Source: Chitinophaga pinensis (GTDB lineage Bacteria > Bacteroidota > Bacteroidia > UKL13-3). From it: a stretch of 64,000 nucleotides of DNA. This document shows, piece by piece, positions 1 to 64,000 of this stretch. The DNA lies in the NCBI GenBank assembly GCA_945861965.1, contig CAMAWM010000007.1:1-64000 (forward strand), read 5' to 3'. Position 1 is the stretch's first letter; each line of letters begins with the position of its first letter. Both the position numbers and the translations under genes were made by a program. A model generated the notes under the pieces. It saw only the letters and a program-made list of their open reading frames with translations. It was not told where the DNA came from and did not search any database.

Positions 1-1053
1 AGGATTTGTAAAACCAAGAGTTAAATAATTCACAGCGATAAGATTATTGGATGAGTCCAACACAACCGGTGTGTTGCCGGTGAACATGGTATTACTTGCA
101 CCGGTAACCGATGCAAAAATGTTGTTGTAGATTTTAAATGTATTAATACCCGAAGCAGGAACGGTATTAAAGTATTTAATATTCCCCGCATACTGATTAA
201 TGACGGTATTGTTGATGAAATAAAAATCTTCGAGCGCATTGGTTGCGGCATCGTAACCTACAATTCCGTGGTTGGCACCGGCAGAACCTTGTATGATAAT
301 GTTACCTATGATAATATTGAGACCACCTTGCGCAATATTTATTTCCCAGCTTCCGTAACCAGTGGCTTCTTCATCTATCAGATTGTATAAAATAAAACTT
401 CGCTGCGCTCTTGTCTTCAGCGAGTTTGCCTGCCCTCGCGGATGATGGAAATAGCAGTTCTTCACCAACAGTGTATCTGCGCTCGCACTGATATAAATAT
501 GATGTTCGTAACCGGAATATGTAGGGTCGTTCTGTAACTGATAACCGTTGTTCACAAATTCAGAATTCAGGATTGTGACATTGCTGCTAGTTACACTTCC
601 GTGACCTTCGAGAATTCCGTTTTGGCAATTCATGAACTTGCAATTATTGACCGTTAAATTATTTGCCTGAAAACGAATGCCTGCTCCGTTGGCTCCGTTG
701 CCGTTAGAAACCTGCGCTCCGTCAAACACTATGTTTTCAAGGTAAGCATTATCGCATGTGTTGGGCGATTCGAAAACAAAAATTCCCTTGCCATTTGGTA
801 TATCTCCGGTGTATTGTAAGATAGTCCGGTTATTACCTACTCCAAGACCGATGAATTTTAAATTCTTCTTTGGCCACTTGGTGGCATCATTGGCATAAAC
901 ACCGCCATCTATATAAATGGTATCGCCATCCTGCACCAATGTTCTTATCTGGCTTGGCAGGGTATAGGTTTGGGTAGAACCCACATGCCAAACGGTGGCG
1001 AAGGAGTATTGAGCGAAGATGGTTAGTAATAATGACAGAATTAATTTTTTCAT
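1..1053 (-). CDS. Secreted right-handed parallel beta-helix repeat protein (partial, runs off left edge)
   Basis: Open frame from ATG at 1053 to the window edge with no stop (absent from ORF track because it is unterminated): signal peptide MKKLILSLLLTIFAQYSFA followed by VWHVGSTQTYTLPSQIRTLVQDGDTIYIDGGVYAND and N-rich beta-helix-like repeats. Confidence 0.8.
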   Translation of the reverse strand, partial: MKKLILSLLLTIFAQYSFATVWHVGSTQTYTLPSQIRTLVQDGDTIYIDGGVYANDATKWPKKNLKFIGLGVGNNRTILQYTGDIPNGKGIFVFESPNTCDNAYLENIVFDGAQVSNGNGANGAGIRFQANNLTVNNCKFMNCQNGILEGHGSVTSSNVTILNSEFVNNGYQLQNDPTYSGYEHHIYISASADTLLVKNCYFHHPRGQANSLKTRAQRSFILYNLIDEEATGYGSWEINIAQGGLNIIIGNIIIQGSAGANHGIVGYDAATNALEDFYFINNTVINQYAGNIKYFNTVPASGINTFKIYNNIFASVTGASNTMFTGNTPVVLDSSNNLIAVNYLTLGFTNP

Positions 1054-1145
1054 TTTATTATTGTTTTTATTTAGTGCTTACTCTTTTCGGTTTTCAGCAT
1101 CCCCGTAATTTTAATTTCAGTTTGTCAAAGTTAATTTCTTGCACC
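1051..1145. repeat. Copy A of a ~95-bp direct duplication (5' leader of a minus-strand gene)
   Basis: CATTTTATTATTGTTTTTATTTAGTGCTTACTCTTTTCGG...TTTCTTGCACC nearly identical to 2879-2973. Confidence 0.9.
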
Positions 1146-1150
1146 GTTTG

Positions 1151-1278
1151 AAAGATTTATGAAGTAAAAAAATGGGGGATTAAAAGCTCGTCTCTTTCGC
1201 CACGCGACAAACGTAATTAAATGCTTGAAACTTCATACTGGCAGGTCGTCCCCCCTTTTTTTTATTTCATAAATCTTT
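1151..1278. repeat. Inverted-repeat element, ~30-bp arms (1151-1179 / 1249-1278) with ~69-bp centre
   Basis: aaagatttatgaagtaaaaaaatggggga versus tccccccttttttttatttcataaatcttt; only about 2 mismatches between arms. Confidence 0.8.
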
Positions 1279-1306
1279 ATGTTATCAGATGTTTTTCTTT
1301 CTTCCG

Positions 1307-1441
1307 TTACTTCTTGCTGCTACCACCGCTTGTTTTAGCAGGTTTCGTTGTTTCTGTTGTTTTAGGATGCGTTGTTGCTTCTTCTTTCTTAACGTAGCTG
1401 CCCGTATCAGCACTTCGCACTTTTGTATTAGAGCTTGTCAA
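1307..1441 (-). CDS. Possible small protein or C-terminal remnant (TTG start), ...VRSADTGSYVKKEEATHPKTTETTKPAKTSGGSSKK
   Basis: Open in the same frame as the 1493-2881 gene but beyond its stop; motif resembles small Bacteroidota proteins with DTGxYV..xxAxxHPxTT tails. Confidence 0.35.
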   Translation of the reverse strand: MTSSNTKVRSADTGSYVKKEEATTHPKTTETTKPAKTSGGSSKK

Positions 1442-1492
1442 AGGGGACGAATTTTAGGAATACTTTTACGCGTTAGGGTTATTTTTTTTACC

Positions 1493-2881
1493 TTAGCTTG
1501 TTTCCTCTTCCAATTTAATAATCGTTTTTTTTGCATTTGCCAACCTCACCTCCTTATTCTTTTTTATTAATTTATTGGTTGCCCATTTTTCTAATTTATG
1601 ATGAAGCGGAATTAATATGACGGCTATACAAACCAATACCAACAACATAATTACAGGAGTGTGGTTTGTAAAGTCTTCTAAAATTGGGTGTAATAACAAA
1701 TTTATAAATTCAAAAACCATAAGTAAGGCCATAACACCAAAAAACTCTATTAGTTGTGTACTTGTAATAAAACTACGACTAAGTAGTAAATACAGAATAA
1801 TAAATACAATGATGCCTAATGCAATTAATGCAAATTGAAGATTTTGCTTTTGATGGTTTGCTTCATTTTCCATAGCTGCTTGTAATTCAACTTGCCTAAA
1901 ATCATACTCATCCGACATGTATTGCATTTGATCATTTGTTTTTTTACTAAAAAATGAATCATTTGCAACTTGAAATATTTTTGCATATTTTAAAGTGCTG
2001 TCGCAATTGCTTTTTTCATAAATATTAGCAATCATTTTTGCTGGTTTTATGCCTAGATAAAAATATTTTCCATTCCCTATTGTTTCAATTGCTTTTTTTG
2101 AATAAATCAAGCAGCTATCCATTTGATTAAAGGCAAGTAAATTCTCTGCCATTGCAGTATAAGCTTGTATTAATTGTCGATTGTGTTGTGAGGCTATTGC
2201 GGTCTCTATAGCCATAAAGCAGTATGTGTTCCCTAATTTCAAGTTGCCTAATTTAGTGTGAACACTTCCTAAACTAAGAAGAATATATGGCAAATTAGCA
2301 TCCTTATTTTGAGTTTCATATGCGCTTTGCAAATAAATTAATGCAGAATCTAGTTTGTTTATATTTAGATAAACTGCGCCGAGGTTCATACTAATCCAAC
2401 TTTTTACTTTTTTGTTGCTTCCTTTATTCGCATAGAAAAAACCAGATGAATATAATTTAAGAGCCTCCATCCAGTTTTCACGGTCCTTGTATATATTCCC
2501 CATTTGATTTTTGGAATATGCTATTAATGAGGCGTTCTCACTTTTTAGAGCCAAATCTTGAGACTTTTGAAAGTACGCTAAACCCTTTGCGCTATTACCT
2601 AAAAAGCGATAACCATTCCCAATCATATTATATGCATAGGACTGAAGTAAATAGTCATTTCTTTTTAATGATTGTTCTAACAATATTTGGCCAAGCTTGA
2701 TTGTTTCTTTGGGTTCATTTCTTACTGAAATAGGGTGGCGATACCCAATTAATGAATCAACTTTTACATTATCATCCTTGTATGCAGAAAACTTAAGAAT
2801 TGATGTCACAGCTTTATCAATTTGTGCAAAGCAAAATTGTGTGCATAAAAGCAAACAAAGTAATGGTATTATTTTTTTCAT
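1493..2881 (-). CDS. Tetratricopeptide repeat membrane protein (signal peptide, TPRs, C-terminal transmembrane segments and coiled coil)
   Basis: 462 aa; MKKIIPLLCLLLCTQFCFA signal; TPR-like helices; hydrophobic segments near FALIALGIIVFIILYLLL and VIMLLVLVCIAVILIPL. Confidence 0.75.
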   Translation of the reverse strand: MKKIIPLLCLLLCTQFCFAQIDKAVTSILKFSAYKDDNVKVDSLIGYRHPISVRNEPKETIKLGQILLEQSLKRNDYLLQSYAYNMIGNGYRFLGNSAKGLAYFQKSQDLALKSENASLIAYSKNQMGNIYKDRENWMEALKLYSSGFFYANKGSNKKVKSWISMNLGAVYLNINKLDSALIYLQSAYETQNKDANLPYILLSLGSVHTKLGNLKLGNTYCFMAIETAIASQHNRQLIQAYTAMAENLLAFNQMDSCLIYSKKAIETIGNGKYFYLGIKPAKMIANIYEKSNCDSTLKYAKIFQVANDSFFSKKTNDQMQYMSDEYDFRQVELQAAMENEANHQKQNLQFALIALGIIVFIILYLLLSRSFITSTQLIEFFGVMALLMVFEFINLLLHPILEDFTNHTPVIMLLVLVCIAVILIPLHHKLEKWATNKLIKKNKEVRLANAKKTIIKLEEETS

Positions 2882-2973
2882 TTTATTATTGTTTTTATTT
2901 TTGCTTATTCTTTTCGGTTTTCAGCATCCCCCGTTATTTTAATTTCAGTTTGTCAAAGTTAATTTCTTGCACC
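2879..2973. repeat. Copy B of the ~95-bp direct duplication
   Basis: Matches 1051-1145 with a few substitutions and two single-base indels. Confidence 0.9.
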
Positions 2974-3131
2974 ACAGTTCGGAGTTTGCAGGTCGCCCTG
3001 ATGTCAGGCACTAAGCTTTCCAGAAGTTGTTGCAGGTCGCCACGAAAAGTATGCTCGGTCGCATTACCAAGTTTGTATCGTTTATTTATGTTGTCAATGT
3101 ATTGGTCTAAAGTCATTAATTTTATTGTCAA
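2934..3131 (-). pseudogene. N-terminal remnant of a Type ISP-like restriction-modification / N-6 DNA methylase protein
   Basis: MTLDQYIDNINKRYKLGNATEHTFRGDLQQLLESLVPDIRAT resembles the start of this family; frame then runs into duplicated leader sequence and stops at 65 aa. Confidence 0.6.
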
Positions 3132-3191
3132 TTTACAAACCGCAAGTTACAATTTTTTGTTGGTTGTTGATTGTACGGTTGTCCTAGCATT

Positions 3192-3325
3192 GGGCTAACG
3201 TTTTGTGGGTTTAAGAAGTTGGCGATTTCGAAGCACAAAACTGTCAACCAGCACTGAACTTGAAGAAAAGCATAAAGCTTCAAGTTTGCACGTCAGACAG
3301 CCTGATGCAAACACCGTGTTATAGG
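3192..3325 (-). repeat. attC-like imperfect palindrome (candidate integron-type recombination site or interspersed repeat)
   Basis: Minus strand: CCTATAACACGGTG...CTGTC..ACTTGAAG..CTTCAAGT..GACAG...CACAAAACGTTAGCCC; conserved-type ends enclosing a long bulged stem. Confidence 0.5.
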
Positions 3326-3348
3326 TAGCTTTTCTTCTGTTCACTTTG

Positions 3349-3870
3349 TCAAGGTTTAATTTCAATACGTACCCCAATTTTTACAGAATTATAGAGTTCA
3401 TCAATTTCCTCGTCTGTCACCATAATACAGCCATATGTTAAGTCTAACCAACGATGAAACTTATAAATAAAACCAAATTTGTTTAAAAGTCCGTGTATTT
3501 TAATATCTCCACCTGCTGCCTTACCAAGTCGTTTTGCTGTTTTAATGTCGTCTTTATTAGGATAAGAAATGCCTAAGTTTTTGTGACAAATACTATTTGG
3601 GTTTTTATCATTGATGAAGTAAATACCTTCAGGAGTTTTATTATCTCCCTCAAATTCTTTGTCGCCAATTGGTTGTCTGCCGAGTGAAATCTTGTAGGTT
3701 TTTATAAGCTGTCCATTTGAGTAAGCTAATAATTGTCTTTTTGATTTGTAAACAACTATATTGTCAATCTGAACGTCTGTTGGCAGTTTGTCTTCCGGAT
3801 AAAAGTAATAAACTGTCAACAATAAAAATGAAATGAAAAAGATCAGCCATATTATTTTCCTTTTTGTCAT
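3349..3870 (-). CDS. L,D-transpeptidase family protein (YkuD-type)
   Basis: 173 aa; IVVYKSKRQLLAYSNGQLIKTYKISLG start and IKIHGLL..LTYGCIMVTDEEIDELY catalytic Cys motif. Confidence 0.85.
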   Translation of the reverse strand: MTKRKIIWLIFFISFLLLTVYYFYPEDKLPTDVQIDNIVVYKSKRQLLAYSNGQLIKTYKISLGRQPIGDKEFEGDNKTPEGIYFINDKNPNSICHKNLGISYPNKDDIKTAKRLGKAAGGDIKIHGLLNKFGFIYKFHRWLDLTYGCIMVTDEEIDELYNSVKIGVRIEIKP

Positions 3871-3904
3871 TGGATTCGCTGTTGCCAGTCTGTTTGGTCG
3901 TCTA

Positions 3905-5356
3905 CTAAAGTTGTTCGTTTTTGATTAACGACTCTTCTTTATGGAACATATCCAATGCGGTTATCATTGCAAAACTTCCCCAAAAAATAACTGCAATTTT
4001 ATCTGTTTCGCTGTAGTTGTTTACCAATCCATGCGTTAAATAGGTGCTTAAGCCAAGTAAGATTGAAGTTGCAAGAATTTGAACGGAATATTTTTTTGAT
4101 TTGTAAATAAGTTGAAACCCTGTTTTGTAAACAAAAAATAAAATCAATAAGAAACTCAACAAACCAATCCAGCCTGTTTCGGCTAATGGCGCAAGATATT
4201 CGCTATGTACGCCACCATTATCGCCAAAGTATGTTGTGATTTCAGTTTTGTATTGCGGATCTTGATACACTGCGTAATCAAAAGGATATGTTCCTGGACC
4301 AAAACCAGTAATTGGTTTTACTTTACTCATGTTAATAGCCGCTACCCAACGATTCACACGTTCAAGATTTGATACATCGTTTTGAATATTAGAAACCGAT
4401 TCTAAGTGTTTTTCTAATCCCTCGGCAGAGTTTTGTTTGTTAAATGAAAGGCGATAAATAATGTCATCGCTATTTGATACAACATAGAAACTAACAGCAC
4501 TGAAAACGGCAATGATTAAAAAAAATCGGACTCTAAGAGTAAACAAAATCATCAATGCTGCCGCTGCAGCTAAGCTAACCCAAGCGGCACGTGCATACGA
4601 AAACACAATAGCCAATGAAAACAATGTGAACAAGGCGGCTGATATTATCATAATAGATGCCGGAATTCGAAGTTTATGTGCATACAATGCCTGCATTAAA
4701 AGATAGGGAATGAAAAATGCAATTGCTGCGGCATAAACTCCATGACCTACAAAAAAAGGTTGCATAATGGTAAATGAAACTATTTGCGAAAAATTATATT
4801 GGCTGTGCTGAATAAATGTATAGATGATTACAATCGTTAATCCTGCTATATAAAGCCAATGAAAGTTGTGAATGTTTCGAATCTTTTTAAACAATACAAC
4901 CGCCAAAAAATAAAAAACGATGATAAACCAACATCGCGAAAAGAAATATTTGAACGAGATGATTTTGTGTTCGCTTAAAAAACAATCCATAAAAATCCAA
5001 GCTGTATTAATAAGTATAGCAATACTTATCGGGTGTTTAAACACACTGTAATCGTAATTTCCATCAATTATAAATTTGAAAACAACTGTAGCGGCTAGTA
5101 GTATTAACAATGGCTCATCTGGCAAACTAATTCCCAATCCCATTATGCCAACGTTTTCGAATTCGATAGATAAAGGGACTAAAAAAACCAACAATAGAAT
5201 TAAAATGTCAATTCTAAAAATGGCGACTATTAAAATTAAGAAGGAAATTGGCAGCAAAGCCAACCATTGAAAACCCATAGCCAATGCAATAGAATTGAGC
5301 AAAATAAAAATTGCTCCGACCACATAAAACCATTTTAGTTTTCGTTTAATTTTCAA
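3905..5356 (-). CDS. O-antigen ligase / polymerase family protein (Wzy/WaaL-like)
   Basis: 483 aa polytopic; VKPITGFGPGTYPFDYAVY...GGVHSEYLAPLAETGWIGLLSF typical of O-antigen ligase family. Confidence 0.85.
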   Translation of the reverse strand: MKIKRKLKWFYVVGAIFILLNSIALAMGFQWLALLPISFLILIVAIFRIDILILLLVFLVPLSIEFENVGIMGLGISLPDEPLLILLAATVVFKFIIDGNYDYSVFKHPISIAILINTAWIFMDCFLSEHKIISFKYFFSRCWFIIVFYFLAVVLFKKIRNIHNFHWLYIAGLTIVIIYTFIQHSQYNFSQIVSFTIMQPFFVGHGVYAAAIAFFIPYLLMQALYAHKLRIPASIMIISAALFTLFSLAIVFSYARAAWVSLAAAAALMILFTLRVRFFLIIAVFSAVSFYVVSNSDDIIYRLSFNKQNSAEGLEKHLESVSNIQNDVSNLERVNRWVAAINMSKVKPITGFGPGTYPFDYAVYQDPQYKTEITTYFGDNGGVHSEYLAPLAETGWIGLLSFLLILFFVYKTGFQLIYKSKKYSVQILATSILLGLSTYLTHGLVNNYSETDKIAVIFWGSFAMITALDMFHKEESLIKNEQL

Positions 5357-6367
5357 TTAATTATCGGATGGAATAGAAGCAAAAAGGAATTTATCTACAA
5401 ATAATAAAACGACACATCCCGCAATAAAAGAACCGAAAATAGATACAACAGTAATTAACCACCTAACAGGATACGATTTTTTTTCGGCAGGCGTAGCACT
5501 GCTTATTATAAACACATTGCTTAGATTGGATTCAACATCAACACGCGATTCTTCTAATTTTTTTCTTAGTTCCGATAATTTTTCAAGTTCTAGTACCAAT
5601 GTTTCGTGCAGCGATAAGGCTTCGCTACCGTACTCGGCAAGGTTTGCTTGTTGTTGTTTTATGTTTTCTGAATTTCCTCCTCGCGAAGCTATTTCTGCAA
5701 TGGCTTTGGTTTGTTCTTCGTAACTGAAAACACCTTTCAATCCAATTTCTTTCATTCGCATTTTTATTTCAGTCACCTCATTTTCTTTGTTTCTGTATTG
5801 CTTCTCAACTATAATTAAAGCTTGATCAGCAATTCGTTTTTGCACTTCGCGTTTCACGCTATCCAAAATTGAAACGATGCCATTTGCAATATTTGCAGCT
5901 GTTTCAGGATTTTCATCAAGCACATTTATTTCAATTGACGCAAATGGAGTTTTCTTAATTGCAATATTTGAATTATATTTTTTAATCAGCTTGGTGTTTT
6001 TTTCCGAATCATCAATACTTATTTGGTAATTATCAAGCAAATTGAAATGCTTAATTACACGTCCTTTCAAATAATCAGATTCCAGTATTTGGACAAATTG
6101 CTGAGCTGCTGATTGCTCACCAAACTGTAGCGGATCTTTATTCGATGTTTTGCTATCAGAAAGTAATGCCGAGGAAACAGAATTATTTGTTGATGGATAA
6201 AATACGGCCGTTGATTTAAATTTTGGTTTAATTAACCACGGCCCTGAACATATTATTGATGCAACAGCCGAAGTGAATGAAATGATAATTAGCGCACGTT
6301 TCCATTTAATTAAGAACTTTACTACGTCTATCATCTCGAAATAGTACATCTTTCTGTATTTCTTCAT
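5357..6367 (-). CDS. Wzz/GumC-like polysaccharide chain-length determinant protein
   Basis: 336 aa with N- and C-terminal TM segments, central coiled coil, SSATPAEKKSYPVRWLI motif before last TM. Confidence 0.8.
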   Translation of the reverse strand: MKKYRKMYYFEMIDVVKFLIKWKRALIIISFTSAVASIICSGPWLIKPKFKSTAVFYPSTNNSVSSALLSDSKTSNKDPLQFGEQSAAQQFVQILESDYLKGRVIKHFNLLDNYQISIDDSEKNTKLIKKYNSNIAIKKTPFASIEINVLDENPETAANIANGIVSILDSVKREVQKRIADQALIIVEKQYRNKENEVTEIKMRMKEIGLKGVFSYEEQTKAIAEIASRGGNSENIKQQQANLAEYGSEALSLHETLVLELEKLSELRKKLEESRVDVESNLSNVFIISSATPAEKKSYPVRWLITVVSIFGSFIAGCVVLLFVDKFLFASIPSDN

Positions 6368-6408
6368 AAATTATTTTATTGGGCGACAAAAATAGAAAAA
6401 TATATGGA

Positions 6409-7863
6409 TTAGTTTTGATAAGAATTTAGCTTGTCTTTTATAAAATCCAAAGTCCGTTTTAGTTCAATTAATTTTAAAACAAATATCAAAATGCATCCAA
6501 TTGCTGAATATGCCAATATCTCAAACATCCAGTTCATTGAAACAAGCTTCGTTGCATTGCCTAATAGCAACAATATCAAAGCAAGTAATATCAATTTAAA
6601 CCATAACGAATAATCAGGTTTTATATTGGTTTTTTTATAGCCATAAATAGCATTGCCAATTGCGATAAATGTTTGTGTAACTAAAGCACTAATTGCTGCG
6701 CCTTGAACTTTGTATTCTGGAATGAGAAAATAATTAAGCGAAAAATTGATAAGCAATGCGAGCAATGCAAGTATATTTAATGCTTTTAAATTTGAATTAG
6801 CCGTAAGCAAAGTGCCAAATACATACATTACACTTATAGGAATGAAGCATAGTATTACAAATCCAAAAACATCAGAAGTGATTGAAAGAGCATTTGGATA
6901 AAGCAAATCCATAATTTCCTTTTGATAAAAATAACAAGCAAAACTAAAAATAATTGATGGCGCAATCAAAACTCCAATTCCTGAATTTATCATTGGCTTT
7001 ATGTCGTCATTATTTTTAATCATTCGCGAAAACATAGGCAGAAGCAGCATTGCTATCAAAGCACCGAACATATTTGCAGCATCAAGCAGTCGATAACTTT
7101 GAGCATAAATTCCAATTTGATAATATCCATCTGGCAGCAATTTTTCAAGCATCAAATTATCAATTCGTGTATAAAACATCATAATCAGCGCAAGCAATGC
7201 ATAAGGATATGTCTTTTTCAACACATCAAAAACAAGTTGCTTATCCATGTTAAAATTCAATTTGTTTAGATGTGGCTTCAACACCATAAAAACCAGAATT
7301 AACGAAGTTGAATAGGCACAAGTTTGCGCATAGATAAAGGTGTCAATGCTTAAATTAAACATTCCGCCCCAAATTAAAACCGAACAAAAAAGTATCATCA
7401 ATCCTCTGTCTAAAACAGAAAGCAGCGAATCGGTTTTGAACAACTGCAAACCGCTGATATTGCTTCTGAAAAAAATAATGAAGAAAGAAATAGCTTGATT
7501 TACTCCAAGAATAAAAAGCAAGTAAAGCGAATGGCTGTCGTAGCCCGTTAGAAATAAAGCCGCACACAATGTAAATAGGAGATAGGCAATCGAGAAAAAT
7601 ATTTTAACGACAAACAATACTGAAAATTGTTCGTTAATTTTTTGAGGCTGTTTTGCGATGCTGCTGCTTGTATAATTTGCTATACCAAAATCAAGGAAAA
7701 CAGACAACATCAATGAGAAATTAAACATATTATAATACAATCCATACTCTTGCAAACCCATCATATTTTGGATTGTTCTATCAATTCCTAAAATCCAAAA
7801 GGGTTTGATAAGCAGGTTTAAGCCCAACATTAAAATCAAATTTGATGCGAATTTTTTCCTCAT
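6409..7863 (-). CDS. Oligosaccharide flippase family protein (Wzx-like)
   Basis: 484 aa polytopic protein with FSLMLSVFLDFGIANYTSSSIA and related PST-family features. Confidence 0.85.
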   Translation of the reverse strand: MRKKFASNLILMLGLNLLIKPFWILGIDRTIQNMMGLQEYGLYYNMFNFSLMLSVFLDFGIANYTSSSIAKQPQKINEQFSVLFVVKIFFSIAYLLFTLCAALFLTGYDSHSLYLLFILGVNQAISFFIIFFRSNISGLQLFKTDSLLSVLDRGLMILFCSVLIWGGMFNLSIDTFIYAQTCAYSTSLILVFMVLKPHLNKLNFNMDKQLVFDVLKKTYPYALLALIMMFYTRIDNLMLEKLLPDGYYQIGIYAQSYRLLDAANMFGALIAMLLLPMFSRMIKNNDDIKPMINSGIGVLIAPSIIFSFACYFYQKEIMDLLYPNALSITSDVFGFVILCFIPISVMYVFGTLLTANSNLKALNILALLALLINFSLNYFLIPEYKVQGAAISALVTQTFIAIGNAIYGYKKTNIKPDYSLWFKLILLALILLLLGNATKLVSMNWMFEILAYSAIGCILIFVLKLIELKRTLDFIKDKLNSYQN

Positions 7864-7957
7864 AATTATTGACTGCGAATGTATTAAAATTAAATTTTTT
7901 ACAGCTTCTGATTGTTACAACAAATTAACTTGAAAGGAATAAGCTTGATTAAAGCAT

Positions 7958-7965
7958 TATTTTTG
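7958..7965 (+). promoter_or_regulatory. Bacteroidota-type -7 element TATTTTTG upstream of DUF3109 gene
   Basis: Matches TAnnTTTG just upstream of the start codon; no clear -33 TTTG at ideal spacing. Confidence 0.35.
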
Positions 7966-7970
7966 CCCGA

Positions 7971-8543
7971 ATGATAATTCATGAATCCGCCTTAATAAGC
8001 GAAGATATTTTTGAAAAAAATTTTATTTGCAACTTGTCAAAATGCAAAGGTGCTTGCTGTGTTGAAGGCGATTTCGGAGCGCCAATTAGCAAAGAAGAAA
8101 TTGAAATACTTGAGAATGAAATTGAAAAAATCAAACCTTTTCTGTCAAAAAAATCGCTTGATTCGATTGAAGAAAAAGGAATTTGGGAAAAAGATAAAGA
8201 TGACGATTTGGTAACTACTTGTCTGCCTTCTGGCGAATGCAATTTTTCGGTTATGGATGAAAACAAAGTGTTGCATTGCGGAATTGAATTGGCTTTCAAA
8301 AGCAATAAAACAAGTTTTCAAAAACCCATCTCTTGCCACTTGTATCCAATTAGGATTACCAAAGTTGGCGAATACGAAGCATTAAATTACCATCGCTGGG
8401 ATATTTGCAAAGATGCCTGCACTTTGGGGAATGAACATAAAATACCGGTTTTCAAATTTTTGAAGTCTGCATTAAGTAGAAAGTTTGGAATAAAGTGGTA
8501 CAATGAACTTGAAAAAATTGCCGAGGCCTTGAATAAAAATTAA
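7971..8543 (+). CDS. DUF3109 family protein
   Basis: 190 aa; SEDIFEKNFICNLSKCKGACCVEGDFGAP cysteine signature. Confidence 0.9.
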   Translation: MIIHESALISEDIFEKNFICNLSKCKGACCVEGDFGAPISKEEIEILENEIEKIKPFLSKKSLDSIEEKGIWEKDKDDDLVTTCLPSGECNFSVMDENKVLHCGIELAFKSNKTSFQKPISCHLYPIRITKVGEYEALNYHRWDICKDACTLGNEHKIPVFKFLKSALSRKFGIKWYNELEKIAEALNKN

Positions 8544-8546
8544 TTC

Positions 8547-11024
8547 TTACTCATAAAAATAAACCCTTTTTACTCTTTGCGAAATTCCAGTAAGTATTTC
8601 ATAGGGTATTGTATCTATCTTTTTTGACAATTCAATTACTGTTGGGTTGTTCCCAAATACTATAACATCATCGCCCTCTTTGCAGTCAATAGCTGTTACA
8701 TCTACCATTGTCATATCCATGCAAATATTGCCAATAATTTTTGCCGGTTTCCCGTGTATCATTACAAAGCCTTTTCCATTCCCAAATTTTCTGTCAAGCC
8801 CATCAGCATAGCCAATTGCAACTATTGCGACACGCGACAATCGCTTCACTTTTCCTTTTCTTCCATAGCCAATACTTTCGTTAGAAAATATATTTCTAAT
8901 TTGTGAAATAACCGTTTTTAAAGTCCCAATTTGTTGCAGTTGTTTTTGAAACTTAGCGGCAGGATCTATTCCGTATAAACCAATTCCTAAACGCACCATA
9001 TCATATTGCGATTTTTGGAATCGAGCAATGGCTGCGCTATTCAAACAATGTCTTAAAATTTTATAATCGAAAGCCGAGCAGATTTTTGAAGACAAGGTTT
9101 CAAATTTTTTGATTTGTTGCAAAGTAAACGAATCGTGTTCTTTAGCTTCGCTAGCCGCAAGATGTGACAATACCGATTTCACATGAATGCTAGGATTTGA
9201 TTTTAACTTTTTTATTAATTCATCAATCTGAACTTCATCAAAACCTAATCTTTTCATTCCGCTATCAATTTCAATATGTATTGAAACCTCTTCACCGTCA
9301 GCTGCAGCTATCAATTCATCCAATATTTTCAAATTGTAAATTTCTGGCTCAAGGTTGTATTTTAATATTGAATCAAACCCCGCAACATTTGGATTCATAA
9401 CCATAATGGGCGTTTTAATTCCAGCATTTCGTAAAGTCACTCCTTCATCAGCATAGGCTACCGCCAGGTAATCAACTCTATTAAATTCCAATACTTTGGC
9501 AATTTCATACGATCCGGTACCGTAACTAAATGCTTTTACCATTGCCATTAATTTAACTCCTGGCTTCAGTTTGCTTCTATAAACATTTAGGTTGTTTGTT
9601 AATGCATCCAAATTGATTTCAAATACAGTTTCGTGAATTCTGCGTTCCAGCACTTTACTTATATTTTCTAATTGGAACTGACGCGAACCCTTTAACAATA
9701 TTATTTCATCGCGAAACGATAGGGGAGTCAATTGTTTTAAAAACGCATCAGTTGTCATAAAAAACTTAGAGTTGGGATTAAATAGACTTTTGTTTTTGAA
9801 AAGTTTTTCGCCAATTCCGATAAATTTTTGAATTTTTTTCTGTTGAATAATTTTAGCTACTTCTAGGTAAAGCTCTTTCGATTTCAATCCACTTTGATAA
9901 ATATCTGATAGTATTAGTGTTTTAGCATATCCAGCACTTTGCTGACTCATAAAATCCAACGCTATTTGAAGCGAGTTGATATCCGAATTATAGCTATCGT
10001 TAATCAACATACAATTGTTTATTCCCTCTCTCAACTGAAGTCTCATTTCAATTGCGTGCAATTCAGCAAATCTTTTTTTCCAAACATCGAGCTTGGAATC
10101 TAATAAACCCATGGATGAAAAATATGCTATGCAAGTACAAGCATTCCAAATGGAAGCCTCGTCAGTAAAAGGAATTTCAACTGTAAAATTAGTTTTGAGA
10201 ATAGAAAGTGTAGTTCTGCTTTTTACACTTTTTACTTGAATTAGAATGTTAGCCGATTTGTTTTTCCTACTCCACGAAAATGTTTTAAGTTGAGTTGATT
10301 TTTTTAAAAGTGCTTTAATTCCATCTTCTACTATTTTTTGATCCGAGCAATAAATCAACAATTTAGAGTTTTTAAACAACTTTAGTTTTTCGGCTAATTT
10401 TTCCTCGTTGTTTTTAAATCCCTCGTTGTGCGCTTGACCAAAAAAAGTGAAAATACCAATGTCTGGCTTAATAATTTTCTGCAAACGGCTCATTTCCTCT
10501 TTCATCGAAATGCCCGCTTCAAAAATCCCAACTTGGTGTTGATCATTAATTTGCCACACCGAAAGCGGAACGCCAACCTTAGAATTATAACTTTTAGGAC
10601 TTCTTACAATTTCAATTTCATCTTTCAACAACTGAAAAAGCCATTCTTTAACAATTGTTTTCCCGTTGCTTCCAGCAATTCCAATTACCGGAAAAGTAAA
10701 CTGCAAACGATGATAGGCTGCTATTTTTTGTAATGCGTCCAATCCGCTTGCAACTGAAACGACAGAAATATCTGTTTTTTTAAATGTTTCGCTTTTAAAA
10801 TTAGATTTTTCGACAATAAAATTTCTAACACCGGCATCATAAGCATCCTGCAAATAGTTGTGCCCATCGTTTTGCACACCTTTAATTGCTATAAATATGG
10901 AAGTTTCTGGATAAATAATTTTCCGCGAATCAATTAAAAGATGCTCCACAATTGAATCGGTGGCGTTTTTATAAATAAAATCACCAGCAATAATTTCAGC
11001 AATATTTTTTACAGAATATTTCAA
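8547..11024 (-). CDS. murF-alr: Bifunctional UDP-N-acetylmuramoyl-tripeptide:D-alanyl-D-alanine ligase / alanine racemase
   Basis: 825 aa; N-terminal Mur ligase (GIAGSNGKTIVKEWL) and C-terminal alanine racemase (LMAMVKAFSYGTG, RLGIGLYGI). Confidence 0.95.
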   Translation of the reverse strand: MKYSVKNIAEIIAGDFIYKNATDSIVEHLLIDSRKIIYPETSIFIAIKGVQNDGHNYLQDAYDAGVRNFIVEKSNFKSETFKKTDISVVSVASGLDALQKIAAYHRLQFTFPVIGIAGSNGKTIVKEWLFQLLKDEIEIVRSPKSYNSKVGVPLSVWQINDQHQVGIFEAGISMKEEMSRLQKIIKPDIGIFTFFGQAHNEGFKNNEEKLAEKLKLFKNSKLLIYCSDQKIVEDGIKALLKKSTQLKTFSWSRKNKSANILIQVKSVKSRTTLSILKTNFTVEIPFTDEASIWNACTCIAYFSSMGLLDSKLDVWKKRFAELHAIEMRLQLREGINNCMLINDSYNSDINSLQIALDFMSQQSAGYAKTLILSDIYQSGLKSKELYLEVAKIIQQKKIQKFIGIGEKLFKNKSLFNPNSKFFMTTDAFLKQLTPLSFRDEIILLKGSRQFQLENISKVLERRIHETVFEINLDALTNNLNVYRSKLKPGVKLMAMVKAFSYGTGSYEIAKVLEFNRVDYLAVAYADEGVTLRNAGIKTPIMVMNPNVAGFDSILKYNLEPEIYNLKILDELIAAADGEEVSIHIEIDSGMKRLGFDEVQIDELIKKLKSNPSIHVKSVLSHLAASEAKEHDSFTLQQIKKFETLSSKICSAFDYKILRHCLNSAAIARFQKSQYDMVRLGIGLYGIDPAAKFQKQLQQIGTLKTVISQIRNIFSNESIGYGRKGKVKRLSRVAIVAIGYADGLDRKFGNGKGFVMIHGKPAKIIGNICMDMTMVDVTAIDCKEGDDVIVFGNNPTVIELSKKIDTIPYEILTGISQRVKRVYFYE

Positions 11025-11084
11025 TTAATTAAAATAAAAACAAAACATTGCGCAATCAAATAAAAATAGCTCGAATTATTGTTA

Positions 11085-11555
11085 ATGTATAAAAAAGAAA
11101 ATAAAATTTTATCGCCAAACGATGTTTTACTGAAAGCTGCAAATTATTGTGCTTATCAAGAACGTTGTCACGAAGAAGTAAAACAACGACTTGCAGAACT
11201 TGGTGTTTATGGCACAAGAGCATTAGAAATAATATCAGAGTTAATTAGGCTAAACTATTTAAACGAGGAAAGATTTGCCAAAGCATATGCAGGAGGGAAG
11301 TTTAGAATAAAAAAATGGGGGAGGAACAGAATAATTTACGAATTAAAGCTGAAGAAAATATCGGAATATTGTATTTCAGAGAGTTTAAAGGAAATAGATC
11401 AAACTGATTATTTGGAAACATTGCAACAGCTTGCAACTGAAAAAATCGATTCGTTAAAAGATAAAAACATACTAATTAAAAAAAATAAAACCGCTAAGTT
11501 TCTTATTGGAAAAGGGTATGAGGCAAATTTAGTTTGGGACATTTTGAATAAATAG
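11085..11555 (+). CDS. recX: Regulatory protein RecX
   Basis: CAYQERCHEEVKQRLAELG, LIRLNYLNEERFAKAYAGGKFRIKKWGRNRIIYELK; ATG at 11085 preferred over TTG at 11079. Confidence 0.9.
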   Translation: MYKKENKILSPNDVLLKAANYCAYQERCHEEVKQRLAELGVYGTRALEIISELIRLNYLNEERFAKAYAGGKFRIKKWGRNRIIYELKLKKISEYCISESLKEIDQTDYLETLQQLATEKIDSLKDKNILIKKNKTAKFLIGKGYEANLVWDILNK

Positions 11556-11632
11556 CTTCAACACATACATTTGAACCGTTTTCTGGCATAAAATTTACTA
11601 CATCAAAAAAGAATTATAAATACAAAATAAGC

Positions 11633-13051
11633 ATGAAAAAAATACTTAGCATTTTCATTTCAATAGCAAGTCTTGGCGTATTTGCTCAATCAAGCAATGT
11701 TGAAACAGTCGGAGTTTTTTTAAGTAGATCAGAGCTTACATTGATAGAAATGGAAGATGCGAAAAAAGCAATAGACGCAGCAGCAGTGCACGAAGACACA
11801 AAAAATTTAGCAAAAATGTGGTTTTTTAGAGCCGCATTGTACGATACGCTTTATAAAAATCCATTATTTGCCGGAATCGATCCTGATGGAACTGAGAAAT
11901 TTGCGATTGCATGTATGAAATGTATGGAAACAGACATCAAAAAACGATACATTGATTATTGCGAATACGCAATTGTAAACAGTGCATTTGCTGCTTACAA
12001 TGAAGCTTTTAAGAATGGAGAAGCTGCGAATTACGCAAAAGCAAACATGTTTTATCAAATGGTTTTAGACGTTTTGCCTTTTGATAAAAACAAAGACATG
12101 GAGAAAAATGATATTACCGAAAAGAGAGTTTTGTTTAATATGATGTATTTTTCTATGAAATCGAAAGATGTAATCAACAGCAAAAAATATTTACTTCGAT
12201 TAATTGAACTAAACTACGAGGATCATTTGTTGTTTATCTACCTGAGCAATATTTATTTAGAAGAGAAAGACACCGCAAATGCAATAAAATATATTGAACA
12301 AGGAAGAATTAAATACCCTAACGAGAAAGACTTGATTAACTCAGAATTGAATATTTACATTGTTCAAGGCAAGCAAGATGTATTGCTTAAAAAGATTGAA
12401 TTTGCAACGGAACAAAAACCAGACGATCCAGATTTAATTTACATACGAGGAAACATGTACGATTCGTATTCAAGCGACTTATTAAAGAGAGCGAAAATCT
12501 TAAGCGATAGTTCAAATAAACCAAATAAACTATCTAAGAATGAATTAAATACACAAAAGAAAAAATCCATACTTGACAATTGCAAAAGCTTAACTACTCA
12601 AGCTCAAATATTCATGAATTCTTCTTTAGAATACACAGCAAAAGCAGAAAAAGATTACATCGCAGCATTAGAAATCAATCCGGATATGATTGATGCATTA
12701 TACAATTTGGGAGCTTTAAACAACAATAAAAGCAATTCGATTACCGAAAAGATAAAGGCAATAGAAAGTAAAAGCCAAGCAGAATACGATAAAAAGTATT
12801 CAGTATTCAAAAAAACTCAAGATTCAATTCTTTATGTATCATTGAGTTACTTTTCAAAAGCATTAGAAATTGTTGAAACCAAAAGCGAAAGCGATAAGCC
12901 AAAAAAGATATTTAAGTATGGATATTTAAAAGATATTTTTTACAACATTCAAATGCTTTACGCAAGCTTGAATAAGCAAGATAAATTTATTGAATTCAAG
13001 AAGAGAAAGGACGAGGCAACTGCTATGTATAAATCACTAACTACTGAATAG
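11633..13051 (+). CDS. Tetratricopeptide repeat protein, exported
   Basis: 472 aa; signal peptide MKKILSIFISIASLGVFAQ and TPR-type helices. Confidence 0.75.
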   Translation: MKKILSIFISIASLGVFAQSSNVETVGVFLSRSELTLIEMEDAKKAIDAAAVHEDTKNLAKMWFFRAALYDTLYKNPLFAGIDPDGTEKFAIACMKCMETDIKKRYIDYCEYAIVNSAFAAYNEAFKNGEAANYAKANMFYQMVLDVLPFDKNKDMEKNDITEKRVLFNMMYFSMKSKDVINSKKYLLRLIELNYEDHLLFIYLSNIYLEEKDTANAIKYIEQGRIKYPNEKDLINSELNIYIVQGKQDVLLKKIEFATEQKPDDPDLIYIRGNMYDSYSSDLLKRAKILSDSSNKPNKLSKNELNTQKKKSILDNCKSLTTQAQIFMNSSLEYTAKAEKDYIAALEINPDMIDALYNLGALNNNKSNSITEKIKAIESKSQAEYDKKYSVFKKTQDSILYVSLSYFSKALEIVETKSESDKPKKIFKYGYLKDIFYNIQMLYASLNKQDKFIEFKKRKDEATAMYKSLTTE

Positions 13052-13141
13052 TGCTAAGCATTAAATAAGAAGCAAATTATTGACATTTAAAACAATACAA
13101 CTTAACATAATGTTAATTATAAGACTTTAATAAACTTAAAC

Positions 13142-13774
13142 TTAGTGAATATAGATTAGCTTCTTAGTATTAAAATATTCCTCGTCAAACCATTTATCTA
13201 ATCCAATCTCGTCAAACAGAAGCTTTCTATTAATCTTTTTTAGGTCTGAAATTTCCTCGTTTAAAATCCCACCTTTTAATAATAGATATCCATTTATTTT
13301 GGAATTAAAACTATTTGCCTCTAAATAATCCTGCGTCCATCTATAAATTTTTTCTAAGGAACTTACAGCTCTACTTGTTATAAAATCAAACTTTTCATTT
13401 AAGTCTTCAACCCTTCCAACAACAAAATCTATATTCATTAACCCTAAAGATTGACTAATCGATTCAGCAACAAGTATTTTTTTTTCTACCGAATCGCAAA
13501 GTGTAAACTTGGCCTCTGGAAATAAAATTGCAAGCGGAATACCTGGCAAACCTCCACCAGTACCAAAGTCTAACACTTTTGTGCCCTTTGAAAAGCTTAT
13601 AAACTTTGCGATTGAAATACTATGCAAAACATGCTTTTCATATAAATAATCAATATCTTTTCTTGATATAACATTGATTTTCGCATTCCAGTCAGCATAT
13701 AGCGATTCTAAGGCCTTGAATTGCTCAATTTGTTTTGATGTAATTTTGGGAAAATACTTTAAAATAATATCCAT
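13142..13774 (-). CDS. rsmG: 16S rRNA (guanine527-N7)-methyltransferase RsmG
   Basis: LYADWNAKINVISRKDIDYLYEKHVLHSI and VLDFGTGGGLPGIPLAILFP. Confidence 0.95.
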   Translation of the reverse strand: MDIILKYFPKITSKQIEQFKALESLYADWNAKINVISRKDIDYLYEKHVLHSISIAKFISFSKGTKVLDFGTGGGLPGIPLAILFPEAKFTLCDSVEKKILVAESISQSLGLMNIDFVVGRVEDLNEKFDFITSRAVSSLEKIYRWTQDYLEANSFNSKINGYLLLKGGILNEEISDLKKINRKLLFDEIGLDKWFDEEYFNTKKLIYIH

Positions 13775-13826
13775 TATAAAATGTTAGATCGACTATATAA
13801 ATAATCGCCAAAGGTAATATTAAAGC

Positions 13827-14963
13827 TTACCAAATTTTTCTTTCCTTAGCCAACATGCCTACCAAACCAAAAACGTAAGCGTAAATCAAATAAAAGACAT
13901 CAAGTATTGGCAAAAAATAAATAAGATTAATGCTGTTTAGTTTTTTAAATCCAAAATAATATACAGCAGATTGCGAAACAAGTTTTAATACATAAATACC
14001 CAATGCGATTTTCCAGTGCATTTGCATTAAAATCAAAATAAAAAAACTTGCATAAAATAGCATCAACACTATGAAATAAACTCCAAGTAAAGTCTTGTCT
14101 TTTGACTTGTACAACTTACCTGTTGTGTTGTGTCGCATTTTCTGATTCGCCCACTCTGCATAGGTTTTCTTCGATTCTGTAAAAGTAAATGAGTTCGGAT
14201 TTATTTGTATTGCGACATTTGATTTTGTTGCGTTTTCATTTACAAACAAATCGTCATCTCCGCTTAAAATATGCTGATGTTTTGCATAGCCTTTATTTTT
14301 AAAAAACAGCTCTTTCGTATAAGCCAAATTTCTACCAATACCCATAAAAGCATTGTTTTTTATTGCGGCCGAAAAATAGAAAAATGCAGTTTGAACTGTT
14401 TCAAAACGAATAAATAAATTCAACAAATTATTTGAAGCTTTGTATGGCGAGAAACCAAGTACAATTTCTTTCCCATCGGCAAATTGCCCTTGCATCAATT
14501 GCAACCACTGATTACTTGAAGGCTTGCAATCTGCATCTGTAAACAAAAGTTTTTCATATTTAGCAGCCTTAATGCCCATTGTAAGTGCAAATTTTTTGCC
14601 TGTAGGATATTTTTCTTGTTCTAAAAGCTTGCAAATTTTTAAATGAGGATAAACTTCTTGATAATATTCCAGTAGTTTTTGACTCTCGTCCCAACTGCAA
14701 TCGTTTATCACAACAACTTCGTATTCAGGATAGTCTTGTTCTAAAATTGCTTTTAAATTTTTCTCTAAATTTCTATATTCATTGCGAGCCGAAATTATTA
14801 TCGAAACGGGTTCATTGGTTTCATTTACAATTTCGCTTGGCTTATAAAAACTAAATGCTGCAATCTGAAAAAAATAATAATACAATAACACGGCACAGGA
14901 TGCGCTAAGCATCGTTAAGAAAACTATTTCTATAAACACAAATTCTTCATTCATATCGTGCAA
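13827..14963 (-). CDS. Glycosyltransferase family 2 protein
   Basis: VSIIISARNEYRNLEKNLKAILEQDYPEYEVVVINDCSWDES; LLFTDADCKPSS. Confidence 0.9.
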   Translation of the reverse strand: MHDMNEEFVFIEIVFLTMLSASCAVLLYYYFFQIAAFSFYKPSEIVNETNEPVSIIISARNEYRNLEKNLKAILEQDYPEYEVVVINDCSWDESQKLLEYYQEVYPHLKICKLLEQEKYPTGKKFALTMGIKAAKYEKLLFTDADCKPSSNQWLQLMQGQFADGKEIVLGFSPYKASNNLLNLFIRFETVQTAFFYFSAAIKNNAFMGIGRNLAYTKELFFKNKGYAKHQHILSGDDDLFVNENATKSNVAIQINPNSFTFTESKKTYAEWANQKMRHNTTGKLYKSKDKTLLGVYFIVLMLFYASFFILILMQMHWKIALGIYVLKLVSQSAVYYFGFKKLNSINLIYFLPILDVFYLIYAYVFGLVGMLAKERKIW

Positions 14964-15081
14964 AAATAAACTCTGAAACTTGCCTTGCTACAACCGAATT
15001 TCAACATGCTGTGAATTGCATCAAAAATACCTTAAGTATTATTTTAGTACATTCGCAGAATTCATCATCTTAAATTCTTTC

Positions 15082-16017
15082 GTGAATCGTGTAAAAATAG
15101 TAAGCATAGAGTCAGACTTCGGAGCTGGGAAAAAGGGCGCTAAATTAGGCCCTCGCGCATTGTTACAAAAAATCCGCTCAGCCAATATTCCATTATTAAA
15201 AGATTCAACAAATGTGAATATTTCAATGGGCGATGCTACTGAAAACATACTTTTCCCGTTTTCAAAAAACATTGATTCAATACTTCAAATTCAAAACGAT
15301 TCGATGTTTCAAATTGAAAACGTTTTGGCCGCCAATGAATTTCCTTTGATATTAAGTGGCGATCATTTTAACGCAGTTTCTGCTATTTCAGCAATCAAAA
15401 ATCACTTTCCCGAAAAACGACTTGGTATAGTTTGGATTGATGCCCATGCTGATTTGCATTCGCCATACACAACGCCATCTGGCAACATGCACGGCATGCC
15501 TTTGGCCGCAATGTTAGGAATTAAAAAGCCCGAAAACCCAAGGAATGATATCGACAATCAAACCATGAAATTATGGGATTGTTTAGTTGAACTTGGCGAG
15601 AAAAAAATATGCCCAAAAATTATTTCTAAAGACTTGGTGATAATTGATTTGAGAAATTATGAAGACGAAGAATTTGCATTATTGAACGAGAAAAACATTA
15701 AGTTTTTTACATCACAAGTCATTAAAGAGATTGGGATTGAAACTGTAGTTTCGCTAACACTTGAGCAATTAAGCGAATGCGATTTAATTTATGTTTCATT
15801 TGATGTGGACAGTCTTGATCCTGAAATTTCAATCGGAACAGGAACCCCAGCACCTGGCGGATTATCGATAAAAGAAGCTACTTATATTTTAAAAAATCTA
15901 GTGCATCACCGAAAAACTGTTGCATTAGAAATTACAGAAATCAACCCTTTGCTTGATCGCGAAAACCCAATGGAAGATGTTGTTTTGGAACTTCTGAAAA
16001 AAATATTTACCACTTAA
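15082..16017 (+). CDS. Arginase family protein
   Basis: LILSGDHF, WIDAHADLHSP, VSFDVDSLDPEISIGTGTPAPGGLS; start likely GTG at 15082 (track ORF begins at TTG 14980). Confidence 0.85.
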   Translation: MNRVKIVSIESDFGAGKKGAKLGPRALLQKIRSANIPLLKDSTNVNISMGDATENILFPFSKNIDSILQIQNDSMFQIENVLAANEFPLILSGDHFNAVSAISAIKNHFPEKRLGIVWIDAHADLHSPYTTPSGNMHGMPLAAMLGIKKPENPRNDIDNQTMKLWDCLVELGEKKICPKIISKDLVIIDLRNYEDEEFALLNEKNIKFFTSQVIKEIGIETVVSLTLEQLSECDLIYVSFDVDSLDPEISIGTGTPAPGGLSIKEATYILKNLVHHRKTVALEITEINPLLDRENPMEDVVLELLKKIFTT

Positions 16018-16024
16018 AAAATTA

Positions 16025-17218
16025 ATGAAAAAAATAGCCCCCTCATTGTTTCTGCTTTTTTATTGTCAATTTGCAAAAGCGCAAACCTTGCCAAAACTTG
16101 GAAATGACACACTTATTGATGTGGCTTGTTGGAATATAGAATGGTTTGGAGATGTTAGCAATGGTCCAACAAATGAGGCTTTGCAATTTTCAAATGTTCT
16201 GGCCGTAATGAATCAAACGGGAATGGATGTTTGGGCAGTTGAAGAAATGAGCAGCAGCGCTACTTTTGCAAGTCTTACAAGTCAGTTGTCTGGTTTTTCA
16301 AGTACAAATTCAACATTTAGCCAAACGCAAAAGATGTGTTTGTTTTGGAAGAATTCAATGTTTGAATTTATATCAAGTCAACACATATTAACTTCATACA
16401 ATTACGACTTTGCATCAAGACCACCATTGATGGTAACGCTAAAAACAATAGTTGACACAGCTATATTCAAACCTGACACCTTTTATTTTATAGTATTGCA
16501 CATGAAAGCTCAAAGCGAAAGCGATGATGCCGGAAGACTTCAATCCTACACTAGAAGAAAAAACGCTTCAGGTTGGCTTAAAACGTATTTAGAAACTACA
16601 CTTTTAGCGAAAAAATATTTTGTGTTAGGAGATTGGAACGATGACCTGATAAACTCAATATACAGCAGCTCCTACCCTACTCCATTCAAAAACTTTTTAG
16701 ATGCGGGGTATTTATTTTTAACAAAACCGCTGTGTGATGCCGGAAAAAAATCATACGCTTTTGGTAGCAGTATGATTGATCACATTATGATTTCAGATTC
16801 GTTGAGGCCTTTTTATTTAAACAATTCGTGCAATGTGTTTGACAATATTGGGTCTTATATTTTAAATGCTAGCAGCAATACATCCGATCATTATCTGGTT
16901 TATTCTAAATTTTTAAACAACAGGAAACCAATAACAATAAAAGATAGCAGCCAAGTTGGAGTGAATGATTTGGCCAATATCGAATCCTTTAAAATATTCC
17001 CAAATCCAAGTAAGGGAAAGTTTTCGCTAGAAAACAATAGCAATGCTGTATTAACTATTTCTTTGCTTGATTATTATGGTAAAGAATTGTTACTAATAGA
17101 TGACTTTAAATCTGGAGAATTGGATTTTTCAAAATTCGCAAAAGGATATTATTTTCTCAAAATCAAATCTAAAAATTCAATTTCATACATAAACCATAAA
17201 TTAATTTTGTGTGATTGA
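16025..17218 (+). CDS. Secreted endonuclease/exonuclease/phosphatase family protein with T9SS type A sorting domain
   Basis: CWNIEWFG, VEEM, LHMKAQS, GDWNDD, SDHYLVYSKF; C-terminal IFPNPSKGKFSLEN...KGYYFLKIK sorting tail. Confidence 0.85.
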   Translation: MKKIAPSLFLLFYCQFAKAQTLPKLGNDTLIDVACWNIEWFGDVSNGPTNEALQFSNVLAVMNQTGMDVWAVEEMSSSATFASLTSQLSGFSSTNSTFSQTQKMCLFWKNSMFEFISSQHILTSYNYDFASRPPLMVTLKTIVDTAIFKPDTFYFIVLHMKAQSESDDAGRLQSYTRRKNASGWLKTYLETTLLAKKYFVLGDWNDDLINSIYSSSYPTPFKNFLDAGYLFLTKPLCDAGKKSYAFGSSMIDHIMISDSLRPFYLNNSCNVFDNIGSYILNASSNTSDHYLVYSKFLNNRKPITIKDSSQVGVNDLANIESFKIFPNPSKGKFSLENNSNAVLTISLLDYYGKELLLIDDFKSGELDFSKFAKGYYFLKIKSKNSISYINHKLILCD

Positions 17219-17296
17219 GGATAATTGAAACAATCACAATCAATAAAGAATTCAACTATTGCAAGGCGAAATAAATCATATTGTTGAAAACATCCT

Positions 17297-17326
17297 TTTG
17301 GCATCTTTAAAAAAAACTTATTTTTG
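17297..17326 (+). promoter_or_regulatory. Candidate carA promoter: TTTG (17297-17300) N18 TATTTTTG (17319-17326)
   Basis: Match to Bacteroidota -33 TTTG / -7 TAnnTTTG pattern, 17 nt before TTG start. Confidence 0.5.
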
Positions 17327-17343
17327 CCAAAATCCACACAACA

Positions 17344-18444
17344 TTGAGTAAAAGCATCAATAAATTTCCAGCAACTCTGCTTCTTGAAGACGGAACTATT
17401 TTTAAAGGAACATCCATTGGTAAAATAGGAACAACAATGGGTGAAATATGTTTCAATACCGGTATGACTGGTTATCAGGAAGTATTTACCGACCCAAGTT
17501 ATTTCGGACAAATTTTAGTAGAAACCAATGTTCATATTGGCAACTACGGAATTCACAACGAAGAAATAGAATCAGATTCGATAAAGATTGCAGGATTGGT
17601 TTGCCGCAATTTTAATGTCACCTACTCGCGATCAATGGCCGATCAAACTATTCAAGAATACTTTTCCGAAAACGGATTGATTGGAATTGCAGATTTAGAT
17701 ACTCGCCAAATTGTTAGACATATTAGAGATAAAGGCGCAATGAATGCTATTATTTCGTCAGACGAAACAACTTTGGATGAACTTAGAAAAGCACTTAATG
17801 CTTTGCCTTCAATGTCAGGTTTAGAATTGAGTTCAAAGGTTTCGACACCCACAACTTATTTTGTTGGTAACAATTCAGCATCAAAAAAAATTGCGGTTTT
17901 GGATTTAGGAATAAAGAAAAATATATTAAGAAGTTTAGCCGAACGCGATAATTACTTAGCTGTTTTTAATTGCAAAACATCTTTTGAAGAAATGTTGAAA
18001 TTTAATCCGGATGGATTTATGATAAGCAATGGCCCTGGCGATCCTTCTGCGATGCCTTATGCTGTTGAAACAGTAAAGGAAATTGTAGAATCCGAAATTC
18101 CGCTTTTCGGAATTTGCCTTGGACATCAAATATTAGCTGAAAGTCAAGGATTAAAAACATTTAAAATGCACAACGGCCACAGAGGATTAAACCATCCTGT
18201 GAAAAATTTGATAAGTGGACATTGCGAAATTACTTCTCAGAACCATGGATTTGCAGTAAATTCTGAGGATATTGAAAAGAATTCAAGTGTCGAAATAACA
18301 CACATCAACCTAAACGACAATACTATTGAAGGAATTCGACTGAAAGACAAAAAAGCGTTTTCGGTACAATACCATCCTGAAGCTTGTCCGGGCCCTCACG
18401 ACAGCCGATATTTATTTGATGACTTTGTAACGTTGATGAATTAA
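17344..18444 (+). CDS. carA: Carbamoyl-phosphate synthase small subunit
   Basis: ATLLLEDGTIFKGTSIG, GEICFNTGMTGYQEVFTDPSYFGQIL, FGICLGHQILA; TTG start. Confidence 0.97.
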   Translation: MSKSINKFPATLLLEDGTIFKGTSIGKIGTTMGEICFNTGMTGYQEVFTDPSYFGQILVETNVHIGNYGIHNEEIESDSIKIAGLVCRNFNVTYSRSMADQTIQEYFSENGLIGIADLDTRQIVRHIRDKGAMNAIISSDETTLDELRKALNALPSMSGLELSSKVSTPTTYFVGNNSASKKIAVLDLGIKKNILRSLAERDNYLAVFNCKTSFEEMLKFNPDGFMISNGPGDPSAMPYAVETVKEIVESEIPLFGICLGHQILAESQGLKTFKMHNGHRGLNHPVKNLISGHCEITSQNHGFAVNSEDIEKNSSVEITHINLNDNTIEGIRLKDKKAFSVQYHPEACPGPHDSRYLFDDFVTLMN

Positions 18445-18484
18445 TAAAAACTTCAAACTCAATCCAAAACAATCAATACATTAA

Positions 18485-19789
<1,305 letters not shown>

Positions 19790-19792
19790 GCT

Positions 19793-20092
19793 ATGCAATT
19801 GCCAAGTATTCAATATAAAAAACGGTTGAGGAATAAATATTTTATCGCAACGGTTGTATTTATACTTCTGTTGTTATTTGGCGATCGCAATAATCTTTTC
19901 AATCAATACGAATACCGCAAACAGTTTGGAAAAGCTAAAAACGAAAACGAGTATTACAAGAAAGAAATATTAAGAATACAGAAAGAGCACGATCAGGTTT
20001 TTGGAACTGAAAAAAGTTTAGAAAAATTTGCTCGAGAAAAATACCTGATGAAACGAGACGATGAGGATGTTTTTTTGATAATAAAAAAATAA
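19793..20092 (+). CDS. Septum formation initiator family protein (FtsB/DivIC-like)
   Basis: 99 aa, one N-terminal TM, coiled coil, EKFAREKYLMKRDDEDVFLI. Confidence 0.85.
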   Translation: MQLPSIQYKKRLRNKYFIATVVFILLLLFGDRNNLFNQYEYRKQFGKAKNENEYYKKEILRIQKEHDQVFGTEKSLEKFAREKYLMKRDDEDVFLIIKK

Positions 20093-20102
20093 TATTAACT
20101 GT

Positions 20103-20132
20103 TTGATTTTTGAAAATTAATTTTATCTTCGC
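20103..20132 (+). promoter_or_regulatory. Candidate rpsU promoter: TTTG (20103-20106) N18 TATCTTCG (20125-20132)
   Basis: One mismatch to TAnnTTTG with appropriate spacing to a TTTG. Confidence 0.4.
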
Positions 20133-20136
20133 AGCC

Positions 20137-20156
20137 CCATTTAAGATGGGAGGTGA
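20137..20156 (+). promoter_or_regulatory. rpsU leader: hairpin CCCAT-TTAAG-ATGGG overlapping extended Shine-Dalgarno GGGAGGTG
   Basis: SD at 20149-20156, 9 nt before ATG at 20166; stem 20137-20141/20147-20151. Confidence 0.7.
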
Positions 20157-20165
20157 AACAAAAAT

Positions 20166-20360
20166 ATGATATACATAAACGTAAAAGAAAACGATTCATT
20201 AGATAAATCTCTAAAGAAGTTTAAAAAGAAGTTTGAAAAAACTGGAGTTGTAAAAGAACTTCGTTCGCGCCAAGGTTTTATAAAACCTTGTATTAAGAGG
20301 CGTCAAGAATTTATTCATGCGGCATATAAACAAAAAATGCAGCAAATGAGCAACGACTAA
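20166..20360 (+). CDS. rpsU: 30S ribosomal protein S21
   Basis: 64 aa; SLDKSLKKFKKKFEKTGVVKELRSRQGFIKPCIKRRQE. Confidence 0.97.
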   Translation: MIYINVKENDSLDKSLKKFKKKFEKTGVVKELRSRQGFIKPCIKRRQEFIHAAYKQKMQQMSND

Positions 20361-20394
20361 AATTATTTTAAGAAAAAATTAACATAGAATAGTC

Positions 20395-20430
20395 AAAGAC
20401 TCACACAATTGTGAGTCTTTTTTATTTTTA
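20395..20430 (+). terminator. Rho-independent terminator after rpsU
   Basis: aaagactcaca-caat-tgtgagtcttt followed by T-run. Confidence 0.9.
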
Positions 20431-20486
20431 TTAGTTATCGAATAAATTATAATTGCAATACCATTAAATTAAATTTTAAAAAAAGA

Positions 20487-21041
20487 ATGAAAAATACAGC
20501 AACAATTATACTCTTGATTTTGACTTTAGGATTTTTTGGATGTTCAAAAGATGACGGCAATAACAATGGTGGCGGAACTACAACGGGCGGAACTACAAAT
20601 CCAACGTATTACTTTAAGGCAAAAATAAATGGAATACAATACAATATGAATGTCATTTATGCTGGAAGAGATGCTGTTACAGATCCAACAAACCCAGTTC
20701 TTACAATTATAGCAAGACCAACAACTGCATTTGGATCACGTCCAGACTTTGAGTTTAATATTAGAAAACTAAATGGAACTTGGGCAAATAATGCACTTTA
20801 TCATATGGATCAAACCAATAATGTTAGCAGTGTAAAAGTAATTGGAGCAGATACTAGAACATACAATACAAACATTACTCCAGTACAGCCTGGCTATGGT
20901 TTAGATGTCCAATTCTCAAAATTAGAATTTGATTCTTACGGTGTTTTGACAGCAACATTTTCAGGAAAAATTCAAACCGATGGTAGTTTGGATTTGCTTG
21001 ATATTACTGAAGGTCAAATGAATCTTGACATTAACGAATAG
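20487..21041 (+). CDS. Hypothetical lipoprotein
   Basis: 184 aa; lipobox-like LGFFGCSKDDGNNNGGG. Confidence 0.7.
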   Translation: MKNTATIILLILTLGFFGCSKDDGNNNGGGTTTGGTTNPTYYFKAKINGIQYNMNVIYAGRDAVTDPTNPVLTIIARPTTAFGSRPDFEFNIRKLNGTWANNALYHMDQTNNVSSVKVIGADTRTYNTNITPVQPGYGLDVQFSKLEFDSYGVLTATFSGKIQTDGSLDLLDITEGQMNLDINE

Positions 21042-21142
21042 TGCGCTAAACAAGACACTTAATGCGACAAAGTTGATTAGTTGAATTCAGTAATAAATTT
21101 AAGCACATCATTAAGTCGCTACATTTGACTTCCTAAAAATCA

Positions 21143-22375
21143 TTGACAATGAGAAAACCAATTTGTTTATTATACTTTATTCTGATTTCTGCTCAAATAA
21201 CATTTGCTCAGTTGCAATTGACTAATAACAAATTGCAAATTGCAGATATTGATAGCGGCACATTAAAACTACGCTCAAAGCTTTATGAAAAAATACCTGC
21301 AGGAGATTTAAATATCTATGGTTTTAACCTCAATGAAGTTCCAATTTACAACGATGAAGCCTATGCTAAAAGATTGAGCTTAATCGAAAGTGAAATTCCT
21401 TTGCCTTACAATAGTAACGTAAAAGCTTTTATTGATTTATACACCATTAGAAAAAGACCACTTTTAAGCAAGATACTCGGATTGTCTAAGCATTATTTTC
21501 CGCAGATCGAAGAGATTTTTGATAGAGAAAATATACCTGTAGAAATGAAGTATTTAGCCGTTATCGAATCTTCATTAAATCAACATGCAACAAGTCCTGT
21601 TGGCGCTGGCGGAATGTGGCAATTTATGGCACCTACCGGAAGAATTTACGGATTAACAACCAGCTCACATTTAGATGAACGCAGAGACTTTATAAAATCA
21701 ACAGAAGCCGCAGTTAAATATTTTAAAGATTCATATAGAATTTATAACGATTGGTTGCTTGTAATTGCAAGCTACAATTGTGGCGCTGGAAACGTGAACA
21801 AAGCAATTCGTAAAAGCGGAGGCAAAAGAAATTTTTGGGCAATAATGCCCTATCTACCCCGCGAAACACGTGGTTATGTTCCAGCTTTTATAGCTGCTGC
21901 TTATGCAATGAATTATGCTGCCGAACACAATATCTACCCTTCAGACTCATTAAATCTTTACCATCATTTAGACACAGTAATGGTTGATAACAGGTTTTCT
22001 ATTGATCAAATTGCATTGGCTTTAAATATGCAAACCGAAGAAATTAAAAATCTAAATCCATCCTTAAAAAAAGGATACATTCCATTTGTATCAAACAAGA
22101 TATCATTGACTCTTCCTTATTCAAAAGCAGTACAGTTTATAGAGTTGCAAAATTCAGAAAACGCTATGATAGCTGATGAAAACTTGATGGCTTTGAATAT
22201 TAAAACCGTTGAAAAATCAGTTCGCTTTTCTTACAAAGTGCGAAAAGGCGACCAACTTGCATCATTGGCAAAAAAATATGATGTAGGTGTTAGAGATTTA
22301 AAGCGTTGGAACAAAATACGAAATGGTAAAATAAGGAAAGGACAACGCCTTACTATTTACTCAAACAAAGCTTAA
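21143..22375 (+). CDS. Lytic transglycosylase with LysM domain (MltD-like)
   Basis: VIESSLNQHATSPVGAGGMWQFMAPTGRIYGL; VIASYNCGAGNVNKAI; C-terminal YKVRKGDQLASLAKKYDVGVRDLKRWN. Confidence 0.92.
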   Translation: MTMRKPICLLYFILISAQITFAQLQLTNNKLQIADIDSGTLKLRSKLYEKIPAGDLNIYGFNLNEVPIYNDEAYAKRLSLIESEIPLPYNSNVKAFIDLYTIRKRPLLSKILGLSKHYFPQIEEIFDRENIPVEMKYLAVIESSLNQHATSPVGAGGMWQFMAPTGRIYGLTTSSHLDERRDFIKSTEAAVKYFKDSYRIYNDWLLVIASYNCGAGNVNKAIRKSGGKRNFWAIMPYLPRETRGYVPAFIAAAYAMNYAAEHNIYPSDSLNLYHHLDTVMVDNRFSIDQIALALNMQTEEIKNLNPSLKKGYIPFVSNKISLTLPYSKAVQFIELQNSENAMIADENLMALNIKTVEKSVRFSYKVRKGDQLASLAKKYDVGVRDLKRWNKIRNGKIRKGQRLTIYSNKA

Positions 22376-23236
22376 TTATTTTCTTTTTACTGCTTCTAAA
22401 GTATTCAACATCAATCCAACTCTAGTCATTGGACCAACACCTCCTGGAACAGGCGTTATGTAGCTGCATTTAGGCGATACATTTGCAAAATCAACATCCC
22501 CTTTTAATGAATATCCTTTTGCGCTTGAGGCATCATTTACTCTTGAAATTCCAACGTCAATTACTATTGCGCCTTCTTTAACCATTTCCTTTTTCAAAAA
22601 CTCAGGAATTCCTAATGCTGCAATTACAATATCTGCTTGTTGAGTAAGCTCAGTTAAATTTTTGGTTTTGCTGTGACAAATGGTAACTGTGCAGTTTTTT
22701 TGAAGCATCAAAATGCTCATTGGTTTGCCAACAATATCGCTTCTGCCAATTACTACACATGATTTTCCGGCAGTTTCTATTTGATAATATTCCAATAGCT
22801 TAATTATACCAAAAGGAGTTGCTGGCAAATAACAAGGCAATCCCTTAAACATTAGCCCAACATTCATAGGATGAAAACCATCAACATCTTTTTTCCAATT
22901 AATGGTCTCAGTAATTTTTTTTTCGTTAATGTGTTTTGGCAATGGAAGTTGGACAATCAAGCCATCAATCGAATCGTTGTTGTTGATTTTTTCAATTTCT
23001 GCCAACAAATCATTTTCGCTTATATCGGCATCAAATCGCAAAACAGTCGAATCAAATCCTACCTCTTTGCAGTCTTTTTCTTTTGCGCCCACATAAGTCA
23101 TGCTTGCACCATCAGCACCAACAAGTATTGCAGCCAAATGAGGTGTCTTTACTCCTTGGATTTTTAAATTATCAACCTCAATTTTAATGTTTGCTTTTAA
23201 TGCTTTCGAAACTAAGTTACCGTCTAATATTTGCAT
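22376..23236 (-). CDS. folD: Bifunctional methylenetetrahydrofolate dehydrogenase/methenyltetrahydrofolate cyclohydrolase
   Basis: GLIVQLPLPKHI, VIGRSDIVGKPMSILML, TPVPGGVGPMT. Confidence 0.97.
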   Translation of the reverse strand: MQILDGNLVSKALKANIKIEVDNLKIQGVKTPHLAAILVGADGASMTYVGAKEKDCKEVGFDSTVLRFDADISENDLLAEIEKINNNDSIDGLIVQLPLPKHINEKKITETINWKKDVDGFHPMNVGLMFKGLPCYLPATPFGIIKLLEYYQIETAGKSCVVIGRSDIVGKPMSILMLQKNCTVTICHSKTKNLTELTQQADIVIAALGIPEFLKKEMVKEGAIVIDVGISRVNDASSAKGYSLKGDVDFANVSPKCSYITPVPGGVGPMTRVGLMLNTLEAVKRK

Positions 23237-23247
23237 ATTCTTATTTA

Positions 23248-25035
23248 CTAATCTAATTTTAAAACAGCCATAAAAGCACTTTGAGGAATTTCAACACTAC
23301 CAACTTGTCGCATGCGTTTTTTTCCTTCTTTTTGCTTTTCTAATAGCTTTCTTTTTCGTGATATATCTCCACCATAACATTTTGCAGTCACATCTTTTCT
23401 CAATGCTTTGATTGTTTCTCTTGCAATAACTTTGGCACCAATGCTTGCTTGAATAGGGATTTCAAATTGATGCCTAGGAATCAACTCCTTTAATTTTTCG
23501 CAAATCTTTTTCCCATAATCAAATGCTCTATCGCGATGAATAATTGCAGACAAAGCATCAACATTGTCTTTGTTTAATAAGATATCCAATTTCACCAATT
23601 CGCTTGAGATATAACCAATGGGATGGTAATCAAACGAAGCATAACCACGAGAAATTGTTTTCAATTTATCAAAAAAATCAAACACAACTTCAGCCAAAGG
23701 CATGTCAAATTTCAACTCAATTCGATCTGTTGTTAGATAAATCTGATTTTTCAAAATCCCACGCTTACCTAAACACAAAGTCATAATTGCTCCAATATAT
23801 TCAGCACGAGATATTATTTGAGCAGAAATAAATGGCTCTTCAATATGTTCAATATGGTTTACATCTGGCAAATCGCTTGGATTGTTAACTATAATCATTG
23901 CGCCTTTAATGGTATAGCAATGATAACTTACGTTTGGAACAGTTGTAATACAGGTCATTTTAAACTCTCGTTCTAGTCTTTCCTGAATAATTTCCATATG
24001 CAACATGCCTAAAAAACCACATCTAAATCCAAATCCTAATGCAGCCGAACTTTCTGGTTCAAAAGTTAATGATGCATCGTTAAGTTGAAGTTTATACATG
24101 CTCTCTCGCAGCTCTTCAAAGTCTTCAGTATCCACAGGATAAATTCCGGCAAATACCATTGGCTTTACATCCTCAAACCCTTTAACAACTGACTTTGTCG
24201 GGTTTGCGACATGCGTAATTGTATCGCCTACTTTCACCTCTCTCGCTTCTTTTATACCTGAAATTATATATCCAACATCGCCTGCTTTAACTTCATCTTT
24301 TGGCTCTAAATCCAATCGCAAAATCCCAACTTCATCTGCATAATATTCCTTGCCTGTAGCTAAAAATTTTACATTATCTCCTTTTTTGATTTTACCATCA
24401 TACACTCTGAAATAAGCAATAATTCCTCGAAACGAATTATATACCGAATCAAAAATTAATGCTTTTAAAGGCTTATCTTCATCTCCTTTTGGATGAGGAA
24501 TCCTATGAACAACTGCCTCTAAAATTTCCTTCACGCCCTCTCCTGTTTTTCCGCTTGCTCTTAAAATACTCTCGCGTTCGCAACCAATCAAATCAACTAT
24601 TTGATCACTAACTTCTTCAGGCATTGAACTTGGCAAATCAATTTTGTTAAGAATTGGAATTATTTCCAATCCTTGCTCAATTGCCAAATATAAATTTGAA
24701 ATAGTTTGCGCTTGAATTCCCTGAGCCGAATCTATAATTAGCAATGCGCCATCGCAGGCCGCAATACTTCGCGATACTTCGTAACTAAAATCAACATGCC
24801 CGGGAGTATCAATTAGATTCAAAACATACTTTTGTCCATCCAATTCATAATTCATTTGAATGGCGTGGCTTTTTATTGTAATTCCTCGCTCTCTTTCCAA
24901 ATCCATATTATCCAACAATTGAGCTTGCATATCTCGCTTGCTTATGGTTTTGGTATATTCTAAAAGGCGATCGGCAAGTGTGCTTTTTCCGTGATCTATA
25001 TGTGCTATTATGCAAAAATTGCGTATGTGATTCAT
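23248..25035 (-). CDS. lepA: Elongation factor 4 (LepA)
   Basis: [32 protein letters not shown], full-length 595 aa. Confidence 0.98.
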
Positions 25036-25131
25036 TGTTTTTCGAGGGCGCGAAAGTAGTTAAAAAGTATTAGTCGGCAGTTGATGAATATTCGTTCCGT
25101 AAAAAATCAGGAATTTTTTAATTATCTAAAA

Positions 25132-25851
25132 TTATCGAGGCTTGTTGCGATAGTTTTTATAGTTTCCAGTACCACTATTTCTGTTATCTCCAGTATTTCG
25201 GTTTCGGTTTCGATTTCTATTTTGGTTTTGATTGTTGTTTCGGAAATTGCGATTGTTTTGATTTCTATTTAATTGCGGTCTTGATTCTTGTGTAGTTGTA
25301 AATTGGACATCTTCGCCTTCATTAATTTTTATTTTACCATCGCTTAATTGTTCCAAATGAGCCATAATCTGTTCATCTGTCAACATTTCATCGTTCCAAT
25401 TCCGACAGCTGGTCTTCATAAACGAACCGATTGAATTAATATAAGCAGTTTTAAAAGGTCCATCTTCAAGTTCCGTTACTTTTACAATCATTCTTTCGAT
25501 TGATTTTCCATAAAACCGAAATGCAATTTTATTCACTGGATATGGCAATCTATCTGGTTTTGATTGTATGGTTTCAGGAGTTGGCTTTGGGTAAGGCGAT
25601 TCAATATCTAATTTAAAATCACTAATGATAAATAAGTGATCATACAGTTTGTGTTTATAATCTGCAATATCACGCAAATGTGGATTTAGCTGACCCATTA
25701 ATTGAATTAATTCGTCTGCAATTTGTTTGCGTTTTTCATGATCTACAGTTTGCAAAGCAACTTCAACCATTTTCTGAATATTTCTACCATATTCTGAAAT
25801 TATTAGCTTGCCTCTTTGCGTATTGTACTCTAATTGTAATTCCTTTTCCAT
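25132..25851 (-). CDS. DUF4290 domain-containing protein with Asn/Arg-rich C-terminal tail
   Basis: 239 aa; LEYNTQRGKLIISEYGRNIQKMVE typical start; tail NRNFRNNNQNQNRNRNRNRNTGDNRN. Confidence 0.85.
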   Translation of the reverse strand: MEKELQLEYNTQRGKLIISEYGRNIQKMVEVALQTVDHEKRKQIADELIQLMGQLNPHLRDIADYKHKLYDHLFIISDFKLDIESPYPKPTPETIQSKPDRLPYPVNKIAFRFYGKSIERMIVKVTELEDGPFKTAYINSIGSFMKTSCRNWNDEMLTDEQIMAHLEQLSDGKIKINEGEDVQFTTTQESRPQLNRNQNNRNFRNNNQNQNRNRNRNRNTGDNRNSGTGNYKNYRNKPR

Positions 25852-25924
25852 TGAGGCGCAAGATAGCTTATTTTATAAAAAAAAGCCATTCAATTCTTGG
25901 TTTAGGTTTTACACTTATCTTTTC

Positions 25925-25932
25925 TAAATTTG
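25925..25932 (+). promoter_or_regulatory. -7 element TAAATTTG upstream of kdnA-like gene
   Basis: Perfect TAnnTTTG match 28 nt before the ATG; -33 element not clear. Confidence 0.4.
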
Positions 25933-25960
25933 CAACGCAAAAACCAAACAAATTTATACT

Positions 25961-27166
25961 ATGGCAGGAACAGAATTCTATGGCGCTGAAGAGCGAAAAG
26001 AAGTTAATGACGTATTAGAAACTGGAATTTTTTTTCGATTCAATCACGATGCACAACGAAATGGAATTTGGAAAGCCCGAGAATTTGAAACTGAAGTTGC
26101 AAAATTGGTTGGTGCAAAGTATGCACATGCAGTTAGCAGCGGAAGTACAGCCGTAAGTTGCGCTTTAGCATCAGCAGGAATTGGAGCAGGAGACGAAGTT
26201 ATTGTTCCTCCATTTACTTACATAGCAACTATTGAAGCAGTAATATTTGCAGGAGCTTTACCCGTTTTTGCAGAAATAGACGAAACACTTTGCCTAAGCG
26301 CTGAAGGAATTAAGAAAGCAATTACACCAAAAACAAAGGCTGTTTGCCTTGTTCACATGTGCGGACAAATGGCAAATATGGACGAAATAATGTCCGTAAT
26401 TAACGAACATAATTTAATTTTAGTTGAAGATGCCGGACAAGCTTTGGCCGCTAGCTATAATGGAATTTCAACAGGACTTTGGGGGAAAACTGGTTGTTAT
26501 AGTTTTGATTTTTTTAAAATTGCAACTGCTGGAGAAGGAGGTGTAATGGTAACCAACGATGAGAATGCTTATAAATTAGCCGACAATTATTCAGACCACG
26601 GTCACGATCATATTGGAAATAACAGAGGAATGGAAAACCATCCCGTTTTAGGGTTTAATTTTCGCATTTCAGAATTGCATGCTGCCATTGGCTTAGTTCA
26701 AACCAGAAGAGTGCCGATGATTAGAGAAAACAATAACAAACACAAAAAACTCTTGATGAATGAATTGGGTAAAATTGACGGACTTGGCTTTGCAACAATC
26801 CCAGATCCTAATGGAGATTCAGCTACATTTTTGAATTTGTTGTTGCCAAATACAATGGCTGCACAAAGTGTGGTTGATGAATTTAATAAAAACGGAGTAT
26901 CAGGATTTAATTATTGGTATACCAATATGTATCACTTTATAAATCAATGGGGTCACATTAAAAATGGACACGTGGCGGCCAAAACCAATATTCAATTATT
27001 AGGCGCACCTCAAGATTATAATAATTTAGATTTACCAAAAACTCAAGAAACAGTTGGCCGATTGATTTCATTTGGAATAAAAGCAAGTTGGAGTGATAAT
27101 GAAGTAAATTCATTAGCCGAAAAAATCAGTATTTGTATCAAATCAGTATTGAATCAACACGTATAA
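25961..27166 (+). CDS. kdnA: 8-amino-3,8-dideoxy-alpha-D-manno-octulosonate transaminase-like (DegT/DnrJ/EryC1/StrS family)
   Basis: DegT fold motifs (VSSGSTAVSCALASAGIGAGDEVIVPPFTYIATIEA, CYSFDFFKIATAGEGGV) plus adjacency to kdnB-like and kdsA genes. Confidence 0.8.
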   Translation: MAGTEFYGAEERKEVNDVLETGIFFRFNHDAQRNGIWKAREFETEVAKLVGAKYAHAVSSGSTAVSCALASAGIGAGDEVIVPPFTYIATIEAVIFAGALPVFAEIDETLCLSAEGIKKAITPKTKAVCLVHMCGQMANMDEIMSVINEHNLILVEDAGQALAASYNGISTGLWGKTGCYSFDFFKIATAGEGGVMVTNDENAYKLADNYSDHGHDHIGNNRGMENHPVLGFNFRISELHAAIGLVQTRRVPMIRENNNKHKKLLMNELGKIDGLGFATIPDPNGDSATFLNLLLPNTMAAQSVVDEFNKNGVSGFNYWYTNMYHFINQWGHIKNGHVAAKTNIQLLGAPQDYNNLDLPKTQETVGRLISFGIKASWSDNEVNSLAEKISICIKSVLNQHV

Positions 27167-27196
27167 TTAATTTCGAAAATTTTCTGTAAAAAGCAA

Positions 27197-28276
27197 ATGC
27201 ATAAAAACTTTAAGAACATAGAAAAAACGGTTTTTGGACGGGGTAGTTTCAATCAACTTTCGGAAATAATTGAACCCAAAAGAAACCTCAATAACAAGTA
27301 TTTTGTATATATCGTTGATGCGTATTTCAAAGGAAAGGACTTAGAAAACAGACTTCATTCAAAACCAGAAGACATTGTTTACTTTATAGATGTTGACCCT
27401 CACGAACCAACAACTGAACAAATAGACCAATTGCGCAATGAAATTTTAAATTCAAAAGGCCTCCCTTCTGGTGTAATTGGAATTGGCGGAGGAAGTATTA
27501 TGGATATTGCAAAAGCACTCTCATTAATGCTGCGCAACGAAGGCAAATCGCAACAATATCAAGGATTAAATTTAATTAAAAATCCAGGAGTTTATCATGT
27601 CGGAATTCCTACAATTTCCGGAACAGGTGCCGAATGTTCAATGACAGCAGTATTAACTGGGCCCGAAAAAAAACTAGGATTAAAATGCGAATGGACTGTT
27701 TTCGACCAGCTGATTTTAGATTCAGAATTGACAGCTAGCGTACCGGTTGATAAATGGTTTTTTACTGGTATGGATACTTTTATTCACTGCATTGAAAGTC
27801 GTGATGGAATACTTAACAATGCTTACAGTATGGCTTATGGAGAAGAAAGTTTAAAGCTTTGTCGCGATATATTTTTATCTGAAAAATCAGGACAGAATGC
27901 TGAAAATGACGATAAATTAATGGTAGCATCTTTGATGGGCGGATTGAGTTTAACATATAGCGAAGTTGGGGTTTGCCACGCATTAAGTTATGGATTAAGT
28001 AAAATATTTGGTGAAAAACATTGCTATGCAAATTGTTTGGCATTTCAACATTTATCAGATTATTATCCTGAAGGAGTAGCAGAATTCAAAACCATGTTGC
28101 AAAAACATTCCATTCAATTGCCAAGTGGATTAAGTAAAAATTGGTCTGACGAAGAAATAACTGCAATGGCAAATGTTGCTTATAATTTACCTCACATGTG
28201 GAATCACGCAATTGGTGAAGATTGGAAAGCGAAAATCACAATCGAAACCATTAAAGATTTATATAAAAGAATTTAA
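27197..28276 (+). CDS. kdnB: 3-deoxy-alpha-D-manno-octulosonate 8-oxidase-like (iron-containing alcohol dehydrogenase)
   Basis: GVIGIGGGSIMDIAKALSLMLRNEGKSQQYQGLNLIKNPGVYHVGIPTISGTGAECS closely resembles KdnB. Confidence 0.85.
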   Translation: MHKNFKNIEKTVFGRGSFNQLSEIIEPKRNLNNKYFVYIVDAYFKGKDLENRLHSKPEDIVYFIDVDPHEPTTEQIDQLRNEILNSKGLPSGVIGIGGGSIMDIAKALSLMLRNEGKSQQYQGLNLIKNPGVYHVGIPTISGTGAECSMTAVLTGPEKKLGLKCEWTVFDQLILDSELTASVPVDKWFFTGMDTFIHCIESRDGILNNAYSMAYGEESLKLCRDIFLSEKSGQNAENDDKLMVASLMGGLSLTYSEVGVCHALSYGLSKIFGEKHCYANCLAFQHLSDYYPEGVAEFKTMLQKHSIQLPSGLSKNWSDEEITAMANVAYNLPHMWNHAIGEDWKAKITIETIKDLYKRI

Positions 28277-28309
28277 ACTTGATTTGTAAAACCATCATAA
28301 AATCAGAAC

Positions 28310-29137
28310 ATGAAAAAAACTGTAAACGTAGGAAATATTGAATGTGGCAGCGATGAGCTTTTTTTAATCTCTGGTCCTTGTGTTATTGAAGAGGAATCAA
28401 TAATGATGAAAACTGCCGAAACATTAAAAGAGGTTTCAGAACGCTTGAAAATAAAAGTGATTTACAAATCATCGTTTCAAAAAGACAACCGAAGTAGTTT
28501 AAAATACTACGATGGTCCTGGTTTGAGTGAAGGTTTGAACTTGTTAGCAAAAATTAGAGATCAATTTGGCTTCCCAATTTTAACCGATGTGCATTACCCT
28601 GAACAAGCAACTGCCGCAGGCGAAGTGGTTGATGTTATTCAAATTCCAGCGTATTTATGTATGCAATCTACATTATTAGTAGCAGCTGCAAAAACCGGAA
28701 AAGTTGTAAACATAAAGCACGGACAATTTCTTGCTCCAGATAATATGAAACACCCAGTTCAAAAATGTATTGAATCAGGAAACAATCAAATTATTCTGAC
28801 CGAACGTGGCTTTACTTTTGGTTACAACGATTTAATTGTTGATCCACGAAGCTTTTATCATTTAAGAAACATTGGATTTCCTGTAGTTTTTGATGTAACG
28901 CATTGTGTTAGAAAATACGGAACACCAAGTGCAGATCCAAAAGGTGGTGCGCGAGAATTTTTACCTGTATTAAGTCGAGCAGGTGTTGCAGCCGGTGTTG
29001 ATGGTGTATTTATTGAAACACATCCTGAGCCAGCAAAAGCACTGTGCGATGCCGCTTCTCAATTGTGTGTCTATGATTTAGAGGAGTTTTTAAAGCCCCT
29101 TATTGATATTCATAACCTTGAAGTAAAGTACAGATAA
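28310..29137 (+). CDS. kdsA: 3-deoxy-8-phosphooctulonate synthase
   Basis: LISGPCVIEEE, YKSSFQKDNRSS, FGFPILTDVHYPEQ, VFDVTHCVRKYG. Confidence 0.97.
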   Translation: MKKTVNVGNIECGSDELFLISGPCVIEEESIMMKTAETLKEVSERLKIKVIYKSSFQKDNRSSLKYYDGPGLSEGLNLLAKIRDQFGFPILTDVHYPEQATAAGEVVDVIQIPAYLCMQSTLLVAAAKTGKVVNIKHGQFLAPDNMKHPVQKCIESGNNQIILTERGFTFGYNDLIVDPRSFYHLRNIGFPVVFDVTHCVRKYGTPSADPKGGAREFLPVLSRAGVAAGVDGVFIETHPEPAKALCDAASQLCVYDLEEFLKPLIDIHNLEVKYR

Positions 29138-29224
29138 AGAATTGTTGAATTCGAGGATTTGAGCTTTAGTATTTTTAAATTAATATTGCCCCTTTAAACA
29201 AAAAAAATTAATAGCAAATAAATT

Positions 29225-30235
29225 ATGGAATTATACCTTGACTCTGCAAATCTGAAAGAAATTGAAGAGGGCTTTAAATTGGGCTTTCTGAATGGATTAA
29301 CAACTACGCCTACATTTATGCAGCGCGAAGGAATTACAGATATAGATGCGATGATAGTAAAGCTATCTAAAATAGTGCCTGTACTGCAAATTGAAGCACT
29401 TGGAGATACCGCAGAAGATGTGTTGAAAGAAGCCAAACGTCAGCTTGATTTAGGTTTAGATAAAACCAAAACTGTATTTAAAATTCCTGTTTCATTAGAA
29501 GGAGTTCGAGCTTGCAAAATGCTTCGCAACGAAGGATTGCTTGTTAATGTTCATTTGGTTTACACTTTGCAGCAAGCGTATATGGCAATGCAAGCAGGTG
29601 CAACTTATGTTTGCCCATTGGTTGGTCGCTTACAAGATCAAGGACACGATGCATTGGATTTAGTTTCTCAAATAGTTGCTGCTGTAAATTTTTATGGCTA
29701 CGATACCAAGGTTATGTTTTCGTCAGTAAGAACAATGGAGCATGTTAGAAATGCTTTGAATTTGGGCGTGCACACCATTACAGTTCCATTAAAAATAATT
29801 AAACAACTAACCGAAAATCATTTTACAACCGTTGGAACAGATCAGTTTATTCGCGACACTCGCTTAATGACTGTTCGTGTAAAAGATGCAATCAATAGTG
29901 TAAATCCATTGGTTAGCGAAGACACTTCTTTGGCCGATGCTATAGTAAAAATGACCGAATTTGGATTTGGTGCAATTACAGTAACAAATAAAGATGGTTC
30001 GATAAAAGGTGTTTTCACTGATGGTGAATTAAGAAGAAAAATTCAAGCTGAAGGCCGAGATGTTCTCAATCACAAAATTGGTGATTTTACATACAATACT
30101 CCAGTAAGTATTGATGCGGATGCACTATTAAATGATGCTGCTGCAATTTTCAAAACCACTAAAGTGGATACATTGCTTGTAACGGCAAATGGAAAACCAA
30201 TTGGCATGTTAGACATACAAGATTTGGAAGATTAA
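29225..30235 (+). CDS. Transaldolase/FSA-like domain fused to a C-terminal CBS-domain pair
   Basis: aa 1-~216 transaldolase-like (MELYLDSANL, TTTPTFM, TVFKIPVSLEG, VCPLVGRLQDQG); aa ~226-336 CBS pair with KdsD-like GVFTDGELRRKI and GMLDIQDLED. Confidence 0.9.
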   Translation: MELYLDSANLKEIEEGFKLGFLNGLTTTPTFMQREGITDIDAMIVKLSKIVPVLQIEALGDTAEDVLKEAKRQLDLGLDKTKTVFKIPVSLEGVRACKMLRNEGLLVNVHLVYTLQQAYMAMQAGATYVCPLVGRLQDQGHDALDLVSQIVAAVNFYGYDTKVMFSSVRTMEHVRNALNLGVHTITVPLKIIKQLTENHFTTVGTDQFIRDTRLMTVRVKDAINSVNPLVSEDTSLADAIVKMTEFGFGAITVTNKDGSIKGVFTDGELRRKIQAEGRDVLNHKIGDFTYNTPVSIDADALLNDAAAIFKTTKVDTLLVTANGKPIGMLDIQDLED

Positions 30236-30238
30236 AAT

Positions 30239-30547
30239 ATGGCTGGCAAAATAAATAGCACAGCTCAGCCTATTTTAGGCGCATCTGGCAACATGATAGG
30301 ATTTTGCTTAGTTGTTATAACTTCATTTCATTTTACTGGCGTTTCTACAACAAGCATAATTGATGAAATAACCGCAGCAACTTCAGCTTTATTTACAATC
30401 TCGTGTTTGTTTGCATTTTTCTCAATTAAATCAGACGATTCAATCAAAAAACTAAAGTATGAAACAATAGCTGAATATTTATTTATAATTTCATTGTTTT
30501 TAGTTTTATTTATAATTTCATTTATCACTTTTAGTCTAATAAAATAA
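30239..30547 (+). CDS. Small hypothetical membrane protein
   Basis: 102 aa, about 3 hydrophobic segments, 3 nt after the transaldolase-CBS gene. Confidence 0.65.
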   Translation: MAGKINSTAQPILGASGNMIGFCLVVITSFHFTGVSTTSIIDEITAATSALFTISCLFAFFSIKSDDSIKKLKYETIAEYLFIISLFLVLFIISFITFSLIK

Positions 30548-30585
30548 TTACAATTGTATTTAGTATTGTGTTGTCCTATTTTAAA

Positions 30586-31698
30586 ATGACAAAAAAACTA
30601 CTTCTACTTTCGTTTTCAATTTTTATTTATTCAATTGTCATTTCTCAAAATAGCAATGTAGGATTTCGCGTAAAGTATTTAGAAGGAATTAATGTTATTC
30701 CTACCGGAGTAACTGGTTTTGAGAATGAAAACATAGTTGGAAATTCTGCAAGTGGATTTGAAATTGGAATTGTAAAACAAAGCGAAGCGAAAAAAGATTG
30801 GGAAAAATTATTTGGATCTCCTCGTTTATCTTTATGTTTTAGTAAAATTTCATTTTCCGAAAACAAAATATTTGGCGATGTATTTACTCTTATTCCAGGT
30901 TTCGAAACAGATATTTTAAAACTTAAAAACAACTTCCTCACTACTAAATTTGGAATGGGCGCTTCGTACAATACGGAGGTGTATAACAAAGAAAGCAATC
31001 GAATTAATCGCAACGCAAGCAATTTTAATTTCGCCTTTCAAATAGAAATAAGTTGGCAAAAAAAAATCAAACCCAATTTATTATTTTCAATTGATTTTGG
31101 ATTTTTACATTGTTCAAATGGAAGTTTTAAAATTCCAAACGATGGATTAAATATTGCTTTTGTTAAAGCGGGAATAAATTATTATTTGAAATCGTATCAA
31201 ATCAACACCACAAAAATTTCGTTAAAATCCGAAAAATCAAATTGGTATTACCAAACATTTTTAGCGTATGGATTTAAAGAACAAGGATTAACCGGACCGC
31301 ATAAATATTCAACCATTACGTACAACCATCAACTGCTTAAACCTATAAATAAAATTTTGGATGCGGGAATAATTCTCGACTTGTTTTACGATGCTACTCC
31401 CTACATTCGAAGGTTTCTTCCTGCTAATTTAAATGAAATTTCCGAAACGGAAAAAAATCATGCAGCAATTGGATTTGGTTCAGAATTAAAAATCGGAAAC
31501 TTTAGTTTGCCTTTACACATAATGCATTATTTTTTTAATTTAAATACAATAAATAAAGAAAAAATGTACACTCGATTTGGAGCAAAATACATGCTGAACA
31601 ATAACATATTTATTTCTGCAACTTTTAAAGGAACCATAACAAACACATCAATTATTCAAAGCGATTTTATGGAGTGGGGAGTTGGAATTAAATTATAA
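30586..31698 (+). CDS. Acyloxyacyl hydrolase / PagL-like lipid A deacylase family outer-membrane protein
   Basis: Signal peptide after MTKKLLLLSFSIFIYSIVISQ; HCSNGSFKIPNDGLN matches PagL-type HxSNG...PNxGxN motif; ATG at 30586 preferred. Confidence 0.75.
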   Translation: MTKKLLLLSFSIFIYSIVISQNSNVGFRVKYLEGINVIPTGVTGFENENIVGNSASGFEIGIVKQSEAKKDWEKLFGSPRLSLCFSKISFSENKIFGDVFTLIPGFETDILKLKNNFLTTKFGMGASYNTEVYNKESNRINRNASNFNFAFQIEISWQKKIKPNLLFSIDFGFLHCSNGSFKIPNDGLNIAFVKAGINYYLKSYQINTTKISLKSEKSNWYYQTFLAYGFKEQGLTGPHKYSTITYNHQLLKPINKILDAGIILDLFYDATPYIRRFLPANLNEISETEKNHAAIGFGSELKIGNFSLPLHIMHYFFNLNTINKEKMYTRFGAKYMLNNNIFISATFKGTITNTSIIQSDFMEWGVGIKL

Positions 31699-31757
31699 AA
31701 AAACAAAATCGTATTATTCGATTTTTATGTTAATTGCATTTAATATAGATTTGAAAA

Positions 31758-32609
31758 ATGTCTAAATCATCGGTAAATACAAGAAAAATAGTAAAAGTAA
31801 ACGCTACAAAATTTACTAGCTATGACGATTTACTTGCAGTGGAAGAGCCACTTGAAATTAGAATTGGATACGGCACAAAAGACAATCGCCAACAAAAAAA
31901 CATTTCGATTACAATGCGTACTCCAGGAAACGATTTCGAACTTGCACTTGGATTTTTATTTACTGAAGGAATTATTCAAACCAAAGAACAAATTACTCAA
32001 ATAAAATACTGCACAGAAATAAACACAAGTGAAAATAAAGAAAACATTGTGCGCGCAGAATTAAGTGAAAATGTTGAATTTGATTTTTCTAAACTACAAG
32101 TAAATTTTTATACAACATCAAGTTGTGGAATATGCGGAAAAGCATCAATTGAAGCCGTAAAGACAGCATGTACTATTCCGAAATCAAATTTATTTTTGCA
32201 AATAAAAAGCAATTTGATTCTGACATTGCCTGATAAATTAAGAGAAAATCAAAATGTATTTGAACATACAGGTGGGCTTCACGCAGCTGCACTTTTCGAT
32301 TTGGAAGGAAATTTAATTTTATTGCGCGAAGATGTTGGAAGACACAATGCATTGGATAAAATTATTGGTGCGACTATTGGAAAAAATTTGATTCCATTAG
32401 AAAATCATATTTTACTTTTGAGTGGACGAGCAAGTTTCGAATTGATTCAAAAAGCTGCAATGGCAGGCATAAAAATAATATGTGCAGTTGGTGCACCATC
32501 AAGCTTGGCAGCAGAAACAGCAATTGAATTCGACATTACACTAATTGGTTTTTTGAGAGGAAACCGATACAATATTTATTCAAATGAAAGCAGAATTCTT
32601 TTCGAATAA
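31758..32609 (+). CDS. fdhD: Formate dehydrogenase accessory sulfurtransferase FdhD
   Basis: SSCGICGKASIEAV, HTGGLHAAALFD, REDVGRHNALDKIIG, LSGRASFELIQKAAMAGI. Confidence 0.95.
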   Translation: MSKSSVNTRKIVKVNATKFTSYDDLLAVEEPLEIRIGYGTKDNRQQKNISITMRTPGNDFELALGFLFTEGIIQTKEQITQIKYCTEINTSENKENIVRAELSENVEFDFSKLQVNFYTTSSCGICGKASIEAVKTACTIPKSNLFLQIKSNLILTLPDKLRENQNVFEHTGGLHAAALFDLEGNLILLREDVGRHNALDKIIGATIGKNLIPLENHILLLSGRASFELIQKAAMAGIKIICAVGAPSSLAAETAIEFDITLIGFLRGNRYNIYSNESRILFE

Positions 32610-32626
32610 AATTATTAATTCTAAAG

Positions 32627-33106
32627 TTAAATTTTAATCACACTCAAGTTGTCGTTACATATTCTTAATAGTTCAGCATTTGTTTTGTTAAAAACTGGAT
32701 GAACAAAATCTGGTGCTATTTCGCATAAAGGTTCAAGAGTAAATCTGCGCTGATGCAAAAATGGATGCGGGATTTTTAAAGTATCAGATTCAATTACACT
32801 TTCATCAAAATATAAAATATCGATATCTATAATTCTTGGTTCCCATTTTTGAATTCTGCTTCTACCCATTTCAATTTCAATTTGCAATAAGGTTTGCAAC
32901 AATAATTCTGGGTTAAAAGTAGTTTCAATTTGCAATACACAATTATAAAACTCTTGCTGTACTGTTTTTCCCCAAGCTGCAGTTTTGTACACCGAAGATT
33001 GCGATGAAATTCTTGATGAAATTAACGCAATTCGATTTGTCGCATTGTTTAAATTCTCAAGCCTGTCGCCAATATTACTTCCAAGCAATACAAAACATTG
33101 ATGCAT
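32627..33106 (-). CDS. folK: 2-amino-4-hydroxy-6-hydroxymethyldihydropteridine diphosphokinase
   Basis: VLLGSNIGDRLENL, EIEMGRSRIQKWEPRIIDIDILYF, PHPFLHQRRFTLEPL; start set at MHQCFVLLGSN. Confidence 0.95.
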   Translation of the reverse strand: MHQCFVLLGSNIGDRLENLNNATNRIALISSRISSQSSVYKTAAWGKTVQQEFYNCVLQIETTFNPELLLQTLLQIEIEMGRSRIQKWEPRIIDIDILYFDESVIESDTLKIPHPFLHQRRFTLEPLCEIAPDFVHPVFNKTNAELLRICNDNLSVIKI

Positions 33107-33148
33107 TTTTATTTCTATTTTTAACAGTACAAATTTACAACAAATCGA

Positions 33149-33184
33149 CAAAAAAAATCCCTGCTTCAAAACGAAACAGGGATT
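33149..33184 (-). terminator. Rho-independent terminator of rpsA
   Basis: Minus strand AATCCCTG-TTTCGTTTTGAAG-CAGGGATT followed by T-run. Confidence 0.9.
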
Positions 33185-33203
33185 ATATAATTAAATAACC
33201 TAG

Positions 33204-35024
33204 TTATTCTTTTGTTTTTTCTTTAGCGCTTTTTTTATCCATTTTGGCTTTCAACTCCATCAATCCTTCAACATCACCAAAAGTAGATTTCTCAGTACTA
33301 TCGTTTAACTTTTTAGCTGCTTTTGAAACTTTTTCTTTCTCGCCTTCTTTCTTCTTATCTTCTTTAACAACTTTCTCTTCAACTACACCTTTCCAAACAG
33401 CAGTGTGAGACAATACAATTCGCTTATTCCCTTTGTTAAATTCAGTAACACGGAATTGCAAAACCTCATCTTCTTTAGCCGTTTTCTTATCTTCTTTCAC
33501 AAGTTGTTTCGTAGGCGCATATCCTTCAACTCCATAAGTCAAAGCGATAGTTGCACTTTTATCTTCTACTTTCAACACGGTTCCTTCATGTATTGAACCT
33601 TCTGCAAATAATGTTTCAAATGCATCCCATGGATTTTCGTCCAATTGTTTGTGTCCAAGACTTAGTCTGCGAGTTTCCAAATCAACTTCCAATACCAACA
33701 CATCAATTTCCTGATCTTTTTTCACAAACTCGTTTGGATGTTTGATTTTCTTTGTCCAACTCAAGTCGCTTACGTGAACCAATCCATCAACACCTTCTTC
33801 CATTTCAACAAACAATCCGTAATTGGTCATATTGCGAACAATGCCTTTGTGTTTGCTTCCAACAGGATATTTTTCTGCAATATTTGTCCAAGGATCTGGG
33901 TGCAATTGTTTAATTCCTAGAGACATTTTGCGCTCTACTTTGTCTAAAGTCAAAATCATAGCATCAATCTCGTCACCTATTTTCATGAAATCCGATGGAT
34001 TTCTAAGGTGTTGACTCCAACTCATTTCACTCACGTGAATCAATCCTTCTACTCCAGCTGCAATTTCTAAAAATGCTCCGTAATCGGCTATGTTTACAAT
34101 CTTACCTTTTACTTTACTTCCTACTTCAATATTCTCACCAAATCCTTCCCAAGGATGAGGAGTAAGTTGCTTTAATCCAAGTGAAATACGTTTTTTCTCA
34201 TCATCAAAATCAATTACGGCTACATTTAATTTCTGATCAAGTTTTAATACTTCTTCAGGATGATTTATGCGGCCCCATGAAATATCCGTAATGTGCAACA
34301 ATCCATCTACACCACCTAAATCAATAAACACACCAAACGTGGTCATGTTTTTTACAGTTCCTTCAAGCACTTGACCTTTTTCAAGTTTTGAAAGAATTTC
34401 TGATTTTTGAGCTTCAATATCTTCTTCTATCAATACTTTGTGTGAGATGACAATGTTTTTAAATACAGTATTTGCTTTTACTACTTTAAACTGCATTGTT
34501 TGCCCAACATAAATATCGTAGTCTTTAATTGGCTTTGTATCAATTTGAGATCCAGGAAGGAAAGTATCCATTCCCATAACGTCAACTACCAAACCACCTT
34601 TAGTACGAGATTTTACTAATCCGTTTACAATTTCATCGTTGGTATGGGCTTTCATAATGTTTTCCCACGCACGTTCGCTAATCGCTTTTTTACGACTCAA
34701 AATAAGCTGCCCTAAAGCATCTTCTTTTGTTTCAAGCAATACCTCTACTGTATCACCTACTGCCAATTCTGGCATGTCGCGAAATTCAGTTCGTGCAATT
34801 AATCCATCAGATTTGAAGCCAATGTTTAACACTACTTCTTTTTCGGTAAAACCTACTACAACACCTTTTACAATTTCCTTTTCAGTAATTGCACTTAGTG
34901 TGTTTTCGTAAGCTGATACTAGTTGCTGATGTTCTTCGGGGCTGTAAGTTGAAAAGCCCTCTTTGTCCATACTCCAATCAAAATCGGGAGTAATTGTTTT
35001 TGTTTGTTCAGTTGTTTCTGTCAA
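33204..35024 (-). CDS. rpsA: 30S ribosomal protein S1
   Basis: 606 aa with six S1 repeats (e.g. GTVKNMTTFGVFIDLGGVDGLLHITDISW); TTG start preceded by AAAGGAGAT. Confidence 0.97.
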   Translation of the reverse strand: MTETTEQTKTITPDFDWSMDKEGFSTYSPEEHQQLVSAYENTLSAITEKEIVKGVVVGFTEKEVVLNIGFKSDGLIARTEFRDMPELAVGDTVEVLLETKEDALGQLILSRKKAISERAWENIMKAHTNDEIVNGLVKSRTKGGLVVDVMGMDTFLPGSQIDTKPIKDYDIYVGQTMQFKVVKANTVFKNIVISHKVLIEEDIEAQKSEILSKLEKGQVLEGTVKNMTTFGVFIDLGGVDGLLHITDISWGRINHPEEVLKLDQKLNVAVIDFDDEKKRISLGLKQLTPHPWEGFGENIEVGSKVKGKIVNIADYGAFLEIAAGVEGLIHVSEMSWSQHLRNPSDFMKIGDEIDAMILTLDKVERKMSLGIKQLHPDPWTNIAEKYPVGSKHKGIVRNMTNYGLFVEMEEGVDGLVHVSDLSWTKKIKHPNEFVKKDQEIDVLVLEVDLETRRLSLGHKQLDENPWDAFETLFAEGSIHEGTVLKVEDKSATIALTYGVEGYAPTKQLVKEDKKTAKEDEVLQFRVTEFNKGNKRIVLSHTAVWKGVVEEKVVKEDKKKEGEKEKVSKAAKKLNDSTEKSTFGDVEGLMELKAKMDKKSAKEKTKE

Positions 35025-35218
35025 TTTATTTATATCTCCTTTCGCTTAACCGCTCAATTAAATAATTAGTTGTGAGCAGTAAAAAAAGCCCGCAATTATA
35101 CTGTAAATTATCTAATTACAAAAAAATATTTTAGGTGATTAAAGGCAGAGAATCTTAATGTATAAAACCAGAAGTGCTTTTTAACAAAATCTACGCATCA
35201 AAATGATTGAAAATAAAA

Positions 35219-35806
35219 TTATCCTGCCAATAATTTTTTATGCAATGCAATAACCTGAGGAATGACTAAACTAAGCTCATCGTTTACAATTTCATAATCA
35301 GCTTTGTCTAGTTTTTCTTGCTGAGTTAGCTGATTTTCCATTCTCACAAGTACGCTTTCACGATCAGTTTTGTCTCTTTGAATTGTTCTACTTATTCTCA
35401 ATTCTTCGGGAGCAGTTACGACAATAATTTGGTCTAAAAACGTATGGCTATCGCTTTCAAAAATCAATGCCGCTTCTTTTAAAATATAAGGTTCGTTTTG
35501 ATGTTGAAGAATCCATTTTTCAAAATCCTGAAAAACTACAGGATGAACCAAATCATTTAGTTTTTCAAGCAACAATTTATCTTGAAAAACCAGAGTTGAA
35601 ATAAATAAGCGATTTAATTTGCCTGTTGAATCATACGCTTCATTGCCAAACAATGCTTTAATATCTTCAATCAGTTTGGTATCTTCAACCATTAACAGTT
35701 TTGCTTGTTCATCGGCATTGTAAACTGAAACACCAAGTTGCGAAAAAACCTTGCTTAGAATGGTTTTTCCACTTCCAATACAACCGGTAATCCCAATTTT
35801 TTTCAT
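35219..35806 (-). CDS. coaE: Dephospho-CoA kinase
   Basis: KKIGITGCIGSGKTILSKVFSQLGV, VYNADEQAK; start set at MKKIGITG. Confidence 0.95.
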   Translation of the reverse strand: MKKIGITGCIGSGKTILSKVFSQLGVSVYNADEQAKLLMVEDTKLIEDIKALFGNEAYDSTGKLNRLFISTLVFQDKLLLEKLNDLVHPVVFQDFEKWILQHQNEPYILKEAALIFESDSHTFLDQIIVVTAPEELRISRTIQRDKTDRESVLVRMENQLTQQEKLDKADYEIVNDELSLVIPQVIALHKKLLAG

Positions 35807-35842
35807 AGCTAAATCAAATGGCCATTTCAGCCACATTGATAC

Positions 35843-36157
35843 TTATTTTTGCTGATTTAGCGCTTGAGACGACTCCATGCTTATAGCAGTTTTATCTATT
35901 CGCAATTTTGTGCCTTCGCTTTCAATTAAAAAAGTCGAATCGTTCTTCTCAATAATTTTTGCGTGAATTCCGCCAAGCGTTACTATTTTAGCACCTTTGT
36001 CCAATTCTTCTCTGAACTTTTTTTGCTTTTTATTCTTTTTGATTTGAGGGTAAATCATAAAGAAATAAAACACCACAAAAATTAAAATCAACGGAATAAA
36101 TGATGAAATTCCTCCATCTTTTCCGCCCTGTTGAGCCATCAATAAAATGTTAAGCAT
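35843..36157 (-). CDS. yajC: Preprotein translocase subunit YajC
   Basis: 104 aa; FYFFMIYPQIKKNKKQKKFREELDKGAKIVTLGGIHAKI. Confidence 0.95.
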   Translation of the reverse strand: MLNILLMAQQGGKDGGISSFIPLILIFVVFYFFMIYPQIKKNKKQKKFREELDKGAKIVTLGGIHAKIIEKNDSTFLIESEGTKLRIDKTAISMESSQALNQQK

Positions 36158-36201
36158 AGTTTGTTATTTTAGTTTAGTTATTAGATTAATTGTGTTTTTG
36201 A

Positions 36202-36675
36202 TTAATGAGCTTCGTTATGAATTGCGGCTTGCTTTGCAATCACTTCTCCTTTTATTAATAACTTGGTTTCCATTGGTTGCGTATTTGCAACAATTGTAAT
36301 TTGTTTGTCTGCAATTCCAGCTTTGCCTTCGCTGTTAAATGTTACCAAAATTTTGTTTTCAGCACCTGGTTTTATTGGCTCTTTGGGCCAAACCGGAACG
36401 GTACATCCGCAACTTGCCGAGGCATTGCTAATGAGCAAATCAACTTTGCCAGTATTGACAAATTTATATTCGTGCGTAATTGATTCGCCTTCGTTTATTT
36501 TTCCAAAATCAAAAATATTTTCAACAAAAGTAATTTCAGGCAAGTTTGTATTTATTGCCGTTGGATCACTTGCCGTTGCAGGATTATTGACAATATCAGT
36601 TGACACTTTGTTGTCACTTTGATTGCAAGAAATCAATAGTGTATAAATCGAAAATACTAAAAATGTTTTATTCAT
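36202..36675 (-). CDS. DUF1573 domain-containing lipoprotein
   Basis: FDFGKINEGESITHEYKFVNTGKVDLLISNASASCGCTVPVWPKEPIKPG. Confidence 0.93.
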   Translation of the reverse strand: MNKTFLVFSIYTLLISCNQSDNKVSTDIVNNPATASDPTAINTNLPEITFVENIFDFGKINEGESITHEYKFVNTGKVDLLISNASASCGCTVPVWPKEPIKPGAENKILVTFNSEGKAGIADKQITIVANTQPMETKLLIKGEVIAKQAAIHNEAH

Positions 36676-36717
36676 TATGTGCTAAAATTTAATTTATGGA
36701 ATTGTTTCTTTTAAAAA

Positions 36718-37650
36718 TTACTCGAGCAACCCCCTACCCAGTTTATTGATTTTATTTTGCTCTCGCAAATCAAGTTGAATTTTATCTAAAATACCATTAA
36801 TAAATCCAAAACTATTGGGACTGCTGTACAATTTCGCAATTTCCATGTATTCATTAATACTAACTTTTACAGGAATTTCGCTAAAATATAAAATTTCGCT
36901 AATCGTCATTTTCATAAGCATCATATCTACACTAGCTATACGATCGGTATCCCAATTCTGTGTTTTAATTGCAATAAGTTTTGTTAATTCTTCTTCGTTT
37001 TCAATAGTTTGTCTAAAAAGATGTTTCATAAACTTTATATCCTCGCTATCAGATGCTGAAAATTTTATTAAAAAATTATCGCTATCTGTTTTGATATTTG
37101 CTATTGTTTTCTGCAACGTTAAAATAGTCAAAGTCATGTCGTCTTCCCAAGCTATATAACGTTCTTCAACAAACGAATTAAACAAATCACTTTGGGCAAC
37201 AAGTTGTTCGTAAATTGCAATTAAAATCGCTTTGTCGTCTTCGATATTTGCTGAATTGAATTTGCTAAAAATTTCAGATTCTTTTAATTCATTAAAGATA
37301 TTTCTAAAAAAAATAGTGTTGCCATTCCATTTAATTTTTAATGCTTTTATTTCGGCATCTAATCTTGGGCTTCCAGCCAATTCTTTCATTGCTAGGTTTT
37401 TATCAAAAACCTTTAACAAATTAATTAAATCGGATTTGGGAATGTGTTTAGTGTGTTGTGCTTCTAATTCTTTATTGATAAAAAAACTGAATTCAATAGC
37501 AAAAGAAAGCAGAAAAATGTAGAGTTCGTATGTTTTATCCAATGATTTGAATAAATTACTTTCATACAAAGTTTTGTTTGAGTCTTTGTCTTTGTTCCAA
37601 GCATATAGTGCTTGAAAAGTTTTAATTCTTAAAAATCGTCTATTTAACAT
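36718..37650 (-). CDS. nusB: Transcription antitermination protein NusB
   Basis: MLNRRFLRIKTFQALYAW and IASVDMMLMKMTISEILYFSEIPVKVSINEYMEIAKLYSSPNSFGFINGILDKI. Confidence 0.93.
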   Translation of the reverse strand: MLNRRFLRIKTFQALYAWNKDKDSNKTLYESNLFKSLDKTYELYIFLLSFAIEFSFFINKELEAQHTKHIPKSDLINLLKVFDKNLAMKELAGSPRLDAEIKALKIKWNGNTIFFRNIFNELKESEIFSKFNSANIEDDKAILIAIYEQLVAQSDLFNSFVEERYIAWEDDMTLTILTLQKTIANIKTDSDNFLIKFSASDSEDIKFMKHLFRQTIENEEELTKLIAIKTQNWDTDRIASVDMMLMKMTISEILYFSEIPVKVSINEYMEIAKLYSSPNSFGFINGILDKIQLDLREQNKINKLGRGLLE

Positions 37651-37709
37651 CGTTTATAAAGAACATTTTTGTTGATTTTGGAATGAATTTCCAAATCAAA
37701 CATGTATAA

Positions 37710-38777
37710 TTAATAAGTTGACTTTAGCTTTAAAATAGCATTGATTCTATTTTCAGCCAATTCCGTTGCTGCTTTTTGAGTATGAATATTTTCAGCTTGC
37801 GATTTAGCAAAAATCGCCAAGGTTGTATCGTAAATTTTTTCTGTGTTATTCATTGCAATTTCGCGATTGTAACCTATGTATTCTTGGTACACATTTATTA
37901 ATCCACCAGCATTAATCAAAAAATCAGGCGCATATGCTATTCCTTTTTTCATCAACATTGTGCCGTGAACATTTTCGTCAGCCAATTGATTATTGGCCGC
38001 ACCGGCTACAATTTTACAATTTAGTTTATTAATATTTTCAGTATTTAAAACTGCACCCAAAGCACAAGGAGCAAATATATCTAAATCCAGACCGAAAATA
38101 TCTTCACCATTAACAACTGTAGCTCCCAACTCTTTTGAATAATGCTTCAAAGCGCCTTCATTAATATCAGAAATAAAAAGTATTGCACCTTCTTTATGTA
38201 AATATTCCAACAAATGTCCACCAACTTTTCCAACACCTTGAATAGCAATTTTTTTTCCTGCAATTGAATCGTTACCAAAAACAAATTTTGCCGAAGCTTT
38301 CAATCCCATGTAAACACCATAAGCCGTAATGGGAGAAGGATCGCCACCGCCACCCATTAAATGGGGCAAACCAACAACATGTTTAGTTTCCATTGCCACA
38401 TATTCCATATCTTGAGTTGTAGTATTTACATCTTCAGCCGTTATGTATTTTCCGTTTAAGTTTTTTATAAACCGACCAAATTTGCGCATTAACGCTTCAG
38501 TTTTTATCTTTTTCGAATCTCCTATAATTACTGCCTTTGCACCGCCAAGATTTAAACCCGAGATAGATGCTTTGTAAGTCATTCCACGACTAAGTCTTAA
38601 CACATCATTGATAGCATCTGCTTCGTTTTCATAATTCCAAATGCGCGTTCCGCCAAGACCAGGACCAAGTACAGTATTGTGAATTGCAATTATTGCTTTC
38701 AGTCCTGTTTCATCATCGTTACAAAAAACTATTTCTTCGTGATTATTGGTTGAAAGTTGTGAAAACATCTCAGTCAT
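37710..38777 (-). CDS. Glu/Leu/Phe/Val dehydrogenase (leucine dehydrogenase-like)
   Basis: GPGLGGTRIWNYENEADAINDVLRLSRGMTYKASISGLNLGGAKAVI. Confidence 0.93.
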   Translation of the reverse strand: MTEMFSQLSTNNHEEIVFCNDDETGLKAIIAIHNTVLGPGLGGTRIWNYENEADAINDVLRLSRGMTYKASISGLNLGGAKAVIIGDSKKIKTEALMRKFGRFIKNLNGKYITAEDVNTTTQDMEYVAMETKHVVGLPHLMGGGGDPSPITAYGVYMGLKASAKFVFGNDSIAGKKIAIQGVGKVGGHLLEYLHKEGAILFISDINEGALKHYSKELGATVVNGEDIFGLDLDIFAPCALGAVLNTENINKLNCKIVAGAANNQLADENVHGTMLMKKGIAYAPDFLINAGGLINVYQEYIGYNREIAMNNTEKIYDTTLAIFAKSQAENIHTQKAATELAENRINAILKLKSTY

Positions 38778-38895
38778 GTAATTCTTTTTTTTTAAAATTT
38801 TGGCGCGAAAATACTTTTATTTTTGGGTTTTCATAACGAGCAAATCAAAGTCAGTCGTTGGTAATAATTTTAAACCAACTATTTATTGAAAATAA

Positions 38896-41004
<2,109 letters not shown>

Positions 41005-41016
41005 TTTTGCCTTGAA

Positions 41017-41571
41017 ATGAATGTTGTTGAAAAAATAAAAACCCATTTTGGCAGAATTTATTTGCATGCTGAAATCAAAAAACAAAAAAAGCAAAACAAA
41101 CTCATTTCATTTGATAGCATCAATGAAATTGGAATCGTTTACAATGCCGACAACACAAGCGAAGAAATTATAGCTCACAACTTCGCTTCGCACTTACGCA
41201 ACGAGGGAAAGAAGGTTTTACTTCTAGGATTTGTAAATCAAAACAAATTGCCTCACAATAAAAAAATACACATTAGTTCTGAATTTTTTTGTCGCGAAAA
41301 ATTAAATTGGTTCAACCTGCCTGAAAAAAATAAAATTGGAAGATTTTTAGAAATACGATTTGATTTATTATTGAATTTGTATCACGACAATTTATTGCCT
41401 TTGCAAGCCATTTCTGTTTACAGCAAAGCACAGTACAAAATGGGTGGAAATATTAAAGATGCGTTAAAGTATTTTGATTTTATTATTGATACAGGAAATA
41501 CAAAAGACATTAACAATCTAGCGAATCAAATGGAACATTATTTGAAATCTGCTTCTTGTATCAACTTTTAA
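41017..41571 (+). CDS. DUF6913-like hypothetical protein
   Basis: 184 aa; conserved Bacteroidota-type protein, IGIVYNADN...FDFIIDTG. Confidence 0.6.
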   Translation: MNVVEKIKTHFGRIYLHAEIKKQKKQNKLISFDSINEIGIVYNADNTSEEIIAHNFASHLRNEGKKVLLLGFVNQNKLPHNKKIHISSEFFCREKLNWFNLPEKNKIGRFLEIRFDLLLNLYHDNLLPLQAISVYSKAQYKMGGNIKDALKYFDFIIDTGNTKDINNLANQMEHYLKSASCINF

Positions 41572-42191
41572 TGAAAAACTCAGAAATAAAAAACTCTTCG
41601 CTTCCGTTAATGGAACATTTTTATACAATTCAAGGCGAAGGATTTTACAGCGGCCATGCTGCTTATTTTTTGCGCCTTGCCGGTTGTGATGTTGGATGTG
41701 TTTGGTGCGATGTAAAAGATAGCTGGGACGCTGATTCACATTCAAAAGTTGATGTAAATACAATGTTGGATTATGTCCAAAAATCAAAAGCTAAAATTGC
41801 AGTAATTACCGGAGGAGAGCCATTGATGCATAATTTAGTTGAACTAACTTCCTTGTTCAAAAAACAAGGAATCAGAAATCATATAGAAACATCAGGCGCT
41901 TATTCGTTAAATGGAAAATGGGATTGGATTTGTGTATCGCCCAAGAAATTCAAAAAACCACTCAACTCGGTTTTAGAAAAAGCACATGAATTAAAAGTGA
42001 TTGTATTGAATAAAAGTGATTTTGACTGGGCAGAATTAAATGCATTAAAAGTAAATGCAAAATGCAAATTATATTTACAACCCGAGTGGGATAAATCAAG
42101 TAAAATAGTTCCGCTTATTATTGATTATGTGAAGAAAAATCCACAATGGCAAATAAGTTTACAAACTCACAAGTATTTGCAAATTCCTTGA
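41571..42191 (+). CDS. queE: 7-carboxy-7-deazaguanine synthase QueE
   Basis: MEHFYTIQGEGFYSGHAAYFLRLAGCDVGCVWCDVKDSWD radical SAM CX3CX2C; start at ATG overlapping the upstream stop. Confidence 0.94.
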   Translation: MKNSEIKNSSLPLMEHFYTIQGEGFYSGHAAYFLRLAGCDVGCVWCDVKDSWDADSHSKVDVNTMLDYVQKSKAKIAVITGGEPLMHNLVELTSLFKKQGIRNHIETSGAYSLNGKWDWICVSPKKFKKPLNSVLEKAHELKVIVLNKSDFDWAELNALKVNAKCKLYLQPEWDKSSKIVPLIIDYVKKNPQWQISLQTHKYLQIP

Positions 42192-42202
42192 TTGATTACA
42201 AA

Positions 42203-42772
42203 TTAAGCACCTTCGGCAACTACTTCTTTTACTTCAGGAACCATTCGAGTAAGCATGCTTTCAATTCCTTTCTTTAAAGTTACAGTTGAAGATGGACAAC
42301 CGCTGCAAGATCCTTTTAGTTCAACAGTAACAACACCTTCAATAAACGATTTAAATGAAATCATACCGCCATCATTTTCAACTGCTGGTTTGATATATGT
42401 ATCAAGAATTTCAATAATTTTTGTTACAACTTGGCTTTCCGTCCCATCGTAAATTCTTTCTGCTTTTTTATAAGCAATTGGTTCGTCTGCTTCAACATAT
42501 GAAATCAAAAAAGATTTTATTATTGGAATAATTTCTTCCCATTCTTGTCCTTGCAATCGAGTAATTGTCACAAAATTATTCATGATAAAAACACCATTGA
42601 CAAAACTGAATTCAAATAAACTTTTAGCTAAAGGAGATGTTTGTGATGTATCTTTTGTTGGAAAATCTTGTGCATCGTCTGGTAAAATCATTCGATTGAA
42701 GACAAATTTCATTGTTTCTGGATTTGGAGTTTGTTCTGCATAAACAGAAATATATTCAACTATATTTTTCAT
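42203..42772 (-). CDS. NifU family Fe-S scaffold protein (Nfu-like)
   Basis: N-terminal TPNPETMKFVFNR and C-terminal VELKGSCSGCPSSTVTLKKGIESMLTRMVPEV. Confidence 0.93.
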   Translation of the reverse strand: MKNIVEYISVYAEQTPNPETMKFVFNRMILPDDAQDFPTKDTSQTSPLAKSLFEFSFVNGVFIMNNFVTITRLQGQEWEEIIPIIKSFLISYVEADEPIAYKKAERIYDGTESQVVTKIIEILDTYIKPAVENDGGMISFKSFIEGVVTVELKGSCSGCPSSTVTLKKGIESMLTRMVPEVKEVVAEGA

Positions 42773-42819
42773 TTTTTTATAAAAATTAATAAGTAGACAA
42801 AGATAGGATTATAATTAAT

Positions 42820-43425
42820 TTATTTGGGTAATGTGCCAAATATATAATCCCAAAATGGACTAGAAACACCAAAGGCTTTATTCGGTTGATTCGAATGGTG
42901 TTTTGCATGATGTGTCCATAAAAAAATAAATGGCGCAATGGGTTTATAAGCATGTATAAAATAGTGTATTGCAACATAAATTCCCCAACCATTAATAAAA
43001 CCTGCAAGAAAAATAAAAGCATACATGTCAAAAATCAAATAAAATAAACTTCCAACTAAAAATAAAATAATTGTACCTGGCAACGGAGGCATGAACAATC
43101 GTTCGTCATCTCCCGGAAATTCATGATGAATGCCGTGAATAATCCGATGAAAAGTTTTGCTCCAATTGTGTTCATTTATAAAATGAAACACATATCGATG
43201 AACTAAATATTCATAAAATGTCCAACAAAAAATGGCTGTAAAATAAGTAATCAAAGAATCCTTTAAATTGATGGAAGTAAATTTGAAATTTATAAAAAGT
43301 AGAATGATTAATAAAGAGCCGTAAAATAAAATCGAAATCAAATAATTTGTTTTGGTGAAAAACTCAAAAATTACGTTATTGAAAATCTTTCCTTTTTTGA
43401 TTTTATATTTTGATAATTTTTCCAT
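42820..43425 (-). CDS. Fatty acid hydroxylase / sterol desaturase family protein (fatty acid 2-hydroxylase-like)
   Basis: Histidine boxes HRYVFH, HGIHHEFPGDDERLFMPP, HYFIH, WTHHAKHH, FGVSSPFWDYIFGT. Confidence 0.88.
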   Translation of the reverse strand: MEKLSKYKIKKGKIFNNVIFEFFTKTNYLISILFYGSLLIILLFINFKFTSINLKDSLITYFTAIFCWTFYEYLVHRYVFHFINEHNWSKTFHRIIHGIHHEFPGDDERLFMPPLPGTIILFLVGSLFYLIFDMYAFIFLAGFINGWGIYVAIHYFIHAYKPIAPFIFLWTHHAKHHSNQPNKAFGVSSPFWDYIFGTLPK

Positions 43426-43622
43426 AATAAACTATCCTTCAAAAACATCTCAAAAATATGATTGTGCTTATAAATTACAAAATAAATTTATACTTTTTTT
43501 TCATCGCAAAGTATTGCATTGTTCCGCCAATCATACAACAAAGCAGTTTTACTATATCAAATCACTTAAATAATTGTTGCGTCTCTACTTCAATGTTGGA
43601 AATTTTTTTTAAAGTTTTTATA

Positions 43623-43639
43623 TGCAATATTATATTGCA
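43623..43639. promoter_or_regulatory. 17-nt near-perfect dyad TGCAATATTATATTGCA upstream of coxB
   Basis: 8-bp inverted arms around a single central base, 38-54 nt before the coxB ATG. Confidence 0.4.
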
Positions 43640-43676
43640 ACGCTTTTTTAAAAGCCAATACATAAAACACTTTACT

Positions 43677-44876
43677 ATGAAGATCATAAAACCAATTCTT
43701 TTCTTAATTTTATTAGCAATTTCTTTTAGTGTAAATAGTTTAGCCGCAAACACATCTTATTCAATTACCCAATCAAATTCGAGCAGTTATGTGATTGCAG
43801 GAATTGGTGGCGATGACGCAACACAAGCTGCAGAAGATACGGCATCAAATATAAATTGGTTGATTATTGGAATTGTAGTTCTGTTAATTGTAATCATTAG
43901 TTTAATCTTTGACATACTTACTAAAGTTGGAGAGATACAGAAAAAACCAGTTTTAAATTGGAATAAAATCAATTCTAAATTATTGTTTATTTTAGGAGTT
44001 GCTGGGCTACTTGCTGTTGTTTGGGAGTTTAATAAACATGCTCCTTTAACTATCAATGCACAACCACACGCATCAGCACATTCAGCTGAATATGAGAAGA
44101 TGTTTATGATTACACTTGTATTAACTGGAATCGTTTTCTTTATTACAGAGTTCTTGCTTTTTTGGTATCCATTTAGATACAAACACAGCGATAAAAGAAA
44201 AGCACTTTTCTTTCCTGACAACCATAAATTAGAATATATCTGGACCATTATCCCAGCAATTGTATTGACAGTACTTGTAATTCGCGGTTTGATTTCGTGG
44301 AATCGCATTATGTCACCAAGTACCGAAAAATCGACAAACATTGAATTGTTTGCTTACCAATTTGCTTGGAATGCACGCTATTCAGGTGCAGATAATAAAT
44401 TAGGAACTTACGATTTTAGAAAAATGGATGTTGTCAATCCATTGGGTGTTGATACAATTGAAAGCAACAAAGCCGCTTTTGATGACATCGTTACAAACGA
44501 ACTTCACCTTAAGAAAGACCAACCCGTTTATATGCACTTTCGTTCTAAAGATGTAATACATTCTGCATTCCTTCCTCACTTTCGTGTTCAGTTGAATGTA
44601 GTTCCAGGCTTGCCTACAAAATTTGCTTTCACACCTACAATTACTACAAACGAAATGCGCGTAAAAATGAACGACCCAAAATTTGAGTACATATTATTGT
44701 GTAATAAAATTTGCGGTTCGGCACATTACAGAATGAAAATGAAAGTTATTGTTGACAGTCCTGAAGATTTTGAAAAATGGATAAAAACCCAACCAGCACT
44801 TACTGCAAAAGGAACTGAAGCGAACATGGCGTTTGATTGGTCAAAAGAAATAATTAAAGAATTAGCATCAAAATAA
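43677..44876 (+). CDS. coxB: Cytochrome c oxidase subunit II
   Basis: CuA-type LLCNKICGSAHYRMKM; quinol/cyt c oxidase II fold; start at ATG 43677 with signal-like N-terminus. Confidence 0.92.
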   Translation: MKIIKPILFLILLAISFSVNSLAANTSYSITQSNSSSYVIAGIGGDDATQAAEDTASNINWLIIGIVVLLIVIISLIFDILTKVGEIQKKPVLNWNKINSKLLFILGVAGLLAVVWEFNKHAPLTINAQPHASAHSAEYEKMFMITLVLTGIVFFITEFLLFWYPFRYKHSDKRKALFFPDNHKLEYIWTIIPAIVLTVLVIRGLISWNRIMSPSTEKSTNIELFAYQFAWNARYSGADNKLGTYDFRKMDVVNPLGVDTIESNKAAFDDIVTNELHLKKDQPVYMHFRSKDVIHSAFLPHFRVQLNVVPGLPTKFAFTPTITTNEMRVKMNDPKFEYILLCNKICGSAHYRMKMKVIVDSPEDFEKWIKTQPALTAKGTEANMAFDWSKEIIKELASK

Positions 44877-44918
44877 GTTAGCAACTACACTCTTAAAAGA
44901 AAACAATTTACAAAATAT

Positions 44919-46739
44919 ATGAGTACTCATACCAAACATAACGATGGACACGGGCATCACAAGGAAACCTTTCTAACTAAATATATATTTAGTCAGGATC
45001 ATAAAATGATTTCGAAACAGTTTTTGATAACTGGAATCATTATGGGAACAATTGGCATGTTAATGTCAATGCTTTTCAGGCTTCAGCTTGCATATCCCGA
45101 TACAAAATTTCCGTTTTTAGAAAGCTTAATTGGTCAATGGGGTGAAGGAGGAAAACTTTCACCAGATTTTTATTTGGCCTTAATTACTATTCACGGAACC
45201 ATTATGGTGTTTTTTGTATTAACTGCTGGCCTTAGCGGAACATTTAGCAATTTACTTATTCCATTACAATGCGGAGCCAGAGACATGGCATCGCCATTTT
45301 TAAATATGCTTTCGTATTGGTTTTTCTTTGTTTCATCTTGTGTACTTATCTTTTCTTTATTTGTTGATGGCGGTCCAGCATCAGCAGGATGGACAGTTTA
45401 CCCACCACTTTCGGCATTGCCAAAAGCAATTCCAGGCTCTGGCACAGGAATGACACTTTGGTTAGTTTCAATGATACTTTTTATTTTTTCAGCATTGCTT
45501 GCTGGTATCAATTATGTAGCAACAATTTTAAACATGCGAACATTAGGAATGAAAATGACTCGCATGCCTTTAACTATTTGGGCATTCATGTTCACAGCAA
45601 TTCTTGGAATTCTATCATTTCCAGTATTATTTGGTGGTTCACTTTTGTTGGTTTTCGATCGTAGCTTTGGAACTTCATTTTACTTAAATGAAATCCCCGC
45701 TGATTTAGCTGGTGGAATTGAAAGAGTTGGCGGATCTCCAATTTTGTTTCAACACTTATTTTGGTTCTTAGGACATCCTGAAGTTTATATTATTTTATTA
45801 CCAGCACTTGGAATTACTTCTGAGGTAATTGCAACCAATTCTCGTAAGCCTATATTTGGCTACCGTTCTATGATAGGTTCCTTAATGGCAATTGCATTAC
45901 TTTCATTTATTGTTTGGGGACACCACATGTTTGTTACTGGTATGAATCCTTTTTTAGGATCAGTATTTATGCTAGGAACACTAATAATAGCAGTACCGTC
46001 TGCAGTCAAAACTTTTAACTATTTGGCAACTTTATGGAAAGGGAATTTGCAATTAACTCCAGCCATGATGTTTGCTATTGGATTGGTATCATTTTTTATT
46101 TCAGGTGGATTGACAGGATTGTTTTTAGGAAATGCCGCTTTGGATATTAATTTACACGATACTTATTTTGTTGTTGCACATTTTCATATAGTAATGGGAA
46201 GTGCCGCAATCTTTGGAATGATGAGTGGAATTTATCATTGGTTTCCAAAAATGTTCGGTCGAAAAATGAACGAAAGTTTAGGTCAAATTCACTTTTGGTT
46301 TACAATTATTTCTGCCTATTTGGTTTTTTTTCCAATGCATTTTATGGGATTAGCTGGCGTACCTCGTAGATATTATACCAATACAGCATACGAACCATTT
46401 GCAGCATTTGTTGACATGAATGAATTTATAACTATGGCCGCTTTGTTAGGCGGAGCTGCTCAACTTATTTTCTTGTTTAATTTTTTCTATAGTATTTTCA
46501 AAGGTAAAAAGTCAGAACAAAATCCTTGGCAATCAAATACACTTGAATGGACAACACCTGTAAAACATTTGCATGGAAATTGGCCAGGAGAAATTCCTCA
46601 TGTGTATCGTTGGCCGTATGATTACAGCAAACCAGGACATACTGAAGATTTCTTGCCGCAAAACATTCCAGATGAAGGTCAGCTTGATCCATTGGTGGAT
46701 TTAGAAATTGTGCCATCGACTGAATTTGAGAAAAAGTAA
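44919..46739 (+). CDS. coxA: Cytochrome c oxidase subunit I
   Basis: 606 aa; HHMFVTGMNPFLG, WFLGHPEVYIILLPALG, HDTYFVVAHFHIVMG. Confidence 0.98.
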   Translation: MSTHTKHNDGHGHHKETFLTKYIFSQDHKMISKQFLITGIIMGTIGMLMSMLFRLQLAYPDTKFPFLESLIGQWGEGGKLSPDFYLALITIHGTIMVFFVLTAGLSGTFSNLLIPLQCGARDMASPFLNMLSYWFFFVSSCVLIFSLFVDGGPASAGWTVYPPLSALPKAIPGSGTGMTLWLVSMILFIFSALLAGINYVATILNMRTLGMKMTRMPLTIWAFMFTAILGILSFPVLFGGSLLLVFDRSFGTSFYLNEIPADLAGGIERVGGSPILFQHLFWFLGHPEVYIILLPALGITSEVIATNSRKPIFGYRSMIGSLMAIALLSFIVWGHHMFVTGMNPFLGSVFMLGTLIIAVPSAVKTFNYLATLWKGNLQLTPAMMFAIGLVSFFISGGLTGLFLGNAALDINLHDTYFVVAHFHIVMGSAAIFGMMSGIYHWFPKMFGRKMNESLGQIHFWFTIISAYLVFFPMHFMGLAGVPRRYYTNTAYEPFAAFVDMNEFITMAALLGGAAQLIFLFNFFYSIFKGKKSEQNPWQSNTLEWTTPVKHLHGNWPGEIPHVYRWPYDYSKPGHTEDFLPQNIPDEGQLDPLVDLEIVPSTEFEKK

Positions 46740-46816
46740 AAATGAAGGAATAATAAACGGCTCAATTTTTCCGATCATTTGAAATTGGATTAATTGAAAA
46801 ATGAAGATTTTATAAA

Positions 46817-47785
46817 ATGAAAGATTTCGAAAAACGATTTAGGTTATTTGGAATTGCAACGATAACAGCAGTGTTCTTTTTAATATTTGTAGGCGGATTA
46901 GTAAGAAGTACTGGAAGCGGAATGGGTTGTCCTGATTGGCCTAAATGCTTTGGAACTTGGGTACCACCAACGGATGTAAGCCAATTGCCCGATGATTACA
47001 AAACAAAATTTGCTGTTCATGGAAAAGAAATTGCAGAGTTTAATGTTTACAAAACTTGGACAGAATATTTAAATAGATGGGCTGGTGTTGTAATCGGAAT
47101 TTTTGTTTTTTTGACATTGATTTTCTCATTCCCTTATCTTAAAAAAGATAAAAAAGTATTTTGGTTAAGTTTATTGACATTCTTACTTGTTGGATTAGAA
47201 GGATGGATTGGGAAAAAAGTTGTTGATACGGAATTAAAAGATTGGATGGTTAGCATTCACATGATTATTGCCTTAATCATTGTTGGATTGTTAATTTATA
47301 CAATTACTCGATCACAAAGTTTTTTCATTGAACAAAAAAAACGTGATAGTTCTTTAAAAATATTTGCAATTTTGCTTTTGGCTTCTGGATTTATTCAGAT
47401 AATTAGCGGAACACAAGTAAGAGAAAATGTAGATTCGATTGCTTCAGAGTTGGGCGATCAAAATCGTCAGCATTGGTCAAACTATTTAATTGAAACTGTT
47501 TTGTTTAAATACCATCGCAGTTGGTCAATAATTGGTTTTGGAATTGCAGTTGTTTTGATATTTATTTATCGAAAATTATTTGATCGTAATTCATTGATTT
47601 ATAAAAGCGGTTTGGCTTTAATTTTATTAATGAGCATACAGGTTTTATGCGGAAGTGCTTTGGTTAATTTAGGGTTTTCAAAATATTTACAAAGCTTCCA
47701 TTTAACACTTGGAAGTTTAACGGCAGGCTTAGAAATTTTTACAACAATTTTAATTTTCAATAAAACGAAAATAATAGCAGATTAA
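46817..47785 (+). CDS. ctaA: Heme A synthase (COX15/CtaA)
   Basis: GGLVRSTGSGMGCPDWPKCFG; GTQVRENVD; conserved His residues. Confidence 0.95.
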   Translation: MKDFEKRFRLFGIATITAVFFLIFVGGLVRSTGSGMGCPDWPKCFGTWVPPTDVSQLPDDYKTKFAVHGKEIAEFNVYKTWTEYLNRWAGVVIGIFVFLTLIFSFPYLKKDKKVFWLSLLTFLLVGLEGWIGKKVVDTELKDWMVSIHMIIALIIVGLLIYTITRSQSFFIEQKKRDSSLKIFAILLLASGFIQIISGTQVRENVDSIASELGDQNRQHWSNYLIETVLFKYHRSWSIIGFGIAVVLIFIYRKLFDRNSLIYKSGLALILLMSIQVLCGSALVNLGFSKYLQSFHLTLGSLTAGLEIFTTILIFNKTKIIAD

Positions 47786-47808
47786 ATCTGCAAAAAACAA
47801 ATTAGACT

Positions 47809-48717
47809 TTGGGTAAAGTAATTACATATAAAAACGATTGGGGATTAATTTCAAGTCTGATTAAATCAAAACTTGTAGATTATATTCAGTTAATTAAATT
47901 AAGATTAACCTCCTTGGTAGTTTTCAGTTCTGTTGTTACCTATCTAACTGCAGCTAATGGCGACATAAACTGGATTCAAGTTTTGATACTTAGCGTTAGT
48001 GGATTATTGGTTACGGGTTCGGCAAATGGCATTAATCAAGTAATAGAAAAAGATTACGATAAATTAATGACTCGTACCGAAAACCGTCCAGTTGCTTCAG
48101 GAAGAATGACTTCAGTTGAAGCTGCAATCTCAAGCTTATTAATGGGAATAATAGGCGTATTTTTAATTACTAAATACCTTAATCCAATTAGTGGTTTATT
48201 AGCATTCATATCTCTCATAAGCTACGCATTTATTTACACTCCACTTAAAAGAGTCTCACCGGTTTCAGTATTTGTTGGTGCATTTCCTGGAGCATTGCCA
48301 ACCATGCTTGGTTGGGTTGCATATACTGGCAGTATTGGCATCGAAGCAATTGTACTTTTTTCGGTTCAGTTTGTTTGGCAATTTCCTCACTTTTGGAGCA
48401 TTGCCTGGCTGCTTGAAGACGATTACAAAAGAGCTGGTTTTAAAATGTTGCCATTTAATCCAGGAAGAAATAAAAAAACAGCGTTGCAATGTCTTTTGTT
48501 TTCAATGCTATTAATTCCAATTGCTGTATTGCCATTTTATTACGGAATTTCAGGCATTGTATCAACAATAGTTGCAATTGCTGCGGGTATTTATTTTAGT
48601 TTTTACGCATATAAACTATACAAGAACTGTGAAATTGCAGATGCTAAAAAATTAATGTTAGCCGCGATAATTTATTTGCCAATAGTGCAATTGGCTTTTT
48701 TGTTTGATAAAATTTGA
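47809..48717 (+). CDS. ctaB: Protoheme IX farnesyltransferase (heme o synthase)
   Basis: NGINQVIEKDYDKLMTRTENRPVASGRM, FIYTPLKRVSPVSVFVGAFPGALPTMLGW; TTG start. Confidence 0.96.
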   Translation: MGKVITYKNDWGLISSLIKSKLVDYIQLIKLRLTSLVVFSSVVTYLTAANGDINWIQVLILSVSGLLVTGSANGINQVIEKDYDKLMTRTENRPVASGRMTSVEAAISSLLMGIIGVFLITKYLNPISGLLAFISLISYAFIYTPLKRVSPVSVFVGAFPGALPTMLGWVAYTGSIGIEAIVLFSVQFVWQFPHFWSIAWLLEDDYKRAGFKMLPFNPGRNKKTALQCLLFSMLLIPIAVLPFYYGISGIVSTIVAIAAGIYFSFYAYKLYKNCEIADAKKLMLAAIIYLPIVQLAFLFDKI

Positions 48718-48722
48718 AATAA

Positions 48723-49310
48723 TTGAATTCAGTGATAGATAATAAAGATATAAATGACGAACGCGAGCCAGGCATTGAACCTAAAAAGTTTGTGTTGTGG
48801 CTAATGTTAGTTTCTAGTACTATGCTATTTGCAGCATTTACTAGTGCTGTTATAGTTCGCAGAGGCGATGGAAATTGGACTGTTTTTGAATTGCCACAAA
48901 TGTTCCTTTACTCAAGCATTATTATTGCAATCAGTTCTTTATTTATGCAATGGGCGCTCTCTTCAGCCAAAAAGGACAAAATAACTGAACTTAAAATCTC
49001 ATTATCCATCACATTTATTTTAGGAGTAATTTTTATTTTAGCACAAATAGAAGGTTGGAGTCAAATGGTTGAGCAATCAGTTTATTTCTCATTCGCCAAT
49101 CCATCAGGATCTTTTGTATATGTAATTACAGGTGTCCATTTGGCTCATATAGTAGTTGGGCTTGGATATCTTTTAGTTATTTTCATTAAAACATTACAAC
49201 ACAAAATACATAAGGAAAACTTAAGAGGAATAGCCATGTGCACAACATTTTGGCACTTTATAGGCATAGTTTGGATTTATTTGTATGTATTTTTATTTTT
49301 AAATAGATAG
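48723..49310 (+). CDS. Cytochrome c oxidase subunit III (first paralog)
   Basis: 195 aa; YVITGVHLAHIVVGLGYLLV; FWHFIGIVWIYLYVFLFL. Confidence 0.9.
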   Translation: MNSVIDNKDINDEREPGIEPKKFVLWLMLVSSTMLFAAFTSAVIVRRGDGNWTVFELPQMFLYSSIIIAISSLFMQWALSSAKKDKITELKISLSITFILGVIFILAQIEGWSQMVEQSVYFSFANPSGSFVYVITGVHLAHIVVGLGYLLVIFIKTLQHKIHKENLRGIAMCTTFWHFIGIVWIYLYVFLFLNR

Positions 49311-49360
49311 TAAGTTAATAGAAAAAAGAAACGATTTTAAACGATTAACCATTATATAAA

Positions 49361-50116
49361 ATGTCAAACACGGTAACAGTAGAAACAAGTAAAAAATCAC
49401 TTTGGGGTGGTGGCAGATCGCCATTTAGCATTAGCTACGGAAAACTGATGATGTGGATTTTTTTATTGTCAGATGCATTCACATTTTCATCTTTACTTAT
49501 TTCATACGGATTTGTTAGGTATAGTTTCCCAAAATCTCCGCCCAATGAAATTGTTCAACCATTTACTCATGTCGAAGAAAATTTTGTTGAACAAATGCAA
49601 CAACAAGGTTTATTTTCAAGTGAACATTGGCCTTTGCCAGAGTTAGTATTTAACCATTTTCCTTTTATACATGGATTAAATCTTCCATTAATGTTTGTAA
49701 GTTTAATGACATTCATTCTTATTTTCAGTTCTGTTACAATGGTATTAGCTGTGGAGGCGGGACACCGAATGGCAAAAAAAGAAGTTGCATTTTACATGCT
49801 TCTCACCATTTTTGGTGGTGCAGCATTTTTGGGTTGTCAGGCTTGGGAGTGGGCTCAATTTATTACGGCAGGAGCATCGCTAGAAGGAAATCCATTTGGA
49901 CCAACAGCTTTTGCAGCATTGTTTTTTATCGTAACTGGTTTTCACGGATCGCACGTTTTTTCGGGAGTAATATTAAATATTGTAATTTATCTAAATGTTT
50001 TAAAAGGAACATACGACAAACGAGGGCATTACGAAATGGTTGAAAAAGTTGGACTTTATTGGCACTTTGTTGATTTAGTTTGGGTATTCGTATTTACATT
50101 TTATTATTTAGTTTAA
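49361..50116 (+). CDS. Cytochrome c oxidase subunit III (second paralog)
   Basis: 251 aa; FFIVTGFHGSHVFSGVILNIV; LYWHFVDLVWVFVFTFYYL. Confidence 0.93.
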   Translation: MSNTVTVETSKKSLWGGGRSPFSISYGKLMMWIFLLSDAFTFSSLLISYGFVRYSFPKSPPNEIVQPFTHVEENFVEQMQQQGLFSSEHWPLPELVFNHFPFIHGLNLPLMFVSLMTFILIFSSVTMVLAVEAGHRMAKKEVAFYMLLTIFGGAAFLGCQAWEWAQFITAGASLEGNPFGPTAFAALFFIVTGFHGSHVFSGVILNIVIYLNVLKGTYDKRGHYEMVEKVGLYWHFVDLVWVFVFTFYYLV

Positions 50117-50149
50117 TTAATAATTTCTTTAACATCAATAACTATAAAA

Positions 50150-50482
50150 ATGGAACACACAGAACATTTAGAACATACAGAAGCACCTGCAGATATGAAA
50201 AAACAAATCTGGAGAACTTTCTGGATTTTATTTGCATTAACAATAGTTGATATTGCATTGTATTTCATTTTAAGCCCCTCGCTTCCTAAAAACATATTAT
50301 TTATTGTTTTGGGAATAGTTAAGGCTTATTTTATTGTCGGTATTTTTATGCACATGAAATTCGAAAAGAAATTTCTTTCCAGTATGATTGTATTGCCTAT
50401 GCTATTTATATGTTTTTTTATTTGGTTAGCATTAACAGAAGCCGATTATACATACTGGCTTCGTTGGTTGTTTGGAAAATAA
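50150..50482 (+). CDS. Cytochrome C oxidase subunit IV family protein
   Basis: 110 aa; IWRTFWILFALTIVDIALYFIL, KAYFIVGIFMHMKFEKKF. Confidence 0.9.
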   Translation: MEHTEHLEHTEAPADMKKQIWRTFWILFALTIVDIALYFILSPSLPKNILFIVLGIVKAYFIVGIFMHMKFEKKFLSSMIVLPMLFICFFIWLALTEADYTYWLRWLFGK

Positions 50483-50502
50483 GACTTGAGCATTAACGCA
50501 TT

Positions 50503-50536
50503 AAAAAAGGGAATCAAATTGATTCCCTTTTTTGTA
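50503..50536 (+). terminator. Rho-independent terminator of the cox operon (possibly bidirectional)
   Basis: aaaaaagggaatc-aaatt-gattccctttttt. Confidence 0.9.
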
Positions 50537-50549
50537 TTTAATATTTTCA

Positions 50550-50975
50550 TTAATAAACATCCTCATCTAAAAAATTTCGCTTTTCCCCTACTCTCCTATT
50601 TTCATTTGCTCTTTGTTTGAGTTTAGATTTTATTTCTTCCTTTTTAACAATATAAATCTGTTTTTGCGAATCATTGAATATTGATAAAAAAGTTGCATCT
50701 AACTTTTGCCATTCTTTAAGCATTATATTTTTCCTCGTTTCTTTAGTAGCATTTTGCAGCTCTGCTCTTCGTCCTTTTAATGAAGTGTGATGTGTAATTA
50801 ACGCTTCTTTAACCTTTGATTGCTGATCAAAATTTAAATTCAAAACCAATGTCATATGAGTTAAGACTGAATCTATTTTACTTCCGTTTTGCTTTTTAAT
50901 AACCTGAGCAAACAACAGAGAATTAATTACAAAAGCCGTTGTAATGACGCTAACTATGATGCTAATTTTTTTCAT
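50550..50975 (-). CDS. Small exported protein, Spy/CpxP-like
   Basis: MKKISIIVSVITTAFVINSLLFAQ signal; LNFDQQSKVKEALITHHTSLKGRR charged helical protein; start set at 50975. Confidence 0.5.
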   Translation of the reverse strand: MKKISIIVSVITTAFVINSLLFAQVIKKQNGSKIDSVLTHMTLVLNLNFDQQSKVKEALITHHTSLKGRRAELQNATKETRKNIMLKEWQKLDATFLSIFNDSQKQIYIVKKEEIKSKLKQRANENRRVGEKRNFLDEDVY

Positions 50976-51088
50976 GTTTTGTTTATTTATAGCCATTCGG
51001 ATTGAGTTTCTGATAATTGGTTTAATATCAAAGACAGATTTCTGAAAATGATTGTGTTTATTCGCAGAAAAATATTTTTTAAAATCCA

Positions 51089-52417
51089 TTGAGTAAATTC
51101 AAGATTGAAATAAATAAATACAACAGCCTTCAGATTTATCAGCTATTAAGGTATGGTAGCATTTTTCTTATCACAATAATTCTGGCCAAAATTGCATGTT
51201 TCAGTTTTAGCAGTGGATACGGAACAAGCATCATCAGCCAACACGAGCTATTAATGATGGTTAGTGGAAGCTTAACTTTTTTCTGGGTTTCAAGTATCTG
51301 CAACACACTAATTCCATTTTATAATACCTGTGATGAAGAGAAGCAAAAGAGAATTTTATTCAATTCGTTTGCAGTATTAACCGGGCTTGCATTAATAGCT
51401 GCAATAGCAACTTATATAATTGGATTGAATTTAGAAGATGGCAAATACTCCGACCTATTTCAAATGTTTGCTATTATCGTTTTTTTAAATACCCCAACCT
51501 ACATTACCGATTACATTTTTTATCTTAAAGGCAAACACCGATCGCTTATAATTTGGGGCATTATTACTTTCACGGCTCACATTGTTTTGTTATGCGTTCC
51601 ATTATTTTTCAGGCAAACTTTAAATCTTGCAATAAATCTGTTGTTAATTCTTGCGATAGTGAAATTTAATTACACCTTGATACTACTAATGAAATATTCA
51701 ACAATTAGTTTTCATACAAAACTAATTATGGAATTCATGGAACGAGTTATGCCATTTATGTTTTCAATACTTTTGGCCGGAAGTATGGAGTATATAAATG
51801 GATACATAGTTCATTATTACTTTGACGAAACAGATTTTGCAATATTTAGGTATGGCGTAAAAGAACTCCCAGTTTTTCTAATCATCGCAAATTCAATTAG
51901 CAATATTTATAGCGGTGAAATTGCTAGTTTGAACAAAACAGGAAATTACGAAATAGGATTACAAAAGCTAAAAGAAAGCAGTCGAAAACTAATGTATTGG
52001 TTGTTTCCACTTACTATTTTACTTTTATTCAGCAGCAAATATTTATATATTTTAGTTTACAATGCCGGTTTGCAAGAAGGATACAAAATATTTAATATCT
52101 CACTTCTTTTAATAATAAGCCGAATGATTTTTCCTCAAGCGGTGCTTACAGGATTGATGAAAACAAGAGTATTTTATTTGGTTTCGACCAATTATTTAAT
52201 CATCAATGTTATTCTCTCATTTTGGTTTGTTGGCATTTGGGGAATCAATGGAATAGCTTACGCAACGGTTATTTCTTTTATGGTTGAAAAAACCATGTTG
52301 GCTATCTATTGCAAAATGCAAGGAATTAAATTTAGCGACTATACGCCTGTAAGAGAATATGCAATTTTCTCATCGCTAACATTAATTGCATTTGTTTGCA
52401 GTTTATATCTTATTTAA
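51089..52417 (+). CDS. Polysaccharide biosynthesis / flippase-like membrane protein
   Basis: 442 aa polytopic, PST/MATE-like; TTG start. Confidence 0.75.
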   Translation: MSKFKIEINKYNSLQIYQLLRYGSIFLITIILAKIACFSFSSGYGTSIISQHELLMMVSGSLTFFWVSSICNTLIPFYNTCDEEKQKRILFNSFAVLTGLALIAAIATYIIGLNLEDGKYSDLFQMFAIIVFLNTPTYITDYIFYLKGKHRSLIIWGIITFTAHIVLLCVPLFFRQTLNLAINLLLILAIVKFNYTLILLMKYSTISFHTKLIMEFMERVMPFMFSILLAGSMEYINGYIVHYYFDETDFAIFRYGVKELPVFLIIANSISNIYSGEIASLNKTGNYEIGLQKLKESSRKLMYWLFPLTILLLFSSKYLYILVYNAGLQEGYKIFNISLLLIISRMIFPQAVLTGLMKTRVFYLVSTNYLIINVILSFWFVGIWGINGIAYATVISFMVEKTMLAIYCKMQGIKFSDYTPVREYAIFSSLTLIAFVCSLYLI

Positions 52418-52438
52418 TTTTACAACAAAGAAAAAACA

Positions 52439-52446
52439 TACATTTG
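52439..52446 (+). promoter_or_regulatory. -7 element TACATTTG upstream of THX gene
   Basis: Perfect TAnnTTTG match 28 nt before the ATG. Confidence 0.4.
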
Positions 52447-52474
52447 CGACTATAAATAAATAAACAAAAACAAC

Positions 52475-52594
52475 ATGGGAAAAGGAGATCTTCGTACAAA
52501 AAAAGGAAAATTGAAAAACGGTAGTTTTGGTAAAAGCAGAAGCAAACAAGCTTTAAAAGCTAAAAACAATCCAAAAACAAAAGCAGCTAAATAA
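52475..52594 (+). CDS. 30S ribosomal protein THX
   Basis: MGKGDLRTKKGKLKNGSFGKSRSKQALKAKNNPKTKAAK, 39 aa, too short for the ORF track; matches THX family N-terminus MGKGDxxTKxGKxxxGxxGKxR. Confidence 0.9.
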   Translation: MGKGDLRTKKGKLKNGSFGKSRSKQALKAKNNPKTKAAK

Positions 52595-52603
52595 TTTTTA
52601 TTT

Positions 52604-52686
52604 GCTCCGGTGGTGAAATTGGTAGACACGCCATCTTGAGGGGGTGGTTCCTTTTAGGTATAAGAGTTCGAGTCTCTTCCGGAGCA
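52604..52686 (+). tRNA. tRNA-Leu (anticodon GAG), CCA not encoded
   Basis: Acceptor GCTCCGG/CCGGAGC, anticodon arm CCATC-TTGAGGG-GGTGG, variable arm, T arm AAGAG-TTCGAGT-CTCTT, discriminator A. Confidence 0.95.
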
Positions 52687-52747
52687 CATACATTTAATGC
52701 TTCAAATTATTTTCATTGTAATTTGAAACGACTTCAATCCTTAATTC

Positions 52748-53092
52748 TTAAGGATGCAATGCGCTTTTCTTCTCCAATAAATACTCTTGAGTTTCTACAT
52801 GATCAGGATCTGGAATGCAACAATCTACAGGGCAAACTGCAGCACATTGAGGCTCTTCATGAAAACCAGCACATTCTGTACATTTATTATGAACGATGAA
52901 ATAAACATCATTCGAAACGGGTTGAAAACGTTTGTTGACATCCACTTCTTCGCCATTATAATTAATTGTTCCGCTAAGCGTATTTCCGTCTTTAAATGAC
53001 CACTCAGCACCTGCTTCATATATCGCATTGTTTGGACACTCAGGTTCGCATGCACCGCAATTAATGCATTCGTCAGTTATTATTATTGCCAT
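52748..53092 (-). CDS. 4Fe-4S dicluster ferredoxin
   Basis: [48 protein letters not shown]. Confidence 0.95.
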
Positions 53093-53177
53093 AAGTCAGT
53101 AATGGTTTTATTGTTTTTTAAAGATGCAAGTTTAGTTTTGTTCCCTCAAATCAAAAAATATTTTTATTAATAAAAAG

Positions 53178-54197
53178 ATGAGTTTTCAACAACGATTAAT
53201 AGCTTTTGTACATTTAGGTAAAATTTTAGCTGAAGCATCTAAAGCTGGACAAGCGCGAACAGTAGGCGAAGCATATCTTTACAACAACTGGTTTACGGAA
53301 GAAAGTCAACGAAATTGTTTTGCTGTTTGGGCTGACTTACTTACAGAATCAAAATTAACTAAATGGTTAAATAAATATCCCATCGAAGAAAAAATTGCAC
53401 CAAAAAATATTGCAATTATTATGGCAGGAAATATTCCTATGGTTGGTTTTCATGACTTGCTTTGTGTGCTTTTATCAGGAAATAATGCAACGGTAAAAAT
53501 GAGTAGTGATGACAAAATACTTATTAAATGGATTGCAGATGAACTTATAAAATTCGATACAACATTCAACGAAAAAATTCATTTTGTTGAAGATCAAATC
53601 AAATCAAATTTTGATGCAGTTATAGCTACAGGAAGTAATAACAGCAACAGATATTTCGAAGCGTATTTCGGGAAATATCCGAACATACTTCGCAAAAACA
53701 GAAACAGTATTGCAATTGTAGATGGAAACGAAACAGAGGATGAAATGAAACTTTTGGCTGACGATATTTTCAGTAATTTTGGATTAGGCTGTCGAAATGT
53801 TTCTAAAGTTTTTCTGCCAAATGGATTTGCATTTGAAAAATTATATGAAAATACACACAAGTACTCAGAGTTTATTCATCATAATAAATACGCCAACAAT
53901 TATACATATCATAAGGCCATTTGGTTAATGAACACCGATAAATTTTTGGACAATGGATTTTTATTGATGAAAGAAGAAAACGAACAATTTTCATCACCAC
54001 TTGCTTCAATATATTATCAATATTACAATAACATGGATGAAGTAAAATCAATAATTAATCAAAGAAAAAATGAAATTCAATGCGTTGTAAGCACAGAAAA
54101 TTTTAAGAACAATATTCCATTTGGCAGCACACAAACTCCAGCATTAAACGATTATGCAGACAATGTAGATACGATGAAATTCTTAACGGAATTATAA
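53178..54197 (+). CDS. Acyl-CoA reductase (LuxC family)
   Basis: 339 aa; IAIIMAGNIPMVGFHDLLCVLLSGNNATVKMSSDDKIL; FSNFGLGCRNVSKVFLP. Confidence 0.88.
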   Translation: MSFQQRLIAFVHLGKILAEASKAGQARTVGEAYLYNNWFTEESQRNCFAVWADLLTESKLTKWLNKYPIEEKIAPKNIAIIMAGNIPMVGFHDLLCVLLSGNNATVKMSSDDKILIKWIADELIKFDTTFNEKIHFVEDQIKSNFDAVIATGSNNSNRYFEAYFGKYPNILRKNRNSIAIVDGNETEDEMKLLADDIFSNFGLGCRNVSKVFLPNGFAFEKLYENTHKYSEFIHHNKYANNYTYHKAIWLMNTDKFLDNGFLLMKEENEQFSSPLASIYYQYYNNMDEVKSIINQRKNEIQCVVSTENFKNNIPFGSTQTPALNDYADNVDTMKFLTEL

Positions 54198-54202
54198 CTT
54201 CT

Positions 54203-54991
54203 TTACTTTGCAATTAATAATTTTATACACTTTTCAGTTTCGCCATTCTTTAATTTCAAAATATAAATTCCTTTTTCTAATTCATTTGGAATCTCAATTT
54301 TAAATTGATTAGAAGCATTTAAGTTTACATTCATTTTTTCCTTTCCTGTCATGTCGAATAATTGAAAAGTAAAAATTCCATCTAATTTATTATTCAATCT
54401 AATATTTATAAAATCAGATGCGGGATTAGGATAAATTTCCACTCCGTTAAATAAATTCAATTCATTTACTGCAGTTGAAGTACTTTCATTTACCATCAAA
54501 GACTGAAGCGAAACATTTGGTTTGTTATTTACAAAAGCTCCATAAATTCCTACAGAACCAGAACCGCTAACAGGCGCAGTCCAATTAAAAATCCAAATTG
54601 AAGTTGCATCCGTTTTATACATATTATGAGTAACATACTTCGACATTCCAACGGTTTTGCTTCCAGCTCCAGCAACTAATACACCTTTTAAATTTCCGGA
54701 ATTGTCTTGTGTAGAAACTTGAAAGCCTTTTTTTGAAGTTGGACTTCCACTTATGCTTACGGTAATATTATACGTTGCATTTGGTGTATATCCACTTGAT
54801 GGAATATTTGCATTCAACACATTTGTAACTGTTGTTGGTGTAACGCCATGACAAGCTATTCCACAATTATTAGCATCTCCAGGCGAACCAGTATATCCTG
54901 CTGGTGCTCCCAATGGTTCTGAAATTAACAAACTGCTACTTATAAGAACAATTGACAACGCAAAAAATAATTGAGTAAATTTTGTTTTCAT
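54203..54991 (-). CDS. Secreted choice-of-anchor V-type protein with T9SS type A sorting domain
   Basis: Signal peptide, GAPAGYTGSPGDANNCGIACHG, C-terminal IYPNPASDFINIRL...GIYILKLKNG. Confidence 0.8.
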   Translation of the reverse strand: MKTKFTQLFFALSIVLISSSLLISEPLGAPAGYTGSPGDANNCGIACHGVTPTTVTNVLNANIPSSGYTPNATYNITVSISGSPTSKKGFQVSTQDNSGNLKGVLVAGAGSKTVGMSKYVTHNMYKTDATSIWIFNWTAPVSGSGSVGIYGAFVNNKPNVSLQSLMVNESTSTAVNELNLFNGVEIYPNPASDFINIRLNNKLDGIFTFQLFDMTGKEKMNVNLNASNQFKIEIPNELEKGIYILKLKNGETEKCIKLLIAK

Positions 54992-55111
54992 ATTAAATTA
55001 ATTTTTAAGTCTCAATGATACATTTTATCTAAATAATAATACAAAAAAAATGTCATCGAATGTTAACTATTAAATAGCATTGCTAAAAATATTATTATGA
55101 ATTGAAATATG

Positions 55112-55119
55112 TATATTTG
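55112..55119 (+). promoter_or_regulatory. -7 element TATATTTG upstream of ppk1
   Basis: Perfect TAnnTTTG just before ATG 55126, also arguing against the TTG 55102 start. Confidence 0.4.
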
Positions 55120-55125
55120 ACTCAG

Positions 55126-57204
55126 ATGATTAGAAATTACAAAGGATATGTTTTTGAAGATCGTGAAATAAGTTGGTTGCGTTTTAACGAACGAGTACTG
55201 CAGGAAGCAGAAAACAGCTCAACTCCATTGATGGAACGTCTTAAATTTCTCGCTATTTTTTCTTCAAACCTTGATGAATTCTTTCGTGTTCGTGTAGCAC
55301 AAATCAGAAAAGTTCAACGTATAAATGCTAAAAAACCAATTAGCGAATGGCAAGCATCGCCTGATGAAATATTGGCTGAGGTGCAACGAATAGTTGTTAG
55401 TTTACAAGACCGATTTACTGCTATTTACCAAAATGATATTTTGCCAAGTCTTGCCCTTAAAAAAATATTCTTGGTAAACGAAAACGAATTAAACGAATTG
55501 CAAAAATTAGCAGTTGATGCATATTTTAAAGACTCTATTTTGAATAGACTTTTTCCCATCATTTTAGACGATTTAAAACACAGCCCACATCTAAGAGATC
55601 GATCTATTTATTTAGCGGTACGCATGACGGATAGCAATGAAACTAAAGCGCCTAAACATGCTTTGATTGAAGTGCCAACAAGTACTTCCGGCAGATTTTA
55701 CCAACTTCCAAAAACAGATGAAAATACTTTTATAATTTGTACAGAAGATATTATTCGATTGTCGTTAAGAGAAATTTTTCAGCAATTTGATTACGATACT
55801 TTTGAGGCACATATTGTAAAAATAACTCGCGATGCAGAACTCAATTTCGATAAATCTGAAACAGATTATCATGTCCCAATTCTTGTTAAAATCCAAAAAA
55901 GCATAAAACAACGCTCTAAAGGTTTGCCTACGCGTTTTGTGTTTGATGAACGCATGCCAAAAGTGTTCCTGGATTTAATTTCAATAAAGTTAGAATTAAA
56001 AAATGTGAACCTAATTCCAGGAGGTCGATACCATAATTTTAAAGATTTTATGGATTTTCCAAAAGTAGGAAACGAAGAAGATTATTATCCAACACACACT
56101 CCAATTCCTGTTTCTGAAATTGACAGTACAAAAACCGTATTTGATGTGATTTCAAAGCACGATATTTTGTTGCATCATCCGTATCAATCCTACGATTATT
56201 TGATACGATTTTTGCGTGAAGCGGCTATTGATCCACAGGTTACAACAATTAAAATTACCTTGTATCGCGTAGCAAAATTTAGCAATGTTGTTAATTCACT
56301 AATCAATGCAATTAAAAACGGAAAGAAAGTAGTTGTATTGATGGAATTGCAAGCAAGATTTGATGAAGAGGCAAATATTTATTGGACAAATCAATTGCAA
56401 GAAGCCGGAGCTCAAGTTCATTTTGGCAAAGCAGGACAAAAGGTTCATTGCAAAATGTGCTTGATTTATCGCAATGAAGAAGGCAAAACAGTAAAATACG
56501 CACATCTATCTACAGGAAATTACAATGGAGTGACTTCAAGAATTTACAGCGATTTTGCTTTGTTTACAAAAGACGATCGTTATACCTTAGAACTTGAAAC
56601 GCTTTCTGATTTGTTATTTTTAAATATTAGGAGAAATTTTTTCAATCATTTGCTAATTGCTCCGGACAATATGAAAAGCAGATTTCTTAAAATGATTGAC
56701 AAAGAAATTGAAAACAAACGAGCATTAAAAGATGCATATATTATAGCTAAAATGAATAGCTTGGTGGATGTAGAAATCATTAAAAAACTATACGAGGCCA
56801 ACAATGCAGGAGTTAAAATTCAATTAATTGTTAGAGGAATTTGCAGTTTAGTTCCTGGCATTAATGGCATGAGTGAAAACATTTCGGTACGAAGCATTAT
56901 CGATAGATTTTTAGAACATGCAAGGGTTTATATTTTTTGTAATGATGGAGACGAAAAAATATTTCTCTCCAGCGCAGATTGGATGACAAGAAATTTGCAA
57001 AATCGAATTGAACTTGCTTTCCCAATTTTCGACATTAAGCATAAAAAAACCATAAAAGAAATAATTGAATTGCAACTTAAAGACAACATTAAAGCTAGAA
57101 TAAAATTTGCCGATGGAACCTATCAATTTGCAAAAAACGAAGAAGGAAAATCTTTCAGTACTCAGCTTGACACTTTAGAATATTTAAGAAATAATACTAT
57201 TTAA
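55126..57204 (+). CDS. ppk1: Polyphosphate kinase 1
   Basis: REISWLRFNERVLQEA, FSSNLDEFFRVRVAQI, ITLYRVA, HLSTGNYNG, SADWMTRNLQNRIELAFPI. Confidence 0.97.
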   Translation: MIRNYKGYVFEDREISWLRFNERVLQEAENSSTPLMERLKFLAIFSSNLDEFFRVRVAQIRKVQRINAKKPISEWQASPDEILAEVQRIVVSLQDRFTAIYQNDILPSLALKKIFLVNENELNELQKLAVDAYFKDSILNRLFPIILDDLKHSPHLRDRSIYLAVRMTDSNETKAPKHALIEVPTSTSGRFYQLPKTDENTFIICTEDIIRLSLREIFQQFDYDTFEAHIVKITRDAELNFDKSETDYHVPILVKIQKSIKQRSKGLPTRFVFDERMPKVFLDLISIKLELKNVNLIPGGRYHNFKDFMDFPKVGNEEDYYPTHTPIPVSEIDSTKTVFDVISKHDILLHHPYQSYDYLIRFLREAAIDPQVTTIKITLYRVAKFSNVVNSLINAIKNGKKVVVLMELQARFDEEANIYWTNQLQEAGAQVHFGKAGQKVHCKMCLIYRNEEGKTVKYAHLSTGNYNGVTSRIYSDFALFTKDDRYTLELETLSDLLFLNIRRNFFNHLLIAPDNMKSRFLKMIDKEIENKRALKDAYIIAKMNSLVDVEIIKKLYEANNAGVKIQLIVRGICSLVPGINGMSENISVRSIIDRFLEHARVYIFCNDGDEKIFLSSADWMTRNLQNRIELAFPIFDIKHKKTIKEIIELQLKDNIKARIKFADGTYQFAKNEEGKSFSTQLDTLEYLRNNTI

Positions 57205-57205
57205 T

Positions 57206-58393
57206 TTATTGAATAGCATAAATCCATGCATCAGGATTGTAATTTTCCTGAATAGAAATAAGTGCATTTGAAGCTTCGTATAAGTTTGTAAATTTCTTAA
57301 GTGTTACCAATTTATATTTATTGTTTGACTTTTTAAGGGGCTTTAAAATAATTTCAGATTCTGGAAAATCTCCTTCACTCAATTTAGATTGTAAATTTTC
57401 TGCACGCCATTCATTATTAAATGCACCTGTAATAATATAATAAACCACCTTATCCATGTTATCAGTTGGTTTTGGAGTTACATCCGAATTATATTCAATG
57501 TTAATTTTCAAATCAGTGAGCTCTGTTTTTTGATCAATTGGCAACTCACTTGTACTATTACTTTCGAGATTAGTTGTAGCATCAATTGTGTTTATCGGTT
57601 TGCTAATTTCAGCTTTAACTTTCGGAACAATTGTTTCCTTTTTGGATTCAAATTCAATTTTACTTATCCATGAATTAAAAGTACTGGATAAATCCAATGA
57701 TTGAACCTGATTAATTATTGGAGCAAGAATTCCGTTTTGCAGAAAAACATATGCGTTAATACTCATTATTAACACCAAAAAAGTTCCTGTTAAGCTGTAA
57801 AATAAACCTCTGCGACTTTTGCGAACGCTTTTATGTTTATGAATTGAAGCTGTTTCAGATTTCGAATTTATTTGATGTTGCTTGTTTAACACTTCCGAAT
57901 TTTTCAAACTTGTTTCTAAAACAACAGGCGCTACTTTGTTTAATATTTTTGTGTGTGAACTTGTAGAATTAGAAATCAGTTTTACTTCGTTTAATCCAAA
58001 GGATGCCAACATAAAGTTTGCATTTTTTTCTGGACTGAAAACAATTTTTTTGTCATTGTTTAACTCAAATGTTCCTATTGAATCAATAACAAGTATCCCC
58101 TCAGTTGTCAAGGATTTATTAACGGAATTAACTTTTTCTTCAATAAGTTTTATTGCTTCAAAATAAGTCAACCCATTGCAATTTGAAATATGAGTTGCTA
58201 GCAAGCCATCGTTTAAATTTAACTTGCCATTAAACGAAATAAATTTATGTGGTGGAATTATAACATTGGATACTGGATTAATTCTGGCACTTTCGGTTTT
58301 GCAAACAAAGCCACCAAATCCAGGCAAAATCACACAATCGTGTTTATGCAATAAGGATTTCACTAAATCCCATATATTTATTTCTGAATGCAT
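57206..58393 (-). CDS. SPOR domain-containing protein with N-terminal HU-CCDC81-like domain
   Basis: LHKHDCVILPGFGGFVCKTESARINPVSNVIIPPHKFISFNGKLNLNDGLLA; C-terminal SPOR-like YYIITGAFNNEWRAENLQSKL. Confidence 0.88.
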   Translation of the reverse strand: MHSEINIWDLVKSLLHKHDCVILPGFGGFVCKTESARINPVSNVIIPPHKFISFNGKLNLNDGLLATHISNCNGLTYFEAIKLIEEKVNSVNKSLTTEGILVIDSIGTFELNNDKKIVFSPEKNANFMLASFGLNEVKLISNSTSSHTKILNKVAPVVLETSLKNSEVLNKQHQINSKSETASIHKHKSVRKSRRGLFYSLTGTFLVLIMSINAYVFLQNGILAPIINQVQSLDLSSTFNSWISKIEFESKKETIVPKVKAEISKPINTIDATTNLESNSTSELPIDQKTELTDLKINIEYNSDVTPKPTDNMDKVVYYIITGAFNNEWRAENLQSKLSEGDFPESEIILKPLKKSNNKYKLVTLKKFTNLYEASNALISIQENYNPDAWIYAIQ

Positions 58394-58479
58394 TTTGATT
58401 GTTTAAAGTTTCAAACAAAGGAAATAATTGTGACTATATCAATACTCACAAAAAATAAACAATTGCGGTTTAAAACAAT

Positions 58480-60426
58480 TTATTCTTTAACAAACATTTT
58501 TTTGTAACACTTTCCATTTTTACAGCTTACATTTAAAAGATAAATTCCGTTCATCAAATCAAATGTTTCTAAACGGTTTGTGTTGCAATTACTCTTCAAT
58601 ATTTTTCCTTGCAAATCGAAAACTGTGATGCTCTCAACTACTTCATTACAAAAAACTTCTAAGTAGTCTTTGGCAGGATTTGGATAAATTTTAATCTCTT
58701 GATTTTGCAAATCTTCAATTCCTGTACTTCCCGAAATTTTTGTAACGCTATTTATTTTATTCAAAACCCAGTTGTTTGGATCAATTGTAATTGAACTTAC
58801 CGAACCATTTACTTTTATACGGCTCGTATCGTTTGGCAAAAATCTTTCGATTCGAATTACTGTATCTTTTCCATTGATTTTAGCAGCAATCTCCATTGGC
58901 ATTTCAAATTGATTTGTCAATGAAACGGAATGCGTTTGTCCATTATAAATTAATAAAGAATCAGCTTTTTGATACCATTTAATGTCATGAATTGGATATC
59001 CTTCTCCATAATACCATTGCGAGAAAAATTTATTGAAATTTTTTCCTGAAACGTCTTCAACTACTTTTTTAAAATCGTCTCCAGTTGCAGTTGAATTTGC
59101 AAATCTACTTGTGTATGATTTCAATACGCTAAAGAAAACACTGTCGTCATTTAGTTCAAATCGAATCATGTGAATAATTGCCGAACCTTTTCTATAAGTT
59201 AATCTCGAATCGAAAATACGAGTTGGCGAAGTTGTATCAGGAACGTAAACACTGCCATCAACTTTACTTAATACGCTGTTATGATTTCCCAACATTTCAG
59301 CATTGGCTTCCCAAGGTCTTAAATACTGAAACGCTAAATATTCAACATACGATGCAAAGCCTTCATTCACCCAAATATCTTTCCATACTTTACAAGTAGT
59401 ATTGTCGCCAAACCATTGGTGGCCTAATTCATGCGCAACAATTGAAAACTCAAACACTCCTAATGTTGTCATTGTTTGATGCTCCATTCCTCCAGAAAGT
59501 GGCGCCATACTATGTCCATATTTTTCGTTTGCAAATGGATAAGGACCTAACAAATTTGCCAAAAGTTCAATCAATTGTTTTGTCGAATCAACTACAGGTT
59601 TAATTCTAATTAATGTAGCGGGATTATCGTAAATATAATTTTGGACAAGTACAGGTTGACTATTTGTTGGATAAGCATAAAACCTATAATCAATATATTT
59701 TGCAACCGAAACCGAAATTAAGTAATAATCAATTGGATTTATGTTTCTCCATTCGTAGCGTTTTTTTCCGTTTGAAAGCAATTGTACATTTGTTAATAAT
59801 CCATTAGAACCAACCTTGTTGCTACTATCAGTTGTAACCCAAATGTAAACTGAATCAATTTTATCTTGCAACGATTGTTTGCAAGGAAACCATTCGTAAG
59901 AACTATAAGGCTCGCTTAAACTATAGGTAACTTGCGCACCCCAAGTTGGCGAAGTTTTGTTGCTCATTGCAGCACCAAATGGAGTTGAATTTCCTGAAGG
60001 TGGTGTTCCTTTATAATAAAGTGTTAAATCTATTAAGTTGCCTGATGCTACTGTTGATGTCAAATATATAAACACTAAATTATTTGCATGACTGAAACTT
60101 AATTTAGTATTTCCAGCCAAAACAGAATCTATTGTGTGATTGCTGTGCAATTCCAATACAAATGTATCCAAAGATTGAACTGCGGCTGCAATTGTTCTTA
60201 CACTTCCAGCAACATTTATATTTGTTCTTTCTAGTTTTAAATTTAAGTGCTGAAATTTTACATCGTACTTAGCCATCAGTTTTTGCGACAATGAATTTGG
60301 ATCAGCTTTCATCAACGATGATGATTGACTTTTTGACTTCATCGAAGAACAAAAATGTTCGCTTTGCTGGCTAAATACCGCTAAAGAAAAAGACAAATAA
60401 AAAGTTAAGAGGATTATGATTCTCAT
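58480..60426 (-). CDS. M1 family metallopeptidase (aminopeptidase) with T9SS type A sorting domain
   Basis: GGMEHQT, VAHELGHQWFGDNTTCKVWKDIWVNEGFASYVE; C-terminal IYPNPAKDYLEVFCNE...LMNGIYLLNV. Confidence 0.94.
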   Translation of the reverse strand: MRIIILLTFYLSFSLAVFSQQSEHFCSSMKSKSQSSSLMKADPNSLSQKLMAKYDVKFQHLNLKLERTNINVAGSVRTIAAAVQSLDTFVLELHSNHTIDSVLAGNTKLSFSHANNLVFIYLTSTVASGNLIDLTLYYKGTPPSGNSTPFGAAMSNKTSPTWGAQVTYSLSEPYSSYEWFPCKQSLQDKIDSVYIWVTTDSSNKVGSNGLLTNVQLLSNGKKRYEWRNINPIDYYLISVSVAKYIDYRFYAYPTNSQPVLVQNYIYDNPATLIRIKPVVDSTKQLIELLANLLGPYPFANEKYGHSMAPLSGGMEHQTMTTLGVFEFSIVAHELGHQWFGDNTTCKVWKDIWVNEGFASYVEYLAFQYLRPWEANAEMLGNHNSVLSKVDGSVYVPDTTSPTRIFDSRLTYRKGSAIIHMIRFELNDDSVFFSVLKSYTSRFANSTATGDDFKKVVEDVSGKNFNKFFSQWYYGEGYPIHDIKWYQKADSLLIYNGQTHSVSLTNQFEMPMEIAAKINGKDTVIRIERFLPNDTSRIKVNGSVSSITIDPNNWVLNKINSVTKISGSTGIEDLQNQEIKIYPNPAKDYLEVFCNEVVESITVFDLQGKILKSNCNTNRLETFDLMNGIYLLNVSCKNGKCYKKMFVKE

Positions 60427-60506
60427 GTTTGTTTGTTTGATTGATTGATTTATTTTTTTTGCAAAATAGAAACTTTTGAAATATTGAAATTGGTATTGGA
60501 AATGAT

Positions 60507-63203
60507 TTAAAACAATTTTGGTTGTTTATCTTTGCTTAAATCGACTTTCAGCTTGGGTTTAACTTTTGGAATTTCAACCTCATCTTCCAATAATTTTTTA
60601 AGCAACTCTTCTTCTTGCTTAATAAATTCTTCGTTAATCAATTCGGTTTGATTGCTCAATTCTTTACGATTAGCGGGCTCTTCTGGCTTTTCTATTTCAG
60701 GATTTGGCGGCATCAAGTCAATGCTTAACAAATCAAAACCAGCTATTTTATTTCCAATTGCTTTCCATCCTTTCACATCAATAAATTTTGAAAGATTTAT
60801 CGTTTGTTCCTTAGCTGTTTTTTTGTTTTTCCCTGTTGCTAATTTTATTGTTGGCTCTTTAAAATCTGTTGCCATTGATATGAAATTTTTATCCCCTTCA
60901 GTAATAAACAAAAACTTTTTATTCAGCGTTAGTGTTTCAATTAAAAATCTTTTGGCAAAATACATTTTGTTCTTTGCATCAAAATAAACGCATGAAATTG
61001 GCTTTTCAGATTTGAATTTATTAATATGTGCAACTTGATTTTCTTCGTATCTGTTTGTCAAGTCAAAATTAGTAAGCTCGTAATTTCCATCTTTATAAAT
61101 CACTAAAATCAAATCATCGTTTTGGTAGCTGCCAATGTATTTTCCTCTGCCTTCGCTACTAAGTCTTCCGATGGCTTCATCGTACCAAATTTCTCTTCCA
61201 CCAATTGTTGAAACTCCTTTTGTTTTTTGCTTAACAGATTTTACCAAATATTTAGAAATAATGTTTCCCTGAACTCCCCTACCCTTAATTGCCAACTCCG
61301 AAAAATCAAAGTCAAACATCAACTTACGCGCATGACTTAAAGGACTTAAAGTAATGCTTACAATTTCGGCTTCGCTATTTGGATTTGCTGAAAAATATAA
61401 AATTTTCGAATTTGTATTTCCTTGTGTCAAATCGTATTCTTTATCTCTGGTAACTCCAGTAACATTGAATCGTTTTGTATAGCTCACCTTCGATTTTCCA
61501 TCGATGTAAATTAGGTTGTAGGTTTTTCTTTCGTCATTTTTTCGGAACACATCGGCATGAATAATATCCTTTCCCATAAAGGCTTTGTCTTGCACTTTGC
61601 TAACCATCATTTTGCCGTCTTTTCTAAACACAATAATGTCGTCAATATCTGAACAGTCAACAATAAATTCATCCTTTTTTAATCCAAATCCAACAAAACC
61701 TTCTTCTCTGTTTATGTAAAGTTTTTGATTTGCAATGGCTACAGTTTTGGCTTCAATCGTATCAAAAGTTTTAATTTCAGTTTTTCGTTCTCGGCCTTTT
61801 GAATATTTTTTTTGCAATCCCTCAAAATAGTTAATCGTATAGGGCTTTGGATTTTCTAAATCGAATTTTACTTGTTCCAATTCTGCTTTAACCTTTGCTA
61901 TGTGATCCTCTGCTTTAAATCCATCGTATTTTGAAATACGTTTAATTTTTATTTCAGTAAGTTTTAAAATATCATCCTCATTGATTTCACGTAAGAATTG
62001 TTTTTTAAACTTGTTCATTCCGCGCCAAATCGCGTCAATTACTTCCTCAAAAGTTTCGCACTCTTCAATATCACGGTAGATTCTTTTTTCAATAAAAACC
62101 TTTTCAAGTGTTGAATAATTCCAGTCTTCTTCTAATTCGTGTTTGCGAATCTTCAATTCCTGAATCAGCAAGTTCAATGTGTTTTCAGTACTTATTTTAA
62201 GCAGCTCGTTAACAGTAATAAAAACTGGCTTTTCATTATTAATAACACACGCATTTGGCGAAATTGAAATTTCACAATCCGTAAAAGCATATAAAGCATC
62301 AATGGTTATATCTGGCGAAACTCCTGGCGCCAACTGAATTTCAATCTCTACATCTTTAGCGGTATTATCAATTACTTTTTTGATTTTAATTTTACCCGAA
62401 TCGTTTGCTTTGATGATTGAATCAATGAGTCCGCCTGTTGTAGTACTAAAAGGAATGTCTTTTACAATTAACGTTTTTTTGTCCAACTCTTCAATCTTAG
62501 CCCTGCAACGAATTTTACCTCCACGCAATCCCATATTGTAATTTGATACATCTATGGTTCCACCAGTGGGAAAATCAGGAAAGATTTCAAATTTTTTATT
62601 CTTCAAAATATTTATTGACGCTTCAATAAGTTCAATAAAATTGTGGGGTAAAATCTTGGTTGACAAACCAACTGCAATTCCTTCAACGCCTTGAGCTAGC
62701 AACAATGGGAATTTCATTGGCAATGTTACCGGCTCTTTTTTTCTGCCATCGTAACTGTTTTGCCAAGATGTGGTTTTTGAATTAAATGCTACTTCCAAAG
62801 CAAATTTCGACAATCGGACTTCAATATATCTGGCTGCTGCTGCAGAATCTCCAGTTCTCACATCTCCCCAATTGCCTTGTGTTTCAAACAGAATATCTTT
62901 TTGGCCAATATTTACAAGTGCTTCACCAATTGCAGCATCACCGTGAGGATGGTATTGCATTGTTTGTCCGATTACATTTGCCACTTTATTAAATCTGCCA
63001 TCGTCCATTTCTTTCATGCTATGCAAAATTCTTCTTTGTACAGGCTTCAATCCATCATTTACTGCAGGAACTGCACGTTCAAGAATAACATAACTGGCAT
63101 AATCTAAAAACCAATCTTGATACAAACCATTTATGGCTGTAACATGGTATTCGATAGGAGTTTCTTGATTATTTAATTTATTTTCTAAATCTTTTTCGTC
63201 CAT
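60507..63203 (-). CDS. parC: DNA topoisomerase IV subunit A (ParC/GyrA family)
   Basis: LDYASYVILERAVPAVNDGLKPVQRRILHSMKEM, YHPHGDAAIGEALV, active-site region RYIEVRLSKFA; start set at MDEKDLENKL. Confidence 0.94.
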   Translation of the reverse strand: MDEKDLENKLNNQETPIEYHVTAINGLYQDWFLDYASYVILERAVPAVNDGLKPVQRRILHSMKEMDDGRFNKVANVIGQTMQYHPHGDAAIGEALVNIGQKDILFETQGNWGDVRTGDSAAAARYIEVRLSKFALEVAFNSKTTSWQNSYDGRKKEPVTLPMKFPLLLAQGVEGIAVGLSTKILPHNFIELIEASINILKNKKFEIFPDFPTGGTIDVSNYNMGLRGGKIRCRAKIEELDKKTLIVKDIPFSTTTGGLIDSIIKANDSGKIKIKKVIDNTAKDVEIEIQLAPGVSPDITIDALYAFTDCEISISPNACVINNEKPVFITVNELLKISTENTLNLLIQELKIRKHELEEDWNYSTLEKVFIEKRIYRDIEECETFEEVIDAIWRGMNKFKKQFLREINEDDILKLTEIKIKRISKYDGFKAEDHIAKVKAELEQVKFDLENPKPYTINYFEGLQKKYSKGRERKTEIKTFDTIEAKTVAIANQKLYINREEGFVGFGLKKDEFIVDCSDIDDIIVFRKDGKMMVSKVQDKAFMGKDIIHADVFRKNDERKTYNLIYIDGKSKVSYTKRFNVTGVTRDKEYDLTQGNTNSKILYFSANPNSEAEIVSITLSPLSHARKLMFDFDFSELAIKGRGVQGNIISKYLVKSVKQKTKGVSTIGGREIWYDEAIGRLSSEGRGKYIGSYQNDDLILVIYKDGNYELTNFDLTNRYEENQVAHINKFKSEKPISCVYFDAKNKMYFAKRFLIETLTLNKKFLFITEGDKNFISMATDFKEPTIKLATGKNKKTAKEQTINLSKFIDVKGWKAIGNKIAGFDLLSIDLMPPNPEIEKPEEPANRKELSNQTELINEEFIKQEEELLKKLLEDEVEIPKVKPKLKVDLSKDKQPKLF

Positions 63204-63366
63204 TAATGCAAAATCAGTCTTCAATATTACAAATATGGTCAATATTATAATTCACAAGTTTTCAGAATTTGGTGGGAAAATTTATTTAAAAAGTATTTTA
63301 AAAATAATCAGCTCTATTTTTCTTAATTAGTAAACTGTAGTATTTTTAGTATTCTTGTCGATTATT

Positions 63367-64000
63367 ATGTCTACTGCTGCAAATTATACAAGTCAAATAA
63401 AAAAGTATGCGCATCAACTTGGCTTCAGTTTTATTGGAATTAGCAAAGCTGAATTCTTAGAAAATGAAGCACCTAAACTTGAAAACTGGCTTAAATCTGG
63501 TATGCAAGGTAGAATGGCTTATATGGATAGCAATATTGATAAGCGGCTTGATCCTAGACTTTTGGTGTATGGTGCGAAGTCTGTAATTAGCGTTATGTAT
63601 AATTACTATACTGATAAAAAACAAAAAGATAACAGCGCTCCGCAAATTTCAAAATATGCATTTGGCGAAGACTATCATTTTGTGGTTAAAGAGAAACTGC
63701 GAGAACTTTTATTTTATATCCAAACTGAAATAGGCGAAGTAAATGGAAGGTGCTTTGTTGATTCTGCTCCAATATTAGAACGTGCTTGGGCAGCTAAAAG
63801 TGGATTGGGCTGGGTTGGTAAAAATGCAAACATCATTAATAAAAATAGCGGTTCGTTTTTTTTCTTGGCCGAAATTATTTTAGATTTAGAATTAAATTAC
63901 GATTCTCCTGTTCAAGATTTTTGCGGAACTTGTACTGCTTGTATTGATGCTTGCCCAACCGATGCAATTGTAGCACCAACATTAATTGACGGAAGCAAAT
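63367..64000 (+). CDS. queG: Epoxyqueuosine reductase QueG (partial, runs off right edge)
   Basis: [31 protein letters not shown]...[17 protein letters not shown]...[21 protein letters not shown]; not in ORF track because unterminated. Confidence 0.95.

Follow-up and report, generated by a model that had tools for sequence, protein, structure and literature searches.

Kdo synthesis is taken to follow one uniform route, with the isomerase KdsD as its first enzyme. In the 64,000 nt of Bacteroidota DNA analysed here (the window), kdsA is followed by a gene for a transaldolase-like barrel fused to a pair of CBS repeats (Table 1), and the question is which enzyme supplies KdsA with D-arabinose-5-phosphate (A5P). 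An earlier note on this DNA had suggested a CBS-regulated enzyme that feeds Kdo or Kdo8N synthesis without KdsD. At the genome level this holds up, as the genome has no KdsD and the two genes have a nearly exclusive distribution; the regulation and the chemistry stay conditional. That the fusion stands in for KdsD is likely, and well supported at this level.

Table 1. Positions of the fusion gene, its parts and its upstream neighbours in the window
Feature	Position (nt)	Strand	Evidence or remark
kdnA, 8-amino-3,8-dideoxy-octulosonate transaminase	25961..27166	+	PDB 5k8b, E 1.2e-127
kdnB, Kdo 8-oxidase (iron-containing ADH family)	27197..28276	+	PDB 5k8c, E 2.3e-117
kdsA, Kdo-8-phosphate synthase, fusion-linked subtype	28310..29137	+	TIGR01362, 333.7 bits (cut-off 314)
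Transaldolase/FSA-CBS-CBS fusion protein, candidate KdsD replacement	29225..30235	+	336 aa
TAL_FSA barrel domain, aa 3-201	29231..29827	+	Pfam PF00923, E 2.6e-35; Foldseek 1vpx, 3r8r, 3s0c
Codon of Schiff-base lysine K86 (FSA K85)	29480..29482	+	invariant among genuine members
Codon of H110 (Thr109 of FSA/transaldolases), catalytic-water position	29552..29554	+	His family-specific, invariant
CBS repeat 1, TDG(D/E)LRR motif common to KdsD	29903..30043	+	PF00571
CBS repeat 2	30095..30226	+	PF00571

A transaldolase barrel with a KdsD-like CBS tail

The open reading frame lies at the stated coordinates and Pfam confirmed the domains of the aldolase–CBS fusion that had been read from the sequence; this arrangement is directly established. 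The protein matched the superfamily profile PF00923 (TAL_FSA; 122.6 bits, cut-off 27) and stayed under the cut-off of the FSA/transaldolase equivalog TIGR00875 (165.9 bits, cut-off 245.95). Structure prediction, which the earlier note had advised, also returned a transaldolase fold: an AlphaFold2 model built on an alignment of 46 relatives was confident (mean pLDDT 87), and its barrel superposed on transaldolase structures from Thermotoga, Thermoplasma and Bacillus (1vpx, 3r8r, 3s0c) with a Foldseek probability of 1.00 and a TM-score by target of ∼0.85. A model from the single sequence (pLDDT 38.8) was discarded. The barrel is 33–38% identical to transaldolases and FSA, and homologues of the whole fusion across Bacteroidia are 54–89% identical to the window protein.

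The tail was found to be nearest to the CBS pairs of KdsD, in line with the resemblance pointed out in the earlier note. Its match to TIGR00393 (KpsF/KdsD; 63 bits) covered only model positions 153–267, which are the CBS part, and its best match among solved structures was the CBS pair of arabinose-5-phosphate isomerase (4o9k, 1e-11). Like KdsD/KpsF/GutQ, the fusion ends in a CBS pair that carries the TDG(D/E)LRR motif, and its gene lies beside kdsA, but it has no SIS isomerase domain.

The fusion takes the KdsD position in a Kdo operon

The genes in the window run kdnA–kdnB–kdsA–fusion. The kdsA gene that had been recognised directly upstream of the fusion exceeded the cut-offs of both TIGR01362 and NF003543 (349.5 bits for the latter). 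In relatives, the order is (waaA–)kdnA–kdnB–kdsA–fusion–kdsC-like–kdsB. A survey of the neighbourhood in 95 homologous loci found kdsA upstream of the fusion in at least 66, always on the same strand, and a KdsC-like HAD phosphatase in at least 73, no more than 150 bp downstream in 64; kdnB, kdnA, kdsB and waaA were present in at least 47, 45, 34 and 10 loci, respectively, all of these counts being lower bounds because many of the loci end at contig ends. Complete fusion operons lack the KdsD step only. Since about half of the 36 KdsD loci that we fetched have kdsA within reach, the fusion occupies a position in which KdsD is often found. The window shares with the Shewanella Kdo8N pathway (KdnA, 5k8b; KdnB, 5k8c) the placement of kdnA and kdnB beside kdsA, but differs from it in that the fusion would carry out the A5P-supplying step. 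No KdsC-like HAD phosphatase was found within the window. Shortly downstream of the fusion, at 30568–31698, lies the gene for a protein with a PagL-like lipid A 3-O-deacylase domain, a lipopolysaccharide-related function.

Fusion and KdsD are almost mutually exclusive

The earlier note had named the presence of a canonical kdsD at another site in the genome as part of the grounds for rejecting the proposed role, and this check came out in favour of the proposal. A TIGR00393 profile search of the window genome assembly (96% complete) found no KdsD: its three matches were the CBS tail of the fusion, a second CBS protein and a short protein with a SIS domain. This last one, the sole SIS match in the genome, is GmhA and scored above its curated cut-off. 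A canonical kdsB is located on another contig.

The same complementarity was observed directly in wider samples. Among 65 genomes of the window's order, the fusion is present in 35 and KdsD in 21, and the two never occur together; here every first-look candidate was scored. Nine order genomes have neither gene, six of them without kdsA (five belonging to genus g143), and the other three comprise two incomplete assemblies (70 and 88%) and one that is 96% complete. In the phylum sample, kdsA was present in 219 of 297 genomes, with KdsD in 213 of these, the fusion in five and neither in one (G023). Across Bacteroidia (388 genomes), the genuine fusion was found in 70 and KdsD in 223, with only four genomes holding both, so KdsD is absent from 66 of the 70 fusion genomes (Fisher p 6e-24, a value that ignores relatedness). 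The class and phylum searches may occasionally miss a KdsD, as they scored no more than a few top candidates from each genome, a weakness from which the order search is free. A fairer measure of exclusivity than the p-value is given by the seven families in which fusion genera and KdsD genera both occur (f1, f3, f9, f11, f55, f83 and f94), in each of which the sampled fusion genomes are without KdsD. The survey across Bacteroidota that the earlier note had called for thus revealed two nearly exclusive genes in Bacteroidia. Moreover, kdsA was present in 57 of the 58 fusion genomes tested.

The genomes with both genes fall into two kinds. In genus g262 (G568, G589 and G660), the fusion and a full KdsD occur with a single true kdsA (loci L211, L214 and L215 in G568), and G641 (L197, L212 and L213) has the fusion, KdsD and two kdsA genes, one adjoining the fusion and one elsewhere. 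Five matches from family f53 (37–41% identity) were excluded from the genuine fusions, as they have lost the Schiff-base lysine and their genomes are without KdsA. These sister proteins (L190–L194; G401, G432, G532, G459 and G483) keep the barrel–CBS layout and have lost most site residues; given these losses and the lack of KdsA, their role is probably a different one and perhaps not catalytic. Typical Bacteroidota fusions also occur in records labelled Saccharibacteria and Azovibrio (L067 and L112), which are probably mis-binned or mislabelled metagenome contigs.

A remodelled active site that would fit a proposed A5P aldolase

Across 86 close homologues and 15 more distant ones, the residues D6, T26, T27, T28, E57, K86, N108, H110, C130, L132, R135, S167 and R169 are invariant. 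The Schiff-base lysine, Asp6, the glutamate and the phosphate clamp (R135, S167 and R169) are unchanged throughout the family. Ordinary transaldolases of the same phylum have N28, Thr at 110, Ser at 130 and Phe at 132, whereas the fusion family has the invariant replacements N28T, T109H, A/S129C and Y/F131L (FSA numbering). The differences spotted by eye in the earlier note, TTTPT for TTNPS and Leu for the Tyr/Phe before VGR, are correct. These replacements, the CBS pair and the location in a Kdo operon set the fusion apart from FSA/TalC-type transaldolases (TIGR00875, PF00923; 1l6w, 3r8r, 1vpx, 3s0c), with which it shares the barrel, the Schiff-base lysine, Asp6, Glu57 and the Arg-Ser-Arg phosphate clamp.

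E. coli FSA binds its catalytic water through Q59, T109 and Y131, stabilises dihydroxyacetone through N28 and A129, and holds the phosphate with R134 and K168 (PMC13259622). The FSA changes S30T and K168R reduce the KM for glyceraldehyde-3-phosphate (G3P) (PMC13259622), and the fusion family naturally has T30 and R169. Set against these roles, the fusion has kept the lysine and the G3P clamp and exchanged the donor and water positions. The FSA position Q59 is a glutamate, with Glu57 as in transaldolase, so that the water triad Q59-T109-Y131 reads E-H-L, and the remodelled N28T and A/S129C are the positions that hold the extra hydroxymethyl group of the donor.

A5P is fructose-6-phosphate without C1, with the stereochemistry of C3–C5 retained, and an A5P aldolase would therefore fit a kept clamp and an altered C1 pocket. 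The reading we favour, at about even confidence, is that the fusion is a non-orthologous replacement of KdsD, regulated by its CBS pair, which delivers A5P to KdsA by an aldol route. Taken separately, A5P is probably the product, and the case for the aldol route is evenly balanced. Glycolaldehyde would be bound to K86 as a Schiff base, the resulting enamine would add to G3P held by R135, S167 and R169, and hydrolysis would release the aldose phosphate, most likely A5P, for KdsA to condense with PEP.

The joining of glycolaldehyde and G3P to a pentose 5-phosphate, which the earlier note had named as an FSA-type reaction, is reported for E. coli FSA with A5P as the product, glycolaldehyde being the preferred donor and G3P the acceptor (PMC6298115; also PMC6900487 and PMC9947464). 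The same enzyme cleaves A5P with a KM of 0.65 mM and a kcat of 3.6 per s, compared with 24 per s for KdsD on ribulose-5-phosphate (PMC6900487). Synthetic Ara5P aldolase routes that employ E. coli FsaA (PMC6298115, PMC6900487, PMC9947464) share the reaction and the superfamily proposed here, but they were engineered on a promiscuous activity, whereas the fusion is a candidate natural enzyme.

Against this explanation stand the E-H-L water triad, the altered KdsA linked to the fusion and genus g262 with both enzymes. Supply also counts against the aldol route: we know of no abundant source of glycolaldehyde here, and dihydroneopterin aldolase alone would, by estimate, give far too little. A published estimate puts the glycolaldehyde that an Ar5P shunt would need at >1 mM if no irreversible step adjoins glycolaldehyde (PMC6298115).

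Supply would pose no problem for a true isomerase that converts ribulose-5-phosphate, which is abundant, to A5P via an enediol. Here E57 would act as the base, H110 as the acid and K86 as an electrostatic catalyst, on the model of the Lys-His-Glu set of triose-phosphate isomerase; the family-specific invariant histidine beside Glu57 and Lys86 provides the groups needed, and the complementary distribution suits such an enzyme equally well. However, the family retains the Schiff-base lysine, Asp6 and the clamp for the phosphate of G3P, as aldol chemistry predicts, and we know of no isomerase in the transaldolase family. We consider an isomerase somewhat unlikely.

KdsA and KdsC partners have diverged with the fusion

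The main uncertainty over the product of the fusion comes from its altered KdsA and KdsC partners. Fusion-linked KdsA (loci examined: the window gene, L034–L113 and L195–L209) forms one fully supported clade on a long stem and differs at no fewer than nine positions that are invariant elsewhere. In 70 sequences, the changes A61D, F117Y, R120M, K139H, N176D and Q205R are invariant, at positions that are invariant in 17 KdsD-linked KdsAs and, for several, also in E. coli; numbering and comparison follow the E. coli KdsA sequence. The linked KdsC-like HAD phosphatase (e.g. L040:7772-8560) reached 48 bits against a KdsC cut-off of 208, with no Pfam match. As judged from these sequences, the A5P-supplying enzyme, KdsA and KdsC appear to have diverged together while KdsB stayed canonical, which would reflect either mutual adaptation of the three enzymes or a different early intermediate. 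Because otherwise invariant residues are altered, the substrate of fusion-linked KdsA may not be plain A5P. At the same time, this KdsA keeps the residues for PEP, metal and the phosphate of A5P (K53, K58, N60, R61, K136, R166, H198, D247 and C24), among them those reported as contacts of PEP and of that phosphate (PMC6650799). An amine-for-phosphate substrate was dropped as the main idea, since the operon has a KdsC-like phosphatase and the phosphate residues are kept.

The long-stem KdsA clade with its many changed positions and the phosphatase far under the KdsC cut-off could also mean that the product of the fusion is another aldose phosphate, which the altered KdsA and the KdsC-like enzyme would turn into Kdo or an analogue by a parallel route. 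We regard this as quite unlikely, as KdsA retains its residues for PEP, for metal and for the phosphate of A5P, KdsB is canonical, and KdnA and KdnB match enzymes that act on Kdo. A broader picture, in which the fusion together with the altered KdsA and altered KdsC-like phosphatase would form a parallel Kdo module with non-textbook early intermediates, dedicated to amino-Kdo lipopolysaccharide and controlled by the CBS sensor, is unlikely. That the fusion merely lies in the operon, as a transaldolase of the ordinary kind or as a regulator, with A5P made by an unrecognised enzyme elsewhere, is very unlikely: the barrel is ∼35% identical to transaldolases and G023 has kdsA without KdsD or fusion, but the window genome already has a separate transaldolase with standard residues (on contig C2), the donor and water residues of the fusion are changed without exception, and KdsD loss tracks the fusion in seven families.

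Relation to known routes

The fusion points to an undescribed start of Kdo synthesis in many Bacteroidota, and its presence in place of KdsD accounts for the KdsD missing from the genome annotation of these bacteria. Searches of the open literature, with most subscription journals outside their scope, returned no earlier description of such a protein (A5P with transaldolase and CBS) and no natural A5P-aldolase route to Kdo. If the fusion does replace KdsD, the Kdo pathway can begin with a different enzyme, perhaps from C2 and C3 units instead of ribulose-5-phosphate, and FSA-type chemistry gains a clear natural role. The fusion could then be a natural A5P aldolase of the kind sought by synthetic-metabolism groups (PMC9947464).

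The CBS pair and its possible ligand

The earlier note had pictured a KdsD whose SIS domain was swapped for an aldolase. As a recent event involving the local KdsD, this was not supported, since the CBS pairs of the fusions and those of local KdsDs form separate groups in a tree that is unrooted because outgroup CBS pairs were too distant. One regulatory CBS module would, if the proposal is true, serve unrelated catalytic domains at one metabolic step. We propose that the pair responds to CMP-Kdo or CMP-Kdo8N, formed late in the pathway, and sets the rate accordingly; judging by its sequence, the ligand may be CMP-Kdo8N rather than CMP-Kdo. Within the CBS region (29903–30226), the fusion invariantly carries D315, D330 and Q332 in place of the Thr, His and His of most KdsDs.
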